64,000 nucleotides of DNA, from NCBI RefSeq assembly GCF_000979455.1, contig NZ_JJOY01000042.1:1-64000 (forward strand), given 5' to 3'. A model generated the notes under the pieces. That model ran no database searches and was not told the origin of the DNA. It saw only the letters and a program-made list of their open reading frames with translations. This DNA is from Methanosarcina sp. 2.H.T.1A.6. GTDB lineage: Archaea > Halobacteriota > Methanosarcinia > Methanosarcinales > Methanosarcinaceae. Of the stretch, positions 1 to 64,000 are shown one piece after another; position 1 is the stretch's first letter, and every line of letters begins with the position of its first letter. A program made the translations under genes and the position numbers.

Positions 1-186
1 CCAGCAGATGAAGCAGAAGACTGCCCCGAAGTTGTAGAAACTCCAGCAGATGAAGCAGAAGACTGCCCCGAAGTTGTAGAAACTCCAGCAGATGAAGCAG
101 AAGACTGCCCGGAAGTTGTAGAAACCCCAGCAGATGAAGCAGAAGACTGCCCGGAAGTTGCAGAAACCCCAGCAAAAGAATGTTAA
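1..186 (+). CDS. C-terminal end of a protein built of acidic 14-residue repeats (partial)
   Basis: The reading frame is open from base 1 to the TAA at 184-186, so only the last 61 residues are visible. They consist of four near-identical copies of a 14-residue unit (PADEAEDCPEVVET, 42 nt each), followed by PAKEC and the stop. The last unit has VAET in place of VVET. Each unit carries one cysteine and six acidic residues, and the protein ends in Cys. The high DNA identity between units suggests recent slippage or unequal exchange. No catalytic domain is visible, so the function cannot be named. The tail may be a surface-exposed or metal-binding spacer, but that is inference. The N-terminus lies outside the window. 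Confidence 0.8.
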   Translation, partial: PADEAEDCPEVVETPADEAEDCPEVVETPADEAEDCPEVVETPADEAEDCPEVAETPAKEC

Positions 187-271
187 TAAGAAAATCTCTG
201 AACAGGTAAGCCCTGCAGATATTATACAAGACCATTGAATAAGTAGAATCAATTGGCCAGAAAATAACTTA

Positions 272-302
272 TGTGCCGGAGGGTTAGACATACTCTCCGC
301 AC
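272..302 (+). terminator. Possible terminator hairpin after the repeat protein
   Basis: GTGC-C-GGAG and CTCCGCAC pair around a loop of about 14 nt with one bulged C, followed by AAAAAGTT. It lies 86 nt after the stop at 186. There is no strong T-run, so terminator activity is uncertain. Confidence 0.35.
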
Positions 303-776
303 AAAAAGTTAAAATGCAACCATTGGATGCAACTATTTTCCAGATAACTTTTTTAACATTTTTAATAGTAAATTTACCTGATTTTTGGATATCTCAAAAC
401 TCGTTGACTCTCCTTTGCATAGATTTCCTTAATTAGGCGATTGAAACTCGGCTTTCGGTGTCCTCTGCGGTTCCTTGATATAGCGCTTGATGGCATACGC
501 GGTCACATTCCAACGGATCGATAGAACTAAAGGAACAAAAAGAAAAGCCGGCGAGAGTTCACTTCGTCCCCTACCTGCAAGGAGGAGTATTCGTGGCCCT
601 CCACCCCTTCGAAGTAATTAAACCTGAAGAAAGCCAGAGTAAAGAATCAAACTGCAATATTTTTCTTCCGCGAATTTCCGAAATAATATGCGCTATCGAT
701 TTATATTAGCTGCAATTATGTATTATAGTAGATGAAACATATCGCTAGCAGCTATTCTTTTTAGTCATTATACTTT

Positions 777-794
777 TGATCACTCCAGTGATCA
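777..794. promoter_or_regulatory. Perfect inverted repeat upstream of moaA (candidate operator)
   Basis: TGATCACT and AGTGATCA form perfect 8-bp arms separated by CC, 58 nt upstream of the moaA ATG. Dyads of this size near an archaeal promoter are typical of dimeric regulator sites. The regulator is unknown. Confidence 0.4.
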
Positions 795-852
795 GATTAA
801 GATTCTACCGAAAAATATTATTACCTCGATTATATAAATCCGCCGAGGAAAT

Positions 853-1869
853 ATGAAGGACAACAATTCAGGGAAAAATTCCCTGCTTCCGAAAGAAAAA
901 GAAGAAAAAATCCTGGTTGACCCTTACGGGCGCAAAGTAACCGGGCTTCGCATATCCATAACGGAAAGGTGCAACCTTGCCTGCATGTACTGCCATAATG
1001 AAGGAGCAGACTGCTGCACCTGCGGCCCTTTAGGGCACGAGATGAGCCCGGAACTTATCTGCGGGATTGTCAGGGAAGCAGAAAAATTCGGAGTCCGCAA
1101 AGTAAAGTTCTCAGGGGGGGAACCTCTTTTCAGAAAGGACTTTGAAGAAATCCTTGCCTGTCTCCCCTCCCTTAAAGAAGTCTCGGCAACCACAAACGGC
1201 ATCCTGCTTGAAAAGCGTGCAAAAACCCTGAAAGCTGCAGGCCTGGACAGGATAAATGTGAGCCTGGACTCTCTTGTCCCAGAAAAATACGAAGCGATTA
1301 CCGGAGCTCCTAAGGGCTCTCTTGAGAAAGTAATAAAAGGTATCGACAGCGCAGTTGAAGCTGGACTGACACCGGTAAAGCTGAACATGGTGCTCCTGAA
1401 AGGCATAAACGACAATGAGATCGATGCAATGATGGATTTTATCCGTCCTTATGAAGGAAATGTTATCCTGCAGCTTATTGAGCTCATGAATATCGATCCA
1501 GGGCTTTCAAAGTATACTATTGACTCAAAAGCCCTCGAAAAAAGCCTTGAAGAACGGGCAAGCGAGGTAAGAGTCCGGCACCTGCACCACCGGAAAAAAT
1601 ATATTATCGATGGAGTGGAAGTGGAATTTGTGCGGCCAATGGACAACTCGGAGTTCTGCGCCCACTGCAGCAGGCTAAGGATTACAGCCGATGGAAAGTT
1701 CAAGCCCTGCCTGCTTGTACATGATAACCTTGTTGATGCCCGGGAAGCAAAGAGCCCCGAAGAGATCGAAAAACTTCTCAGGCTTGCAGTAAGCCGGAGG
1801 AAACCTTACTGTACTCCTGCAATAGGGATCGAAATAAGGAAAAAGACAAAAGAAAACATAAAAAAGTAG
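853..1869 (+). CDS. moaA: GTP 3',8-cyclase MoaA (molybdopterin/tungstopterin cofactor synthesis)
   Basis: MoaA is a radical SAM enzyme that converts GTP to 3',8-cyclo-dihydro-GTP, the first step of molybdopterin synthesis. In methanogens the cofactor serves Mo/W formylmethanofuran dehydrogenase. The N-terminal cluster motif CNLACMYC is at about residues 41-48, followed by the SGGEPL motif (about 87-92) and TTNG. The second, C-terminal Fe-S motif is present: CAHC at about 270, with a further Cys in KPCLL. The ATG at 853 has a GAGGAA Shine-Dalgarno sequence 3-8 nt upstream. At 338 residues it is the usual length. It is followed after 44 nt by a small ORF with its own strong ribosome site, probably in the same transcript. 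Confidence 0.95.
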   Translation: MKDNNSGKNSLLPKEKEEKILVDPYGRKVTGLRISITERCNLACMYCHNEGADCCTCGPLGHEMSPELICGIVREAEKFGVRKVKFSGGEPLFRKDFEEILACLPSLKEVSATTNGILLEKRAKTLKAAGLDRINVSLDSLVPEKYEAITGAPKGSLEKVIKGIDSAVEAGLTPVKLNMVLLKGINDNEIDAMMDFIRPYEGNVILQLIELMNIDPGLSKYTIDSKALEKSLEERASEVRVRHLHHRKKYIIDGVEVEFVRPMDNSEFCAHCSRLRITADGKFKPCLLVHDNLVDAREAKSPEEIEKLLRLAVSRRKPYCTPAIGIEIRKKTKENIKK

Positions 1870-1913
1870 ATGAAAGAAAAGAAGAAAAATCTGGAAAATA
1901 AGGAGGAGAAAAA

Positions 1914-2066
1914 GTGAAAATTGAACTTTCAGTAGATGACAGAAAAATTCCCACGAACGAGTTTGTCCAGAAAATCTTAGGAAACGTGATCAAAGCGATG
2001 GTTGAGTCACTCCACACTATTGACGACGAATGGAAGGAAATATCCATAAAAGTAGAAAAGGAATAA
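1914..2066 (+). CDS. Small conserved-looking ORF (50 aa) behind moaA
   Basis: A GTG at 1914 follows a very strong Shine-Dalgarno sequence (AGGAGGAG, 1901-1908) and opens a 50-residue frame ending with TAA at 2064-2066. The protein begins VKIELSVDDRKIPTNEF and ends WKEISIKVEKE. It is mixed alpha/beta-looking with no cysteines, signal peptide or membrane segment. It sits 44 nt after moaA, so co-transcription and some link to pterin cofactor synthesis are possible, but no family is recognised and no function is claimed. The ribosome site and codon use support it as a real gene. Confidence 0.65.
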   Translation: MKIELSVDDRKIPTNEFVQKILGNVIKAMVESLHTIDDEWKEISIKVEKE

Positions 2067-2070
2067 AACA

Positions 2071-2160
2071 AAAAGGGGAAAAAGAATAAAACAAAAAACA
2101 AAAAGGGGAAAAAGAATAAAATAAAAAGCAAAACAGGGAAAAAGAATAAAATAAAAGAAT
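2071..2160. repeat. Three tandem 30-nt A/G-rich units
   Basis: Units of 30 nt beginning AAAAGGGGAAAAAGAATAAA occur at 2071, 2101 and 2131 with few differences. They follow the small ORF directly and are unrelated in sequence to the other intergenic repeats of the window. Confidence 0.8.
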
Positions 2161-2297
2161 AAAACGGGGCTTCCGGCTGAAAGGGGAAAAACAGTATTTT
2201 CTCCGGAAAGATCTTATCCTTCTTTTTTAAAAGCTATTTTATTCTTTTTTCAGTGAGCCTTTCCTTCTGTTTCAGAGACTATTAAGGGCTCAAGGGC

Positions 2298-3101
2298 TCA
2301 GAGATATTTTTCGATCTCCGAAAATTCTATTCTTGCCGTTGAGTCCAGAGAGATAGGAGTTATTGAAACGTGCCCTTTCTGCATGATAGCGTGCACATCC
2401 GTCCCTTCTTCTTCTTCGCGGATAAGGTCTCCTGCAATCCAGTAATACGGCCTGCCCCTGGGGTCACGCCGCTCTTCCACGTCAGTTTTGAAGACCTTCC
2501 GCGCAAGGCGGGTTATTTCTATGGGGGTGTCTTCTTCGGCATGGTAGGGAATGTTGATGTTTAAAAGATCCACATTTTCAGGCATGCCGTACCTGAGGAC
2601 GTTTCGAGCCACTCTGTTTACGATTTTGATCCCGGCTTCGAAGCGTTCTCTGTGATAGTCCCTGGGATCGTCGAATTTTTGCCCTTCGTCAAGCACCTGC
2701 ATGGAGGCGGCAATTGCCGGAACGCCATAGCTTGCAGCTTCAAGGGCTCCTCCGATAGTCCCTGAGGTGGTGATCGTATCCGTGCTGATGTTCTCTCCAA
2801 TGTTAAAGCCCGAGAGCACCAGGTCTGGCATTTGTTTGAGGATGGTAAAGATGCCCAGAATTACAGAATCCGTTGGAGTCCCACCCACAGCATAAGCAGG
2901 TGCGCCTCCTACATCGGTTTTTGTAATCCGGAGGGGTTCAAAGATAGAAATCGAACGTCCGACCCCGCTCTGCTGGACAGAAGGAGCCGAAATCGTAACT
3001 TCCCCCAGGTCCGAAACACTGTCAAAGGCAGCTTTCAGGCCAGTCGAATAAACACCATCATCATTTGTAACAAGAATTTTTGGGACCATTAGCGTTCCCA
3101 T
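2298..3101 (-). CDS. surE: 5'-nucleotidase SurE
   Basis: SurE is a metal-dependent phosphatase that removes the phosphate from nucleoside 5'-monophosphates and acts in the cytoplasm. The family signatures are clear: VTNDDGVYS with the paired metal-binding aspartates near the N-terminus, SGFNIGEN (the family SGPN motif) around residue 98, and SGTIGGALEA around residue 113. The length (about 265 residues) is normal. The frame can start at 3101 (MGTLMVPKIL) or at 3089 (MVPKIL). Neither has a strong ribosome site, and the family usually begins only a few residues before the ILVTNDDG strand, which slightly favours 3089. It is convergent with moaA and apparently monocistronic. Confidence 0.93.
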   Translation of the reverse strand: MGTLMVPKILVTNDDGVYSTGLKAAFDSVSDLGEVTISAPSVQQSGVGRSISIFEPLRITKTDVGGAPAYAVGGTPTDSVILGIFTILKQMPDLVLSGFNIGENISTDTITTSGTIGGALEAASYGVPAIAASMQVLDEGQKFDDPRDYHRERFEAGIKIVNRVARNVLRYGMPENVDLLNINIPYHAEEDTPIEITRLARKVFKTDVEERRDPRGRPYYWIAGDLIREEEEGTDVHAIMQKGHVSITPISLDSTARIEFSEIEKYL

Positions 3102-3603
3102 AAGTTTCCGGCTAATTTAAAATTTATGGAAAATAGCTGCATATGGAAGAACAGGCATCCCTATCGGATGACAAAGCCTAAAAAGTGACAAGGGGAAAGA
3201 AATAAAACGAGAGAGTGAAATTAAAAACAAAAAAATGCAACGGCAAAAGTGCCGAAGCAAAAAATAAATCACAGAGCTGTTTGTTTAGCATTTGCTGAGC
3301 CCTGGTTCTTTTTGGACTGAGAAGGTTTATTTTTGATTTGAGAATGCTTCCTTTTATGGCTATTAACCGGTAATTTTAACTCCGATTAGCTTTAACCTGA
3401 GGATTTTTGAAACAGGCGGGGTATTAGAGTAGGGTGTCTGATCCACCCTATGTAGATTGTTTCAACCCCAGGCGTTTTGAAGCCATGCTTGAAGCAAAGC
3501 CTCCTTTTCTAAGGATGCTACTTACACAGTTATGAAACGGAACCTGACAGACCTGAGCTTTGAAAAAGCATTTTGCCTTAACGTTTGGGGCCTCAGATTT
3601 GCG

Positions 3604-3661
3604 GTTCTCATTTTCGTTCTCATTTTCGTTCTCATTTTCGTTCTCGTTTCGTTCTCGTTTC
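3604..3661. repeat. Short tandem repeat, 12-nt units
   Basis: GTTCTCATTTTC occurs three times in a row (3604, 3616, 3628) followed by two 11-nt variants GTTCTCGTTTC. On the minus strand this reads as alternating Asn-Glu codons in a spurious frame. Confidence 0.85.
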
Positions 3662-4082
3662 ATATGAGTACGGTTGAGCTGCATAAGTCCTGCCATAACA
3701 AAAGCGGCAGCCGTCTGTCTGCTTTAACTGACCACTGGTGCCCCACAGGGTTCCCCTTAACTGTAGTCCGGAAACATTTCGTTTCAGTAGAAAGCAGATT
3801 TTTCAATTCAAACTCGAAAGGAGGCAAACCTGCAGTACCATATTAACTGCGGTTTTAAAGTACAGTTTTAACACACAGTTCAAAATATATTTTGAACCGT
3901 GTATTCATACAGGTGATAAACAGTTAAAGAAAACATTATCACCTTTATTGTTAGAAACTCCAGACTATGGACCCATTCCGCGATCTCCATAATCGTTTCC
4001 GTTTGTAAACTTTTCTCTTCTATTACGGTTTTTATGATTTCTTTTAAACTTTTTAATAGCATTTTTACCATAACCCCACTGA

Positions 4083-4260
4083 TAATGTATTCTATCAGAC
4101 GTTAACTCAAAGCACTCTCTGTTTGAAAATGCCCGGTGTATAACGTATTCTACCCAACTCTATCTCAAAAAGGAGCCTTCTGTTCGAAGGCACCCTGCGT
4201 AGTATACACTATCCGACGTAATCTCAAAGAGGCATCCCCATATTGAAAATGCCATAGTTT
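4083..4260. repeat. Three degenerate tandem units of about 60 bp
   Basis: Similar stretches begin near 4083, 4141 and 4200. Each carries a TA-rich start with a TATTCTA or ACTATC-like block, then a (C/A)GACG or equivalent, ATCTCAAAnA/AACTCAAAG, a C/T-rich centre, and TTGAAAATGCC or TTCGAAGGCACC. Spacing is 58-60 nt. They are too diverged and too directly abutting to be a CRISPR. Confidence 0.55.
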
Positions 4261-4797
4261 ACCCCACCGACTCTAGCTTTAGAAGCTTGTGATATTAAAA
4301 GTTGTTGAGCTTGTATAAGAGAATTTTATATGACAACTCAAATAATATCCAGACCCTCCAATGAACCTTTCAGGCATCAAGCATGAAAAAAAAGCTGAAT
4401 ATTAATAGCAAAAGAGGAAAGGCCACGAAAACGGAGCATAGCTTATAAACCCGGGATCGAAAACAGAAGACGCTGACGGAGATTTATTCTTTACCTCCAT
4501 TTATCGTGCAAAGCGAAATTTAAGTGCAAATCCGGCTGAGGACAAAATAAGGTAAAAGAAAAGTACACCGACATCTGCGGAAAGTCCATTATAGAGTAGA
4601 AAAGTATATAAACAGTGTTTAAAAATATATAATATGTCATTATGTAGGGAGATTTATAAGACTCGTAATATGAACTGACCGAGAAGATCGGTTTTATGCC
4701 TGGACCCTGAAATACAGTTTAATTTGATCCAAAACCGACAGCATAAATGTAATAATATTTCGTACTGTGATTGATGACTTTTGTTTAAAAGATATAC

Positions 4798-5835
4798 ATG
4801 ATGTCGGAAAATCTGCTGAAAAACAGAGCTGGACTTGCCCCACTAATAGGAACAGCTCTTATGCTTGCTATTGTTTTTTTGATTGTGGCTCTTATAGCAT
4901 CTGCTTTTTTTGCTGGAAATAATCCGGATAATTTAGATCCGGCCCCGCTTGCAGACCTCAGGGTTTATGAATATAACACCAGTACGCTGAAAATAGAGCA
5001 TCGTGGGGGCGACCCTATAGATTTCAGTAACTCAACGACTTCCGTAATCCTTGATATGGCCGGAAAGAATAACCTCCTTGAGGCTTCAAACCTTGAAGTT
5101 TTGAAGGTCGGTGATACTAAGCTACTGCCTCTGAAGGATAGGAAAGGAAATTTGATACCCATAAACGCCGGAGACTTCGCAACTTTTAAGGTCATTGATC
5201 TCAGGACTAAAAAACCTGTTTTTATCCAGAATATCAGGTTCATGAATGGGATTGATACGGAATATCAGCCAGGGAATGATACGGAATATCAGCCAGGGAA
5301 TGATACGGAATATCAGCCAGGGAATGATACGGAATATCAGCCAGGGAATGATACGAAATACAAGCCAGGGATTGTTGGTTACTATTACCAGGGGACGCAT
5401 TTCAATGGCCCCGCAGTTAAACATACTGATTCCAGACTGAAGTTTGCAGAAAATACATATTTAGCCGCCAGTATTCATGGCAGCGACATCCAAAACTGGC
5501 CTTATGGTATCCTGAATACGCTGGATACTTTCAGTGTCGTTTATGAAGGCTTCATCAAAATAGAGCAGAATTCCAGTTATACATTTTATCTGACTTCAGA
5601 TGATTGGGCACAGCTTTATATTGACGGCACAACTGTCATTAAAGAACCGAGCTCTTCAGCAAGGCATCCCATAACCACAAAAACAGGAACAATATATCTC
5701 CCTGCCGGTTATCATAAGATAAGAGTTGAAATGCGAGAGTATCAAGGGACCTCCATTCTGTTCCTTGAATGGTCTTCGGAATCCTTTTCAAAGTGCTTTG
5801 TTGACAGCCTTTACCATACGGCTTCTCCCAACTAA
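4798..5835 (+). CDS. Pilin-like secreted protein with a PA14-type domain
   Basis: The N-terminus (KNRAGLAPLIGTALMLAIVF, about residues 8-27) is the short charged leader plus hydrophobic helix of archaeal type IV pilin-like proteins, so export through the pilin pathway and membrane anchoring are expected. Residues about 50-145 are an uncharacterised beta-rich segment. Residues 153-191 are five copies of an 8-residue unit (NDTEYQPG). From about residue 192 (GYYYQGTHFNGPAV) to the end is a PA14-like beta-barrel, including the DDWAQLYIDG and LPAGYHKIRVEM strands typical of that family. PA14 domains often bind glycans. A role in adhesion or cell-surface binding is inference. No Shine-Dalgarno sequence precedes the two ATGs at 4798 and 4801. 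Confidence 0.8.
   Translation: MMSENLLKNRAGLAPLIGTALMLAIVFLIVALIASAFFAGNNPDNLDPAPLADLRVYEYNTSTLKIEHRGGDPIDFSNSTTSVILDMAGKNNLLEASNLEVLKVGDTKLLPLKDRKGNLIPINAGDFATFKVIDLRTKKPVFIQNIRFMNGIDTEYQPGNDTEYQPGNDTEYQPGNDTEYQPGNDTKYKPGIVGYYYQGTHFNGPAVKHTDSRLKFAENTYLAASIHGSDIQNWPYGILNTLDTFSVVYEGFIKIEQNSSYTFYLTSDDWAQLYIDGTTVIKEPSSSARHPITTKTGTIYLPAGYHKIRVEMREYQGTSILFLEWSSESFSKCFVDSLYHTASPN
5254..5373 (+). repeat. In-frame 24-nt tandem repeats inside the PA14 protein
   Basis: GATACGGAATATCAGCCAGG-GAAT is repeated four times without change (5254, 5278, 5302, 5326), and a fifth diverged copy starts at 5350. It encodes the linker between the N-terminal part and the PA14 domain. Perfect DNA identity suggests a recently expanded and possibly length-variable tract. 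Confidence 0.95.
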
Positions 5836-6047
5836 TTCAGAATAAAGCAAGTCCTGCCGAATTTTTACAACTTTATTGTTATTTTTCTGCCGGACTCCCC
5901 GGAAAATCCGACTCAACCTTTTCAACAACCCACCCCAGAGCAGTGCAAATTTAATATAATGATTCCCTTTATCCATCTAATATTTCGGACAAATCAAGAA
6001 TTTACAATTACCCTATATCCCCCAATCAATTTCACGAGGATTATAAA

Positions 6048-7880
6048 ATGGACAAGTACGAGAAGGTATTCGAGCTGGCAAAGCGCCGCGGCTTTTTGTG
6101 GAACTCTTTTGAGCTGTATGGCGGAAGCCGTGGGTTTTATGATTACGGGCCTCTCGGGAGCACGTTAAAGAGGCGGATTGAGCAGATCTGGAGAGAGTTT
6201 TACGTCATCCAGGAAGGGCATATGGAAATCGAATGCCCGACCATAGGAATTGAGGATGTTTTTGTCGCATCCGGGCACGTGGGCGGCTTTTCAGACCCCC
6301 TCTGCGAATGCAAAAAATGCGGGGAAGCATTCAGGGCTGACCACCTTGTGGAAAACGTAATGAATGCGGCAGGAACCCTGAGTGCAGAACAGCTCACGCA
6401 GGTCATTAAAGAAAAAGGGATCACCTGTCCTGAATGCGGCGGAGAATTCAACGACGCCTATGAGTTTAACCTGATGTTCAAGACCACAATCGGACCCGGC
6501 ACCGGAAGGCAGGGTTACCTCAGGCCGGAAACGGCGCAGGGGATGTTTGTGGACTTCCAGAGGTTGTCCCGCTTCTACAGGGATAAGCTGCCTTTTGGAG
6601 CAGTACAGATCGGCAAGTCTTACAGGAACGAGATTGCGCCAAGGCAGGGCGTAATAAGGCTCAGGGAGTTCACGCAGGCCGAGTGTGAGATCTTCGTTGA
6701 CCCCAGGAACAAGAAACACCCCAACTTTGAGCGTTTTGCAGACAGGGAACTTAGTCTTTATTCGCAGGAGGCACAACAGAAGGGCGAACCATTCAGGATA
6801 ACCGTAAGAGAGGCCGTGGAAAAGGGAATCATTGCCCACGAGGTTCTGGGCTACAACATCGCGCTCACGAACGAGTTCCTGACAAAGGTAGGTATCGACC
6901 CTGCAAGACTAAGGTTCAGACAGCACCTGAAAGACGAGATGGCGCATTATGCAATCGACTGCTGGGATGCTGAAATCGAGACAGAACGCTTCGGCTGGGT
7001 AGAGATCGTGGGAATTGCCGACAGGACGGACTATGACCTTAAAGCCCATGCAAAAGTCAGCAAGACCGAGCTTTACGTTTATGTGGAATACGAAGAGCCC
7101 AAAATGGTGACCCGTTTTGTTGTAAAACCAAACATGGGAAAGCTCGGCCCGCTCTTCAAGGGCAAAGCAAAAGCCGTTGCAGATGCCTTAAAACAGCTTT
7201 CAGAAGCAGAGCTCTCGCTCTCAAAAGATCAAATCAAAGTCACCGTAGACGGGGAAGAACTGACAGTCAGCTCCGATGTGGTGGACTTTGCTGAGGAGAC
7301 CGTAAAAGTCAGCGGAGAAAACGTAATTCCTCACGTGATTGAGCCTTCCTATGGTATAGACAGGATCTTCTACGGCGTAATGGAACACGCCTTTGACGAA
7401 GAAAACGTTGCTCAGAAGGCAGCCGAATCCGGACTTAAAGGTGCAGGAGAAGCAGAAGAAACAGAAAATGAACCTGAAGCAGCAAAGGGTGAAGGAGAAG
7501 GTGAAGAGGAAGCCCGCCTTGTAATGCATTTCTCAAGCGCAGTCGCGCCTGTGCAGGTAGCAGTTCTTCCACTCCTGACCCGTAAAGAGCTTGCAGACCC
7601 TGCAAAAGAGATCATTGCAAAACTCAGGGAAAAGAGCCTGCTTGTCAATTATGACGACTCCGGGACCATCGGGCGCCGCTACAGGAGAAACGACGAAATC
7701 GGGACTCCTTACTCAGTTACCGTGGACTACGACACCCTTGAAGATGGGACCGTTACAATCAGGGACAGGGACGCCATGCGCCAGGTACGGGCTCCGATCG
7801 ACGGAATCGAAAACGTGCTCTACGAATTGATCTACAGGGGCAGAGATTTCGAATCCGCAGGCAAGCCTTTTAACTTCTAA
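6048..7880 (+). CDS. glyS: Glycyl-tRNA synthetase (archaeal/eukaryotic dimeric type)
   Basis: This class II enzyme attaches glycine to tRNA-Gly. The N-terminus RGFLWNSFELYGGSRGFYDYGPLG is typical. Two CxxC pairs (CKKC near residue 88 and CPEC near residue 127) flank an insertion. Motif 2 is SYRNEIAPRQGVIRLREFTQ (about 197-216) and motif 3 is PSYGIDRIFYG (about 434-444). The anticodon-binding domain begins at VAPVQVAVLPLL (about 502). A Glu/Gly-rich insert at about 466-489 separates the catalytic and C-terminal parts and makes the protein (610 aa) longer than many archaeal homologues. The ATG at 6048 has GAGGAT about 7 nt upstream. It is a stand-alone gene. Confidence 0.96.
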   Translation: MDKYEKVFELAKRRGFLWNSFELYGGSRGFYDYGPLGSTLKRRIEQIWREFYVIQEGHMEIECPTIGIEDVFVASGHVGGFSDPLCECKKCGEAFRADHLVENVMNAAGTLSAEQLTQVIKEKGITCPECGGEFNDAYEFNLMFKTTIGPGTGRQGYLRPETAQGMFVDFQRLSRFYRDKLPFGAVQIGKSYRNEIAPRQGVIRLREFTQAECEIFVDPRNKKHPNFERFADRELSLYSQEAQQKGEPFRITVREAVEKGIIAHEVLGYNIALTNEFLTKVGIDPARLRFRQHLKDEMAHYAIDCWDAEIETERFGWVEIVGIADRTDYDLKAHAKVSKTELYVYVEYEEPKMVTRFVVKPNMGKLGPLFKGKAKAVADALKQLSEAELSLSKDQIKVTVDGEELTVSSDVVDFAEETVKVSGENVIPHVIEPSYGIDRIFYGVMEHAFDEENVAQKAAESGLKGAGEAEETENEPEAAKGEGEGEEEARLVMHFSSAVAPVQVAVLPLLTRKELADPAKEIIAKLREKSLLVNYDDSGTIGRRYRRNDEIGTPYSVTVDYDTLEDGTVTIRDRDAMRQVRAPIDGIENVLYELIYRGRDFESAGKPFNF

Positions 7881-8076
7881 AATAAAGGATACTGCAATTC
7901 CTGAGCTGCGGGCTGAGAAGCCTGCAGCAAAACTTTTATTTTTTATTACGGATTAATATTACTTTTTTAGAATTGAATTAAAGCTTTGAAATAAAAGAAC
8001 CTTGAAATGAAATAAGGCTGAAATGAAATAAGGCTGAAACAAAGATAAATCTGAAACAAAATAATCCTGACGCAAA

Positions 8077-10626
8077 ATGAACGAGAGTCTTTTTCCTGAG
8101 AAACAGGCATGTATGAAGCATCCATTGATAAAGCCCGACACAGTTGAGCAGAGACTTTACCAGCTCAACCTTGCAGGAAAAGCCCTGGAGGGCTCAAGCC
8201 TGGTTGTGCTCCCCACAGGACTTGGAAAAACCATTATAGCTCTTTTCGTAATTGCTTCCAGGCTCCAGCGTTTCGGGGGAAAAGCCCTGATACTTTCTCC
8301 TACAAAACCTCTTGTAGACCAGCATGCTGCTTTTTTTAAAAAGGTGATGACCCTTCCCGAAGAAGAAATTCTAGCTTTTACAGGCAGCATTGCCCCTGCT
8401 GAGCGGGAAAAGCTCTGGGCACAGGGAAAATTGATAGTGTCTACTCCCCAGGTTATTGAAAACGACCTTCTTACGAAACGGATCAGCCTTGAAGACGTCA
8501 GCCACATCACTTTTGATGAAGCCCACAGGGCAGTCGGAAATTATGCTTATACCTTTATTGCGGAAAAGTACTTTGAGAGCGCAAAAAATCCCCATGTGCT
8601 AGGAATTACCGCAAGCCCGGGCAGCTCAGACGAGAAAATCGCAGAGGTCTGTCAGGCTTTGCATGTTGAAAATGTAGCTGTGAAAACCGAGAAAGACAGG
8701 GATGTTCGCCCTTATGTGCAGGAAAAAGAATTAGAGTGGCTTCAGGTCCAGCTTCCTGCCGAAATGGCTGAAATTCGGGGATATCTGGAGAAGATCCTGG
8801 ATGATAGGCTCGGAATCATAAGAGAAATGGGGTTTTCCGCAGGCAGTGGAAAATACGTCTCCAAAAAAGATCTCCTGCTTCTCCAGAAACAACTCCAGGA
8901 TAAAATCCGTATAGGGGGCGACCCTGCAATTTTCTCTGCCATGTCTGTGGTTGCTGAGATGATGAAGGTTAACCATGCTGTGGAAATGGTGGAGACACAG
9001 GGACTTGAGACTCTAAAAAAGTACCTGGAAAAATTGGAGGCTGAAGCCTCTTCCAGCAGTTCGAGCAAGGCAGCAAAAAGGCTCATGGACGATCTCTACA
9101 TGAGAAAAGCCCTGTACAGAGTAAAGGAATGCGATGTCGAACATCCTAAACTTGCGCTTGCACGGAAGATCGTATCCGAACAGCTGGAAGAAAACCCTGA
9201 TTCCCGGGTAATTGTGTTTACCAACTACAGGGACACTGCCGAAATAGTGGCAAATGCCCTTTCTGAGGCTCCAGGAGTTGCCCCTATCCGTTTTGTGGGG
9301 CAGGGTTCACGGCATAAAGACAAAGGACTTACACAGAAACAGCAAGCGGGAATCCTCGATAAATTCAGGGCAGGGGAATACAACGTACTTGTAGCTACTT
9401 CAGTTGCTGAAGAAGGGCTTGATATCCCCTCCACGGACATGGTGTTATTTTACGAACCCATCCCCTCGGAAATCCGCAGCATCCAGCGTAAGGGCAGGAC
9501 TGGCAGGCAGCAAAAAGGCAGAGTAATTGTGCTTGTGACAAAGGGCACACGGGACGAAGCCTACTACTGGAGCAGCAAAAACAAGGAAAAGAAGATGCTT
9601 AACAGCATGCACGGGCTTGAAACCGTTCTTACCCCAAAGGCTTCAAAGAAGAGTGCAGAACTTTCGGATTTCGAAAACCTATCCTGTACTTCAGACTCGA
9701 AGCTGAAAATGGAAGAAATCGAAATGGAAAACGAGGATGAAGACGGAAACGGTTTCAATAGCAGTCCTGCGGACATCAGGAAAAACGGAGAAAATAAAGA
9801 CATATACCTGGAAACGTACCTGGAAACAGGTGCAGATGAGAATGGAAAGAAGGATGGAAATGAAAAAGCAGATGTAAACGCAAAAGAAAGGCAAAAAACC
9901 CTGGTAGACTTCGAAGCTCTTTCCGGAAGGAAATCTGTAAATAAACCGGGAATATCCGGAACAGAACCCGAAACCGAGCCTCTCAGAATAGTGATCGACC
10001 ACAGGGAGACAAAATGCGGAGTTGCAAAAACCCTGGACAGACTCGGGATGGAACTTAGCTTTGAGGCTCTCGAAGTAGGGGACTATGTGGTAAGCGATCG
10101 TCTTGCAGTAGAAAGAAAGCGCACGGATGACTTTGCAAGTTCTCTGATCGACGGAAAGCGCAACCTCTTTGCCCAGCTTTCAGACCTTGCGAGGGTTTAT
10201 GAAAAACCTGTCCTGATTATTGAAGGAGAAGACCTTTTCACTTCCAGGCAGATCAACCCTAACGCCATTTACGGCTCACTTGCATCCATTGCACTCGACT
10301 TTAGAGTAGCCATCCTTTATTCCAGAGATGAGGAAGAAACAGCTTCTATTTTGAAAATACTCGCAAAGAGGGAACAAACAGAAAACAAACATGAAATCAA
10401 TCCGCACGGGAAGAAATCTGCCAGCTCCCTTGTAGAGCAGCAGGAATACCTTATTTCTTCTATTTCGAATATCGGGCCAAAGGCCGCCAGAAACCTCCTT
10501 TTGCACTTTGGATCAGTAGAGGCTATTATGCTGGCTGATACTGAAGAGTTGAAAAAAGTAAAACTAATAGGGCCTAAAGCAGCCGCCAGGATCAGAGAAG
10601 TGCTCGAAAGTCCGTATAAAGGATAA
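8077..10626 (+). CDS. hef: Hef-type helicase-nuclease (FANCM/XPF family)
   Basis: Hef processes stalled replication forks. It fuses an SF2 helicase to an XPF-type nuclease. The helicase has LPTGLGKT (motif I, about residues 44-51), FDEAHRA (motif II, about 146-152) and QRKGRTGR (motif VI, about 471-478). A low-complexity Glu/Asn/Lys-rich linker runs from about 530 to 630. The nuclease core is VERKRTDDFASS (ERKxxxD, about 685-696), and two helix-hairpin-helix units follow (SISNIGPKAARNLL and LIGPKAAARI). The length of about 840 matches archaeal Hef. The frame can start at 8077 or at the ATG 8113 (MKHPLIKPDTVEQRLYQ). Homologues usually begin close to the HPLI segment, and neither start has a strong ribosome site. 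Confidence 0.93.
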   Translation: MNESLFPEKQACMKHPLIKPDTVEQRLYQLNLAGKALEGSSLVVLPTGLGKTIIALFVIASRLQRFGGKALILSPTKPLVDQHAAFFKKVMTLPEEEILAFTGSIAPAEREKLWAQGKLIVSTPQVIENDLLTKRISLEDVSHITFDEAHRAVGNYAYTFIAEKYFESAKNPHVLGITASPGSSDEKIAEVCQALHVENVAVKTEKDRDVRPYVQEKELEWLQVQLPAEMAEIRGYLEKILDDRLGIIREMGFSAGSGKYVSKKDLLLLQKQLQDKIRIGGDPAIFSAMSVVAEMMKVNHAVEMVETQGLETLKKYLEKLEAEASSSSSSKAAKRLMDDLYMRKALYRVKECDVEHPKLALARKIVSEQLEENPDSRVIVFTNYRDTAEIVANALSEAPGVAPIRFVGQGSRHKDKGLTQKQQAGILDKFRAGEYNVLVATSVAEEGLDIPSTDMVLFYEPIPSEIRSIQRKGRTGRQQKGRVIVLVTKGTRDEAYYWSSKNKEKKMLNSMHGLETVLTPKASKKSAELSDFENLSCTSDSKLKMEEIEMENEDEDGNGFNSSPADIRKNGENKDIYLETYLETGADENGKKDGNEKADVNAKERQKTLVDFEALSGRKSVNKPGISGTEPETEPLRIVIDHRETKCGVAKTLDRLGMELSFEALEVGDYVVSDRLAVERKRTDDFASSLIDGKRNLFAQLSDLARVYEKPVLIIEGEDLFTSRQINPNAIYGSLASIALDFRVAILYSRDEEETASILKILAKREQTENKHEINPHGKKSASSLVEQQEYLISSISNIGPKAARNLLLHFGSVEAIMLADTEELKKVKLIGPKAAARIREVLESPYKG

Positions 10627-10918
10627 ACAGGAAAAAAGCAAATTAACGGGAATAAGTCCGGTATCTCATCAGTTACAGTTAGAACTGAATGAAAAAAAGA
10701 AAAAAATTAAGTGAAAAATAAATAAAAAATAAATTTTCCCGAGATTCAGGCTGAAAAAGACCTATTATGACTATAGGAGGATAGCCGGCAACAGCATTCG
10801 AGGAAAACCGCATACTATAAGCCTGAAATAACAGTGCTCAACCTGTAGGCTCCGGAAAAAAATCGTTTTTTAAAGAGGAATTCCCTGGGGAAATCCCACT
10901 CGAAAAAAACCTGTCCTA

Positions 10919-11101
10919 TCAATACCTTTTGACGTTGCAGAATATTTTTTCGAGATGCCGCCTTTGAACTGTGCATTTTGGCTCAGGCAGCACACCGAGG
11001 AGAATGAAAACCCACCCAAACGGGAAGAGAAGGATCAGTGCTCCAAGCAACCTCAAAAAGGTAATAAGACATGAAAGCAGGTCTCTGTATATCTCTCTCA
11101 T
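10919..11101 (-). CDS. Small membrane protein of unknown function (60 aa)
   Basis: An ATG at 11101 is preceded by GAGGTGAT about 6 nt upstream, a good ribosome site. The frame encodes MREIYRDLLSCLITFLRLLG, then a hydrophobic stretch (ALILLFPFGWVFILLGVL, about residues 21-38), then a basic Cys-containing tail ending in Lys-Arg-Tyr. One transmembrane helix, or a short hairpin, is likely. A TTG further upstream (11119) would add six residues but would overlap the ribosome site. No family is recognised. It stands alone between hef and a long intergenic space. Confidence 0.55.
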   Translation of the reverse strand: MREIYRDLLSCLITFLRLLGALILLFPFGWVFILLGVLPEPKCTVQRRHLEKIFCNVKRY

Positions 11102-12051
11102 GCTTTCATCACCTCTCAATATACATTCAGCTGGTCATAAATATAAACACACCTAAAAGAAATTTATGATAAATCGTGATAGATCTGTGCCATTTCAAAA
11201 TGCAGATTTGAAAAATAATTGCAGAATCCTTAACGATAAATAATTATAGAAAAAAACCTCATCCTGTATCATCTTTGGGAAGTTAACGGAGTTATTAAGA
11301 AAAACAGCATCGTATCGTGAAGAGGCATAATTTTCAAAAATGTGCCCCATGTGGAATTGAAATCGGAAACGTGGATTCCTGTAATCAAAAAGTGCAAAAC
11401 TATAATGAAAGATCAGGAAATATGATAAAAATAATAGATATATAATATATAATAAATATATCTTGTGATTCGAATTAAAACGCTTGTATAAAAATAAGAC
11501 TAGCCTGAAAAGATGCCCCATAGAGCAAAATCGACATTCGACGGACTTTGCCGCAGGCATGAGAGAGAAAGGGTACACGTCAAGCCCAAAGTTTCCCGAG
11601 AAAAAAATAGGTTTTTCAGGGAAATTCCTGCCAGTCAGGGCATACCAAACTTCTTGAAGACGGAAAAGAAACAGGGAAAACCAGATTTCTCAAGCAAATC
11701 TTCAGAAGAGCTTTTTTTTCCAGATTTTGTCCGGAAAATCTTCTTTTTTGATTTTTATACCTTATAACAGATTCTTTTTCTACGACTCCGTTCTATTGTG
11801 AACTTTTCTTCCGATTATATAATTTATATGCAACCAGTTTTTCCGAGCTTCCTCTTTCAGGGGATGTTTTTCGGCAGATCATCAAGCCTGCATATCTTCA
11901 ACACTAGTTATACCTATTATTAACTTGAATTGATCTTGACTTGAATTGATCATAACTTGAATTGATCATAACTTGAATTGATCTTATTTCTGGCTCGCCT
12001 ATCCCTTACCCTATCTATTTCCGCTTTGCCTGCAATTAGATTTTATAGAAA
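11102..12051. other. Nearly 1 kb without a supported gene
   Basis: Frames at about 11195-11578 (minus) and 11513-11767 (plus) have no ribosome site and biased, low-complexity composition, so I do not accept them. A tract of four 16-nt repeats (11922-11985) lies near the right end, next to a GC-rich hairpin. Confidence 0.5.
11922..11985. repeat. Four tandem 16-nt units containing TGATC
   Basis: AACTTGAATTGATC(A/T)T units start at 11922, 11938, 11954 and 11970 with at most two differences per unit. Two of the units contain the palindrome TGATCA. Confidence 0.9.
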
Positions 12052-12093
12052 GGAGCGTAAAACCCCCAGGTCTTTCGCCTGGGGGCAGTTCAC
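12052..12093 (-). repeat. Dispersed GC-rich hairpin element, copy B (overlaps a stop codon)
   Basis: On the minus strand the element reads GTGAACTG, CCCCCAGG, a short CGAAAGA-type loop, CCTGGGGG, then TTTTACGCT. The 8-bp stem is perfect. The same module occurs at 13829-13868 and 37552-37593. Its first bases (gTGAac) provide the stop codon of the upstream gene ending at 12090. The hairpin plus T-run would also suit a terminator. The layout resembles end hairpins of IS200/IS605-type elements, but no transposase is present. Confidence 0.7.
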
Positions 12094-12707
12094 ACCTGCC
12101 TCAGCCGCTCTACCAGACCAATGCCTTTTTCGATCAGCTCGAATTGCTCAGCAATGCTGCGCGGGTTCTTTTCGTCCTGAAGGGAATCTGCGATACTGAC
12201 CATCTTTTTAAAGAGAAGGTTTTCCAGCACATCGCGGTTTCCATGAGCTGTAGAAACCATAGATGATGCAGTCCTTTTCCCTGCCCGGACTGCGGGTGCG
12301 GTCTGAACTTCAGGAACCGTTCTTCCGACCTCTTCAGCCTCATAAGTAGTCTCTGGAATCTCTTCTTCCACAGACGGGAGAACTTCATCTTCTTCATTTT
12401 CGGCATCCGGCGTTCTTTGCCCGAACCTTGCTTTCAGTCTGCGTGCCTGTACTTTATTTCTGGTCTCAAAAGAGGATCTGTCTCTCTCAGTAGAAGACCT
12501 GGCTTCTGGGACCCGGACTTCTGCCGCAGGTTCGGGAGCCGGAGTTTCTTCCTTTTCTTCCCGGACATCACAGATAGGACAGATTACCGTGCCCTGATAA
12601 CGAAATTTTGGAGCTCCGCAGACTTTGCAGTGTTCGGCAAGCATTGTGCCTCCGAGTTCCAGGAAACGGGCTATACGCTTTACTTTTTGGTCTTTTTCAG
12701 AATCCAT
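12090..12707 (-). CDS. Sjogren's syndrome/scleroderma autoantigen 1 (p27)-family zinc-ribbon protein
   Basis: The first 50 residues (MDSEKDQKVKRIARFLELGG, then MLAEHCKVCGAP and CPICDV) match the archaeal family related to autoantigen p27 (UPF0148). CxxC pairs at about residues 28-31 and 46-49 should bind zinc. Then come a long Glu/Pro-rich linker (about 55-130), a Thr/Ala-rich part and a C-terminal helix (about 150-205) ending in GIGLVERLRQV. The biochemical role is not established. The ATG at 12707 is preferred because it lies directly before the conserved N-terminus, whereas a GTG at 12740 would add 11 unrelated residues. The stop codon lies in hairpin copy B. Confidence 0.8.
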   Translation of the reverse strand: MDSEKDQKVKRIARFLELGGTMLAEHCKVCGAPKFRYQGTVICPICDVREEKEETPAPEPAAEVRVPEARSSTERDRSSFETRNKVQARRLKARFGQRTPDAENEEDEVLPSVEEEIPETTYEAEEVGRTVPEVQTAPAVRAGKRTASSMVSTAHGNRDVLENLLFKKMVSIADSLQDEKNPRSIAEQFELIEKGIGLVERLRQV

Positions 12708-12952
12708 ATGCCTAACATTCCTTTTTGCACAGTTTCTCACTTATTTAATAAGATTTTTCCTGTAGCTCCCTCTATATGAAACTACCTTTATCATGCACAA
12801 AACGGAAAAGGGTCTGTATCCAGAATCGTATAGAGAAGACCCTGACACAATCGGGCTCACGGATTACCGATAATATTTTATATAACGAGCCTGTCTAACA
12901 CTAATTTATTAGCTCTAATTTTTAATCATAATTGACTGCGAAGGTGATTCAA

Positions 12953-13225
12953 ATGTCATCAAATGATTCAGCAGAAGTTATCAAACAATGTCTTCATGTC
13001 CTAGAAAGCATAACCAGTGACTCTTCAGTTCCAAGAAATATCAGGCGTTCTGTGAATGAAATCATAGATATCCTGAACAAAGACTCCGAACCTCTGTTCC
13101 TTAGAGCAGCATCAAGCATTTCCATTCTTGAAGATGTAAGCAACGACCCGAACCTTCCTCTGCACACGAGGACTCTGATATGGAACCTTTCAAGCCAGCT
13201 TGAAACCATTCCAGTAGATGAGTAA
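12953..13225 (+). CDS. UPF0147 family small helical protein
   Basis: The 90-residue protein ([20 protein letters not shown]..., with [16 protein letters not shown] and [19 protein letters not shown]) is all-helical and matches the short archaeal UPF0147 family. The function is unknown. The ATG at 12953 is chosen because AAGGTGATT lies 5-8 nt before it and the resulting length is the family length. A TTG 21 nt upstream would place this ribosome site inside the gene. It is divergent from the p27-family gene, with about 245 bp between the two starts. Confidence 0.88.
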
Positions 13226-13828
13226 AGCCAGAGAAAACAAAAGAATTGTTCTAATCCCGTAAAAAGGATTTTTTCCGAGAGTATCTTAAAGAAAGAAACC
13301 GGCTCCCGGAAAGAAAAACGCTCAGATTCGTTTCTTGAGACGATTCTGTTAAAAATCCCGAACTTTATTTGATTCTAAACTAAGAGCCGAAGGGAAGCGA
13401 CTTAGTAAGATGGTCGCCTCCAGCTGCTTTTCGAATCAACTTAAATGATAAGGGATACCGATAAGGTAAAAACCTTTTTCATTTTTTTTTCGACATAACT
13501 TTTATCTTTTCTCGATTTTTTTCTGAATCGAATTTCAAATTCATACTATGACCAGGGCTTCAAAAGGATAATAAATGTATAGAGTTTATACGCGAAAGAA
13601 GAGATAAAAATAGGGATAAAGATATAAAGAACCTCATAATCAGTTTATACAGAATAAAGAAAATTATAAACTGTGACAGGCAACAGGTTCAGGCCATAGA
13701 CATAATACAATTAGAAGGGAATGCTGAGATATAGGCATAGAAGCTTGAAAAAGCATATAAAAACCGAAAACACATCTAAATGTGTAAAAAAATAGAGAAT
13801 AACTTGATACCGGTGGAAAGCCAGTATC
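13226..13828. other. 600-bp intergenic region without a gene
   Basis: I find no convincing ORF. An imperfect inverted repeat (GATTC at 13370-13374 against GAATC near 13433) encloses about 60 nt of relatively GC-rich sequence that could fold, but I recognise no RNA family in it. The rest is AT-rich, and the hairpin element copy A follows. Confidence 0.45.
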
Positions 13829-13868
13829 GTGAACTTCCCCAGGCCAAAACCTGAGGGTTTTACACTTC
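13829..13868 (+). repeat. Dispersed GC-rich hairpin element, copy A
   Basis: The element reads GTGAACTT, CCCCAGG, a CCAAAA loop, CCTGAGGG, then TTTTACACTTC. It is the same module as at 12052-12093 (opposite strand) and 37552-37593. It lies 41 nt upstream of the translin-family ATG, so it would be in the leader or just upstream of that promoter. Confidence 0.7.
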
Positions 13869-13909
13869 ATTCCATAAAAATATAAAAAGCTTACAGGGGG
13901 GCAAAAGTA

Positions 13910-14542
13910 ATGCTGAAAGAAATTTCTATACGGATAAGGGAGAATTTCGAGGTTAAAGATAAGATCAGAGAAGAAGGACTGAAAATTTCAAGGGAAACTG
14001 TCAGGGAATGCAGGACAGCAAGCTTTGCCCTGCATGGGAAGGACTTTGAAAAAGCTGGTAACAGCATAGAGGCGGCTGGAAGAGCTTTAAAAAAGCTTGA
14101 AGCCAGGTTCGAAGGACATGCTGATATTTACCACGCCGGATTTGTAGAACATGCCCAGCAGGAATATACGGAAGTTTCAGTTCTCTACATCCTTTTAAAA
14201 GACGAAGGAAAGACACAAAATCTTCCATCTCCGGATGAACTGAGAGTTGAGTACGCTGCCTATCTTAACGGGCTTGGAGATGTAGTGGGAGAACTCAGGA
14301 GACATGTCCTTGACCTTATCAGGGAAGATTCCTTTGAAAAGGCCGAAGTATTTTTAGGGATCATGGAAAATATCCATGCAGTCCTTATGGACTTTGACTA
14401 CCCTGACGCGATAACCGGAGGGCTCAGGCGAAAGACCGATGTATCCCGATCTCTGATAGAAAAAACACGCGGCGATGTGGTAAACTCAATTCAGCAGAAA
14501 AAGCTTGAGCTTGCAATGCAGAGCCTGGAATCCAGACTGTAA
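13910..14542 (+). CDS. Translin-family (TRAX-like) nucleic-acid-binding protein
   Basis: This is a 210-residue all-helical protein with the features of the translin superfamily: an N-terminal KxREEGLKISRETVRECR helix (about residues 18-35), the HADIYHAGFVEHAQQEYTE segment (about 69-87) and a C-terminal MENIHAVLMDFDYPDAITGGLRRKTDVSRSLIEKTR block (about 146-181). Translin and TRAX bind single-stranded nucleic acids and in eukaryotes form the RNase C3PO. Archaeal homologues form similar barrels. Whether this copy has nuclease residues cannot be judged by eye. The ATG at 13910 follows AGGGGGGC with good spacing. Hairpin copy A lies just upstream. Confidence 0.85.
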   Translation: MLKEISIRIRENFEVKDKIREEGLKISRETVRECRTASFALHGKDFEKAGNSIEAAGRALKKLEARFEGHADIYHAGFVEHAQQEYTEVSVLYILLKDEGKTQNLPSPDELRVEYAAYLNGLGDVVGELRRHVLDLIREDSFEKAEVFLGIMENIHAVLMDFDYPDAITGGLRRKTDVSRSLIEKTRGDVVNSIQQKKLELAMQSLESRL

Positions 14543-14792
14543 GACAACTCTCTCCTGCAGCGCCCTTACAGAGCTACAGGCTGAAAAGGAGAGCTAAATA
14601 ATTTTCATAATACCACTAAAATCATTTACTATTTGGTGTAGTAAAATTACAATTTAGTACCCGGCTACCTGACGCCCCTTATCCAGTGTACTTAACCGGG
14701 CCGCTAAACAATTCAACATATGCATATAAACGATAAAACCGTAAGGGTCTGACAGATCCAGAATTCCAATAATCAGTTACAAGAGGATATCC

Positions 14793-16412
14793 ATGAGATT
14801 TGATCCAGAAAAAATAAAAAAGGATGCAAAAGAGAATTTTGACCTTGCCTGGAACGAGGGTAAAAAAATGGTCAAAACACCTACCCTTAACGAACGTTAC
14901 CCAAGAACTACCCTGAGATACGGGAAGGCTCACCCTGTTTATGATACAATCCAGAAACTGAGGGAAGCCTATCTGCGCATGGGTTTTGAAGAAATGATGA
15001 ACCCTCTTATAGTTGATGAAAAAGAGGTTCACAAGCAGTTCGGAAGCGAAGCCCTCGCAGTCCTTGACCGCTGTTTCTATCTTGCAGGGCTGCCCCGCCC
15101 CAATGTAGGGATTTCTGACGAGCGCATTGCACAGGTAACAGAAATCCTGGGCGACATAGGAGAAGAAGGAATAGACAAAATCAGGAAAGAACTCCACGCT
15201 TACAAAAAAGGGAAGGTTGAGGGAGATGACCTTGTTCCCGAGATCTCAGCAGCTCTCGGGGTTTCCGATGCCCTTGTAGCTGACATGATTGAAAGGGTTT
15301 TTCCTGAATTCAAAGAGCTTGTACCCCAGGCAAGCACAAAAACGCTGCGCAGCCATATGACAAGCGGCTGGTTCATTTCCCTCAGTTCCCTCCTTGAGAG
15401 AGAAGAGCCTCCATTCCACTTCTTCTCGATAGACCGCTGTTTCAGGAGAGAGCAGCAGGAAGATGCCTCAAGGCTCATGACCTACTACTCAGCTTCCTGC
15501 GTGATCATGGACGAGGACGTGACCGTAGACCACGGGAAAGCCGTTGCCCAGGGGCTCCTCTCCCAGTTCGGCTTTGAAAAGTTCCTCTTCAGGCCCGATG
15601 AAAAACGCAGCAAATACTATGTGCCTGACACCCAGATCGAGGTCTTTGCCTTCCACCCGAAACTCGTGGGCTCGAACTCCAAGTACTCTGACGGCTGGAT
15701 TGAGGTTGCAACTTTCGGAATATACTCTCCAACAGCACTTGCAGAATATGATATTCCGTACCCTGTCATGAACCTCGGGCTTGGGGTCGAAAGGCTTGCC
15801 ATGATCCTGCATGATGCCCCCGATGTCCGCTCCCTGACCTACCCGCAGATTCCGCAGTACAGCGAGTGGGAGATGCCTGACAGTGAACTTGCAAAGCAGG
15901 TCTTTGTAGACAAAATGCCTGAGACTCCGGAAGGGCAGGCTATTGTAGATGGCATCGTTTCTCAGTGCGAACTGCACGGAGAAGAGCCAAGCCCCTGTGA
16001 GTTCCCTGCCTGGGAAGGGGAAGTTTGCGGAAGGAAAGTAAAAGTCTCCGTAATCGAACCAGAAGAGAATACAAAACTCTGCGGTCCTGCAGCCTTTAAT
16101 GAGGTCGTTGCCTATCAGGGAGACATTCTGGGAATCCCGAATAACAAGAAATGGCAGAAAGCTTTTGAAAACCACTCTGCAAGGGCAGGCATACGTTTTA
16201 TAGAGGCTTTTGCTGCCCAGGCTGCCTGGGAAATTGAAGAAGCCGCAATGTCCGGAGCAGATGAGCATATTGTCAGGGTAAGAATTGTCAAGGTCCCCTC
16301 TGAAGTCAACATTAAAATAGGCTCTACTGTCCAGCGGTATATCACAGGTAAAAATAAAAAAATAGATTTCAGAGGCCCGATCTTCACCTCCGTAAAAGCG
16401 GAATTCAAGTAA
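14793..16412 (+). CDS. sepS: O-phosphoserine-tRNA(Cys) ligase SepRS
   Basis: SepRS charges tRNA-Cys with O-phosphoserine, which SepCysS then converts to Cys-tRNA. It is a hallmark of methanogens. The N-terminus MRFDPEKIKKDAKENFDLAW is characteristic, class II motif 2 is DRCFRREQQED (about residues 214-224), and motif 3 is NLGLGVERLAMILHD (about 326-340). The C-terminal domain carries GRKVKVSVIEPEENTKLCGPAAFNE and ends VKAEFK. At 539 residues it is full length. The ATG at 14793 is preceded by AGAGGAT. A DUF169 gene follows after 21 nt and may be co-transcribed. Confidence 0.97.
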   Translation: MRFDPEKIKKDAKENFDLAWNEGKKMVKTPTLNERYPRTTLRYGKAHPVYDTIQKLREAYLRMGFEEMMNPLIVDEKEVHKQFGSEALAVLDRCFYLAGLPRPNVGISDERIAQVTEILGDIGEEGIDKIRKELHAYKKGKVEGDDLVPEISAALGVSDALVADMIERVFPEFKELVPQASTKTLRSHMTSGWFISLSSLLEREEPPFHFFSIDRCFRREQQEDASRLMTYYSASCVIMDEDVTVDHGKAVAQGLLSQFGFEKFLFRPDEKRSKYYVPDTQIEVFAFHPKLVGSNSKYSDGWIEVATFGIYSPTALAEYDIPYPVMNLGLGVERLAMILHDAPDVRSLTYPQIPQYSEWEMPDSELAKQVFVDKMPETPEGQAIVDGIVSQCELHGEEPSPCEFPAWEGEVCGRKVKVSVIEPEENTKLCGPAAFNEVVAYQGDILGIPNNKKWQKAFENHSARAGIRFIEAFAAQAAWEIEEAAMSGADEHIVRVRIVKVPSEVNIKIGSTVQRYITGKNKKIDFRGPIFTSVKAEFK

Positions 16413-16433
16413 AAATAAGCAGTAAAAACAGGA

Positions 16434-17192
16434 ATGGGCCGTATGCAAAGAGAAGAAGTACCGTTTTCAGGATACCCGGAACTTAAAAGGCTGATGGAAA
16501 CTGGAGAGCCTGTATGTGTAACCTTTGAGATAGAAGAAGGGGATACAAAAGAAGGATTCCGGGGAGCAGTACCATTCCAGGGAACAGTACCATTCCAGGA
16601 AGCAGAGACAAAAGAAAAAGTAGCCGGAAAAGGAAGTGAAGAACTTCCAGAAAAATCCGGCTTTCTCTTTTGCGAACTTGTGCAGAAAGCCCGCATGGGA
16701 GAGAAATTTCGGATTTCCGGACAGAGCTGCTCTCCCGGAGACTATGTCCTGGGTCTCTCTGAGGAAAGCCCTTCTGAATATTACCTTAAATCCGGAAGAT
16801 ACAGGAATATGCAGGCTGCAGAAAAAGCAGCCCTTTCCCTTCCAAGATTAAAGAGAGAATTTTGTTCCATAGTTATCGAGCCGCTTTCCCTTAACAGGGG
16901 TAACTTTGATGTGTTAATTCTTTTCCTTAAACCTGAGAAAGCCATGCGCATTGTCCAGGCGAATGCCTATTCTGAAGGAAAAAGGACAGTAATGAACACA
17001 ATGGGTGCAGCTTCAATCTGTGGAGATTGTACTGTACTGGCCCTGGAACAGGGTATGGGTTTATCTTTCGGGTGTAAAGGGTCAAGAAAACACAGCGGAT
17101 ATGAAGATCTTGAAGTTCCCCTCGGGATTGCTTTTGAAAACGTCGAGGAAATTGAAGAAGGGCTTTCAAAACTTCCCGAAACAACGCATTAA
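16434..17192 (+). CDS. DUF169-family protein
   Basis: Residues about 110-250 match the archaeal/bacterial DUF169 family: CSPGDYVLGL, SLPRLKREFCSIVIEPLS, NFDVLILFLKPEKAMRIVQANAY, TMGAASICGDCTVLALEQG and SFGCKGSRKHSGYEDLEVPLGI. Several cysteines are conserved and may bind a cofactor or metal. The function is unknown. The N-terminal PELKRLMETGEPVCVTFEIEE is also family-like. An unusual insert at about 42-70 has two VPFQ-containing copies (VPFQGT/VPFQEA) and looks like local slippage. It starts 21 nt after sepS, at 16434 or 16443, and is in the same direction, so it could belong to the sepS transcript. Confidence 0.8.
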   Translation: MGRMQREEVPFSGYPELKRLMETGEPVCVTFEIEEGDTKEGFRGAVPFQGTVPFQEAETKEKVAGKGSEELPEKSGFLFCELVQKARMGEKFRISGQSCSPGDYVLGLSEESPSEYYLKSGRYRNMQAAEKAALSLPRLKREFCSIVIEPLSLNRGNFDVLILFLKPEKAMRIVQANAYSEGKRTVMNTMGAASICGDCTVLALEQGMGLSFGCKGSRKHSGYEDLEVPLGIAFENVEEIEEGLSKLPETTH

Positions 17193-17206
17193 GAGCGCAG
17201 GATAAA

Positions 17207-17315
17207 AAACGAAGAAATAAACGAAGAAATAAACAAAGAAATAAACAAAGAAATAAACGAAGAAATTAAACAAAGAAATAAACAAAGAAATAAACAAAGA
17301 AATAAATAAAGAAAT
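17207..17315. repeat. Nine tandem 12-nt units
   Basis: AAAC(A/G)AAGAAAT is repeated nine times from 17207. One unit has an extra T and the last has AAATAAAGAAAT. It lies in the convergent space between the DUF169 gene and the J-protein gene. Confidence 0.95.
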
Positions 17316-17338
17316 AACAGGCACCTGTCAGCTTTTTG

Positions 17339-18055
17339 TCATATTATTTTATCGAATAAGTCTACTACACTTTCCAGCCCGACAGCTTTTAATTGATCCG
17401 GAGAAACAACTGCAACGGTTGCCAGAAGAAAGACAAAAACAAGGGCGTAGACAAAACTTTTCAGTAAAAAAGAGCTGACTGAAAAACTCTTTTTGCGCTT
17501 GCTGTCATCAACTTCTTCTACGAGTCCTTCATATCTGACTTTTACACTTGACCAATCGGCACTATCTCTGTTTGATTTACCTGAAGGGTTTCCGTCTTCA
17601 GAATCCTGGTGCTTTCCGGAAGAGACATATTTGGACCAGTCAATAGTTTTAGATTCGGAAGGGGAATTGGATTGGCCAGAGTTCAGAGGATCACTGGAAG
17701 ATTTGAACGGAACATAGGAAATGGTAGTCGATCTAAAGGGAGATTTAGAGCCTGACGGTATATCGGGAATATCCGGACCCTGGGAGTCATGGGCAGATTC
17801 CTGGCTATTGGAATTCCCAGGAGTGGCAAAAACTTCAGTTGCCTTTTCTTCCGGGGGCAAAGACCTATCATATGCCGTTCTTTTTTGAGGGTCTTTGAGA
17901 GTTTCGTAAGCTTCCTTGATCTTTATGAACTTTTCATGGGCATCAGGGGACTTAGCTCTGTCCGGATGATATTTTTTTGCAAAATAGTGATACCTGTCTT
18001 CGACCTCCTCAGGGCTTGCACCTCTGGGAATATCGAACAACTGATAATAGTCCAC
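17339..18055 (-). CDS. J-domain protein with C-terminal membrane anchor
   Basis: Residues 2-66 are a canonical J domain: DYYQLFDIPRGASPEEVEDRYHY, the catalytic HPD in KYHPDRA (about residues 31-33), and KIKEAYETLKDPQKRTAYDR. There is no Gly/Phe region, zinc-finger domain or DnaJ C-terminal domain. A Ser/Pro-rich linker runs from about 70 to 185, and a hydrophobic segment (SFVYALVFVFLLATVAVV, about 203-220) near the C-terminus should anchor it, with the J domain in the cytoplasm. J domains stimulate Hsp70 ATPase. The GTG at 18055 is supported by GAGGGTGA 5-8 nt upstream. It lies 57 nt behind the Hsp70 gene on the same strand, and the two are probably a working pair. Confidence 0.9.
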   Translation of the reverse strand: MDYYQLFDIPRGASPEEVEDRYHYFAKKYHPDRAKSPDAHEKFIKIKEAYETLKDPQKRTAYDRSLPPEEKATEVFATPGNSNSQESAHDSQGPDIPDIPSGSKSPFRSTTISYVPFKSSSDPLNSGQSNSPSESKTIDWSKYVSSGKHQDSEDGNPSGKSNRDSADWSSVKVRYEGLVEEVDDSKRKKSFSVSSFLLKSFVYALVFVFLLATVAVVSPDQLKAVGLESVVDLFDKII

Positions 18056-18112
18056 TGCTTTTCACCCTCTGAACCTGTATATCTATTATTGAGCCGTTAA
18101 TCGATTAAGCAA

Positions 18113-19567
18113 TTAATCATTGAGACCTTCTGGCCTTTCTATAGTAACACTTCGCGTGATTCCGGTCCCAAGGTCTTTGGCTGTAGCATTTATTAATCCG
18201 TTAGCGTCAATGTCAAAAGTAACCTCTATACGCGGGATGCCTTTTGGGGCAGAGGGAATATTATCGAGAACAAGCATTCCTAAGGTAACGTTTTTTGATG
18301 CAGCTCGCTCTTCTCCCTGGAGGATTTTCCCTCTCACGACCCTCTGATTGTCGTAATGGGTGGTAAAGATTTTACTATTTCTTGTGGGAATTGTTGTATT
18401 CCTTGGAATTACTGGCGCCATCAAATCTCCCACGGTTTCAAACCCGAGTGTAAGAGAGGTTACGTCAAGAAGCACAAGATTGCCTGCGTCAACCTCTTCC
18501 CTGGGAGATTTAAGATATTCATTTCCAAGGATCCCTGCCTGAACAGCAGCCCCCATTGCTACCACTTCGTCTGGGTTAATGTTCTGAAGAGCCTTTTTTC
18601 CCATGAACTCTTCTACAGTTTTCACTACAGCAGGTATTCTGGTAGAACCTCCTACAAAAATAACTTCATCAATTTCTACAGGAGAAAGCTTTCCATCCTG
18701 CAGGGTTTTTTCCATAATTGATAAAGTTTTCTTAACAAGGTCCTCAGTCATCATGTCGAATTGGTCTCTTGTTATATCTATATCCAGGGTTTTACTTTCA
18801 AAAATATAGGGCAGGTTAACATTTGCAGTTGTGAGGGCGGACAGGTCAATCTTACAGCGTTCTGCAGCCTCCTTAACGCGCTGCATCGACTGTGGCATAT
18901 CTGAAAGGTCTTTGCCTTCAGCCTTCTGGAACTCGGCAAGTAGATGTTCAACAATCCGCCTGTCGAAATCATCGCCGCCAAGTTCGGTGTCCCCGCTGGT
19001 AGCCAGTACTTCGAAAATTCCGTTTTTAATCTTAAGAATTGAAACATCAAAAGTACCGCCCCCCAGGTCGTAAACCAGAATTTTCCGATTATCCATCCCA
19101 TCGGTTAAACCGTAAGCGAGCGCAGCTGCAGTAGGTTCATTTATGACTCTAAGTACTTCCAGACCTGCAAGTTCACCTGCCTTTTTTGTTGCAAAGCGTT
19201 GAGAATCGTTAAAATAAGCAGGGACAGTAATTACCGCTTTTTCAACGGCATCCCCTAAGTATTTCTCTGCATCATGTTTTAGTTTTTGAAGGATCTTTGC
19301 GGAGATTCCATGAGGAGTATATTTTTCATTATTCAGTGACACCCTGTAGTCGGGTTTCCCCATATTCCTCTTTATGGATTGGACAGTATTCTCATGGTTG
19401 GAAATCATCTGCCTTTTTGCAAGATCTCCTACAAGTAACTCATTCTTCTTTGAAAAACCTACAACTGAAGGCGTAAGCCTTTTTCCTTCGGAATTGGTAA
19501 TGACCCTGGGTTCACCAAGCTCAATTATCGCCATACAAGAATTGGTGGTTCCCAGGTCGATACCCAG
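18113..19567 (-). CDS. Hsp70 (DnaK-like) lacking the C-terminal lid; start codon non-standard
   Basis: The protein has a full nucleotide-binding domain: GIDLGTTNSC at the extreme N-terminus, VPAYFNDSQR, NEPTAAALAYGL, VYDLGGGTFDVSIL and VGGSTRIPAV. It is followed by the substrate-binding beta domain up to IERPEGLND, then a stop. DnaK homologues continue for 100 or more residues as the helical lid, which is absent here. No ATG, GTG or TTG occurs in frame between the upstream stop near 19670 and the ATG at 19534, which lies after the phosphate-loop motif. I place the start at CTG 19567 because GAGG lies 7 nt upstream and a TATA box at 19608-19617 predicts transcription starting near 19587. ATC at 19582 is an alternative. 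The J-protein gene follows. Confidence 0.85.
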   Translation of the reverse strand: MGIDLGTTNSCMAIIELGEPRVITNSEGKRLTPSVVGFSKKNELLVGDLAKRQMISNHENTVQSIKRNMGKPDYRVSLNNEKYTPHGISAKILQKLKHDAEKYLGDAVEKAVITVPAYFNDSQRFATKKAGELAGLEVLRVINEPTAAALAYGLTDGMDNRKILVYDLGGGTFDVSILKIKNGIFEVLATSGDTELGGDDFDRRIVEHLLAEFQKAEGKDLSDMPQSMQRVKEAAERCKIDLSALTTANVNLPYIFESKTLDIDITRDQFDMMTEDLVKKTLSIMEKTLQDGKLSPVEIDEVIFVGGSTRIPAVVKTVEEFMGKKALQNINPDEVVAMGAAVQAGILGNEYLKSPREEVDAGNLVLLDVTSLTLGFETVGDLMAPVIPRNTTIPTRNSKIFTTHYDNQRVVRGKILQGEERAASKNVTLGMLVLDNIPSAPKGIPRIEVTFDIDANGLINATAKDLGTGITRSVTIERPEGLND

Positions 19568-19607
19568 TACTTTTCCTCTGATATTTGCCGTTGGCGCGCC
19601 CCCAAAA

Positions 19608-19617
19608 ATTATATAAT
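19608..19617 (-). promoter_or_regulatory. Probable TATA box of the Hsp70/J-protein operon
   Basis: ATTATATAAT lies about 45 nt upstream of the proposed start codon. Archaeal initiation about 25 nt downstream would begin the transcript near 19587, leaving only the non-standard codons discussed for the Hsp70 start. Confidence 0.5.
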
Positions 19618-20133
19618 GTGTTCCAGAGATATTAAGTTTTTTAATAATGTGATGAGTATATATAGTGAATTAAATTGCGGATATTGAGCAAACATAAAAT
19701 ATAATATTTACTTAGGTATAAAACATTCTTCTTGAGATTTTTTATTAATACAAAGGAAATCAGATTAAAAAAAGTTTTCGCTGGAGAAAAATAATCTAGC
19801 GTCAAAATCTTAACCAATTTCAAAGAAAATGTAAAGCATGAAGACTAACAACATAAGTCACAAAACCATAGAAAACGGAGAAGTAGGCACATTTTCCACA
19901 TCAGCCAATATGTTTTACAGTTGCCGAAAAGAACATATGATTAATTGGAATTAAATATTTACATTTGGAATTGAAGATGAAAAATAATTAGTAAGTAATG
20001 AGATATAACAAGTAAAAATATTATGTAAGAAAGAGGGAGTAAGATTATATAGTAGTTGATTCCCTAAATTTGAGGGAAAGGCATGGAAGAGAGCATATTT
20101 ATTGAGAGAGTTATACATTAAGTACATTCTCAT

Positions 20134-20236
20134 GATACCTTGCTAAATTATGATGCCTTGCTAAGTTATGATACTTGCTAAGTTATGATACTTGTTAAGT
20201 TATGATACTTGTTAAGTTATGATACTTGCTAAAATT
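20134..20236. repeat. About six tandem 17-18-nt units
   Basis: GATACTTG(C/T)TAAGTTAT units (17 nt, the first two 18 nt) run from 20134 to 20236 with small variations between copies. Confidence 0.9.
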
Positions 20237-20668
20237 GCCTGACAGCTTAATGTGATAACTTAAACATGACAGCTTTAATTACCTGAGAATGGTCAGTATC
20301 ACCTGATACTTCTGTGCCAGGATACAGGTTACTTTTGCCTGTTTTAACCTGAAATTAACAAGAGAAAAGATTACTGTTTTCGTATTCCAGGTAGAGAAAT
20401 GAATATATCTTTGCCCCCGTTTATTTGTCCTTATTTGTTTTTATCATTTGTTTTTCCGCGTAATTGCCAGGTAATTTTCCAGATAATTTTCCGGGTTATT
20501 TGCTCCGGTTATTCTGGAAAAAGATTGACTACTAAAGTATAGATTGAGTCTTTTTAATCTGGTCTTTTCTGTTAAAGAAATCCGGTATAAAACGAGTTCA
20601 TCACAGGCTGTTTTTTAAAGGAAACAAATACCAAAGTACACTTATTACAGAGAGACCTGCGGGATGAG

Positions 20669-20676
20669 TTTATATA
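20669..20676 (+). promoter_or_regulatory. Probable TATA box of the thermosome gene
   Basis: TTTATATA lies 74-81 nt upstream of the ATG, which predicts a leader of about 50 nt. Confidence 0.5.
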
Positions 20677-20749
20677 GAAGTACAAACATGTAAAATGCGA
20701 TTTTAATTCCATAGCTATTCCAAATTCACACTAATGGAGGATTTAAATC

Positions 20750-22408
20750 ATGGCAGGACAGCCAATATTCATTTTGAAAGAAGGAAGTAAGAGAACAAGA
20801 GGCAGGGATGCCCAGAGTAACAACATTATGGCCGCAAAGGCAGTAGCCGAAGCAGTCAGAACAACCCTCGGTCCCAAAGGTATGGACAAAATGCTTGTGG
20901 ACGCAATGGGTGATGTGGTCATCACAAACGACGGGGCAACCATTCTCAAAGAGATGGACATCGAGCACCCTGCAGCAAAGATGGTGGTAGAAGTATCCAA
21001 GACCCAAGACGATGAAGTGGGAGACGGAACCACCAGTGCAGCAGTAGTCGCAGGGGAACTCTTAAAGAAAGCTGAGGACTTAATCGAACAGGAAATTCAC
21101 CCGACAATCATTGCATCCGGATACAGGCTGGCAGCCGAAAAAGCTGTTGAAGTCCTTAACTCCCTGGCAATGAATGTAGATATGTCTAACCATGACCTGC
21201 TGGTCAGCATCGCGGAAACCGCCATGACCGGAAAAGGTGCAGAGGCCTCCAAGAGACTCCTCTCCGAAATTGCCGTGGACGCTGTCACAAGCGTTGTGGA
21301 CACAAACGAAAAGAAGAGGACAGTGGACAGGGACAACATCAGCGTTGTCAAGAAAGTAGGTGGCAGAGTCGAGGATTCCGAACTTATTAAGGGCATGATC
21401 ATTGACAAGGAAAGAATCCACTCCAACATGCCTGAAAAAGTCAAGGATGCAAAGCTCCTCCTCCTTAACAGTGCAATCGAACTCAAAGACACTGAAGTAG
21501 ACGCCGAAATCTCAATAACTTCTCCTGACCAGCTCCAGTCCTTCCTTGACCAGGAAGAGCAGATGCTCAAGAAGATCGTCCAGAAGGTAATCGGCAGCGG
21601 TGCAAACGTTGTCTTCTGCCAGAAGGGCATTGAAGACCTTGCCCAGCACTACCTCGCAAAGGCAGGCATCTTTGCCATCCGCAGAGTCAAGAAGAGCGAC
21701 ATGGAAAAGCTCGCAAGGGCAACTGGCGGCAAACTCATCACCAACATGGATGAAGTCACCTCCGAAGACCTCGGATACGCAGGGCTCGTGGAAGAGAAGA
21801 AGGTTGGCGGCGACAACATGACCTTTGTCACAGGCTGCAACAACCCCAAGGCCGTAACCATCCTCCTGCGCGGCGGCACAGAACATGTAGTTGACAGCAT
21901 TGACAGCGCTCTCGAAGACGCTCTCCGCGTTGTAGGCGTTGCAATCGAAGACGAAAAGCTCGTTGCAGGCGGCGGCTCCCCTGAAGTTGAGGTTGCCCTC
22001 AGGCTCCAGGAATACGCAGCAACCCTCGAAGGAAGGGAACAGCTTGCTGTTAAGGCCTATGCCGAAGCCCTCGAAGTAATTCCCAGAACCCTTGCAGAAA
22101 ACGCAGGCCTCGACCCAATCGACATGCTCATGGAGCTGCGCTCCCAGCACGAGAAAGGCATGAAGACCGCAGGGCTTGATGTCTATGAAGGCAAGGTCGT
22201 TGACATGTGGAAGAACTTCGTAGTCGAACCCCTCAGAGTCAAGACCCAGGTCATCAACGCAGCCACAGAGTCTGCAGTCATGATCCTCAGGATCGACGAC
22301 ATCATAGCTTCTACCCGTGCAGCCCCTGGCCCTGAAGATATGGGCGGAATGCCCCCAGGAATGGGCGGAATGCCGGGAATGGGCGGAATGCCCCCAGGAA
22401 TGATGTAA
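20750..22408 (+). CDS. ths: Thermosome (group II chaperonin) subunit
   Basis: Thermosome subunits form the two-ring ATP-dependent folding chamber of archaea. Family motifs are unbroken: [14 protein letters not shown] (about residues 37-50), [31 protein letters not shown] (about 86-104), and [16 protein letters not shown] near 405. The C-terminus is a Gly-Met-rich tail ([12 protein letters not shown]-type repeats), typical of chaperonin subunits. The ATG at 20750 has GGAGGATTT 8-14 nt upstream. Methanosarcina carries several thermosome paralogues, and I cannot assign the subunit letter by eye. Codon use is strongly biased (GCAGCC, CTCGAC, AACAAC), as expected for a highly expressed gene. A terminator-like hairpin follows. 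Confidence 0.97.
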
Positions 22409-22449
22409 ATTCCTGAAAAATAAGGTAAAACCGAAAAGTGATTGAATCC

Positions 22450-22484
22450 AAAAAAGGTGCAGTTTCTTTACTGCTCCTTTTTTA
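22450..22484 (+). terminator. Terminator-like hairpin after the thermosome gene
   Basis: AAAAAAGGTGCAG pairs with CTGCTCCTTTTTT around a TTTCTTTA loop, and the right arm runs into a T-run. It lies 42 nt after the stop. Confidence 0.7.
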
Positions 22485-22675
22485 AAGTTTAATCAGAAAA
22501 CATTTCAAGCCTGAAAGCCTGTTTTCCGGCCTCTCACCGGAAAATCCATGTGAATCTCCGTTCACTAATTCTCTTTCAGGCTTCTTTTCAGGTTTTTCGA
22601 ATAATCAGGCTATTTTTTCAACAAAAGTCATATAAACGAATTTATAAAATAATTTTTTGCAAATTAAATCATTTT

Positions 22676-23797
22676 TCAGCCTTTTTTAAGGCAGTTAAGG
22701 ATGTCATCAGCTTCATACTTTGTTTTGATTATCCGTGTCCTGCCTCGCTTGCCCTTGCCTGTAAAGTCAGCGTCCACATAGTTGAGAGTCTGAAGCCTGT
22801 TGACCATGCCGTAAAAACGGGTGTAGCCGAGCTGTGTCAACTCGTGGAAAGATTTATAGAGTTCTCCAGCCTTAACATCATCTGTCCTTGCTATCAGTTC
22901 AAGCAGCTGTTTTTCAGGGTCTGAGAGGAGGCTTATGCCCCTGCACAGGTGGAGAAGTTTGGAAGCCTCGTAGGCTTTTTCCACATCTTCTGATAAGATC
23001 ATGCGGCTTCCCCTGCGCTCAGCGTTGAACCCTGAACGTCTTAGAAGATCGATTCCAACCCTCAGATCTCCTGTTTTTTCCACATATGAGACAACAAGCT
23101 CCAGTACTTCTTCAGAGATTACTTTCGGGTAAAAGCCGTACCTGACCCTATCCTTAAGGATGTCCAGAATCTCTGCCTTCCCATACCTTGGAGAGGATAT
23201 TTCTTCAGGCAGGAAAACAGAGTTAACCCTTGCATCCAGGCAATAAAGGTCAGATGCATCGTTTACGATCCCGATAACCCCTATCTTTGCTCCGGGATAC
23301 TGCTCGTGAGCCCTTAGCAGGGAATACATCACTTCGTTGGCGTGTCCCTCACAGCAGAGATAATTAAGGTCATCCAGCGCCACAATCAACACTTTTTCAG
23401 AAGAAATCAGGAAATTTACAACGTTTTCAAAGAGTTTCCGAAAAGCAATCCCGGAATTCGGAGGAGAGATCCCGAACAGTTGCCTGTAAATCCTGGAAAT
23501 TACGGCAAAACGTGTGGAATCAATCTGGCAGTTGACCTTTACAGCCACAACACCCGGAGCATGAGCCTCAACTTCTCTGAAAACCTTCATAACAGCACTG
23601 GTCTTCCCTGTTCCTGGAGGACCGACCAGCAAACAATTTAAAGGCCGCATGCCGCGCAGGGCCGGTCTGAGCGCAAACCTGAGCGCATTTAACTGTGAAT
23701 CCCTGTGGGGAAAATATTCTGGGAGATAATCCGGCTCAAGTACCGAGAGGTCCTTAAATAGGGTTTCGTCCCAGAGTAGTATATCGTTGCCTGTCAA
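22676..23797 (-). CDS. cdc6: Orc1/Cdc6-type replication initiator
   Basis: This AAA+ ATPase binds replication origins and loads MCM. The Walker A motif GPPGTGKTSAV is followed by a Walker B-like VLIVALDDLNYL, then sensor regions and a C-terminal winged helix (about residues 290-370, with ELTQLGYTRFYGMVNRLQTL). The chosen start is the TTG at 23797 (MTGNDILLWDETLFKD), with AAGGAG 9 nt upstream. It removes 63 residues without family character that an ATG at 23986 would add, and gives the usual archaeal N-terminus before LLWDETLF and the HRDSQL box. The Walker B has Asp-Asp where Asp-Glu is usual. The 640-bp AT-rich region upstream could include an origin, but no origin box is clearly visible. 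Confidence 0.9.
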   Translation of the reverse strand: MTGNDILLWDETLFKDLSVLEPDYLPEYFPHRDSQLNALRFALRPALRGMRPLNCLLVGPPGTGKTSAVMKVFREVEAHAPGVVAVKVNCQIDSTRFAVISRIYRQLFGISPPNSGIAFRKLFENVVNFLISSEKVLIVALDDLNYLCCEGHANEVMYSLLRAHEQYPGAKIGVIGIVNDASDLYCLDARVNSVFLPEEISSPRYGKAEILDILKDRVRYGFYPKVISEEVLELVVSYVEKTGDLRVGIDLLRRSGFNAERRGSRMILSEDVEKAYEASKLLHLCRGISLLSDPEKQLLELIARTDDVKAGELYKSFHELTQLGYTRFYGMVNRLQTLNYVDADFTGKGKRGRTRIIKTKYEADDILNCLKKG

Positions 23798-24441
23798 GGA
23801 AACTTGCTCCTTTGTTATTGATATATCCTTTATAATGTATCCTTTTGCTACTGGATTTTTGTAACTGAATCCTTGCAATTGCCGGATACTACTGATTGAG
23901 GGCTGGCCTGTAAAAGTATGTTTGAATGGCTGGATCTCAAGAGATTGCAGTGCAATTAAATAATGTGAGTTCCACAGTTTGAACACAGGTTTTAAAAGGT
24001 CAAACTCCCTGTTTAATATAAATAAGTAAAATTTTTGGTAAATATATCTATTGCTCTGTTTAAATTTTTAATAAATATGTATTATTACGTTTTAGCTTTT
24101 TTGAATTTTTACTGGATTAATAACTATTTTTGAACCATTATTTTGTAGTTTGAGTAATCATCCAGGAAAATTAATAATCCAGTAATATAGCAACCAATCT
24201 CCGGGTAAAGAAAAAACTTATGATTTAACCCTGTTGACGGTAGTTAAGATACTTTATAAATAATTAATAGAATATTAATTAAAGAATCATTAGAGAATAA
24301 TTAAAAATATCATAGATTCCTGAGTATCTATTTGAAGATTGGCGACATATTTGAAGAATGAGTACATATACACTCAGCATTCACAGTTGAAGAATAAGTA
24401 CATATATACTCAGTATTCACAGCAGGGTGGGGAGAATTAAT
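23798..24441. other. AT-rich divergent intergenic region with a 36-bp repeat
   Basis: This lies between the divergent cdc6 and CYTH/CHAD genes. It is very AT-rich and includes two adjacent 36-bp repeats at its right end. Its position next to a replication initiator gene makes it a place to look for an origin, but I see no clear G-rich origin recognition boxes. Confidence 0.4.
24351..24422. repeat. Two adjacent 36-bp direct repeats upstream of the CYTH/CHAD gene
   Basis: Copies at 24351-24386 and 24387-24422 share TTGAAGAAT(G/A)AGTACATATA, (C/T)ACTCAG and (C/T)ATTCACAG, differing at three positions. They end 19 nt before the start codon, so promoter elements may have been duplicated. Confidence 0.9.
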
Positions 24442-27126
24442 ATGGAAATTGAGTCAAAATTTTTGGTACCGGAAGAGACAGATTTTAAAGCGCTTGAAAA
24501 TCTCTCCAGGCTTGCATCTTATACTATTTCTGAAGCTAAGATCCAGATAATTGAGGACACTTTTCTTGATACTGAAAATAAAGACATTATGGCTGCCGGG
24601 TATTACTTGAGAGTAAGAAAAGCTGCCGGAGAAAAAGGGAAATGGGTGACAATCAAAAGTCTGGGAGGTTTTGAAGGCGGGACCCACAGAAGAGAAGAAT
24701 ATGTAAGTTTCCTGCCTGAAGGGCTTTCCGTGCTTGAATGCCCCGCTCTCCGGATCAGAAATATGATTTTTGAGTTTACCTCAGGGCTTGACCTGTCTCC
24801 ACTTATTACTCTCAAACAGAAAAGGACAATTCGCAAGTTAAATCTTGAAGAAAAACAGGTAGCTGAACTCTATCTGGACAGGGTAAATCTCAAAAGCGAA
24901 AGCAGGAAAAAACTCTACAATGAGTTTGAGGTGGAACTTAAAAGCGGTGGGACTGTTGATGACCTTGAGACTATCCGGGATTTCCTGCTCAGTCATTACA
25001 GCCTTGTAGAGAGCCCTTTTTCCAAGTTTGAAAGAGCCTATATTTTCAGGGAAAACCTTCCGGAAAAAACCTTCCTGAACTTGAAAGAAAGAGCTGTCTG
25101 CGCACAGCTTGCAGGTCACAAAAACATATACGGAAAGCAAGCCAAGATTCTTCTATTAATTGACAGGGGCAGTAATCCTGCAGAACTCAGCCTTCTACTT
25201 AAAGTCCCGGAACCGGAAATAGAAGCTCTGCTCTCGCGGTTTGAAAAAGAAGGGCTTCTAGTCTTTCCTTTTACAGGAACTAAAGAAAAAACCCCTGGAA
25301 AAAGCCTGGCATTTCATTTCCAGTCCGGAAGAGGGGAACCCCATAAAGGCTGGAGTGAGATGGGCATTGAGGAATGGACCCCTGAAGCCCTTATGGAACT
25401 GTATGGAGTTAACAGAGAAAGAGCAGAAAATATCAGGGCAGGGACCCTCGCCCTCTTTGACGGACTTTCTGCTTATCACGGGCTCGGAAAGGAGGAAAAG
25501 GAACTGCTCGGCCTTGCAGCCCTCCTGCAGGATATCGGAAGTTCAGTATACAGAGGAGAAGAAGCCATAATGAGCAGAGAAATTCTCCTTACCCATCCGA
25601 TTAAAGGACTGAAACCAAATGACCTGCAAATGCTTGCCCTTATCATGGAGCTTCAGAACCCCGAAATAAGTGAAAAAAAGCTTTCTGTAGTCCTTGAAGA
25701 AGAGAATACAGGTCTTTCTCCGGCTTTTCAGAATAAAGCCCTCATTCTTGCAGCTTTTCTCCGGATTGCAAACCTTTCCGACAAAGGAGCTCAGGGGTTT
25801 CTGCCCTCCAGGTTCAGGCAACTTGAGGGAACTGTCGAAATAGAACTGCTGGGACCTGATGCAGAAAAAACTGCAAAAAAGGCGGAAAAAAGAAGCGAAC
25901 TCTGGGAATATCTCTTCAGCACCAAACTCCGATTTACGAAGGCAAGGGAACCTCTTGAATCCGGAGACTTAGAAAGAGCCCTGGAAATAGCCTCGGGAAG
26001 AGCCTCAGAAAAAAAACCACGAGAAGAGAGAGAAGAAGCTGAAGAAGAAGCTGAAGAAAAAGGAGGAAAAAAACGCCGGGGGAAAGTTGAGGACAAAACT
26101 GAAAAAAGAATTGAGAAGAAAAAAAGAAAAGAAACTCAGAAATTCACGGTCAGCCCGGAAGATTCCATGGCCTTTGTTGCGCACAGGATCTTTACATACC
26201 AGTTCTCCCAGATGCTAGCCCATGAAAAGGGAACCCGAAAAGGAGAAGACATCGAAGAGCTGCATGACATGCGCGTTGCGGTCCGCAGGATGAGGGCAGC
26301 AACAATAGTCTTTGATGAATACCTTGACTCCGAAAAACTGGAGCCTCACCTTAAAGGGCTCAAGAGAACACTTGGTGCCATGGGAGGAGTCCGGGATCTG
26401 GACGTTTTCCGGGAAAAAGCAGAAACTTACCTGAAAACCCTACCTTCCGGGCGTGAACATGACCTTGACCCTCTTTTTCTTACACTTGCGGAGGAGAGAG
26501 AAAAAGCCAGGGAAGATATGCTCGATTACCTTGACAGTGAAAAGTACAGCCGTTTTAAGAAAGACTTTTCGGACTTTCTGGACTTTCCGGAAAGCTGGGC
26601 TCTCCCCACAACTACGGAGAAACATGACTCTCTGCCGCACCGGGTAAAGGATGTACTTCCTTCGATCCTCTATGCCCGTTTAGCCGACATAAGTGCCTAC
26701 TCCGAATGGGTGGAGGGACCCTATGTTTCGGTTGAGAGGCTGCACAGGCTCAGGATTGCTGCCAAAGGGCTGCGTTATACTTTAGAGTTCTTTGAGGGCG
26801 TACTCGGGAAAGAAGTTGAGACCTTAATAAAAGATTTCAAAGTTTTGCAGGACCACCTTGGAGACCTGCATGATGCAGCAGTTGCAACCGGAATGCTGGA
26901 ATCTTACCTGAAGACCGGGACCTGGGGCCCTTCAGAAAGTGAAAAGGCATCGAGTGAAATGCAGATTTCCGAAAGCCCTGGTGGAGTGGAAGCTTACCTT
27001 GCTTACAGGGAGGAAGAACTGTTAGCCCTGCTCAACACTTTTCCTGATGCCTGGGAAAAAATCCGGACCGAAGAGTTTAGGAAGAGAATTGAAAGTGCAG
27101 TCAGAAACCTGTATGAAGGCCTCTGA
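24442..27126 (+). CDS. CYTH - HD-like - CHAD fusion protein (polyphosphate-associated)
   Basis: Residues 1-200 form a CYTH domain: the signature ExExK is MEIESK at the very N-terminus, followed by YLRVRKA and TLKQKRTIRK. CYTH enzymes act on triphosphate groups. Residues about 205-265 resemble a small winged helix. About 315-490 resemble the C-terminal HD domain of Ppx/GppA phosphatases, but the HD pair reads QD (LLQDIGSSVY). A charged Glu/Lys linker (about 515-565) leads to a CHAD domain (about 570-890) with ELHDMRVAVRRMRAA and RLHRLRIAAKGLRYTLEFF. CHAD binds polyphosphate. The ATG at 24442 is preferred because it gives ExExK and has GGTGGGGAG upstream. The gene converges on ppx and ppk. Confidence 0.88.
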   Translation: MEIESKFLVPEETDFKALENLSRLASYTISEAKIQIIEDTFLDTENKDIMAAGYYLRVRKAAGEKGKWVTIKSLGGFEGGTHRREEYVSFLPEGLSVLECPALRIRNMIFEFTSGLDLSPLITLKQKRTIRKLNLEEKQVAELYLDRVNLKSESRKKLYNEFEVELKSGGTVDDLETIRDFLLSHYSLVESPFSKFERAYIFRENLPEKTFLNLKERAVCAQLAGHKNIYGKQAKILLLIDRGSNPAELSLLLKVPEPEIEALLSRFEKEGLLVFPFTGTKEKTPGKSLAFHFQSGRGEPHKGWSEMGIEEWTPEALMELYGVNRERAENIRAGTLALFDGLSAYHGLGKEEKELLGLAALLQDIGSSVYRGEEAIMSREILLTHPIKGLKPNDLQMLALIMELQNPEISEKKLSVVLEEENTGLSPAFQNKALILAAFLRIANLSDKGAQGFLPSRFRQLEGTVEIELLGPDAEKTAKKAEKRSELWEYLFSTKLRFTKAREPLESGDLERALEIASGRASEKKPREEREEAEEEAEEKGGKKRRGKVEDKTEKRIEKKKRKETQKFTVSPEDSMAFVAHRIFTYQFSQMLAHEKGTRKGEDIEELHDMRVAVRRMRAATIVFDEYLDSEKLEPHLKGLKRTLGAMGGVRDLDVFREKAETYLKTLPSGREHDLDPLFLTLAEEREKAREDMLDYLDSEKYSRFKKDFSDFLDFPESWALPTTTEKHDSLPHRVKDVLPSILYARLADISAYSEWVEGPYVSVERLHRLRIAAKGLRYTLEFFEGVLGKEVETLIKDFKVLQDHLGDLHDAAVATGMLESYLKTGTWGPSESEKASSEMQISESPGGVEAYLAYREEELLALLNTFPDAWEKIRTEEFRKRIESAVRNLYEGL

Positions 27127-27222
27127 AGGATTTCAATTAACTTTTAAAAACCAGTTTAAATTGGAAAAATTCAATTTTTGAAAAGGCTCCACTTTTGAGG
27201 AAATTCTGTTCCTGAATAAGCT

Positions 27223-28854
27223 TCAGTCCCGTGGGACTTCCTCAACTTCGATGCCCCCTTCAAAAACTACTGGGGCTCCCACAGCCTGTTCTATAAGTAC
27301 TTTGGACTGGAGAGAGTATCCAAAAATCTTCTTAAAGAATTTTTTCTGTTTCTCAACTTCCCAGATTTCGAGCTGGCACTCCTGCTGGGCGTGCATTTCA
27401 AGCACAAGACTTTCGGTGGAAGCAATATAGAAACGGACATGGGATACAATACCGGTATGGGTACGGTCAAGCCCTTCGGCAATACGGAGAAGGGCACTGA
27501 GCGCCCTGATACTTTTTACAGCTTCTTTACTTAACCCTGCAAGGTTGGGATGCTTCTTTTTAGGGGTGTTTTTCCTGTGGAAATACGCAAGGTTTGCAAT
27601 GATTTCTATTTCTTCAGGCTGGAAGCCGGGGAGGCTGCTCTCTCTTATAAGGTGATAGGCATGTGCCTGATGGGTATCATATGAGAGAAATGTCCCTATA
27701 TCGTGCAGAGTCGCGCCATACTCGAGAAGCTCTCTCTCGCTCTCCTGAAACTCATAGACCCCAAGAGCCTGAATGCTGTCAAAGAGTTCAAGGGCAAGCC
27801 TGGTAACGATATGTGCATGTTCTTCGTCAAAGTTGCAGGCAAGGCCAAGCTGCATGATGCTGCGTTTTCTTACCGACATCTGCGTGACCATATAAGAGAA
27901 TTCGCTCTTTGAGATATAGTCCACTAGCAGCCCTTCCCTGAGCCCGCGCTTGCTGACCGTAATCTCTGAAAGTTCGAGTCCCTCCATAAGCGTCTCGATG
28001 ATTGCAGCGCCTGAAAGAATGATGTCTGCCCTCTGGGAGTTTATCCCCGGAAATTTGCGCCTCTCTTCAAGCGGCAGGGCGCACATTGCCCGGACAATTT
28101 TCTTCAGGTCTTCGTACTCCAGCTTCTCGAAACTTTCATGGGCTGTTTTATGAAGGTAAACAAAAGCGATTTTTGCAAGGTTTTCGATAGTCCCCGAGCT
28201 CCCAATCACACAGCCTACCCTGTACCTGGAAAGTTCTTTTGTTATATCCGCAGTCTTGCGCCGTATGTAGGCTTTGATCTGCTCATAACGCTCCTCGGAA
28301 ACCGGACCTGTTTCATCCGGAAGAAACATGTTTGTCAGACGGATTGACCCGAGATTAAGGGAGTGAAGGAAGTAACACTGACTCTGGTCCCCTACCGATA
28401 CTTCAGTGCTCCCACCCCCGATATCAATAAAAAGGGCTTTTGAATAACCAAGGCGGAGCCCGCTTGAGACCCCCAGATAGATCAGGCGGGCTTCTTCTAA
28501 CCCTGAAATCGTACAGACCTCAAGGTTTGCCTCTCTTTTAATCATTTCAAGAAACTGGACCCTATTGCTCGCATCCCGGGTTGCAGAGGTTGCCACAGCT
28601 ATGATCTCTTCTGCCCTGTAAGCCCTTGCAAGTTCCATGAACTTTTTACAGACAACGGTTGCCCTCTCCATTGCTTTTAGCTGCAGGATCCTGTCTATAA
28701 ACTCCTTTTCTCCAAGCCGCACCGTTTCCTTCTGCTTGGTCAGGGGCTGGTAAGACCCGTTGGAATTGATCCGGACCAGAAGAAGCCGGACCGAGTTCGT
28801 CCCTATATCAATAAACGCAACAACCCTGCCGTCGGAATTTTTCTCGGGTTCCAT
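27223..28854 (-). CDS. ppx: Exopolyphosphatase / pppGpp phosphohydrolase family (Ppx/GppA)
   Basis: The protein has the ASKHA fold signatures of Ppx: AFIDIGTNSVRLLLVRI at residues 13-29 (phosphate loop 1), FIDIGGGSTEVSVG near 140 (loop 2), and VIGSSGTIENLAKIA near 215. The C-terminal HD-type domain is intact (GATLHDIGTFLSY near 383, then FHRKNTPKKKHPNL). Ppx removes terminal phosphates from polyphosphate. The length of 543 is in the family range. The ATG at 28854 has AGGTGG 6-10 nt upstream. It is on the same strand as ppk, separated by about 410 bp that contain a hairpin-flanked element, and converges with the CYTH/CHAD gene. Confidence 0.93.
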   Translation of the reverse strand: MEPEKNSDGRVVAFIDIGTNSVRLLLVRINSNGSYQPLTKQKETVRLGEKEFIDRILQLKAMERATVVCKKFMELARAYRAEEIIAVATSATRDASNRVQFLEMIKREANLEVCTISGLEEARLIYLGVSSGLRLGYSKALFIDIGGGSTEVSVGDQSQCYFLHSLNLGSIRLTNMFLPDETGPVSEERYEQIKAYIRRKTADITKELSRYRVGCVIGSSGTIENLAKIAFVYLHKTAHESFEKLEYEDLKKIVRAMCALPLEERRKFPGINSQRADIILSGAAIIETLMEGLELSEITVSKRGLREGLLVDYISKSEFSYMVTQMSVRKRSIMQLGLACNFDEEHAHIVTRLALELFDSIQALGVYEFQESERELLEYGATLHDIGTFLSYDTHQAHAYHLIRESSLPGFQPEEIEIIANLAYFHRKNTPKKKHPNLAGLSKEAVKSIRALSALLRIAEGLDRTHTGIVSHVRFYIASTESLVLEMHAQQECQLEIWEVEKQKKFFKKIFGYSLQSKVLIEQAVGAPVVFEGGIEVEEVPRD

Positions 28855-29267
28855 TTATGACCACCTGAAAGCCCTTCCTTTCGTTTTTATAGAAGGATTA
28901 AGAGAGCTTCATAAACTCCACAATATCAGTTTACATTTTGATTCAATTTGAGATTTATTTCAGTCGAATACCCCGTTGCTTGTAGCGGGGTGCGCCAGCG
29001 CAACTTTGATTTTCCGGATAGTATTTTCCTGAGTTCTATCTTTCTATATATGTGAAATTGTAAGTTCAAAAACCCTGCCCATGTCAATTACCCCTGAGCT
29101 AAATACTCAGGGGTTTTCCTGCTGAGGGTTTATGAAACTCCAGAGAGTAGCATAAAAATTTCAAGTAAAACTTCAAATGGAAAAGGAAAACACAGAAAAC
29201 TAAAGGAAAAGAGAAAACAAAAGGGAAGGGAAGAGAGAAAACAAAAAAAGATTATGAAAGTTTTCTT
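28855..29267. other. ppx-ppk intergenic region
   Basis: The 413 bp hold the hairpin-bounded element at 28970-29113 and A/G-rich low-complexity sequence (29160-29250) just after the ppk stop. No ORF is supported. Confidence 0.5.
28970..29113 (+). mobile_element. Hairpin-bounded 144-bp element, possible IS200/IS605-type relic
   Basis: The left boundary is ACCCCGTTGC-TT-GTAGCGGGGT (28970-28991), followed by a second small dyad TGCG-CCAG-CGCA (28991-29002). The right boundary is CCCCTGAG-CTAAATA-CTCAGGGG (29091-29113) followed by TTTTCC. Between them are about 90 bp of AT-rich non-coding sequence. Subterminal hairpins without inverted terminal repeats are typical of IS200/IS605 ends, and short non-autonomous derivatives are known. 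No transposase or TnpB remains, so the assignment is an inference. Confidence 0.4.
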
Positions 29268-31463
29268 TCAGCCGTTTTCCGTTTTAAGCTCCCAGATGCC
29301 TCTGTTCTCAAGCATCCAGAGCTGAGAATCCAGTTCTTCTTCATCGGGCTGTGGGTAGATCCTTTCAGTCCTGCCATTAGGGAGGAGAAGGCGAGCTTTT
29401 ATGTTATCTTTCAGGTGGGTACCGAGGATGACATCGCGCATGATAGGAATGTAATCTGAAGATACTGGAAAGAGAACTTCGACCCGGTTGTCAAGGTTGC
29501 GGGGCATAAGGTCGGCACTGCCCATAAAGATCTCTTCTTTTCCGCCGTTCCTGAAATAATATACTCTCGAGTGCTCAAGAAAACGCCCGACTATAGAAGT
29601 GACTCTGATATTTTCGCTCAGCCCGTAAATGCCGGGCCTGAGGCAGCAGATGCCCCTGACAATGAGGTCTACCTTTACTCCAACCAGTGAAGCTCTGTAG
29701 AGTTCCCGGATGCACTGGTAGTCCACAAGGGAATTCATCTTGAAAAGCAGGTGACCGTCCCCAAATTTTTCGTGCAGGTCAATCTCGCGCCTGATGCGTT
29801 CAAGGATCTGATGCCTCATATTCTGCGGAGCTACCAGGAGCTTGATATAATGGTCCTTCCTGGAATAACCTGTGAGGGCATTGAAAAGGTCAGAGACGTC
29901 TTTGCCTATGAAAGGATCACTTGTGAGGTAGCCGAAATCAGTATAGAGTCTTCCTGTGACAGCGTTATAGTTTCCCGTGCTCATATGCACATAATATCTG
30001 ATGCCTTCTGTTTCGGCTCTTACAATAAGGCACATCTTGGCATGGGTTTTGCGTCCGGGAAAGCCGTAGGCTACGTGAACGCCCTTACGTTCGAGTTCCT
30101 TTGCCCATCCAATGTTATTCTCTTCGTCAAAGCGGGCTTTAAGTTCGACAAGGACTGCAACCTGCTTGTTCCGGTCCGCAGCTTTCATAAGAGCCTGGAT
30201 AATCCTGGAGTTGTCATCTACCCTGTATAACGTCATTTTAATTGCCAGAACATCCGGGTCATCAGCGGCTTCTTCAACCAGATCGGTTACCGATTCGAAA
30301 CTGTCGTAAGGGTGATAGAGAAGGACATCCTTCTTTTTCAAGGCTGTAAAAATATTTTCCTTATTAGCCAGAGAGGAATGTTTTCTCTGCTCAAAAGGCT
30401 CATATTTGAGTTCCGGACGATTAATTTGCGTAAGCTTCATGAGGCTTGAGAGGCCCAGAGGCGCCGCTGCCCTGAACATCAGAGGAGGAGTTAGCTCCAG
30501 GTTCTTAAGGAGAATATCAGAAACCCTTTCAGGCATAGTATAGTCGGTTTCAAGCCGGACAGCAGGCCCGAAGTAGTTTCTCCCCACCCTCTGCTTTACA
30601 GCAGTCAGGAGGTCTTTGTCCCCGTCCTCGTCAAAGCCGAGATCAGCATCTCGTGTGATCCTGAAAGGATAAGCTCCGAGGATACGCTGTCCGGGGAACA
30701 GCAGATCGAGGTTTGCAGCAATCAGCTGTTCGAGCCACACAAAACGCCCTGATTTTAGTTCTTCAAAACTGGAAATTATTTTTTCCTGGCCTTCTTCAGG
30801 AACAACGATCAACCTTGTGAACAGAGGAGGGATCTTGACCCTGGCAAAACGTTCCCCGTATTCCAGATCATCAATAAGTACGGCAAGGTTAAGACTGAGA
30901 TTTGAAATATGGGGGAAAGGATGACCTGAGTCGAAACCAAGGGGAGTAAGTAGCGGAAAAATATTTCTTTCGAAGTAGTCCCTGAGCTTTTCTCTATCTT
31001 CTCCGGAAAGCTCAAAGTAGTTAAGGACTTTAATTCCCTTTTCCCTTAGAGCCGGTTCGAGCACTTCATTCCAGCAGCTGTCTTTTAGAGGAAGCTGCTT
31101 TAGAAGTTCTTCCCGGATGACCTGCAGCTGCTCCTGAGCCAGTTCATCTGCGCGGTCTTCCTTTGCCCCTTCAGTAATACGTTTCTTGACCCCGGAGACC
31201 CTGACCATGAAAAACTCATCAAGGTTGCTCCCGAAGATGGAAAGAAACTTAACTCTCTCAAGCAGAGGATTACGTTCATCCAGAGCTTCTTCGAGTACTC
31301 TGTCATTAAACTGGAGCCAGCTGTATTCCCGGTCCGCATAAAGGCATGGGTCACTCAGGTCAGGCATACCTGATACTTCAACCCGGACCCCATCAACACT
31401 ATCCGTAACCAATCTATCAAAATCTGCACAATGAATTGGGAAGTTACGCTCCATTCCTATCAC
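29268..31463 (-). CDS. ppk: Polyphosphate kinase 1
   Basis: Ppk1 reversibly makes polyphosphate from ATP. The N-terminal domain begins REYSWLQFNDRVLEEALDERNPLLERVKFLSIFGSNLDEFFMVRVSG (about residues 46-92). The catalytic domains carry LLYHPYDSFESV, the autophosphorylated-histidine motif in KTHAKMCLI (about 460) and HMSTGNYN (about 485), then SADLMPRNLDNRVEVLFPV and FLEHSRVYYFRNG. The length (about 730) is normal for Ppk1. The start is uncertain: GTG 31463, ATG 31454 or ATG 31367 (MPDLSDP), none with a good ribosome site. With ppx and the CYTH/CHAD gene it forms a polyphosphate cluster. Confidence 0.95.
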   Translation of the reverse strand: MIGMERNFPIHCADFDRLVTDSVDGVRVEVSGMPDLSDPCLYADREYSWLQFNDRVLEEALDERNPLLERVKFLSIFGSNLDEFFMVRVSGVKKRITEGAKEDRADELAQEQLQVIREELLKQLPLKDSCWNEVLEPALREKGIKVLNYFELSGEDREKLRDYFERNIFPLLTPLGFDSGHPFPHISNLSLNLAVLIDDLEYGERFARVKIPPLFTRLIVVPEEGQEKIISSFEELKSGRFVWLEQLIAANLDLLFPGQRILGAYPFRITRDADLGFDEDGDKDLLTAVKQRVGRNYFGPAVRLETDYTMPERVSDILLKNLELTPPLMFRAAAPLGLSSLMKLTQINRPELKYEPFEQRKHSSLANKENIFTALKKKDVLLYHPYDSFESVTDLVEEAADDPDVLAIKMTLYRVDDNSRIIQALMKAADRNKQVAVLVELKARFDEENNIGWAKELERKGVHVAYGFPGRKTHAKMCLIVRAETEGIRYYVHMSTGNYNAVTGRLYTDFGYLTSDPFIGKDVSDLFNALTGYSRKDHYIKLLVAPQNMRHQILERIRREIDLHEKFGDGHLLFKMNSLVDYQCIRELYRASLVGVKVDLIVRGICCLRPGIYGLSENIRVTSIVGRFLEHSRVYYFRNGGKEEIFMGSADLMPRNLDNRVEVLFPVSSDYIPIMRDVILGTHLKDNIKARLLLPNGRTERIYPQPDEEELDSQLWMLENRGIWELKTENG

Positions 31464-32114
31464 GCGTAGCCTGGGTTTTGTGTTTCTTCAGAGCCATCCT
31501 CAAAAATATAAGAAGATCGGAATATAAGATTTTTGCCTGTTTCATTATTTGACATTATTATCAGATGTTCGTTCAGTATAATTAGCAGGGTTTAAAAGAA
31601 GATAACCTCGAATTTACTCAACAGCTAAAATAGCCAGTTTTCGGAAAAATATTCCCTGAACTGCATATCAACCCTTTCAATAACCATTAGCCGACTGAGT
31701 TTTCTATTCCCTGTCCGAGGCAAGGCGCATCTTCTTATAAAGTTATCGGAGATGCATTGACACTAAGACGTATATAAACTTTTGGATTAACAGGAATGTA
31801 AGAACTGCCCGAAATCTTAGTCAACTCACTACTATTTATTAATATATAGTACTAAAGACTTATAATATTATCTCTTAGAAAACAGAGAAAAATAAACAAA
31901 AAATTAGGCACAATGCCACAAAAAAGAACATAGCGGATCTACAAAACCGAAAATAACAAGATAGTATCAGGGAAAACCATCAAAAACCGCCAGAAAATAC
32001 CACACGTGTTTGAAATAAAGATATTTTAGAAGAAATTTATAAATTGCCCTGATAGTAGAATATAAGATATAGATTTTGACTTGAAAAAATATCCATTAAC
32101 ATTCAAATTGCCTT
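31464..32114. other. 650-bp intergenic region upstream of ppk
   Basis: AT-rich, with no supported ORF. A small palindrome ACACGTGT near 32003 and several TATA-like stretches are visible, but none can be tied to ppk with confidence. Confidence 0.45.
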
Positions 32115-34238
32115 TTAATTTTTAAATTTATCCATTAAATGGGCATAAAATTCCTGTTCTTTTCCTGTGGTCTTCCTCAGTAACCTTTCTACAATCAACT
32201 CAGGAGTGCTTCTTGCCACACGATTGTATACCGGGTTTCGGTTTACTATAAGTTCCAGGCTGGAATCCAGCCCCTCGGCTTCGATTCCGTCCACTCTGAT
32301 GTCTGTCCCGGTATTTTCAAGGATCAATCCCGAAAGATGGGAGACAAAAACCCCAAGGCTCTCTTCGTTCCGGGCAAGGTATTCAAGGATCCCTGCTATG
32401 ATCCGGGCTGAGGCTCCTGGTTCGGTAATTGATTCCAGCTCATCTGCAAGCACAAGTTTTCCGGAAGCTTCGGATAGCACGGAAAATTGCTTGAGGGTTG
32501 TTTCAAAGGCTCCTGCATCAAGAGTTCCTTTTGATTTTCCAAAATAATAGAATTCTTCTACAGGCCCCAGCTCAAGTTCTTTTGCAGGGACAGGAAAGCC
32601 CATGTGTCCGAGGACTACACACTGGGCAAGCAATTCAAGTAAAGAGGTTTTGCCCCCGGAGTTCACACCGCTCAAAAGTACAACCCTGTTTTCGAGACCT
32701 TCCGGAGAAAAACGAGTTTTTCCGACGGAATAACTGACAGGGTCAATTTCTCCGTACCTGGCTTTCAGGAAAAGATTTTCTCCCTCTTCAAAGCCAATTC
32801 CAGCTTCGGGGACAGTCTCCGGCATTTTCAGCCGGAACTGCGCGGCAAAGCAGGCTATGGAAAAACCCAGGTCAAAGTCAAGTACCTCCCTGACAAGCCT
32901 TTCTACAGGCTGGCGGAAAGTTGAGAGGACTTTTGCAAGCTCCCTTTTGCGGGTAAGCCTTGCTTTTTCAAGGGACATATTCAGTTTTTGCCTGAAAAGC
33001 TGCAGTTGAGCCTGTTCTACCCTGAGAGGATAGGAAATTTCGTCGGAAAAGAGAGAGTCAAGCATCAGTTTTTCCTGTTTCTGGAAATTGAGCTTTTCTG
33101 CGAGTCCCTCTTTTACGGCTCCGACCTCGCCTGTGTAGACCCTGTGGAGTTCTTTTGCAAGCAGGTCTTTAATTTCCATTCCCCCGCTCACAAGCTTGAT
33201 GAGTTCCTGCCCGCTCAGGGTAAGGGAACTTGATTCGAGTTTCAGGTTCATGTGCTGGTTTGCCTCATTTAAGGCAGAGGTCAGCACAGGATCAAGGTTT
33301 TTCAGGGCAGCTCCAAGCCTGTCAAGTTCGGGGTCAAAACCCTCAACAGGCTTTCCATCCTCTCCCACTTTTAGAAGGGCTGTTTTAAGGGTCTCAATAT
33401 CCTCTTCTGAGAGTTCCTCGAAGAAATCAAAGCCTGAAGACCGCAGAGTTGATGCTATATTCAGGCAAGCAAGGATGCAGGCCAGGTTCCTTGCAAAAAA
33501 AGCCAGCTCCACTTCAGGCAGGATCTGCCAGAATTCCGCTTTTGAAGGGTCCTGGAAAAACTCGGGCTCAAGCCCTTCAGGAAGGTCAAAACTAAGATAA
33601 GTATCATCAAAAATAATCACATTCGAGTAGCCTCTCGCGAGATCTACGAACTCGGAAAAATCCTCCACAACCTGGACAGGCAAAAATGCCTGGAACCTTT
33701 CCCTGGCTGCATCCAGAGTTTTCTGGTCCCCGGAGAGGATGGTCCTGTCCCTTACCCTCAGGTTTCCCGGTATCGGCCTGAGTTTTTTCACGCTGGAAAG
33801 GAGATTCAGGAACGCCTTATCCGCAGAGAGAGCATCTGCCAGCTCCAGGTACTCTTCTACAAAAGCCCTTCTCTCCTGGATAAGGTCCATACGGGACGCA
33901 GGAAACGGGTAAAAAAGGTCCAGCTTGTCCCTCGCATGCGGCGTGTGAGCAAACGTCTTTATCAGCTCAAGCAGGCGGGAGTACAGGTCAAGAGCCTCTT
34001 TTGTTTTCAGAAAATCGGAAATTGCACATCCCTCAGCCTGGGCCCTGACATCCCTGGCAAGGGAAAGGGCAAATGTATGGCTGACCCCATTGACCTCGGA
34101 AAGCGAAGCTATGTCTCCTTCAAGAATTGCCTGGAGAGCTGCATCCTCACTTCCAAAATGCTCGACAAGCCTGCTGGCTACTCGCTCACCTATTCCATGA
34201 AGTTCCCGTAAACCTGAGAGTTGCTGAGAAGATGCCAT
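32115..34238 (-). CDS. HhH-containing MutS-like ATPase
   Basis: The N-terminus has a helix-hairpin-helix DNA-binding unit (LRELHGIGERVASRLVEHFG) with a second similar unit near residue 45. A long helical clamp/lever-like region follows (about 270-470). The C-terminal third is a MutS-type ABC ATPase: LLSGVNSGGKTSLLELLAQC (Walker A, about 535), VLADELESITEPG (Walker B, about 600) and FVSHLSG. There is no MutS mismatch-recognition domain I, so this is one of the archaeal MutS-like proteins rather than a classical MutS. A role in DNA structure recognition is inference. The start at ATG 34238 (MASSQQL) is preferred to a TTG six nt upstream. Confidence 0.85.
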   Translation of the reverse strand: MASSQQLSGLRELHGIGERVASRLVEHFGSEDAALQAILEGDIASLSEVNGVSHTFALSLARDVRAQAEGCAISDFLKTKEALDLYSRLLELIKTFAHTPHARDKLDLFYPFPASRMDLIQERRAFVEEYLELADALSADKAFLNLLSSVKKLRPIPGNLRVRDRTILSGDQKTLDAARERFQAFLPVQVVEDFSEFVDLARGYSNVIIFDDTYLSFDLPEGLEPEFFQDPSKAEFWQILPEVELAFFARNLACILACLNIASTLRSSGFDFFEELSEEDIETLKTALLKVGEDGKPVEGFDPELDRLGAALKNLDPVLTSALNEANQHMNLKLESSSLTLSGQELIKLVSGGMEIKDLLAKELHRVYTGEVGAVKEGLAEKLNFQKQEKLMLDSLFSDEISYPLRVEQAQLQLFRQKLNMSLEKARLTRKRELAKVLSTFRQPVERLVREVLDFDLGFSIACFAAQFRLKMPETVPEAGIGFEEGENLFLKARYGEIDPVSYSVGKTRFSPEGLENRVVLLSGVNSGGKTSLLELLAQCVVLGHMGFPVPAKELELGPVEEFYYFGKSKGTLDAGAFETTLKQFSVLSEASGKLVLADELESITEPGASARIIAGILEYLARNEESLGVFVSHLSGLILENTGTDIRVDGIEAEGLDSSLELIVNRNPVYNRVARSTPELIVERLLRKTTGKEQEFYAHLMDKFKN

Positions 34239-34291
34239 ATTCAAAACACTTTTAGAAAATCAATTGAACAGGGTCCTATGCCCGAATGTTT

Positions 34292-35269
34292 TCAGTTCAG
34301 AAGGAGCTCAAGTTCTTTTTCAAGATCGGAGCGCATGGAAGCTGTGTATCCGTGCGTTTTTTCAGTAACATTATACATTGCCTTCGGTTCTTTTGCAAGG
34401 TCAAAGGTCCTGAGTGCCAGTTCATGGGAGATTACAGTATCATTAAAAGAATGAATCAGCACAAGCCTTGAAGGAGGCAGGGCACTTAAATAGGTGTCAG
34501 GGTCAATTGAGCGGGAGAAACGATAAGCTTCGGAGTCAGCTATGCCGGCAGGGTCACTCTCTTCAATGCCGTACCCGGAAGTACTGATCCCTATAACTCC
34601 TTTAAGGGAAGGGTCAAGAGCACAGGCAATAATTGCAAACCTGCCACCGTTACTTTCCCCGAGGATTGCAAGCCTTTCAGGATTTATTTCAGGCTGGACG
34701 GAAAGCACATCTACGGCTTTGAGGGTATCATAAACCATAAGGTATTCAACAGGTTCAAGCCCTGCCCTGAAAAGTTCGAGATCTCTTTTAATGTTTACTG
34801 CGCCCTGATTACGCTGGTCAAGGGCAAGGGTTGCATACCCCATTTTAGAGAGTTCGGCAGCCAGCCCCTGTTCACCTTCTTTGCTAACTCCTGCTCCCGG
34901 AAGCAGAACTATACCGGCGGAAGAAGAAGAGTTTGCAGGAACCCTCAGTAGAGCCTGGACTTTTTCGCCTCTGCTCTCAAAAGATACCAGTTTCAGAATA
35001 TCCGGATCTTCAGGAGAGTACAGGTCTTCAATTTCCTGAACCGTAAACACAGGCTCGTCCCTCGGGGGAAAAGATAATGTGCCTGCCTTCGAAATCTCCC
35101 ACGGAAGAGTTTCCCCTATGGAATTAGAGGGGTTGTACATGACCCCGAAGATACCCATAGCTATCAGGAGAAAGCCCAGGAAAAAAACAAAGGGTTTCGG
35201 GATTCTGGCGCCTGAAGAAGCTTTCTTCGTTTTTTTGAGTTCTTTTTTTCCAGAAATATGCTTGCTCAA
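34292..35269 (-). CDS. Membrane-anchored alpha/beta hydrolase
   Basis: A basic N-terminus (KKELKKTKKASSG) is followed by one hydrophobic segment (FVFFLGFLLIAMGIFGVMY, about residues 28-46), so the catalytic part is probably outside the cell. The fold has VLLPGAGVSKEG (oxyanion region, about 125), the nucleophile elbow GESNGGR (about 207-213), an acid in HSFNDTV (about 278) and a catalytic His in TEKTHGYTAS (about 310). The family resembles dienelactone hydrolase/peptidase-like esterases, but the substrate is unknown. The start is TTG 35269 with GGCAGGG 6-9 nt upstream. It lies 24 nt behind the Sec61-beta gene, probably in one transcript. Confidence 0.82.
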   Translation of the reverse strand: MSKHISGKKELKKTKKASSGARIPKPFVFFLGFLLIAMGIFGVMYNPSNSIGETLPWEISKAGTLSFPPRDEPVFTVQEIEDLYSPEDPDILKLVSFESRGEKVQALLRVPANSSSSAGIVLLPGAGVSKEGEQGLAAELSKMGYATLALDQRNQGAVNIKRDLELFRAGLEPVEYLMVYDTLKAVDVLSVQPEINPERLAILGESNGGRFAIIACALDPSLKGVIGISTSGYGIEESDPAGIADSEAYRFSRSIDPDTYLSALPPSRLVLIHSFNDTVISHELALRTFDLAKEPKAMYNVTEKTHGYTASMRSDLEKELELLLN

Positions 35270-35293
35270 GGGAACCCTGCCAGAAAACCGTAG

Positions 35294-35461
35294 TTACGGC
35301 CAGAAGCCGTTTACAGCACTTAAGAATAGTACTACTATGCCCGCAAGGGCGCCGGCAATCAGAACTGTTTTGGGTTGGATGTGAACCGCATTTTTGTCAG
35401 CTTCGTAGTAGCGCATGAGCCCTGCTGAGGACTGAAGTCCGGTACCTGATTTTTTAGCCAT
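35294..35461 (-). CDS. secG: Preprotein translocase subunit Sec61-beta
   Basis: This 55-residue gene encodes MAKKSGTGLQSSAGLMRYYE, then a short loop, then one transmembrane helix (VLIAGALAGIVVLFLSAV) and NGFWP. That is the exact architecture of archaeal Sec61-beta (sometimes called SecG): a cytoplasmic Gly/Ser-rich N-terminus with the SSAGLMRYY box and a single tail anchor. It is the small, non-essential third subunit of the SecYE channel. The ATG at 35461 follows AAGGTG with 8-nt spacing. It is followed by the anchored hydrolase. Identification rests on recognisable sequence across the full length. Confidence 0.92.
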   Translation of the reverse strand: MAKKSGTGLQSSAGLMRYYEADKNAVHIQPKTVLIAGALAGIVVLFLSAVNGFWP

Positions 35462-35483
35462 GAGTAAAACACCTTATGAATGC

Positions 35484-35595
35484 ATGTGATATTGATTATG
35501 TGATATTGATTATGTGATACTGATTATGTGATATTGATTATGTGATATTGATTATGTGATATTGATTATGTGATATTGATCATGTGATACTGATT
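35484..35595. repeat. Eight tandem 14-nt units
   Basis: ATGTGATA(T/C)TGATT is repeated eight times with only T/C changes, beginning 23 nt upstream of the Sec61-beta start codon and thus within or next to its promoter. Confidence 0.95.
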
Positions 35596-35809
35596 AATTG
35601 ATTAAAAGTTACGTTCTTGATTGGAAGTTACATTTAATTAGAAATTTAGTTTAAGATTTGGATTCATTGGATCAATATTCGTTATCATATCCTGTGATAA
35701 CCATATGAAGTATTATTTTTGGAATATGTATTTAGATAGAGAATTATCCGTGTGTTTATATATATTTAATTGATTATTTATACATTTACTTATTTAGTTA
35801 CTCATTTAC

Positions 35810-35848
<39 letters not shown>

Positions 35849-36049
35849 GGAATATTATCTTGAAATTAGAAAATGTAACTCAACTGTAAATTTACTGTTA
35901 GTTTTGAACTACTCATTTAGATAGTTACCAGATAATTTACAGTTCTCATATATAAATCCTGCAGAGCTATTCCGGAGCAATCCTGCGACAAGAAAGGAAA
36001 CCTGTGATCTTAAGGATCCAAGGATCCGAAAAACCAGAGACTGAAGACC

Positions 36050-37069
36050 TTAGATCAGAACCTCGTCCAGCAGGAAAGGCGGGTAAAATGCGCCTCTTTC
36101 AGTGATTACCGCAGTCACATTTTCCATGGGAGTTGCATCAAAAGCGGGATTATAAACCTCAACATCTTTTGGGGCAAGCTGTTCGCAGCCTGAGAACCGC
36201 AGTTCGTCAGGATTTCGCATTTCAATCTTTACACTTCCTTCCCAGCCTTCGAAATCGAAAGTAGAGACCGGGGCTGCCACATAAAAGGGAATTTCATGCT
36301 CTTTTGCAAGGATAGAGTGCGTATAGGTACCGATCTTGTTAAAAACAACATCCTGGGTAATTCGGTCGGCTCCTACGAGCACGCTGTTTACGAGCCCCTG
36401 GCGCATTGCCCAGCCAGCCATCGAATCTGCAATAAGGGTCACAGGGATTTTGTCCTGCATGAGTTCCCAGGTGGTGATCCTGCTCCCCTGGTTCAAAGGT
36501 CTTGTCTCGCAGGCGATAACTTTGATATCTTTGCCTTCTGCAACAGCCGAACGTACAACTCCGAGAGCTGTCCCCCAGTCAACACAGGCAAGCCTTCCTG
36601 CATTGCAGTGCGTGAGTACGGTATCTCCATCTTTCAGGAACTTTGATCCGTATTTACCTATGAGCTTATTGGTTTCGATATCCTCTTCTGCAATATCCCG
36701 GGCTTCCTGAAGGGCAATATCCCGTACTCCCTGAACATTGAAGGCATCAGAAACTGCTTTTAAAACCCTGTCCACACCCCAGCCCAGGTTTACGGCCGTA
36801 GGGCGGGTCGATTTAAGTGCTTTTGCCGCAACCTCGAGGTCACGGATTATGGATTCGATATCTTTTGCCCCGCTAAGGAAAGCTGCCAGAGCAATTCCAA
36901 AACCTCCTGCAGCACCGAGTGCAGGTGCACCCCTGATCCGGAGAGATTTTATAGCTTCATAGAGCGAACTCAGGGTTTTGCATTCTATTACCCTGTACTC
37001 CTGCGGGAGCAAGGTCTGGTCTACCAGCACCACAGAATTGGACTCTTCGTTCCAGTCAATTGTCCTCAT
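36050..37069 (-). CDS. mtnA: S-methyl-5-thioribose-1-phosphate isomerase family (MtnA)
   Basis: MtnA converts the aldose methylthioribose 1-phosphate (and, in some archaea, 5-deoxyribose 1-phosphate) to the ketose in methylthioadenosine and related salvage pathways. Typical features are IRGAPALGAAGGFGIALAA (about residues 45-63), LTHCNAGRLACVDWGTALGVV with the catalytic Cys (about 152-172), and GADRITQDVVFNKIGTYTHS with the catalytic Asp (about 230-250). The ribose-1,5-bisphosphate isomerase branch of the same superfamily is less likely given the LPQEYRVIECKT start and overall length of 339. The ATG at 37069 has AAGTGAT close upstream. No other salvage genes are adjacent. Confidence 0.9.
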   Translation of the reverse strand: MRTIDWNEESNSVVLVDQTLLPQEYRVIECKTLSSLYEAIKSLRIRGAPALGAAGGFGIALAAFLSGAKDIESIIRDLEVAAKALKSTRPTAVNLGWGVDRVLKAVSDAFNVQGVRDIALQEARDIAEEDIETNKLIGKYGSKFLKDGDTVLTHCNAGRLACVDWGTALGVVRSAVAEGKDIKVIACETRPLNQGSRITTWELMQDKIPVTLIADSMAGWAMRQGLVNSVLVGADRITQDVVFNKIGTYTHSILAKEHEIPFYVAAPVSTFDFEGWEGSVKIEMRNPDELRFSGCEQLAPKDVEVYNPAFDATPMENVTAVITERGAFYPPFLLDEVLI

Positions 37070-37260
37070 TAAATCACTTTCCGATGTGAAAATCAGGTTC
37101 TGCCGGGAAATCTTCCGACTTCCTTTTCAAGCCACCCATCCAATAAAAACCTATTCGACTCTTCCTTTTACAGGTGTGAGTGTTTCGTTTCCCTATCACT
37201 ATCAGACAACCTGAAAACTTGAATAAGAGGGTTCAAATTAAAAATCTCTGGCTCGGATTG

Positions 37261-37312
37261 AAAATAACAATACAAGATAACAATACAAGATAACAATACA
37301 AGATAACAATAC
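37261..37312. repeat. Four tandem 13-nt units
   Basis: AA(A/G)ATAACAATAC is repeated at 37261, 37274, 37287 and 37300. Confidence 0.9.
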
Positions 37313-37551
37313 AAATGATGTTTAGAAGCCGAGCATCAGATTAATAATTTAATTTCATTATAAGCAAGCATGTATAGAGTAAGTCTTAGATATAGATAAA
37401 CAAACATGGTATTTATTTAGCAAAGAGCAAAGTTAGATATGTTAGATATGTTAGATATAATAGATTTATAAAGTAACAGTACAAATAAGAAAATATTTAA
37501 AAGCCATAGTTAAGACACAGGAAGATTCGTAATTTCAGGAATCATAATTTC

Positions 37552-37593
37552 GTGAACTGCCCCCAGGCTAAAGACCGGGAGGTTTTACGCTTC
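37552..37593 (+). repeat. Dispersed GC-rich hairpin element, copy C
   Basis: Reads GTGAACTG, CCCCCAGG, CTAAAGA, CCGGGAGG, TTTTACGCTTC, matching copies A (13829) and B (12052). The right arm has two changes that weaken the stem. It lies 156 nt upstream of the ino1 start. Confidence 0.7.
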
Positions 37594-37748
37594 TTCCTAT
37601 AAATTTCATGGACCTTGAATCCGTAAATCCTTGGATCCATAAATCCCTGGATCCATAAATTATGAAAGTTTGGAAGTTTTGAGAACCTGTCGTTTCATGC
37701 AAGTTGTGGTTTATGAGAGTCAGGGTATTCATCGGAGAGTAAGCGCTT

Positions 37749-38849
37749 ATGACAAAAATAAAAATAGCAATTGCAGGAATCGGGAACTGTGCAAGCTCTT
37801 TGATACAGGGCATCGAGTACTATAAAACCGAAGATAGGGATCCCATAGGACTTATGCACAGGGACATTGGAGGGTATAGGCCCGGCGATATCAAAGTTGT
37901 TGCTGCCTTCGATATTGATGCCAGGAAGGTAGGAAAAGACGTTTCCGAGGCCATTTTTGCCCCCCCGAACTGCACAGCGGTTTTTTGCCCAGACATTCCT
38001 TCCACAGGTGTGAAGGTTAAGATGGGCAGAGTTCTTGATGGGGTCTCTGACCACATGAAGAATTATAGGGAAAATTACACATTTGTTGTCAGCAGAGAGC
38101 CTGAAGCCACAAAAGCAGACATCGTAAAAGAACTGAAGGATTCAGGAGCCGAAATGCTTCTTAATTACCTTCCTGTCGGTTCTGAAGAAGCTGTCCGTTT
38201 CTATGCCGAATGCGCTCTTGAAGCCGGAGTGGCTTTAATCAACAACATGCCTGTTTTCATTGCAAGCAATCCTGAGTGGGCAAAACGGTTTGAAGAAAAG
38301 AATATTCCTGTTATCGGAGACGATATCAAAGCCCAGCTTGGAGCAACAATTACCCACAGAGTCCTTGCAGACCTGTTTGAAAAACGCGGTGTAAAGCTCG
38401 AAAGGACATATCAGCTGAACACTGGCGGAAACACCGATTTCCTCAATATGCTCAACAGGGACAGGCTTGCTTCCAAGCGTGAATCCAAGACCGAAGCCGT
38501 CCAGTCCGTGCTCTTTCATAGGCTTGAGGATGAAAATATCCATATCGGACCGAGCGACTACGTTGCCTGGCAGAAAGACAACAAGGTATGCTTCCTTCGA
38601 ATGGAAGGTAAACTTTTTGGGGACGTGCCCATGAACATTGAACTCCGGCTTTCAGTGGAAGACTCTCCAAACTCCGGAGGTGTGGTAATTGATGCCATTC
38701 GCTGCTGTAAGCTGGCTCTTGACCGCGGGATAGGAGGAGTGCTGTACTCCCCGGCTTCCTACTTCATGAAACATCCGGCTATACAGTATCCTGATGATGA
38801 GGCATACCGCAGGACTGAAGAGTTCATAGCCGGAACACGAGAACGTTAA
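37749..38849 (+). CDS. ino1: Inositol-1-phosphate synthase (archaeal type)
   Basis: This NAD-dependent enzyme cyclises glucose 6-phosphate to inositol 1-phosphate, the precursor of the archaeal phosphoinositol lipid headgroup. The N-terminal Rossmann motif is [19 protein letters not shown] (about residues 7-25), then [19 protein letters not shown]. The catalytic part includes [11 protein letters not shown] (about 219-229), [10 protein letters not shown] with active-site lysines, and [13 protein letters not shown]. The length of 366 is standard for archaeal and actinobacterial members. The ATG at 37749 has only a weak ribosome site (GAGTAAG). No other lipid genes are adjacent. Confidence 0.93.
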
Positions 38850-39028
38850 AGCAAGACGGAAAAAAATTCCTGAAGAAGAAGAAATTCTTATTGAAGACAG
38901 TTTTGAGGCCAGAAAATCCCGGATGTTTCCGGGAATTTTACTTTTTTCTGTTCCGGAATATTTCCTGCTGACTGAAATTTTTCTACGGAATTGATCTCAA
39001 CAGAATTTATCTCAATGTTTTTACTGAT

Positions 39029-39697
39029 TTAACGGATTCCTTCAGCCGTAATTTTAAACTCCGCATTTGTGCCTTCGGGACGGGAGCGGTGTTTGAAGAG
39101 AGTGGCGCGCCTTGTCCCTTCACCTGTTTTTTCCAGCTGGATGATCGTCTTTGAGATATGTTCCAGGGAACTGCCCCCCAATGGGCGCACCCCTCCTGCA
39201 ATAATATTTGAGTATACCTGATTTGTTATAACTGCAACAAAACCGTGTTTGCGAGCCAGAGCATGCAGAAACCCTATCTGGTTGGCAAGTTCTCTGCGGC
39301 TTTTTATACCGGTCTCCTCATCTTCGAGTTCAAACCTGTAGTATGAAGTTGCAGAATCCAGAATCACAAGCCCGATATTTTCACCTGCTATCCTCTCCAC
39401 CTCTCTTACGGACGCATACTGCTCTTCAAAACTCAGGGGTTCGTAGATAATTATGCTCCTGGCTATTTCCTTTGCATTTTCCCCTGCAATCTGCTTGAAA
39501 CGAACAGGAGAAAGCCCTTCCGTATCTATGAAAATGACTTTCTGTCCCTGCTTTACACATTCCACTGCAAGCTGGATACAGATATTTGTTTTTCCGGTTC
39601 CTGCGGCTCCGAAAACCTGAGTTACGATCCCTCTCTCGAAACCTCCTCCCAGGAGGTCATCAAGGGGTTTACAACCGGAAGATAATAGTTTCTCTAT
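39029..39697 (-). CDS. radB: RadB recombinase paralogue; apparent ATA start codon
   Basis: RadB is a RecA-fold Rad51 paralogue of euryarchaea that aids RadA. The frame reads IEKLLSSGCKPLDDLLGGG, then Walker A GAAGTGKTN (about residues 31-39), then VIFIDTEGLSPVRF, Walker B LVILDSATSYYRF (about 108), and a C-terminal RPEGTNAEFKITAEGIR. From the stop at 39797-39799 down to a GTG at 39565, which lies after Walker A, there is no ATG, GTG or TTG in frame. The only well-placed codon is ATA at 39697, with GAGGTG 7 nt upstream and the usual RadB N-terminus (xEKLLSSGC). The length becomes 223, normal for RadB. A mutated start or a sequence error are the alternatives. Confidence 0.85.
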   Translation of the reverse strand: MEKLLSSGCKPLDDLLGGGFERGIVTQVFGAAGTGKTNICIQLAVECVKQGQKVIFIDTEGLSPVRFKQIAGENAKEIARSIIIYEPLSFEEQYASVREVERIAGENIGLVILDSATSYYRFELEDEETGIKSRRELANQIGFLHALARKHGFVAVITNQVYSNIIAGGVRPLGGSSLEHISKTIIQLEKTGEGTRRATLFKHRSRPEGTNAEFKITAEGIR

Positions 39698-40204
39698 GGC
39701 GTGACACCTCTCTTTGCACTTGACAGAAGTATGAAAGACCCATGATATAATGCTTTTTTCATAATTTTCAACCCGATTGGAGAAGAATAAAGATCTTCAG
39801 AGAGAAATAAAAGTATTTAAGTGGACATAGAAGAAATGCTCAGGTTTGAATTCTCAGACCTGAGGAGACGGAGAAAAAAAATTTTCAGTAATATCTTGAA
39901 ACTGAAAATGTCCTTTACTAATATATTGTAATGTTTTCAAGGAATAAAGCCATATAGATGATGTCCATACCTATATCCATTAAAGTATCTCCCATACAAA
40001 ATAAAGTCTTCTGTACTTGAAAATGATCCCACAAATTAGGTATTTTTAAAAAAACAGAAGCCCATAAGATTGTCACCAGATCTGATAACAAACAACGGTC
40101 TTTGTATACAAAGTAAGAGGGTAATTGTATTCAAAGATGAGTTGAAAAACCATTATAAGTAAGATCTGGCATTTAGAATAATTACCTGAAAATTAAGATA
40201 ACCT

Positions 40205-40220
40205 TCACTCAATAGAGTGA
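40205..40220. promoter_or_regulatory. Inverted repeat just upstream of the nrd TATA box
   Basis: TCACTC-AATA-GAGTGA is a perfect 6-bp dyad ending 23 nt before the TATA box, a position suited to a regulator of the ribonucleotide reductase operon. It does not match the bacterial NrdR box as I know it. Confidence 0.4.
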
Positions 40221-40243
40221 AAAAATGATATCAAGAGGGACAC

Positions 40244-40253
40244 TCTATATAAA
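40244..40253 (+). promoter_or_regulatory. Probable TATA box of the nrdHDG operon
   Basis: TCTATATAAA is a good match to the archaeal TATA consensus. Transcription would start near 40275-40280. Confidence 0.5.
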
Positions 40254-40497
40254 CTGCATGCCCTGTTCAGATATTGCTGACTAGTCTGGGAGAGTTATTA
40301 TAGAATAAACCGGGTTGGCTAAGGAATAGTACCCATGCGGGGTTTTGTTTTATTGCTTTGATGCGCTCTGCGCCGGCATACTCACGCTCCGCACACTGTA
40401 AATAAAAGCAATATGTATTGATGAAAAACGAAACATGTAAAAGGCATGTAAAAAACATGTTAAAAAGACTGTACCATAAATCAGAGGGGCGCAAATT

Positions 40498-40749
40498 ATG
40501 GCAAAAATAATAGTTTACACAACGGAACGTTGTCCGAAATGCAATAAATTGAAAAAATTCCTGGAAGCAAATTCAGTACCCTTCGAAGTAGCAGATATGT
40601 CCACCCCGGAAGCTCTGACCGAACTGCGTTTCAACGGGGTCTTCACAGTGACAGCGCCTGTATTACAGATCAATAGTGAATTCCTCACGTATACCGAAAT
40701 ATTCCGCGGGGAAGAAGTGAATCCGGAAAAACTCCGGGGAATTCTGTGA
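40498..40749 (+). CDS. nrdH: Glutaredoxin-like protein (NrdH type)
   Basis: An 83-residue thioredoxin-fold protein. The redox motif CPKC is at residues 12-15 after the first strand (KIIVYTTER), the cis-Pro segment is TAPVLQINSEFL (about 52-63), and the last helix ends EKLRGIL. Such small redoxins reduce ribonucleotide reductases, and its position 75 nt before nrdD supports that role here. The ATG at 40498 follows GAGGGGC. It is the first gene of a three-gene nrd operon. The alternative is a general methanogen redoxin that merely shares the operon. Confidence 0.85.
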   Translation: MAKIIVYTTERCPKCNKLKKFLEANSVPFEVADMSTPEALTELRFNGVFTVTAPVLQINSEFLTYTEIFRGEEVNPEKLRGIL

Positions 40750-40824
40750 CAAAACCCGCTAAGCTTCAAAACGACTTAAATAATTTCCATATCCCTCCTT
40801 AAAACAACAACTGAAGATGAGAAA

Positions 40825-43209
40825 ATGACAGGCGATATTCTCTTAACCGATGATGAATTATCTGATAATCAGCCAGTGCAAAAGACACTTGACGGGCTCT
40901 CCACCTCTTCCCTCCCCAAAAAAGACCAGTTATCTGATAATCAGCCCGTGCAAAAAACACTTGATGGGCTTTCCGTCTCTCCCCTCCCCAAAGTAAGGAC
41001 AACAGAAGGTTTCATCCTTAACTGGGACAGGAATATCATTGTAAGCCAGCTCCTGAAAGAAACAAAATTAAGTGAGATCTTCTACAACAAGCCTGCAATC
41101 ACAAAAGAAGAAGCTGTTGATATTGCAAAAGAAGCGGAAAGGATCATCCGAAAGATGAATATCAAATTTCTTTCAGGACCCCTTATCCGGGAAATAGTCA
41201 ACAATATTCTTCTTGACAGAGGGCGCGTAGAATGGAGAAATATAATGACAAGAGTCGGGGCTTCGGTCTACGATGCCTACGAAATCGACTCCGGATACGG
41301 CTTTGGGGCAAACGATAATGCAAACCAGCTGAACAATGCTGAGACATCCCACAAAAGAAAAGCCGACAAAATGTCCAAAGAGCAAAATCTCCTTCTGATG
41401 CCAAAAGAGCTTGCGGACCTGCACCTGAACGGGGACTTCCATATCCACGACCTCGAATACATGGGCACAAGGCCTTTTTGCCAGGACTGGGACCTTCGCT
41501 ACTTCTTTTATTACGGACTGATGCCTGATGGGGTAGGCACCCAATCAAGTGTTGCAAAACCTGCAAAGAATGCCGAGGTAGCTTTCCTTCATGCTGTAAA
41601 AGCAATGGGTTCGGCTCAGACCAACTTTGCAGGCGGACAGGGCTTTTACAATTTCCTGACATTTATGGCCCCCTATCTGGAAGGCAAGTCCGAAGTTGAG
41701 ATAAGACAGCTTATGCAGATGTTCGTCTATGAAATGATGCAGATGATGTGCGCAAGAGGCGGACAGACAGTTTTTTCATCCGTGCAGCTTTCCCCTGGTG
41801 TTCCGAAGCTCTGGAGAAACATTCCAGTTGTTGCCATGGGTAAGGTCTGGGATGGTAAGCAGGCTCCCCTCAGAACCTACGGAGAATTTGAAAAAGAGAT
41901 CCGGCTTGGGTTCAAGGCTCTTATGGATGTCATGCTTGAAGGAGATGCCTGGGGCAAACCTTTCAGCTTCCCGAAGCCAGAAATTTCTCTTGAACCTGAC
42001 TTCATGGAAGAAGACGAGAGTTTTAACAGGGCTCACCCCGAGCTTCCGACTTACAAAGAGCTGTACAGGATGACCTTTGAACTGGCTGCCAAATTCGGAA
42101 CCCCCTACTTTGACAACCAGCTTCCCGAGTACAGAGGCGCAGGAGAGGGGATTTCATGTTACCAGTGCTGTGCCTATCAGTTCTCTTCAAACCCTACCGA
42201 CGATAAAGACTTCGGTGACAAGCTGCATTTCAAGGATGGAAGGCATTTCTCCATGGGCTCGTGGATGGTCCTGTCCTTAAACTGTCCCAGGGCTGCATAC
42301 AGGGCTGAATATGATGATGAGGAACTTTTCACTGAACTCAAGACCCTGATGAACCAGGGTGTGGAAGTTTTCAAGATCAAGCGAAAATGGATGAACAGCC
42401 TGATCAAGAAAAACAGGATTCCCTTTGCAGCCCAGTGTCCCAAGGACCCGAACACCGGAGAAAAGGGAGCAATGGCTGTGGACTTCGACAGCCTTGTGTA
42501 TACTATTGGAGTAATAGGAATTAATGAGATGGTCCAGTACCACACAGGCTACCAGATCCACGAATCTCCTGCTGCGTATAAGCTTGCCATCCGGGCTATG
42601 TTCGAAATGAAAATGCATGCCCAGAAGCTCTCAAAAGAAAATGGCATGGAAATTGCCCTTGCAAGGACTCCTGCTGAAACTACAGCCCAGCGTTTTGCAG
42701 TCTCAGACCTCCTGCACAGGGAATATACTGATAAAGCCGAGCTCACAATTAAAGGGGACCTGGAAACCGCAAAGAAAGAGTTCAATGAGACCCATGACCT
42801 GCCAATTTACTATACTAACGGAACTCATATCCCACCGGGTGCAGACGTGTCTCTGCCTGAAAGGATAAAGTATGAGCACACTTTCTTCCCGATAGTAGAC
42901 GGCGGAAACATCATGCATATCTGGCTTGGAGAAGGAAAACCGGATCCTGACGGCCTGCAGGAACTTGCCATGCATATAGCAAAGAACACCCAGACGGGAT
43001 ACTTTGCCTTCACACGGGACATGACCGTATGCACTGACGAGGGATATGTAGCCGCCGGCCTGCTTGACAAATGCCCGAAATGCGGATCTGAAAATGTGCA
43101 GCACCTCTCAAGGATTACTGGCTATCTTCAGTCCGTGGAAGGCTGGAACAGAGGTAAGCGCCAGGAACTCAAGGACAGGAAACGCTACAGCACAAGGGAA
43201 CTCAGATGA
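40825..43209 (+). CDS. nrdD: Anaerobic (class III) ribonucleoside-triphosphate reductase
   Basis: NrdD makes deoxynucleotides with a glycyl radical. After an unusual N-terminal duplication (residues 12-59), residues about 62-135 resemble an ATP-cone region (FILNWDRNIIVSQLLKETKLSEIF). The catalytic barrel includes HIHDLEYMGTRPFCQDW, NFAGGQGFYNFLTFMAPYLEG and GEGISCYQCCAYQFSSNP. The C-terminus has CPKCGSENVQHLSRITGYLQ with the glycyl-radical loop (RITGYL, about residue 768) and a two-Cys metal-site half (CPKC, about 753). The activator gene nrdG follows after 32 nt. The length of 794 is somewhat greater than homologues because of the N-terminal extension. Confidence 0.95.
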   Translation: MTGDILLTDDELSDNQPVQKTLDGLSTSSLPKKDQLSDNQPVQKTLDGLSVSPLPKVRTTEGFILNWDRNIIVSQLLKETKLSEIFYNKPAITKEEAVDIAKEAERIIRKMNIKFLSGPLIREIVNNILLDRGRVEWRNIMTRVGASVYDAYEIDSGYGFGANDNANQLNNAETSHKRKADKMSKEQNLLLMPKELADLHLNGDFHIHDLEYMGTRPFCQDWDLRYFFYYGLMPDGVGTQSSVAKPAKNAEVAFLHAVKAMGSAQTNFAGGQGFYNFLTFMAPYLEGKSEVEIRQLMQMFVYEMMQMMCARGGQTVFSSVQLSPGVPKLWRNIPVVAMGKVWDGKQAPLRTYGEFEKEIRLGFKALMDVMLEGDAWGKPFSFPKPEISLEPDFMEEDESFNRAHPELPTYKELYRMTFELAAKFGTPYFDNQLPEYRGAGEGISCYQCCAYQFSSNPTDDKDFGDKLHFKDGRHFSMGSWMVLSLNCPRAAYRAEYDDEELFTELKTLMNQGVEVFKIKRKWMNSLIKKNRIPFAAQCPKDPNTGEKGAMAVDFDSLVYTIGVIGINEMVQYHTGYQIHESPAAYKLAIRAMFEMKMHAQKLSKENGMEIALARTPAETTAQRFAVSDLLHREYTDKAELTIKGDLETAKKEFNETHDLPIYYTNGTHIPPGADVSLPERIKYEHTFFPIVDGGNIMHIWLGEGKPDPDGLQELAMHIAKNTQTGYFAFTRDMTVCTDEGYVAAGLLDKCPKCGSENVQHLSRITGYLQSVEGWNRGKRQELKDRKRYSTRELR
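40858..41001 (+). repeat. In-frame 72-nt tandem duplication at the nrdD N-terminus
   Basis: Two adjacent 72-nt copies (40858-40929, 40930-41001) encode 24-residue units starting LSDNQPVQKTLDGLS. They differ at about 15 positions, mostly near the 3' end of the unit. The unit has no recognised domain and sits before the ATP-cone-like segment. Confidence 0.9.
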
Positions 43210-43241
43210 GGTCCCTTTAACCTTTTTTACGCAAACTGGAA

Positions 43242-44042
43242 ATGGTAACTGCTATGAAGGTAAACTACGCAGGCACTGTCCCGATTTCAACCCTTGACTG
43301 GACAGGAAAGGCTGCTGTCACTATCTTTTTTCGGGGATGCCCTCTTCGCTGCCCTTACTGTCAGAACCATCCGTACCTTGAAGGGCCAGGTCTTGTGGAA
43401 CTTGACTTTGTGAAAGAGCAGATAAAAAACTCGAAACCTTTTGTAAGTGCGGTTGTTTTTTCGGGAGGGGAGCCTCTCATGCAGGACGCTGTTGTCCCCC
43501 TTGCAGAGTTTGCAAGGAATCTCGGGCTTGCAGTCGGGGTCCATACAAACGGTTGTTACCCTGAAAGGGCAGCCGAACTGGTTGAACGGAAACTGGTTGA
43601 TAAGTTCTTTATCGACGTAAAAGCCCCTCTTGACGATCCAGAGCTTTATGGAAAAGTTGCTGGACGGAAGGAATACACGGACGCTGGAAAGAAAACTGCC
43701 GCCAAAAAGACTCCAGAAGAGATTACTAAAGCCATTGCAAAAACAATCGAGACAGCAGATGCCAGTGGCCTGGAACTGGAACTCCGGACAACAGTGGTCA
43801 GAGGATTTATCGGAAACGAGGAGGAAATCTCCCGGATAGCAGCCTGGATTTCAGACCGTATCAAAAACAGAGAGGTTACTTATGTGCTGCAGCAGGGAAT
43901 CCCGGAACACAGCCTTCAGGAGAACCTCAGGAAAAACAGGGTTCTGGAGAGGGGAGAACTTCTTGAACTTGGGAAAGTAGCAAAAGGATTCCTGGAAAAC
44001 GTAAGGATCAGGACAAAAGAAGAAGGAGAAGAAGGTGTCTGA
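43242..44042 (+). CDS. nrdG: Anaerobic ribonucleotide reductase activating protein (radical SAM)
   Basis: NrdG uses SAM and a 4Fe-4S cluster to create the glycyl radical on NrdD. The cluster motif CPLRCPYC is at about residues 33-40, preceded by TLDWTGKAAVTIFFRG. FSGGEPLMQD (about 73-82) is the SAM-binding GGE motif. The protein (266 aa) is longer than E. coli NrdG and resembles the archaeal form with a full radical SAM barrel ending near GFLENVRIRTKEE. A start at 43242 or at the ATG 43254 (MKVNYAGTVP) is possible, and the second matches the homologues better. It lies 32 nt after nrdD. Confidence 0.92.
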   Translation: MVTAMKVNYAGTVPISTLDWTGKAAVTIFFRGCPLRCPYCQNHPYLEGPGLVELDFVKEQIKNSKPFVSAVVFSGGEPLMQDAVVPLAEFARNLGLAVGVHTNGCYPERAAELVERKLVDKFFIDVKAPLDDPELYGKVAGRKEYTDAGKKTAAKKTPEEITKAIAKTIETADASGLELELRTTVVRGFIGNEEEISRIAAWISDRIKNREVTYVLQQGIPEHSLQENLRKNRVLERGELLELGKVAKGFLENVRIRTKEEGEEGV

Positions 44043-44606
44043 TATAATATGGCACCATCAAACAGCCTTACTGTAACCTGACTTGCTGGTATTTTACTGG
44101 TATTTTATTGCATTTTGATGGTATTTTACTGTCACTTTTTCCCTTTTTTGCCTGAATTCCCGGGAATATATTTTGATCCGTTCACTCGTTCATCTTTCTA
44201 TAAATTTGTATCTTATTCATTTTTCTCTTGCCAGATTTTTACAAAAAACCATGTTAAAGGTTCAAATGAATTTGAAGTTTACAAAAGTCTTATACATGCC
44301 AAAACATAAAAGAAACTGATTAAACCCCTGGTAAAACCCCTTTACCCGGAATTCAATTATCCTGTACCCAGAAGTACAGATATCCAGGAAGTACAGGTAT
44401 CCCGGAAAGTTTCCCTAAAGTTTTTCCGGGGATATTCCTGCTGTACTCCTGACAATAATCGAAAACTCCTGTATCCATACCACCAAACTTTTGTGTAACC
44501 TCTGGGGTTACAAAAGTTACATAAAGGAGATAGACTCAGTCCATTTTAGCCCGGAGAAGGGTACGTATCTATAAAAAAGGAAAGCAGAAGTAATCGCTTC
44601 CAAAAA
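44043..44606. other. Intergenic region between nrdG and thiL
   Basis: 560 bp with no supported ORF. Imperfect copies of TGGTATTTTA(C/T)TG occur near 44086-44131. A long inverted repeat near 44486-44518 is listed separately. I see no TPP-riboswitch signature upstream of thiL. Confidence 0.5.
44486..44518. promoter_or_regulatory. Strong hairpin in the thiL upstream region
   Basis: AACTTTTG-TG-TAACC pairs with GGTTACAAAAGTT (13 bp, two bulged bases) around TCTGG. It lies 88 nt before the thiL ATG and is followed by AAGGAGATAG at 44525. It could be a leader structure, an operator or the terminator of the nrd operon. Confidence 0.5.
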
Positions 44607-45626
44607 ATGACCATGAAAGAAACAAAAGTATCTTCAATCGGAGAGCGCTCTCTAATCTCCCGCTTATCTGAGATTTTCAATGCCCCTGAAGGAAAGGAAA
44701 GAGGACAGGAAGGAATCATTATAGGCGCTGGTTCCGATGACTGTGCCGTCCTTGACCTGAAAGGTGAAGACTGTCTGGTTGTTACGACTGATATGCTGCA
44801 CAGGACCACGGACTTTCCGGTAGAGATGACTCCCTGGCAGATGGGATGGATGTCCGCAGCCGTAAACCTGAGCGATATTGCAGCCATGGGCGCAGAACCT
44901 GCTGGGCTCCTTATGGCAATAGGCATGCCTGCAGACACTGAAATTGCTTTTGTCGAAGAACTTGCAAAAGGTATACAGGCGTGCGCCGAGTTCTGCGGGA
45001 CTGCTGTTGTAGGAGGCGACCTCGATACCCACGCAGAACTGACAATTACAGGAACAGCTCTGGGAAGAGTTAAAAAAAGCCAGCTCCTCCTGCGAAAAGG
45101 GGCAAAGCCCGGAGATCTTGTCTGTGTTACAGGATATACAGGGTCGGCCGGAGCCGCCCTTGAAGCGATTCAGTCAAAAAAGTCAGTCAGCGAAACCGTC
45201 CTGAAGGCTCTTTTTGAACCTGTACCCCGCACGCAAGAAGCCAGGAAACTTGCTGAGTCAGGTGCAGTCACATCCATGATGGATACAAGTGACGGACTTG
45301 CAATGTCTCTTTACGACCTTGCCAGGCAGAGTAAGGTAGGTTTCAGGATCCGGGAAAATGCCCTCCCAATCCTCCCGGAAGTCAGAAAGTTTGCCTCAGG
45401 TCCCGGGGAACTGCTGGAACTTGCCCTTTACACAGGAGGGGACTTCGAACTCATTTTTACAGTTGACCCGGAACGGCTGAAAAAAGTACAAAATATATGT
45501 AACTTGACTATCATAGGGGAATGCACAAAGTACGAAACGGGTATTGTACTCGAATCCCCGGAATTCAAGCTAACAACTATAGAACAGAGGGGATACCAGC
45601 AGCTAAAAGCCGAACCGGCTGATTAG
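44607..45626 (+). CDS. thiL: Thiamine-monophosphate kinase
   Basis: ThiL phosphorylates thiamine monophosphate to thiamine diphosphate. It belongs to the PurM-like ATP-binding family: IIGAGSDDCAVLDL (metal/nucleotide-binding Asp cluster, about residues 40-53), VTTDMLHRTTDFP (about 60-72), MGWMSAAVNLSDIAAMGAEPAGLL (about 80-103), VVGGDLDTHAELTITGTALG and MMDTSDGLAMSLYDLA (about 222-237). The length of 339 is normal. The ATG at 44607 has no strong ribosome site, and ATG 44613 is an alternative. It stands alone between the nrd operon and the surface-protein gene. Confidence 0.93.
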   Translation: MTMKETKVSSIGERSLISRLSEIFNAPEGKERGQEGIIIGAGSDDCAVLDLKGEDCLVVTTDMLHRTTDFPVEMTPWQMGWMSAAVNLSDIAAMGAEPAGLLMAIGMPADTEIAFVEELAKGIQACAEFCGTAVVGGDLDTHAELTITGTALGRVKKSQLLLRKGAKPGDLVCVTGYTGSAGAALEAIQSKKSVSETVLKALFEPVPRTQEARKLAESGAVTSMMDTSDGLAMSLYDLARQSKVGFRIRENALPILPEVRKFASGPGELLELALYTGGDFELIFTVDPERLKKVQNICNLTIIGECTKYETGIVLESPEFKLTTIEQRGYQQLKAEPAD

Positions 45627-45819
45627 CTTTCCTGAATAAACTGATGTTAACCCCCCATAAACTAAAAGCCTGGAGTGAGAGTAAAAAAATTAAAAATTAT
45701 TGGCTGAAAAAGCTCACACGATCACAAAAATAGAGCAAACTTCAGGCTAAACATACTAAATTCGTAACTATAAAATTAGTAACTATATAATTTATGCACA
45801 AGGTTCAGAAGGATAGAAT

Positions 45820-48800
45820 ATGAAAAAAGCTAGTTTACAAATATTTACAGCAATTCTGGTGCTGGGGCTATTCTGTGGGACTGCATCTGCAGTTCCAAGT
45901 ATAATAGGAGATGTCACGCCCTCACAGAATTCTCCTGTTACAGGAACAGTGGGTGCAACTCAAACGTTCACCATTCCTTTAAACGAAACAGCAAGCGTTA
46001 TATGGACTGAAAATGGTGTGACCACAACAATACCAACTGAAGCAAACAATATTACAACTCTCAATCACGTGTTCAAGTTGGGTTCTTACCAGGTGGTCGC
46101 TTCCATAGAAGGAGTAGGACAAATAGCAACCTGGAATGTGGAAGGTACATCAGCAGTTCCGGTGATTACCTTATCAGACCCTTCGTCATCAAGTGTCAGC
46201 AACAACGTAGGAGAATTAAGGAAGTTCACCGCAACTGCAAACCAGATATCGAATATGACATGGTACCTTGATGGAAATTTCCTTTACACAAACCAGTCTG
46301 TAGATTCGTCTTCATATACAAGCAGTTCTGCAACAGTGGGTACACACACAATCAAAGTGGAAGCAGCAAACATTAACGGAACTGCAGAATCAAAATCCTG
46401 GACATGGACGGTAGGAACAGCAGTTCCGGTGATTACCTTATCTGACCCTTCATCATCAAGTGTAAGCAACAACGTAGGAGACTCAAAGAAATTCACCGCA
46501 ACTGTGAACCAGATATCGAATATGACATGGTACCTTGATGGAAATTTCCTTTATACAAACCAGTCTGTAGATTCGTCTTCATATACGAACAGTTCTGCAA
46601 AAGTGGGTACACATACAATCAAAGTGGAAGCAGCAAACGTTAACGGAACTGCAGAATCAAAATCCTGGACATGGACAGTAGGAACAAACGGCGTACCTGT
46701 CAATGTTGATCCCTCGGAAGGGACAGTTGAGGTAGCTCAGGGAGTGACCAGGAATTTCTATGTCAATTCTACAAATGGCCAGAATATAAAGGTTGAATGG
46801 TTTGTCAATAACGAAACGAAAGGGTCCCAAGAAGGACTTTCTGCTTCATATGCATTTAAAGGAGACACTTCCGGCGAGTACACTCTTAAAGCAGTGGTCA
46901 GCGACCCCAGCAACACTTATTCTTCATCGACAAAAACATGGACTGTAAAAGTCCAGTCCAAGTACTACTCAAGCGGGAACAGGATCTGGGATGAAAGCCT
47001 TGGGATGGCCACTACATACACATGGAATGCTCAGAGCTACTCAGGCTTCTACTATGACCTTGATACCGGAGTGTCCTCTGAAGAGATGACGATCAAGGAC
47101 ATAGGTAGAAACATAAAAGATGGAAACATCGAGTACATCACAAGACCTACTAAAACCGAGTTTGAATACGGGAAATGGGGTTCATACCAGGTAATAGGAT
47201 TCATGGCAGAGAAATACTTCGCAGGTTACAGTAAAACGAACTCTTCTGTTATAAACGATGATGTAAGCCCGATATCCGACGGTATACTTGCCAAGATCCT
47301 GATCGACAGTGATGATAAAAAGTCCGCGTATACAGGAGAATCCATTGCACTTGAAGATGGTTATTCTCTGAACATTGTGGAAGTCAACGTCAAAGGAGAC
47401 TCCGTCTGGGTTCAGCTTGAAAAGGACGGAGATGTGGTGGATGACGCCTTCATCTCTTCGGAACAGGACTATGTTTATGAAACCGAACTCGGAGAGGCAG
47501 AAGACGTGCCCATAATCATTGCTCATTTCGGCACGGTGTTTTTGGGGGGGGAAACCTCTGCTGTCTTCATACAGGGCCTCTTCCAGATCTCGGACAACTA
47601 TGTGGAACTTACAAAAGGAGATTCCTACGGGGAAATGGAAGTAACATCCCTCAGCAGCAATGAAATAAGAATGAAGAACGAGGACGATATCGGCCTTGAT
47701 AAAGGTGAAACTATCGACCTCATGGGCAAGATAAAGATTCAGGTGGCTGATGACAGCAAACTGCGCTTTGCCCCTGTCCTTGATACCTCAGAGGCAGGAA
47801 CTTACGAACTGCGCGGGACTGTCTACGATAAAGGTGTCGATGGGAACTCTCTTCCGACCTGGACGCCCTTCAACTTTGAAGGCTTCTATTACAACATAGA
47901 TGAAGGAATAGGGACAGAAAAGCTGGAATTACAGGAGCTTAATGGCAGGGAAATCCCCTTAGGAAAACTGGTCTACCAGTCCTCACCCCAGCCCGTTGAG
48001 TTTGAACATTCCGAGTGGGGCAATTTCACAGTTGTCGGGTTTATGGCAAAAAAATTCTTTGCAGGATACCCGGATAATGCCGTCAAAGGAAAAGTTGACG
48101 ATGTGAGCCTTCTTTCGGATAATGTCCTTTCCGAAGTCCTTACAGACAGTGACGATAAAGAGTCCATGTACACAGGTTCTGCCCTTGTGCTTGAGGAAGG
48201 GTATTCTCTGGAGATCAAAGATGTTGATGTTAATGGAGACTCCGTCTGGGTCCAGCTTAAAAAGGACGGAGAAGTGGTGGATGAAGATTTCATCACTTCT
48301 GGCCAGGACTACATCTATGAAACCGACCTCGGAAAAGCAGAAGACGTACCAATAATCATAATCCATTTCGGGACAGTTTTTGAAAGCAGGGAGACCTCTG
48401 CTGTCTTCACACAGGGTACATTCCAGATCTCGGATAAGTACATTGAAATTAATAATGGGGAGACCTACGACGAGATGGAGATCTCCAGTGTCTCAGAAAG
48501 CGGCATCACAATGAAGAACGATGGTTCCATCGGGCTTGATGATGACGAAACCATTGACATTATGGGCGACGTCAAGTTCAAGACAGCTGATTCCGGCACT
48601 CTCAGGTTCTACCCCTTAGTTGAAGTCGAAACTGAAGGTGGAGCCAGCAAGGAACTCAAGATAAGTTTGCCTGATGAGATTATTGTAGGCGACACTTTTG
48701 AGATCAAGGTGAATGCAGGTGAAAATCCAATCGAAGGCGTCAACGTAAAAATCGACACGGACAGCGCAGGCAAAACCAATGCAAATGGGATTGTTGAGTA

Positions 48801-49563
48801 CACTGCCGAAAAGGAAGGGACCTTCAAGATAACCGCCGAGAAGGACGGGTACACCACCGCAAACAAGAACGCAAAAGTCATTCCTCCGAAAGAAAAGATG
48901 AGCATCAATGTCTCTCCTGAAACAGTGTATAAGGGAGATACGATTACCATAGAGGCATTAAAAACAATTGGTGGAGACCCTATTGAAGGTGTAAACGTCT
49001 CAATCAATAGTAAAGCCCTCGGAAAAACCGGATCCGACGGAAAGATTACGTTCACCACGGAAGACGTCGGCAAAATCAAAATAAGCGCTGCCAGAGAGGG
49101 CTTCCTTGAAAAGAGCGTTGAAGTCAATGTGAAGGACTATGAAGCTATCTTCGAGTTCTCCAACCTGGTAATTGACCCGATAGAGGTCAGAGCCGGAAAG
49201 GAAACAACAATCACTATTGATGCCGAAAACACAGGTAATGCTGCAGGGAATTACAGCGTGGAACTGTTTGTGAACGGAAGTTCGGTTGATTCAAAGCAGA
49301 TTTCCCTTGATATAGGAGAAAGCACACCAGTAACCTTCAAACACAGTGAAGAGGAACCAGGCATCTATAATGTAAAAATAGGAGGGCAGGAGGCCACCTA
49401 TAAGGTAAAAGAAAAGTCTTCTATGCTGCTTTATGCCCTGATAACTATTATCCTGTTACTGGGCGGCGGGATGGCTTACATGTTTACCAAAGGCGGCTGG
49501 AATGCAGCAACCATGCAGGCAAAGATAGATGAACTTATAAGGTCGGCAAACCTGAAAAAGTAA
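45820..49563 (+). CDS. Large S-layer-type surface protein with two Methanosarcina S-layer domains
   Basis: A signal peptide (MKKASLQIFTAILVLGLFCG, cut near ASA-VPS, about residue 25) starts a 1247-residue exported protein. Residues about 30-110 and two near-identical 89-residue units (about 112-289) are Ig/PKD-like beta domains, and a further one spans about 290-385. Two Methanosarcina S-layer domains (DUF1608 type) follow, about 390-660 and 670-945, each with GFYY(D/N)(L/I)D, EYGKWG/EHSEWG and VGFMAxKxFAGY. Then come carboxypeptidase-regulatory/big-like repeats (about 945-1105), a CARDB-like domain (about 1110-1200) and one C-terminal transmembrane helix (LLYALITIILLLGGGMAYMF). It is probably a variant envelope protein, not the main S-layer subunit, which is about half as long. 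Ribosome site AGAAGGA. Confidence 0.88.
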   Translation: MKKASLQIFTAILVLGLFCGTASAVPSIIGDVTPSQNSPVTGTVGATQTFTIPLNETASVIWTENGVTTTIPTEANNITTLNHVFKLGSYQVVASIEGVGQIATWNVEGTSAVPVITLSDPSSSSVSNNVGELRKFTATANQISNMTWYLDGNFLYTNQSVDSSSYTSSSATVGTHTIKVEAANINGTAESKSWTWTVGTAVPVITLSDPSSSSVSNNVGDSKKFTATVNQISNMTWYLDGNFLYTNQSVDSSSYTNSSAKVGTHTIKVEAANVNGTAESKSWTWTVGTNGVPVNVDPSEGTVEVAQGVTRNFYVNSTNGQNIKVEWFVNNETKGSQEGLSASYAFKGDTSGEYTLKAVVSDPSNTYSSSTKTWTVKVQSKYYSSGNRIWDESLGMATTYTWNAQSYSGFYYDLDTGVSSEEMTIKDIGRNIKDGNIEYITRPTKTEFEYGKWGSYQVIGFMAEKYFAGYSKTNSSVINDDVSPISDGILAKILIDSDDKKSAYTGESIALEDGYSLNIVEVNVKGDSVWVQLEKDGDVVDDAFISSEQDYVYETELGEAEDVPIIIAHFGTVFLGGETSAVFIQGLFQISDNYVELTKGDSYGEMEVTSLSSNEIRMKNEDDIGLDKGETIDLMGKIKIQVADDSKLRFAPVLDTSEAGTYELRGTVYDKGVDGNSLPTWTPFNFEGFYYNIDEGIGTEKLELQELNGREIPLGKLVYQSSPQPVEFEHSEWGNFTVVGFMAKKFFAGYPDNAVKGKVDDVSLLSDNVLSEVLTDSDDKESMYTGSALVLEEGYSLEIKDVDVNGDSVWVQLKKDGEVVDEDFITSGQDYIYETDLGKAEDVPIIIIHFGTVFESRETSAVFTQGTFQISDKYIEINNGETYDEMEISSVSESGITMKNDGSIGLDDDETIDIMGDVKFKTADSGTLRFYPLVEVETEGGASKELKISLPDEIIVGDTFEIKVNAGENPIEGVNVKIDTDSAGKTNANGIVEYTAEKEGTFKITAEKDGYTTANKNAKVIPPKEKMSINVSPETVYKGDTITIEALKTIGGDPIEGVNVSINSKALGKTGSDGKITFTTEDVGKIKISAAREGFLEKSVEVNVKDYEAIFEFSNLVIDPIEVRAGKETTITIDAENTGNAAGNYSVELFVNGSSVDSKQISLDIGESTPVTFKHSEEEPGIYNVKIGGQEATYKVKEKSSMLLYALITIILLLGGGMAYMFTKGGWNAATMQAKIDELIRSANLKK
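46153..46686 (+). repeat. 267-nt tandem duplication inside the surface-protein gene
   Basis: 46153-46419 and 46420-46686 are adjacent copies of 267 nt with very few differences. They encode two Ig/PKD-like domains starting AVPVITLSDPSSSSVSNNVG and ending SWTWTVGT. The high identity marks a recent domain duplication. Confidence 0.95.
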
Positions 49564-49626
49564 AAGTAGTAAAAGTAATGGAAAAGCTGAGAAAACAGGA
49601 AACTCAAACAAAAAAGAATTTAAATT

Positions 49627-49657
49627 CCCGCGTTAACTGAAAAACGCGGGTTTTTTT
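49627..49657 (+). terminator. Intrinsic-type terminator after the surface-protein gene
   Basis: CCCGCGTT pairs perfectly with AACGCGGG around AACTGAAA, followed by seven T. It lies 64 nt after the stop. Confidence 0.8.
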
Positions 49658-49741
49658 CTATTTTTAAAAAGAGATTCGATTATTAAGTACTTATTTTGAT
49701 TATTAAGTACTTGTATTAAATATTTAGATTGAGCAGGTAGT

Positions 49742-50263
49742 TCACTCCATCTTCTTGATCGCACGTTCTATGGCATCTATCAGGCTGTTCTTCGGTGCGA
49801 TGGTTGTGACGGGGATGTTCAGTATTTTTTCCACGGTGGGGCCCACGATTGGGGCACAGACCAGGGCTTTTGCTCCGTCTCTTTCGGCATTTACGGCTGA
49901 GATAATTGCTTCTTCCATAGATGTTGCCGAGTATTCCCTGATGGTGACAAGCCTGCCACCGATCTTTTTCTTCGTCTCAACGATGTTATCGAGCACCGAG
50001 CGGGCAGCAATTACGGCGATAAAGTCTCCGCTGTCGGACTCCTTTATTTCACGGATCGTTTTAACGATCTGGCGGAGGGTTTTGATGTTGGGGTCCCGGT
50101 TACCCGATAGGATCTTATAAAGGGTACTCGGAGGGATGCTTGCTTTTTTCGCAAAATCCACGGCAGTCAGATTAAGGTCTTCCTTAATTACAGCGGAAAG
50201 TGTTTTCTGAAACACTTCATCGGACTCGAATGCGGATTTAATGACCTTGTCTGCAACATTCAT
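49742..50263 (-). CDS. XRE-type HTH transcriptional regulator with a ligand-like C-terminal domain
   Basis: Residues about 22-68 form a Cro/C1-type helix-turn-helix (LTAVDFAKKASIPPSTLYKILSGNRDPNIKTLRQIVKTI). The second half (about 80-170: FIAVIAARSVLDNIVETKK, IREYSATSMEEAIISAVNAERDGAKALVCAPIVGPTVEKILNIPVTTI) alternates strands and helices in a way that recalls periplasmic-binding or PrpR-sensor-like folds, so it may bind a small ligand. This is an archaeal regulator family whose target I cannot name. The start codon at 50263 is an ATG. The gene is divergent from the importer operon with 385 bp between, and could regulate it or itself. Confidence 0.8.
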   Translation of the reverse strand: MNVADKVIKSAFESDEVFQKTLSAVIKEDLNLTAVDFAKKASIPPSTLYKILSGNRDPNIKTLRQIVKTIREIKESDSGDFIAVIAARSVLDNIVETKKKIGGRLVTIREYSATSMEEAIISAVNAERDGAKALVCAPIVGPTVEKILNIPVTTIAPKNSLIDAIERAIKKME

Positions 50264-50648
50264 TAAAATTCAACCTCTTACACTGTAAACAATTTATATA
50301 CGCATAAAGGATTCACGTTTCACAGGAGTTTTGTTCCTGAATGAGAAATATCTCCAGATGTATTAATACATTTGGGTCATAATAGAAAGGCATTTGAGAA
50401 ACTATATATAGCAAATTTCAAAGAATATTAACGCGTAAGGGATTGCTCTTTATTTTCACGGGAATTGTTCTTTCAAACAATAAATGAAAGACTGGGAGGA
50501 GAGAATGGCTTTTTAATAAATTTGTAAAAAGCCAACAAAAGGGAGGGGAAAAGACCTGCAGATTTTCCCGAAGAAAACCCGATTCCAGTATATCTTATTT
50601 AGCAGGTGAGATATTATTGTCAGAAGAGATAATTATTGAGGTGAAGTT
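50264..50648. other. Divergent promoter region between regulator and importer
   Basis: 385 bp without a gene. It holds a dyad CAGGA-GTTTTGT-TCCTG (50322-50338), a TATA-like AATTTATATACG (near 50289-50300, facing the regulator) and ACTATATATAGC (near 50401-50412). These could control both divergent units. Confidence 0.45.
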
Positions 50649-51665
50649 TTGAGAAAATCAAGCATACTTATCCTGACTTTGTTGCTGGTCGCATCTATCT
50701 TCATATCCGGTTGTGTATCCGAAGATACGGATGTAAACGTAACTGGAGAGGCTCCTGCAATTACTGAACTGAACATCGGCTACCAGCCGAGTACCCATCA
50801 GATTGCATACATGACTGCCTATGAGAAAGGATGGTGGCAAGAAGATCTTGCACCTTACGGAATTGAAAAAATAAATGAATACCAGTTTCCGACAGGCGCT
50901 CCCGAAATGCAGGCTATGATGGCCGGAGACCTGGACATAGCCTATGTTGGGGCAGCCCCTGCTATTAAAGCCCTTAGCAGTGGACTTGATGCAAAGATTA
51001 TTGAACCTGTACAGATAAATGGCTCAAGTCTGGTTCTCAGGCCTGAGAAAGAGTATGAAAGCCCTAAAGACCTGAAGGGACTCAAAATCGCCACCTTCCC
51101 ACCAGGAACAATTCAGGATACCCTGCTCAGAGACTGGCTCGCGAAAAATGGACTTGACGTTGAGAAAGATGTGACAATCATTCCAATGGGCCCTGGAGAC
51201 GCTGTCACTGCTATCTTAGCCAAGCAGGTTGATGCGGTATTCCTTCCTCACCCATCCCCCACAATTATCGAAGAAGAAGGTAATGGACGTACTATCGTAC
51301 AATCTGGAGAAATGAGTCCAAACCATGCCTGCTGTGTGCTCCTTGTTAGTGGAAAACTTATCAGGGAACATCCGGATCTTGTGGAGCAGATTGTGAAGAC
51401 CCATATAAAGGCAACCGAATACAACACGGAAAACATCGATGAAGCTGCCCAGATATATTCAAATAAGACTACTACAGATCTTGAAACTGTAAAGACTTCT
51501 CTTGAGGAATGGGATGGAGCCTGGATTACAGATCCTGCACTGATTGAAAACTCAACTGTCGAGTATGCTAACATTCAGTATGAACTCAAATATAACGAGA
51601 AAAATCTGACAGAAGAAGAAATATTTGACACCAGCTTTTACGAAGCAGCCGTAAAAGAGGAATAA
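50649..51665 (+). CDS. ABC importer substrate-binding lipoprotein (nitrate/sulfonate/taurine-like family)
   Basis: The signal region ends in a lipobox (SIFISGC, Cys at about residue 22), so the protein is a lipid-anchored or otherwise membrane-held binding protein. The mature part has the type-II binding fold of the SsuA/TauA/NMT1 family: LNIGYQPSTHQIAYMTAYEKGWW, FPTGAPEMQAMMAGDLDIAYVGAAPAIKAL, LKGLKIATFPPGTIQDTLLRDWL and KQVDAVFLPHPSPTII. Ligands in the family include alkanesulfonates, taurine, nitrate and thiamine precursors, and the substrate cannot be fixed here. The start is TTG 50649 with GAGGTGA 4-10 nt upstream. It heads the importer operon. Confidence 0.88.
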   Translation: MRKSSILILTLLLVASIFISGCVSEDTDVNVTGEAPAITELNIGYQPSTHQIAYMTAYEKGWWQEDLAPYGIEKINEYQFPTGAPEMQAMMAGDLDIAYVGAAPAIKALSSGLDAKIIEPVQINGSSLVLRPEKEYESPKDLKGLKIATFPPGTIQDTLLRDWLAKNGLDVEKDVTIIPMGPGDAVTAILAKQVDAVFLPHPSPTIIEEEGNGRTIVQSGEMSPNHACCVLLVSGKLIREHPDLVEQIVKTHIKATEYNTENIDEAAQIYSNKTTTDLETVKTSLEEWDGAWITDPALIENSTVEYANIQYELKYNEKNLTEEEIFDTSFYEAAVKEE

Positions 51666-51696
51666 AAAAGAGTTTTAAAGAAAATTTTTGAGATAA

Positions 51697-51734
51697 GTTC
51701 AACTGCCTCTGTTACAAGAAGGGGCAGTTTGAAC
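51697..51734 (+). terminator. Hairpin between binding-protein and permease genes
   Basis: GTTCAACTGCC pairs with GGCAGTTTGAAC (one bulge) around about 15 nt. It may be a partial terminator or an mRNA stabiliser that gives more binding protein than permease, a usual arrangement in importer operons. Confidence 0.5.
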
Positions 51735-51801
51735 TCAAATTTGTTCTAAAAAACGGGAAACTGCCGGAAAGATAAAAAACTAAGAATCCTTTTAATAAGA
51801 C

Positions 51802-52590
51802 ATGAAAATTAATTTCATAAAAACAATTGAAGAAAAAGGCGTAGAAGCATTATCACTTATATTCGCAGTTGCTGTATGGCAACTTGTCGCGGATAGGATC
51901 GTACAGAACAAATTGCTTCTGCCGAGTTTTTATGATGTGGTAATCGCTTTTTCCGTGATTGTCAAAAACGGGCTAATTTTTATGGATACCCTGACAAGTT
52001 TACTTCACTTTTCAATTGGTATTGCTGCTGCGTTTATACTCGGAATCCCTCTGGGAATAGCCATGGGATGGTTCAAAGCAGCAAACAGGGCACTCGACCC
52101 TATAATAGAAATCCTGCGTCCGATTCCTCCTCTTGCCTGGATCCCCTTTGCAATAATATGGTTCGGGCTTACCCATCAGGCAGCAGGTTTTGTTGTGTTT
52201 GCAGGAATGATCTTTCCCATTATCATCAATACCTATACGGGTTTCAAAAATGTACCGAGGGTTTATGTTGAGGCAGCAAAGGTTCTCGGTTGTAACCGGA
52301 ACATAGACCTCATCCGCTTCGTTGCGATTCCCTCAGCCATGCCCTCAATTGCTGCAGGAATCAGGATTGCAATGGGTGTAGGCTGGATGTGCCTTGTAGC
52401 TGCAGAGATGTTCGGAGTCAGCAGCATGGGGCTCGGCTACCAGATATGGCACAATTATTACCTGCACAGGATGGATTTTGTACTCGTCTATATGCTCCTG
52501 CTGGGGTTCATAGGTCTTTTAATAGACCGCTTCTTCAGATACTATGTGGATGAAAAAATGTTAAAATGGAAATCAGGAACTGTGGTATAA
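51802..52590 (+). CDS. ABC importer permease (SsuC/TauC-like)
   Basis: This is a polytopic membrane protein of 262 residues with about six hydrophobic segments. The cytoplasmic coupling loop typical of this importer class is EAAKVLGCNRNIDLIRFVAIPSAMPSIAAGI (about residues 157-187, EAA motif). Another family feature is GIPLGIAMGWF (about 80-90), followed by LRPIPPLAWIPFAIIWFG (about 103-120). It is 136 nt behind the binding-protein gene and one nt before the ATPase gene. It should form the channel for the substrate delivered by the lipoprotein. Confidence 0.9.
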   Translation: MKINFIKTIEEKGVEALSLIFAVAVWQLVADRIVQNKLLLPSFYDVVIAFSVIVKNGLIFMDTLTSLLHFSIGIAAAFILGIPLGIAMGWFKAANRALDPIIEILRPIPPLAWIPFAIIWFGLTHQAAGFVVFAGMIFPIIINTYTGFKNVPRVYVEAAKVLGCNRNIDLIRFVAIPSAMPSIAAGIRIAMGVGWMCLVAAEMFGVSSMGLGYQIWHNYYLHRMDFVLVYMLLLGFIGLLIDRFFRYYVDEKMLKWKSGTVV

Positions 52591-52591
52591 A

Positions 52592-53356
52592 ATGGGGCAA
52601 GTAAGTGTAAAAAAGGTTTCACGGATCTTCGGAAAAAAAGAAGAGGGGCACGGGACCGAAGCTCTGCTTAACATAAGTTTTGATGTGCAGGATGGAGAAT
52701 TTATCTGCCTCCTAGGGCCTTCAGGCTGCGGGAAGACAACACTGCTCCGGATAACTGCAGGGCTTGAGACCCTGACCTCAGGGGAGATTACACTCAATGG
52801 AGTTCCTATAACAGGCCCTGATCCCAAAAGGGGCATGGTTTTCCAGCAGTATTCTCTCTTTCCATGGAGAACCGTTATAGATAATATCACCTTTGGGCTG
52901 GAAATGCAGGGAATCAAAAAGAGCGAAGCCCGGAAACAGGTGGAAAAGTACCTGGACCTTGTGGGTCTGGGCCAGTTCAAAAACAGCTATCCACACGAGC
53001 TCTCAGGAGGTATGCAGCAAAGAGCAGCCATTGCAAGAGCTCTTGCTAACGAGCCTGAGGTCCTCCTTATGGACGAACCCTTCGGAGCTCTTGATGCCCA
53101 GACTCGAAATGTACTCCAGGATGAACTCCTGAAGATATGGGAACAAAAACATGTAACATTCATTTTTGTAACGCACAGCGTGGACGAAGCTGTCTTCCTC
53201 TCAGACAGGATAGTGGTTATGACCTCAAGGCCCGGAAGGGTAAAGGAGATTGTAAAGGTGGACTTACCACGCCCACGTAGCCGCACAAGTCCGGAAGTAA
53301 ACAGTTTAAGGGACCATGTCCTCAAACTTCTGGAAGAGGAACGGTTCAGCAGGTAA
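52592..53356 (+). CDS. ABC importer ATP-binding protein (SsuB/TauB-like)
   Basis: A single ABC ATPase of 254 residues: Walker A GPSGCGKTT (about 43-51), Q-loop FQQYSLFPW (about 89-97), signature LSGGMQQR (about 138-145), Walker B LLMDEPFGALD (about 158-168) and the switch His in FVTHSVDEAVFL (about 190-201). It powers the importer whose permease gene ends one nt upstream, so translation is probably coupled. A typical family C-terminus (RIVVMTSRPGRVKEIVKVDLPRPR) is present. Confidence 0.95.
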   Translation: MGQVSVKKVSRIFGKKEEGHGTEALLNISFDVQDGEFICLLGPSGCGKTTLLRITAGLETLTSGEITLNGVPITGPDPKRGMVFQQYSLFPWRTVIDNITFGLEMQGIKKSEARKQVEKYLDLVGLGQFKNSYPHELSGGMQQRAAIARALANEPEVLLMDEPFGALDAQTRNVLQDELLKIWEQKHVTFIFVTHSVDEAVFLSDRIVVMTSRPGRVKEIVKVDLPRPRSRTSPEVNSLRDHVLKLLEEERFSR

Positions 53357-53502
53357 ATTGTTGAAAAAAGTGCAGTTATCGAAAGAGGAAGTTATCGAAG
53401 AAGGGGCTCCTTGAAGGCTTGAAGGAAAAGAAACTGCTAAAGAGGAAGCTGCTAAAGGAATTTACTGAAAAAAGTGCGAATAAATCGTGAACAAAACGAA
53501 GA

Positions 53503-53931
53503 TCATTGTTCGGCCCGAATAATTACTTTTGTTAGCGGCTCTACTCTTTTCACAGCAACCTTCCCCACAAGCTCAAGAGTCCCTCCCGCTTTTACTGAAC
53601 TGAGAGAGCAGCCAGGTCTTGCACGGATGTCCCCCTCACAGGCCGCAACATTTACCCTTGCTCTGTCAAGGAGAACAAGTTCGGAAGCCGTTTCTATACT
53701 ACCCAGAATTTTTGCTGCCGCACAGATAAGGGCACTTTCGGCTTTCACATTGCCCTGAATAATCGAACCTTTCCCGAGTTCAAGCCTGCCCGATACGGTG
53801 AGACTTTTCCAGAACTTCACTTCCTGCCCGACAATAACATTGCCGTTCAGCATAAGGTCCTCTTCAAAAAAAGCTCTTTTTTCAATCACATAAGTGTTAG
53901 ACCGGGGGTGGTACTTGATAAAGCGCATCAT
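53503..53931 (-). CDS. Bactofilin-like polymer-forming protein
   Basis: The 142 residues are a run of short beta strands of right-handed beta-helix character: RAFFEEDLMLNGNVIVGQEVKFWKSLTVSGRLELGKGSIIQGNVKAESALICAAAKILGSIETASELVLLDRARVNVAACEGDIRARPGC. This fits the polymer-forming (bactofilin) family of cytoskeletal proteins, which lack nucleotide binding. Methanogens carry short members of unknown role. There is no signal peptide or membrane helix. Starts at 53931 or 53928 are equivalent. It is convergent with the importer operon and has no obvious partner gene. Confidence 0.7.
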   Translation of the reverse strand: MMRFIKYHPRSNTYVIEKRAFFEEDLMLNGNVIVGQEVKFWKSLTVSGRLELGKGSIIQGNVKAESALICAAAKILGSIETASELVLLDRARVNVAACEGDIRARPGCSLSSVKAGGTLELVGKVAVKRVEPLTKVIIRAEQ

Positions 53932-54280
53932 TAAAAATCACTCTGGGTTACTGTCCCCGACTATCAATCAAAGAAAGCCGCAAACAACTGGTTTTTAAGA
54001 CATCGGGAAAAACTTTGTCAATTGGATTTCAAAGTATGATTGAACACCTATTATATAATAGCATCGAATGTTCACTATTGGAGATCCCAACAAAGATTGG
54101 TAAAGGTTAATGTATGAACAAAGGAAACTAAACCAGGAAGAACAGACTGAAAAAAAGAGATTCCGACACATTCTGGAAGCCGGAAATTAGTGGGAATATC
54201 TGAAATTAGCAACAAAAAGACTGAAAAATGCTCTATTTATGATTTTTCAGTCCTATTGTCCTTATATTAAATTGTCCTGC
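53932..54280. other. Intergenic region upstream of the bactofilin-like gene
   Basis: 349 bp without a supported ORF. A perfect 14-nt palindrome CTATTATATAATAG (54048-54061) looks like a TATA box for a transcript in either direction. Confidence 0.45.
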
Positions 54281-54487
54281 TTACTCAACGAGGCTGGCAA
54301 AACCGTATTTGGGAAGTACCCTTTCGATTTTGATCCTGACCTCGTCGCCGACCTTGGTGCCCGGGACAAAGACTACAAAGCCCTCTATGCGGGCAATGCC
54401 GTCTCCCTGGCGGGCAAGGTCCTGGATTGTAACATCGTAGACTTCGCCTTCTTCAACAGGAACAGGGCTACTTTCTTCTCTGAACAT
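54281..54487 (-). CDS. TRAM-domain RNA-binding protein, tandem copy 4
   Basis: This 68-residue protein (MFREESSPVPVEEGEVYDVT) is a single TRAM domain: VTIQDLARQGDGIARIEGFVVFVPGTKVGDEVRIKIERVLPKYGFASLVE. TRAM domains bind RNA, and stand-alone TRAM proteins of methanogens have been described as cold-shock-like RNA chaperones. The start ATG 54487 is preferred over ATG 54496 because AAGGAATG lies 8 nt before it and all four neighbours share MFREE. The four copies lie in a row on the minus strand with 50-70 bp gaps. Confidence 0.92.
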   Translation of the reverse strand: MFREESSPVPVEEGEVYDVTIQDLARQGDGIARIEGFVVFVPGTKVGDEVRIKIERVLPKYGFASLVE

Positions 54488-54546
54488 TAAAATCATTCCT
54501 TAATTTAGTAATATTTAGCGTAACAGAGTCGTTTTTCCGGTTGCAC

Positions 54547-54753
54547 TTACTCGACAACGCTTGCAAATGCAAATTTCGGAAGTACCCTTTCGACCTTAAT
54601 GCGAACTTCATCGCCGACTTTGGTGCCTGGGACAAAGATTACAAAGCCCTCTATTCGAGCAATGCCGTCTCCCTGGCGAGCAAGATCCTGAATTGTAACA
54701 TCGTAAACTTCGCCCTCTTCTACAGGGACTAAGCGACTTTCTTCTCTGAACAT
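54547..54753 (-). CDS. TRAM-domain RNA-binding protein, tandem copy 3
   Basis: 68 residues, MFREESRLVPVEEGEVYDVT followed by the same TRAM core (GDGIARIEGFVIFVPGTKVGDEVRIKVERVLPKFAFASVVE). It is nearly identical to its neighbours. The ribosome site AAGGAATGG is placed as in the other copies, and ATG 54762 is an alternative that would abut it. The gap to the next copy is about 59 bp of AT-rich DNA, room for a separate promoter. Confidence 0.92.
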   Translation of the reverse strand: MFREESRLVPVEEGEVYDVTIQDLARQGDGIARIEGFVIFVPGTKVGDEVRIKVERVLPKFAFASVVE

Positions 54754-54819
54754 GAAAACCATTCCTTAATTATTTGAGTTAATTTTTAGCATTAATTAAA
54801 TTGATTCTTTTACCCACAC

Positions 54820-55026
54820 TTACTCGACGACACTTGCAAATGCAAACTTGGGAAGAACCCTTTCGACCTTAATCTGGACTTCGTCTCCAACACTGGTGTT
54901 AGGAACAAAGACTACAAAACCCTCAATACGAGCGATGCCGTCTCCCTGGCGAGCGAGATCCTGAATTGTAACATCATAAACTTCGCCCTCTTCGACAGGG
55001 ACTGAGCGACTTTCTTCTCTGAACAT
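54820..55026 (-). CDS. TRAM-domain RNA-binding protein, tandem copy 2
   Basis: 68 residues, beginning MFREESRSVPVEEGEVYDV and with the TRAM core ending VPNTSVGDEVQIKVERVLPKFAFASVVE. The NTS/Q variant residues are shared with copy 1, while copies 3 and 4 have GTK/R, so the array probably grew by a two-step duplication. An AAGGAATGA-type ribosome site precedes the ATG. Confidence 0.93.
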   Translation of the reverse strand: MFREESRSVPVEEGEVYDVTIQDLARQGDGIARIEGFVVFVPNTSVGDEVQIKVERVLPKFAFASVVE

Positions 55027-55094
55027 TATAAATCATTCCTTTAATATTACTTTAATTAAAATTTAACATAATTAACTGATTTCTCAACCCAAAC

Positions 55095-55301
55095 TTACTC
55101 GACAACGCTTGCAAATGCAAATTTCGAAAGTACCCTTTCGACCTTAATCTGGACTTCGTCGCCAACACTTGTATTCGGGACAAAAACTACAAAGCCTTCG
55201 ATACGGGCGATGCCGTCTCCCTGGCGAGCGATATCCTGAATAGTTACGTCGTAAGTTTCGCCCTCTTCAACGGGCACAGAAATACGTTCTTCTCTAAACA
55301 T
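55095..55301 (-). CDS. TRAM-domain RNA-binding protein, tandem copy 1
   Basis: 68 residues, MFREERISVPVEEGETYDVT, then IQDIARQGDGIARIEGFVVFVPNTSVGDEVQIKVERVLSKFAFASVVE. The upstream-most gene of the array. The start ATG 55301 is fixed by the AAGGAATGA ribosome site and the length of the siblings. An in-frame extension of 34 residues to 55403 is hydrophobic and unrelated, and is rejected. A TATA-like stretch (ATTATATACA on the minus strand, near 55500-55510) could serve as promoter. Confidence 0.93.
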   Translation of the reverse strand: MFREERISVPVEEGETYDVTIQDIARQGDGIARIEGFVVFVPNTSVGDEVQIKVERVLSKFAFASVVE

Positions 55302-55849
55302 TAGATTCATTCCTTTGACTTTTTTAATCAGCTTATGAAAGCTCCATCGATAGAACAGAAAAGAGTAAAAACAGTACTTAACAAGCCAAACTTGAAAAAC
55401 CAAATTTAGGAAGTACGCATTCTACTTAATCTATTACGGTGAACTAATCCCCAATAGAGCTTCAGATAAGTTAATTAATTGGTCATACTCATATCCGCTT
55501 GTATATAATATTTTGCTTTAATACATTTCAAAAAAGAAAAATAAAGAAGTTGGGAGATTATCTGAAAATTGATTTCAGGAGTTCAGGATTCTTACTTCAA
55601 AAACACAACAAGTAATGACAGTCATTAATAATTAATATAAAAGATAAAACAAGCCCGAATAAAAGATAGTCTTACTATAAAACGTAACAATTTCATATAA
55701 AAGTAAAATTATCCCGGATCTTAAGGGGACGCAGAAAAAAACTCTGCGTTCATTTTCTAAAAAATGTATTGAGTGCTTCCTTAAGCGCAATCTATAAATA
55801 ATTGAAATACATTGTGAGAGTCGCTCATAAAATGAGAACTACAATGCGT
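55302..55849. other. Intergenic region between the TRAM array and tRNA-Lys
   Basis: About 550 bp with no supported ORF, holding the presumed divergent promoters of the TRAM array and of the tRNA gene. A 20-bp partial echo of the TRAM 3' end (CCAAATTTAGGAAGTACGCA, near 55399) may be a decayed fifth copy. Confidence 0.4.
55793..55800 (+). promoter_or_regulatory. Probable TATA box of tRNA-Lys
   Basis: TATAAATA lies about 50 nt upstream of the mature tRNA 5' end, which predicts a leader of about 25 nt. Confidence 0.5.
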
Positions 55850-55923
55850 GGGCTCGTAGCTTAGTCAGGCAGAGCGATGGACTCTTAATCCATAGGCCGG
55901 GGGTTCAAATCCCTTCGAGCCCG
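55850..55923 (+). tRNA. tRNA-Lys, anticodon CTT
   Basis: The 7-bp acceptor stem (GGGCTCG / CGAGCCC) is perfect, with discriminator G at 55923. The D arm is GCTT-AGTCAGGC-AGAGC, the anticodon arm ATGGA-CTCTTAA-TCCAT has anticodon CTT, and the T arm is GGGGG-TTCAAAT-CCCTT with two G-T pairs. No intron is present and CCA is not encoded (CTA follows the discriminator). Confidence 0.96.
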
Positions 55924-56393
55924 CTAATCTCACTAATCTCTTTTTATAGTTCTCTTTCTTAGAATTCGTTTTCGGAAATCACTTTTAAACCGTTCTCCGA
56001 CTCTTTAAATCTTAGCCGCGGATGATTCATATAACCCGGCTAAAGAATGTTTCTTAAGCCTTATAGCAGTATGCTGATGAGAAACCTTATGCCCTATGCT
56101 CTCATAAGCATTGTACAACTCTCAAATCTATGCAACTCTAACAAATATCTTTCTAAACAACTCTAACAAACATCTTTCTAAACAACTCTAACAAATATCT
56201 TTCTAAACAACTCTAACAGATATCTTTCTAAACAACTCTAACAGACCTTTCTGAAACCCCATCAGTAAAAGAACCAATCGAGCCAGAACCAATCGAGTCT
56301 GGAAGAGAGAAATAAGAGTTAAAGGAAGAAGTTATCAACCAGAAAAGATAAAATTCGAAGTCAAAAAAAGAAAAACATTGGAGTGCGACCCTG
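55924..56393. other. Intergenic region between tRNA-Lys and the RHH gene
   Basis: 470 bp without a gene, dominated by a 25-nt tandem repeat (56134-56257). Confidence 0.5.
56134..56257. repeat. Five tandem 25-nt units
   Basis: AACTCTAACAAATATCTTTC-TAAAC is repeated from 56134, 56159, 56184 and 56209, with a diverged fifth unit at 56234. A/G and A/C changes are the only differences in the first four. Confidence 0.95.
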
Positions 56394-56564
56394 ATGCCAA
56401 AAGTAAGTGTTGAAATCCCTCAGGAACTCCTGGATGACCTCAACAGGCATGTGGGAGATAACAAAAAATTCGTCAGCCAGTCTGATGCTATCCGAACTTC
56501 CATTCGTAAAATGCTGGACATGATGGACGACATAGATAGAAGGCGCGGAAGGTTGAATGAGTAA
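56394..56564 (+). CDS. Small ribbon-helix-helix (CopG-like) protein
   Basis: A 56-residue protein (MPKVSVEIPQELLDDLNRHV, then FVSQSDAIRTSIRKMLDMMDDIDRRRGRLNE) with the short beta strand and two helices of the ribbon-helix-helix fold: PKVSVEIP is the DNA-contacting strand and SQSDAIRTSIRKML the second helix. Such proteins bind operators as dimers. The ATG at 56394 has GGAGTG about 7-12 nt upstream. No toxin gene follows (the next 300 bp are non-coding), so it is probably a stand-alone regulator and not an antitoxin. Confidence 0.85.
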   Translation: MPKVSVEIPQELLDDLNRHVGDNKKFVSQSDAIRTSIRKMLDMMDDIDRRRGRLNE

Positions 56565-56865
56565 CTTGTGAAATTCAAAGAGAAGCTCATGGAGCCAGAA
56601 GACAGGAAAAGTCACGCGGAAGCAAAAACAGAAACTTAATCAGAAGGCTGATCTGAACCAGAAAATTTTCGAAAATTGTCGAAGACACCTAAAAAAAACA
56701 CCCCGTTATTTCTACTGTGTTTTGACATCAGAAGACTAATTTCATGAGATTTCTACGATCTAGCTGAGTTTCCACTGGAAAGAAAAATGAGGGCTGGCCT
56801 GGGAATAGTTAAGAGAATTTTCTGAACATTTCTTGTTGACTTATAAAAAAGAAATGGTTTCAGGG
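56565..56865. other. Intergenic region after the RHH gene
   Basis: About 300 bp. The first 75 bp continue with codons like AAA-TTC-AAA-GAG after the RHH stop and may be a lost C-terminal extension, but no start is present. Nothing else is recognised. Confidence 0.4.
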
Positions 56866-57900
56866 TTAACAACTTTCCCTGAAATCCCTGATACCCTGCG
56901 CAACGTTCGAAAGCAGGATAAAAGCTATCCTCTGGTTGGGCCAGGCGCCCAGACCGCAGTCAGGACCCACATACTTTATCAGGTCGCCAAACCGTCTGTA
57001 AGCCAGCTTCAGCCTTTTTGCAATAACAGCCGGAGTTTCCAGTTGTGTAACAATTTCGGGAAGATACTGCTGATCCTTCCAGACGTTGGTACAGTATTTC
57101 TCATTCAGGACTCCTGCCAGGGAGTAAATATCTGTTCTTGCGATTCCGAGCCTCAGGAAAGAATCCGTATCTTCAAGCACTTTTTTGTCAATAAGCTCCA
57201 GATAGGAAGGCGTGCCTGCAGACTCCACCCCTATCACATTGATTGTAGGAGTCTCACAGGCAAAATTGTAGTAGAGGGGTGAATGAAGATGGATTTCCAC
57301 ATCAGCCCCCCTCTTACTCGCTGCCTTGGAGGCTTCGGTAAGGGCAGAGACGATATCGTTCTCCTCAAAGGCAAGTTCAGGGTTCAGCCCTATGCTTGGC
57401 TCATCAATTGAAACTGTTGCTATCTTGAAATGTTTTGCAGATTTCATAGAGTTCCGGACGAATTTGTTTACGTTTTTTGCAAAAAGAGAATATATATCCG
57501 TATACCGTGTACCTCCGAATTCCTTCAGATAAAGCTCGGTCGGACCGGTTACACAGATCCGGACTTTTAAGGTTTCCCCGAATTTTTCTTTATAGGCTTT
57601 TGCAACCGTTTCCAGAGCCTCAAGCTCTTCGATCCTTGCACACTCCAGTTTTACCTCAAAGGGGCTTTCAGTACAATCAGAGTCCCGGATAACTTTCAAA
57701 AACTGTTCATTCATATCCTGGTACTGAGGATAAGTAGGGACCTCTACGCCTGCATCGATTTTCTGCTGAAAAGCGTCATTGATTACAGTAAAGAGTTTCT
57801 CATCTTCTGCTCTTGTTTTAAAGGCGTTTCGGACCCACTCCTTGCTGACTCCTTCAGGGAGAGGATAACTTCCGATATCGTCAAAGATGATTTCTTGCAT
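56866..57900 (-). CDS. MetE-core family methyltransferase, paralogue 1
   Basis: The protein has only the C-terminal catalytic barrel of cobalamin-independent methionine synthase. Related archaeal enzymes (such as the Methanothermobacter MetE, MTH775) transfer a methyl group from a methyl-corrinoid to homocysteine. Motifs are DDIGSYPLPEG (start), VTGPTELYL, VSIDEPSIGLNPEL, EIHLHSPLYY (about residue 207), NVIGVESAG, and GPDCGLGAWP (about 318) with the zinc Cys. By eye the usual HxC zinc pair is HLH here. The ATG at 57900 follows AGAGGG. A second copy lies 136 nt upstream on the same strand. Confidence 0.85.
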   Translation of the reverse strand: MQEIIFDDIGSYPLPEGVSKEWVRNAFKTRAEDEKLFTVINDAFQQKIDAGVEVPTYPQYQDMNEQFLKVIRDSDCTESPFEVKLECARIEELEALETVAKAYKEKFGETLKVRICVTGPTELYLKEFGGTRYTDIYSLFAKNVNKFVRNSMKSAKHFKIATVSIDEPSIGLNPELAFEENDIVSALTEASKAASKRGADVEIHLHSPLYYNFACETPTINVIGVESAGTPSYLELIDKKVLEDTDSFLRLGIARTDIYSLAGVLNEKYCTNVWKDQQYLPEIVTQLETPAVIAKRLKLAYRRFGDLIKYVGPDCGLGAWPNQRIAFILLSNVAQGIRDFRESC

Positions 57901-58036
57901 GCCCTCTTAGTATACCTTTAAGAATTTAGCATTATTGGAAAGACAGGAGAATTATAAAAAAACAGATGAGAAAACCGGGGAATTTACCTCTCAGAGCAAA
58001 TTCCCGTGAAACAAATTAATTAACCAGGGAGAATCG

Positions 58037-59080
58037 TTATAGGAGCTGCTTCTTTTCTGCATTAAATGCGTTGATGCCTTTTGCGGTATTCTCAAGCAGC
58101 CTGAAAGCAAGTTCCTGGTCAGGCCAGTATGCCAGCCCACAGTCCGGACTTGCGTATTTTATGCGGCCCCCGAGAATAGAAGAGGCTTTCTCAAGCCGTT
58201 TTTTAATGACCTCAGGCGTTTCCATGTCAGTTACAATCTTTTGCATGTACTCTTTTTCCTTCCAGGCATTGACTCCATAGGTCTCGTTAACCATACCCAT
58301 AAGGCTGGAAATATCAGTCCTCGAGACCCCGAGCCTTATGTAAGTATTCGAATCCTCCAGGACTTTTTTGTCCATGAGATCTATGTAAGAGGGAGTTGCA
58401 GCATACTCAAACCCGATAACATTGATAGGGGTCTCGCAAACAAGTTTATACTTTAATGGAGAGTGCAGATGGATCTCCATATCTGCTCCCTGTTTTCGCG
58501 CGTAGGTAGAAGCCAGAGTAAGGGCAGAGATGATATCAGAGTCAGAAAACTGGATTCTATCGTTCATTCCAAGACTTGGTTCGTCCAGAGAAATAACCCT
58601 GATTTTGAAATTTTTCGCAGCTTTAAAAGCCTGCTTTATGAAATTCTCGATATTCAGAGCCATGATATGATATGCATCTGAAAAAGCAGTTGCTCCGAAA
58701 GCCTGAAGGTACAGGTCCGTAGGACCGGCAACGCAAACTCTAACCCCCAGAGTTTCCCCTGTCTCTTCCCTGTACTGCTTTGCAACCTCGTCAATTATCT
58801 CCAGCTCAAGGATTTTTGCGTGCTCCTCTTTTACCACATAAGGCTCATAACAGTTCTTTTCATCCTTGATTATGTCCAGAAACTGCCCGATCATATCCCG
58901 AAACTGCGGATAAGTAGGAACGTGCACTCCAACATCGATTTTTCTCTGGAAAGTCTCCCTTACCAGAGAAAAGAGTTTTTCGTCCTCGTCCCGGTTTTCA
59001 GCTGCAACTTTCACCCATTCCCTCGTGAGACCCTCAGGGGTGGGAAGGCTGCCTCCGTCGATAAAAGTGATGTCCTGCAT
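58037..59080 (-). CDS. MetE-core family methyltransferase, paralogue 2
   Basis: Same family as the gene at 56866, and clearly a diverged duplicate: MQDITFIDGGSLPTPEGLTREWVK, VAGPTDLYLQAFG, ISLDEPSLGMNDRI, MEIHLHSPLKY, NVIGFEYAATPSY and SPDCGLAYWPDQELAF. The zinc-site pair again reads HLH. The start ATG 59080 matches the paralogue. An extension to 59149 would add 23 residues of hydrophobic, unrelated sequence. There is no ribosome site, but TTATAATAC about 35 nt upstream suggests a short or absent leader. Different corrinoid partners or methyl donors for the two copies are an inference. Confidence 0.85.
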   Translation of the reverse strand: MQDITFIDGGSLPTPEGLTREWVKVAAENRDEDEKLFSLVRETFQRKIDVGVHVPTYPQFRDMIGQFLDIIKDEKNCYEPYVVKEEHAKILELEIIDEVAKQYREETGETLGVRVCVAGPTDLYLQAFGATAFSDAYHIMALNIENFIKQAFKAAKNFKIRVISLDEPSLGMNDRIQFSDSDIISALTLASTYARKQGADMEIHLHSPLKYKLVCETPINVIGFEYAATPSYIDLMDKKVLEDSNTYIRLGVSRTDISSLMGMVNETYGVNAWKEKEYMQKIVTDMETPEVIKKRLEKASSILGGRIKYASPDCGLAYWPDQELAFRLLENTAKGINAFNAEKKQLL

Positions 59081-59518
59081 ATGCGTAATGTAAGACAGAT
59101 CGGGTATTATAAGTATTGGAATTACTCTGGATAATAAATTTAAAAGCATGGATGCTGAAGCTTTTTTAATTACAGAATGGACCCTGAGGTTTCTAAAAAA
59201 AGAAAGTATAAATTATTTAACTAATGGAGTATAGAAAGAAATTTAAGGCATTGAAGATTATATAATAAAAGAGGTCTTTAGGGAAAAATTCCCTTAAAAG
59301 TTTCCTGGGAGAAAAAGGAGGAAACTAAAGGGAAATAAATTAAGGCGTTATTGGGGGAAAATAGCTGTATAAGGCCTTAACTGGAATAAAATAGGTTATG
59401 TGTCTCTCCATAAGAGAAGCATCACATTATGGAAAAAATGAAGATATTTCTTTGAGATCAAATGAAGGTGTTTCTTTGAGATCATTTCTGTAAAATGTCC
59501 AATTTGGGGGTATGAACG
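59081..59518. other. Divergent intergenic region
   Basis: 440 bp, AT-rich, no ORF supported. A (A/G)TTTCTTTGAGATCA repeat occurs twice near 59447 and 59471, just upstream of the next gene. Confidence 0.45.
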
Positions 59519-61291
59519 ATGAAAAATGAAATAAAGTTACTGAATGAATATTATCCCTGGAAAGAAGTAAAATTTAAGGGAGCCAGATGTTATCAAAAAG
59601 GAAACGTCTTTTTCGAGAATAACCTCCTGAGTCCGGAAAAACTTGCTGAGTTGATATCCCCTTTAATCTGTAAAGAGGGTCAGGACAAGGAAAAAGAAAC
59701 CAGAGATATTCTCGAGAAATTAAACGGTGAGTTTGCGTTTGTTGCCGAAACTAAAAATACCATACTTTGCGCTGTTGATAAAACAAGAAGTATTCCTTTG
59801 TTTTATATAAAAACAAAAAACAATTTTATTGTATCAGACAGTGCCTACTATTTAAAAGATAAAATTAACCAGCACCTGAATGAGGAAAATGCAGCAGAGT
59901 TCATGGTTGCAGGATACGTAACAGGTAATGAGACACTCTTTAAAGATATAAAGCAGATAAGAAACGGGGAATTTTTAAATTATCAGAAAAATGAAAAGAG
60001 TCTGAAATCCTGTTGTTACTTCAGATTTTTACATGGAGACTACTACGAACTGCCTGAGACCGAATTGCTTGAGATGCTGGACAAAACCTTTGTAAATACC
60101 TTCTCAAGGCTTATAGACAGCACCAGCAAGCAGGGAAAGCGGCTGGTAGTACCTTTAAGCGGTGGGCTTGATTCGCGCATCATTGTTGCAATGCTGAAAA
60201 GGCTTGGAGTTAATGATGTAATATGTATGAGCTATGGAAGGAAGGGCAGCCGAGAATCAGAGATAAGCAAACAAGTTGCAGAAGCCCTCGGATATGAGTG
60301 GCTTTTCGTAGAATACACAGCGAAAAAATGGCGTGAATGCTATAATTCAAAAGAAGCCGACTTATTCCGGATATGGGCTGGAAACCTATCATCTCTACCA
60401 CATATGCAGGACTTTCCGGCAGTAAGAGAATTGAAGGTCCAGGGAAAGATTCCAGAAAATTCAGTATTCGTCCCCGGACACAGTGGAGATATGCTTGCAG
60501 GCAGCCATATTCCTCCATATTGCCTCGACAATTCCGCGGATTTCAATTCGGAAGCCTATCTGGCAGCTTCCTTGAAAAAACATTATAATCTCTGGAAATG
60601 GCCTTATGAACAGGAGCTTGAAAACATCTTCAAACAGAGGATAAGCAAATCAACATCCGGACTGGAAATCAAAGATAATGAAACATTTGCAAACGCAATA
60701 GAATACTTTGATTTTAATGAAAGACAGGCAAAGTTTATTATCAATTCAGTCAGAGCCTATGAGTTTTTCAGATTTGGGTGGAGAATTCCGTTCTGGGACA
60801 CAGAATTGATTAACTTCTTTTTGAAAGTTCCGATAAAATACAGAATAAACCAGGACCTCTACAAGAAATATGCCAGAGACTGTCTGTATTCAGGGGATCT
60901 GGAGATACTTAAAAAAATCGATTGTACTACCGATATACTGAACCTCAAGATCCTGGAAAAGCGCTCAAGGTATGAAAAACTCCTTCATTACAGGACATTC
61001 ATTCACAGCTACTATGATGAAAAAGTGAATAACCCGGTATGGGGAAGATACTTTGAAAACCCCCTTATCTCGAGACTTCGAATTAAAATTTCCAGATATG
61101 AGAACGAAACTATTGAAGAATATCCACTACTGAAAACGATTCTGGAATACAGAAACGAAGAAAAGTACCCTTTGTCAGTGAACGGAATAAGTGCTCTGGA
61201 ATACCTAGCAGGCATCGAGGGAGAAGCTTATTCGTCCAGAAGCAAGAAGGTTATGAAGCGGGCTGGTTCCCCGGAAAAAAGGCCTCTTTAA
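59519..61291 (+). CDS. Asparagine-synthase-like protein without the glutaminase cysteine
   Basis: Residues about 1-190 resemble the class II glutamine amidotransferase fold (LNGEFAFVAETKNTILCAVDKTRSIPLFY near 69-97) but there is no Cys at position 2. Residues about 200-450 are the synthetase domain with the ATP-pyrophosphatase loop VPLSGGLDSRIIVAML (about 211-226), then YGRKGSRESEISKQVAEALGY and RIPFWDTELINFFLKVPIKYR. The enzyme probably adenylates a carboxylate and uses free ammonia or another amine. Asparagine synthesis itself is doubtful, and such proteins are often found in surface-glycan or natural-product pathways. The isolated context gives no substrate. Confidence 0.8.
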   Translation: MKNEIKLLNEYYPWKEVKFKGARCYQKGNVFFENNLLSPEKLAELISPLICKEGQDKEKETRDILEKLNGEFAFVAETKNTILCAVDKTRSIPLFYIKTKNNFIVSDSAYYLKDKINQHLNEENAAEFMVAGYVTGNETLFKDIKQIRNGEFLNYQKNEKSLKSCCYFRFLHGDYYELPETELLEMLDKTFVNTFSRLIDSTSKQGKRLVVPLSGGLDSRIIVAMLKRLGVNDVICMSYGRKGSRESEISKQVAEALGYEWLFVEYTAKKWRECYNSKEADLFRIWAGNLSSLPHMQDFPAVRELKVQGKIPENSVFVPGHSGDMLAGSHIPPYCLDNSADFNSEAYLAASLKKHYNLWKWPYEQELENIFKQRISKSTSGLEIKDNETFANAIEYFDFNERQAKFIINSVRAYEFFRFGWRIPFWDTELINFFLKVPIKYRINQDLYKKYARDCLYSGDLEILKKIDCTTDILNLKILEKRSRYEKLLHYRTFIHSYYDEKVNNPVWGRYFENPLISRLRIKISRYENETIEEYPLLKTILEYRNEEKYPLSVNGISALEYLAGIEGEAYSSRSKKVMKRAGSPEKRPL

Positions 61292-61446
61292 TGAAACTCT
61301 AATAGAACTTGAAAAAGATCGCGGAGAAAAATTTAGAATCAGATTTGAAAAAGGCAGGCAGAGAAACTTACTTGCCTTCTTCAATCTCTTTTCTGGCTCG
61401 TATAATCTCTTTAGTTATTTAGTTATTTATTTCTTTATTTATTTTT

Positions 61447-61854
61447 TTATTTCGTTATACCCCCTACAACCTCAACGAGTTCAACATAATGTTCGGGATC
61501 AATGTAATCTATTTCATAAGCCCAGGGAAGGAATTTACGGAAAAATTGCCTTGAAGTTTCAACGAAAGTTGCACTCCCTCCAAAATCATTTATAAGATAA
61601 TCCCCAAGGAAATATTCGATATCTAAAGGCACAATATACGCAAGATCGAAAATCTGACAGTATTCTTTCTGTTCGTTCTTATGCTTCTCTTTATAGAGCT
61701 CTTGATCCTCTTCATACAGGTCATCAAAAGCACAGTTATCCAGATATTCCTCAAAAAGTGAAACTAAATTTTCATAGTCATTGTAAGTCCTGGGACTCCG
61801 GTCTCTCTTCTGCTCTTCTAAAAATTCCAGTAAAACTTCTTTTATAGTCTTCAT
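61447..61854 (-). CDS. Small protein resembling an integrase core-binding domain, paralogue 1
   Basis: 135 residues: MKTIKEVLLEFLEEQKRDRSPRTYNDYENLVSLFEEYLDN, an acidic middle, then IVPLDIEYFLGDYLINDFGGSATFVETSRQFFRKFLPWAYEIDYID. The pattern of helices (T-Y-N-D-Y, then SxxFxxxFLxWAY) is what one sees in the N-terminal core-binding domain of tyrosine recombinases, but no catalytic domain follows. A paralogue lies 196 nt upstream. Function unknown. The ATG at 61854 has no strong ribosome site. Both copies precede argS on the opposite end of the cluster. Confidence 0.75.
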   Translation of the reverse strand: MKTIKEVLLEFLEEQKRDRSPRTYNDYENLVSLFEEYLDNCAFDDLYEEDQELYKEKHKNEQKEYCQIFDLAYIVPLDIEYFLGDYLINDFGGSATFVETSRQFFRKFLPWAYEIDYIDPEHYVELVEVVGGITK

Positions 61855-62050
61855 GACAGTTCTAGAAGAGAATCGTTTTCAGGTTTTTCAGGATTTTGCC
61901 TGGTTTTTAAGAGTTCCCGGGCCACAAACCTTCACCAGAAGAAAAAACCTCTAAAATATTATTTGAAGAAAAGAAAATTTGAAGAAAAGAAAAATAGAAA
62001 AGAGAAAAAAGAATCCTACGAAAACAAAAATCTCCCCATTTTTCAGATAT

Positions 62051-62461
62051 TCAATACCTTTTCTTGTACTTCGCAAGGACTTCTCTATTTGCCTCAAAAG
62101 CTTTCTCTTCAATGTAACCCTTTTCCCGGGCCCATTCAAAAAAGCTCTGGAGAACCTTTGCAGCTGTTCCGATAAATTTTTTACCTCCTCCTACTTCAAC
62201 CACGTAGTCGTCAAGGAAATCCTTAATTCCGGCGGGGCTGAGATGCTCAAGGCCAAAAACATCAAAGTAATTTTTGTTTTCGCGTTCAGGTCGGGCGGCA
62301 CAAAGAGCCATGTCTTCTTCTGAAAGATAATCTTCAGCACTGAGTTCAAGGAATTCTTCGTAAAGAAGAATCACATCTTCACAGTCCATGAAGGTATCAG
62401 GCTTTAAACAGGCTTCCTGTTCACTCAAAAATGTCCGAAAAGTTTCATTTATTGTGATCAT
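62051..62461 (-). CDS. Small protein resembling an integrase core-binding domain, paralogue 2
   Basis: 136 residues, the same layout as the neighbour at 61447: MITINETFRTFLSEQEACLKPDTFMDCEDVILLYEEFLEL, an acidic middle, then HLSPAGIKDFLDDYVVEVGGGKKFIGTAAKVLQSFFEWAREKGYI. Shared signatures are the D-x-E-x-hhxLaEEaL core, (I/L)xxFLxDY, GG and the SFFxWA helix. It has no catalytic domain. The two are tandem duplicates on the same strand. A role as a DNA-binding or adaptor domain is a guess. Confidence 0.75.
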   Translation of the reverse strand: MITINETFRTFLSEQEACLKPDTFMDCEDVILLYEEFLELSAEDYLSEEDMALCAARPERENKNYFDVFGLEHLSPAGIKDFLDDYVVEVGGGKKFIGTAAKVLQSFFEWAREKGYIEEKAFEANREVLAKYKKRY

Positions 62462-62591
62462 ACTTATCTCTGCAACGGTACTTTGTAGAGTACTATCAGT
62501 TTGCTATAGAAGATCTTATATTTTTCGAGAAGATGTTAAGTACAAAACTACTGTTACTGTTTCTATTTAATAGTGTTTCGAATGGCAAACC

Positions 62592-62728
62592 AAAAAAGGG
62601 GAATCAAAAAGAAAAAATGGGAAATAAAAAAAGGGGAATCAAAAAGAAAAAACGGGAAATAAAAAGGGGAATCAAAAAAAAACGGGAAATAAAAAAAGGG
62701 GAATCAAAAAGAAAAAGAAAAAATAGAG
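62592..62728. repeat. A/G-rich tandem repeats beside argS
   Basis: Four units of 30-35 nt with AAAAAGGGGAATCAAAAAGA and CGGGAAAT-type words run from 62592 to 62728, just beyond the argS stop codon. Confidence 0.85.
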
Positions 62729-62824
62729 AGAATAAAGAGAAAAATCAAAGGGAAAAAGAATATTTTATACTATCTTCCTTTTTTCTCTTTTTCTCGTTAT
62801 CACTTTCGTTTTCCCCATTCTTTT

Positions 62825-64000
62825 TCACATTGATTCCGGAGCACCTATTCCCAGAGTATCAAGAGAGTTTGCAAGGACAATCCTTGCACAATCCACAAGG
62901 GCAAGCCTTGCAGCCCTGACCCCTTCATCCTCGGCTGCGATAACCGGGACAAAGCGGTAGAACTGGTTGAATGAATCAGCAAGTTCGCGGGCGTAGATAG
63001 CAAGGACGTGAGGCTTAAGTTCACGGGCTCCATGGTCGATTATGCTGTCAAACATTGCCATTTTCTTGATGAGATCGATTTCACTGTCCTCGACAAGGAG
63101 AGAGGGATTAATCTCTTTCGCAGGAGTCCAGGCTGCTTCCTCTTTTGCTTTCTCAAGAATGCTGCAAGCGCGGGCATGGGAGTACTGGATGTAAGGAGCA
63201 CCCTGCTTCTCAAAATCCAGGGCCTCTTTCCAGTTGAAAACTGTGGATTTTTCGGGGGAGACTCTGACTATATCGTATCTCACTGCTCCTATTCCGACCA
63301 TTTCTGCAACCTGTTTTTTAAACTCAGTTGAGGCTTCGGGGCGGCGGGTTTCGACCTGTTCGAATGCAGCTTCAGTGACCCTGTCAAAGAGGTCATCTGC
63401 ACTTATGAACTGTCCGCGGCGAGTGCTCATTGAGCCTTCGGGGAGAGAGACGAACTCAAAAATTACGACCTCAGGCTCCTTGATTCCAATTGCATTCAGC
63501 GTAGCCCTGAGCTGGCCGGAAATAAGCTTGTGGTCTGCCCCGAAGATATCAATTACACGGTCTGTCTGCTCGGCTTTCCATTCGTGATAGGCAAGGTCGC
63601 GGGTTGTGTAAAGGGAGGTGCCGTTCGAGCGCTGGATAACAAGGGTCTTTTCAAACCCGTAATCCGAAAGGTCAATCACAAGGGCTCCTTTGTCCGTTTT
63701 TGTCCTGCCGGTAGCCTTGATGCGCTCGACAATATCGTGCACTGCCCCGGATTTGAGGAAACTGGATTCGCTTACGAATTTATCATGAACGACATTTAAG
63801 CGGAGGAGGGTTTCTTTGATCCCGGAAACAGCCAGGGAAACTGCCTTCTCAAAACGTTCAATGGTCCTGACATCCCCGGCTTCAACCTTTTCCATAAGGG
63901 CATCGATTTCCTTTACATATTCAGGGGTTTTTTCCAGCTCGGCATTGGCTTTGATATATACGTCAGCAATTGCGGAGTCAGACTTTCTGGAAAGGTCAAG
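62825..64000 (-). CDS. argS: Arginyl-tRNA synthetase (partial, N-terminus beyond window)
   Basis: The frame stays open to the last base of the window (64000), so only the C-terminal 391 residues are seen. These carry LSRKSDSAIADVYIKANAELEK, the ALVIDLSDYGFEKTLVIQRSNGTSLYTTRDLAYHEWKAEQ segment of class I ArgS, GADHKLISGQLRATLNAIG, and the anticodon-binding domain with GAPYIQYSHARACSILEKA, ending SLDTLGIGAPESM. The HIGH signature would be upstream. KMSK is replaced, as in many ArgS, by an SMSTRRG motif (about 147 residues after the first Met in the window). It is a housekeeping gene and complete as far as visible. Confidence 0.95.
   Translation of the reverse strand, partial: LDLSRKSDSAIADVYIKANAELEKTPEYVKEIDALMEKVEAGDVRTIERFEKAVSLAVSGIKETLLRLNVVHDKFVSESSFLKSGAVHDIVERIKATGRTKTDKGALVIDLSDYGFEKTLVIQRSNGTSLYTTRDLAYHEWKAEQTDRVIDIFGADHKLISGQLRATLNAIGIKEPEVVIFEFVSLPEGSMSTRRGQFISADDLFDRVTEAAFEQVETRRPEASTEFKKQVAEMVGIGAVRYDIVRVSPEKSTVFNWKEALDFEKQGAPYIQYSHARACSILEKAKEEAAWTPAKEINPSLLVEDSEIDLIKKMAMFDSIIDHGARELKPHVLAIYARELADSFNQFYRFVPVIAAEDEGVRAARLALVDCARIVLANSLDTLGIGAPESM

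Follow-up and report, generated by a model that had tools for sequence, protein, structure and literature searches.

The archaeal radB gene appears to start with AUA or AUC throughout the Methanosarcinaceae

The gene for RadB, an archaeal recombination mediator, appears to be translated from an AUA codon, or in one genus an AUC codon, throughout the family Methanosarcinaceae. We consider it likely that selection keeps this start from becoming AUG, and that RadB is thereby held at a low level that depends on the stringency of the initiation factor aIF1. AUA is an inefficient signal and is normally rejected as a start. Comparison between genomes supplies the site of initiation and its Shine-Dalgarno sequence, and shows both that no other start is shared and that the codon has been retained by selection. 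What we infer beyond this is the identity of the first residue as methionine, the low output, the dependence on aIF1 and the reason for the arrangement, namely that an excess of the mediator would over-load RadA.

The window, which is the whole stretch of 64,000 nucleotides of Methanosarcina sp. 2.H.T.1A.6 DNA that was analyzed, carries radB on its minus strand. The RadB frame extends from an in-frame TGA at 39797-39799 to its stop codon at 39029 and, as a sequence-only reading of this DNA had claimed, contains no ATG, GTG or TTG before a GTG at 39563-39565. This first standard codon is codon 45 when counted from the ATA, and the 178-amino-acid open reading frame that it would give has no Walker A motif (GAAGTGKT, 39587-39610). 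As the GTG lies beyond the Walker A motif, initiation there would not give a functional RadB. The same reading had placed the start at an ATA (39695-39697) found 7 nt behind a GAGGTG (39705-39710, minus strand), and the sequence confirms both the codon and the gap. The GTG inside this motif is out of frame with radB. Read from the ATA, the coding sequence (39029-39697, minus strand) specifies 222 amino acids plus a stop, and the product scores 253.9 bits against the TIGR02237 RadB model, above the curated cut-off of 172.4. The score against the second NCBIfam RadB model, NF006861, is 234.9 bits, which is under that model's own cut-off of 278. The solved RadB chain 2cvf (E 2.1e-36) aligns from residue 4 of the query, so the ATA yields the usual N-terminus of the RadB family, just as had been proposed, and both the N-terminal LLxSGCxxLDxLLGGG segment and the Walker A motif are present in the protein.

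The Shine-Dalgarno sequence of radB is complementary to the CACCTC near the 3' end of the 16S rRNA, which in the window's own genome reads GGATCACCTCCTAAG. The RNA around the radB start shows no unusual fold (z 0.26), and no known RNA family is found between 39500 and 40700 at the gathering threshold. A 70-codon open frame (39921-40130, minus strand), situated in the gap that separates radB from the divergent glutaredoxin-like gene, shows 66-76% identity in three sister genomes and may represent a small gene or conserved DNA that is non-coding.

To define the start across the family, 111 Methanosarcinaceae genomes were searched; a radB match was found in 108, with 3 lacking one, and the start region of all 108 was examined. 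The site was defined by position, as whichever in-frame codon follows the Shine-Dalgarno sequence at a distance of 5-7 nt, and the family counts rest on that rule. By this rule the codon is ATA in 102 of the 108 loci and ATC in the other six, across 14 genera, and neither ATG, GTG nor TTG is found at the site in any of the 108. A Shine-Dalgarno-like motif precedes the start by 5-7 nt in every one of these loci, as GAGGTG in 95, as GGGGTG in nine and as four other sequences once each. The sister genomes of the window agree with it, since ATA preceded by GAGGTG is found in 30/30 Methanosarcina genomes, the window's own included. Such a recurrence, in the genus as ATA and in the whole family as ATA or ATC, is far beyond chance. 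All six ATC loci are confined to a single genus, g6 (loci L104-L109). Members of this genus have small genomes of 1.3-1.8 Mb, and no other genus of the family departs from ATA at this position. Among the 91 loci that were analyzed first, the only near-cognate in-frame codon common to all between the Shine-Dalgarno sequence and codon 11 is the ATA/ATC, although in this set the anchor was whichever in-frame ATA or ATC came last within an 8-codon stretch, which favors these codons, and a slightly wider interval leads to the choice of a later ATA in three loci. Overall, radB displays three of the features of genes with conserved non-canonical starts: no usable ATG, GTG or TTG, conservation across a lineage and a strong Shine-Dalgarno sequence.

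The start codon is more varied in other families of the same order. The second family, f5, which may be the Methanoperedenaceae, is represented by 31 loci, with ATA at the radB site in 18, ATT in seven, ATC in one and ATG in five. Six of the 26 loci without ATG are devoid of any standard start. A further 18 have an in-frame GTG (16) or ATG (2) located 9 nt upstream and overlapping the Shine-Dalgarno-like motif, so that either codon is a candidate start in those 18, and the remaining two have other, farther standard codons. Among the 14 loci of family f4, nine carry ATG at the site and five carry ATC, the latter all from genus g24, where a GTG and a Shine-Dalgarno-like sequence lie 9 nt upstream; these five loci were left out of the non-canonical count. 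Families f2 and f3 are mixed or give no clear reading at the site. One f3 locus, L130 of genome G117, lacks any in-frame ATG, GTG or TTG from the upstream stop as far as the conserved N-terminal segment; most of its f3 relatives have an ATG nearby, and L130 may carry another unusual start or an assembly fault.

Among genomes drawn from the phylum, radB was found in 136 of 148. All 68 loci examined outside the order have an ATG, GTG or TTG 27-48 nt before position 1 of TIGR02237, a count that includes as standard four ambiguous outgroup loci of family f17 in which a GTG and then an ATC follow a Shine-Dalgarno-like GGGGTG. In these four (L167, L169, L170 and L175) radB begins with GGGGTG-n-ATC or something similar, so that both an in-frame GTG and an ATC are candidate starts. 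With standard starts in all 68 outside loci and AUH starts inside the order, the non-canonical start of radB would most simply be a trait that was derived within this order and became fixed in the Methanosarcinaceae.

The codon itself appears to be under constraint. A tree was constructed from the 89 complete radB genes of the 91-locus set, with the two partial genes dropped and the 17 later loci absent. On this tree the third base of the start codon requires a single parsimony step, in comparison with a median of 18 steps (range 3-31) for the third base at 75 other codons for conserved residues. The third bases of the four conserved internal isoleucine codons of radB require 14-24 steps, and the single step at the start thus indicates that conservation acts on the ATA codon itself and goes beyond its coding for isoleucine. 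Once genus g6 is removed, the start is alone among 65 invariant-residue columns in having an invariant third base, a tally that excepts one gap column containing six sequences. Taken together, the comparison shows a non-AUG start that appears to have been retained by selection.

It has to be considered that the AUA start is real and has no regulatory meaning, being a frozen accident whose cost is offset by the strong Shine-Dalgarno sequence and which is kept by drift. The motif found in all 108 loci could indeed provide such compensation. One A-to-G transition is nevertheless enough to produce AUG, yet AUG is never seen at the family site, while third bases elsewhere in the gene change with the median of 18 steps given above. 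The only other codon within the family, the ATC of g6, is likewise a near-cognate codon other than AUG. Moreover, the five f5 and nine f4 loci with ATG at the site imply that AUG is tolerated in relatives and can be reached. We consequently regard a frozen accident as unlikely, though it is the most serious of the alternatives.

A second alternative holds that the AUA is an internal isoleucine codon and that RadB starts at an upstream TTG, ATG or GTG, giving the protein a short N-terminal extension. A standard in-frame codon is present upstream in 51 of the 108 family loci, for example as a TTG 45 nt before the ATA in many Methanosarcina or as a GTG within GAGGTG, 9 nt before the ATA, in several other genera, and each of these 51 genomes, taken alone, could have a different start. 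The candidate codons, however, differ in place between genomes, and 57 of the 108 loci, with the window among them, have no standard in-frame codon at all between the upstream stop and the ATA/ATC. An in-frame stop is even found 3-6 nt before the ATA/ATC in 26 of the 108, for instance in GAGGTG TAA AAG ATA. An internal isoleucine codon would also be expected to drift at its third base, with 14-24 steps rather than the one observed. An upstream start for the family is, on these grounds, very improbable. The GTG inside the Shine-Dalgarno sequence was considered separately as a general start and was rejected, both on account of the 26 loci with the intervening stop and because the GTG of the window is out of frame.

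Less probable again is a shorter RadB made from a downstream standard codon, such as a GTG near codon 25. Some genomes do possess a standard codon at about this position, ahead of the Walker A motif. Against this, 20 of the 108 loci contain no standard codon whatsoever from the upstream stop as far as Walker A, and the first one in the window, at codon 45, comes after it. In addition, codons 2-24 are under constraint at the level of the protein: they evolve as coding sequence, with 137 steps at the first codon position, 58 at the second and 347 at the third, and they match the N-terminus of RadB proteins that have ordinary starts.

As causes of the ATA, the sequence-only reading had offered a point mutation, an assembly error and real AUA initiation. 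An artefact of sequencing or assembly, or a point mutation, in the window genome is excluded for practical purposes by the independent genomes of the genus and family, in which ATA recurs in 30/30 Methanosarcina and 102/108 Methanosarcinaceae. The last of the three causes is the one that the comparison favors, and real AUA initiation at radB appears strongly supported.

That reading had further described radB as the second gene in the window with a non-standard start, a point that the survey of the window does not confirm. A total of 39 open frames, including radB, could be matched in four or all five of the sister regions compared, although some of them, such as 37571-37819 and 40270-40572, are possibly not genes. 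A standard codon common to all compared sequences is present in 29 of the 39. Of the nine other frames, seven were viewed as alignments and those at 37571 and 40270 were left out. In the frames at 5955, 24391, 34295 and 45817 most sequences show an evident ATG or TTG, and in the frame at 58040 all four sequences that could be aligned have ATG; the N-termini of the frames at 22679 and 55098 are unsuited to judgement in the alignments. Leaving 22679, 55098, 37571 and 40270 unjudged, radB alone combines a conserved N-terminus with a clear lack of a shared standard start, and the survey reveals no other clear case. The frame at 27226-28854 (minus strand) starts with ATG in the window, and its counterpart in sister genome G006 has a threonine aligned to the start methionine and a GTG two codons upstream, so that the start codon appears to have moved.

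Conserved starts other than AUG, GUG and UUG are known across lineages for a few bacterial genes, and radB would represent an archaeal case of the same kind. The gene infC starts with AUU in Escherichia coli, AUC in Streptomyces and AUA in Staphylococcus aureus (PMC5472188, PMC13009471), and so resembles radB in its near-cognate start and, in S. aureus, in its extended Shine-Dalgarno sequence. The two genes differ in that infC encodes a fidelity factor and is autoregulated, whereas radB encodes a recombination mediator. Archaea possess aIF1 instead of IF3, and the first standard start of the aIF1 gene is ATG in 29/29 Methanosarcina loci, so that no feedback loop like that of infC is visible. 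Autoregulation of the infC type was accordingly rejected for radB, given that RadB is not an initiation factor and that aIF1 itself has an ordinary start.

Another likeness is found in sigR of Streptomyces, a stress-response gene that, like radB, has a poor start across a whole lineage together with a strong ribosome binding site and does not encode an initiation factor. The published account describes a GTC start in 32 of 34 species and GTT in two, with the strong ribosome binding site AGGAGGTG, and places the infC AUU/AUC and sigR GTC codons under the action of IF3 (PMC5472188). Unlike radB, sigR is bacterial, uses GTC and not AUA, and has been demonstrated by experiment, whereas the start of radB is so far supported by comparison. 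The Staphylococcus genes ccpN (AUA) and cvfC1 (AUU) also combine a conserved start with an extended Shine-Dalgarno sequence, which is reported for the AUA starts of infC and ccpN alike (PMC13009471); these are bacterial genes with other functions. The E. coli gene pcnB, with AUU, has a start codon that limits the level of the protein, to judge from a title cited in PMC13009471, and can be likened to radB in this regard, although it too is bacterial and a different kind of gene. In Staphylococcus reporters, AUA and AUU give about 10% of the output of AUG, and up to 30% in one case (PMC13009471). The expectation that an AUA start would lower the translation of radB is thus supported by analogy. 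Term searches found neither AUA nor ATA in the main text of a ribosome-profiling paper on Methanosarcina mazei (PMC11456600), nor AUA in the text of PMC5622118, and among the matches listed from the openly licensed literature no archaeal start other than AUG, GUG or UUG conserved across a lineage was seen.

A mechanism can be envisaged along the following lines. The strong Shine-Dalgarno sequence, mostly GAGGUG and 5-7 nt upstream, would position the 30S subunit on radB, and the initiator Met-tRNA, with its CAU anticodon, would take the AUA, mispaired at its third base, at low efficiency. Acceptance of AUA by this tRNA means that RadB presumably begins with methionine. Most attempts at initiation on AUA would then be rejected by aIF1, a factor that in Sulfolobus is reported to promote selectivity against non-canonical start codons (PMC6237735). 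The outcome would be a low level of RadB that depends on start-codon stringency. RadB has been proposed to be a mediator that aids the polymerization of RadA on DNA, and propagation of a Haloferax strain carrying a doubly activated RadA is reported to have failed (PMC5480776). The latter observation makes a low dose of the mediator plausible, as too much of a RadA loader might over-load RadA. Most probably, the AUA is kept in order to hold RadB scarce.

The fixed AUA/AUC suggests that the dose of RadB matters. On a practical level, a gene finder restricted to ATG, GTG and TTG cannot place the start of radB for the 57 genomes without such a codon upstream. The AUA and AUC starts in 108 genomes, together with AUA, AUU and AUC in a related family, offer a natural test of how archaeal ribosomes equipped with aIF1 judge start codons, and the ATC of genus g6 provides a natural variant with which the choice of codon can be tested. 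It is also possible, although we hold this to be doubtful and put it forward tentatively, that the AUH start of radB acts as an archaeal translational valve, through which a loss of stringency, whether from low or occupied aIF1 or from stress, would raise RadB and with it the capacity for recombination. If this were true, the valve would couple DNA repair to the fidelity of initiation across a whole family of methane-cycling archaea and perhaps across most of their order.
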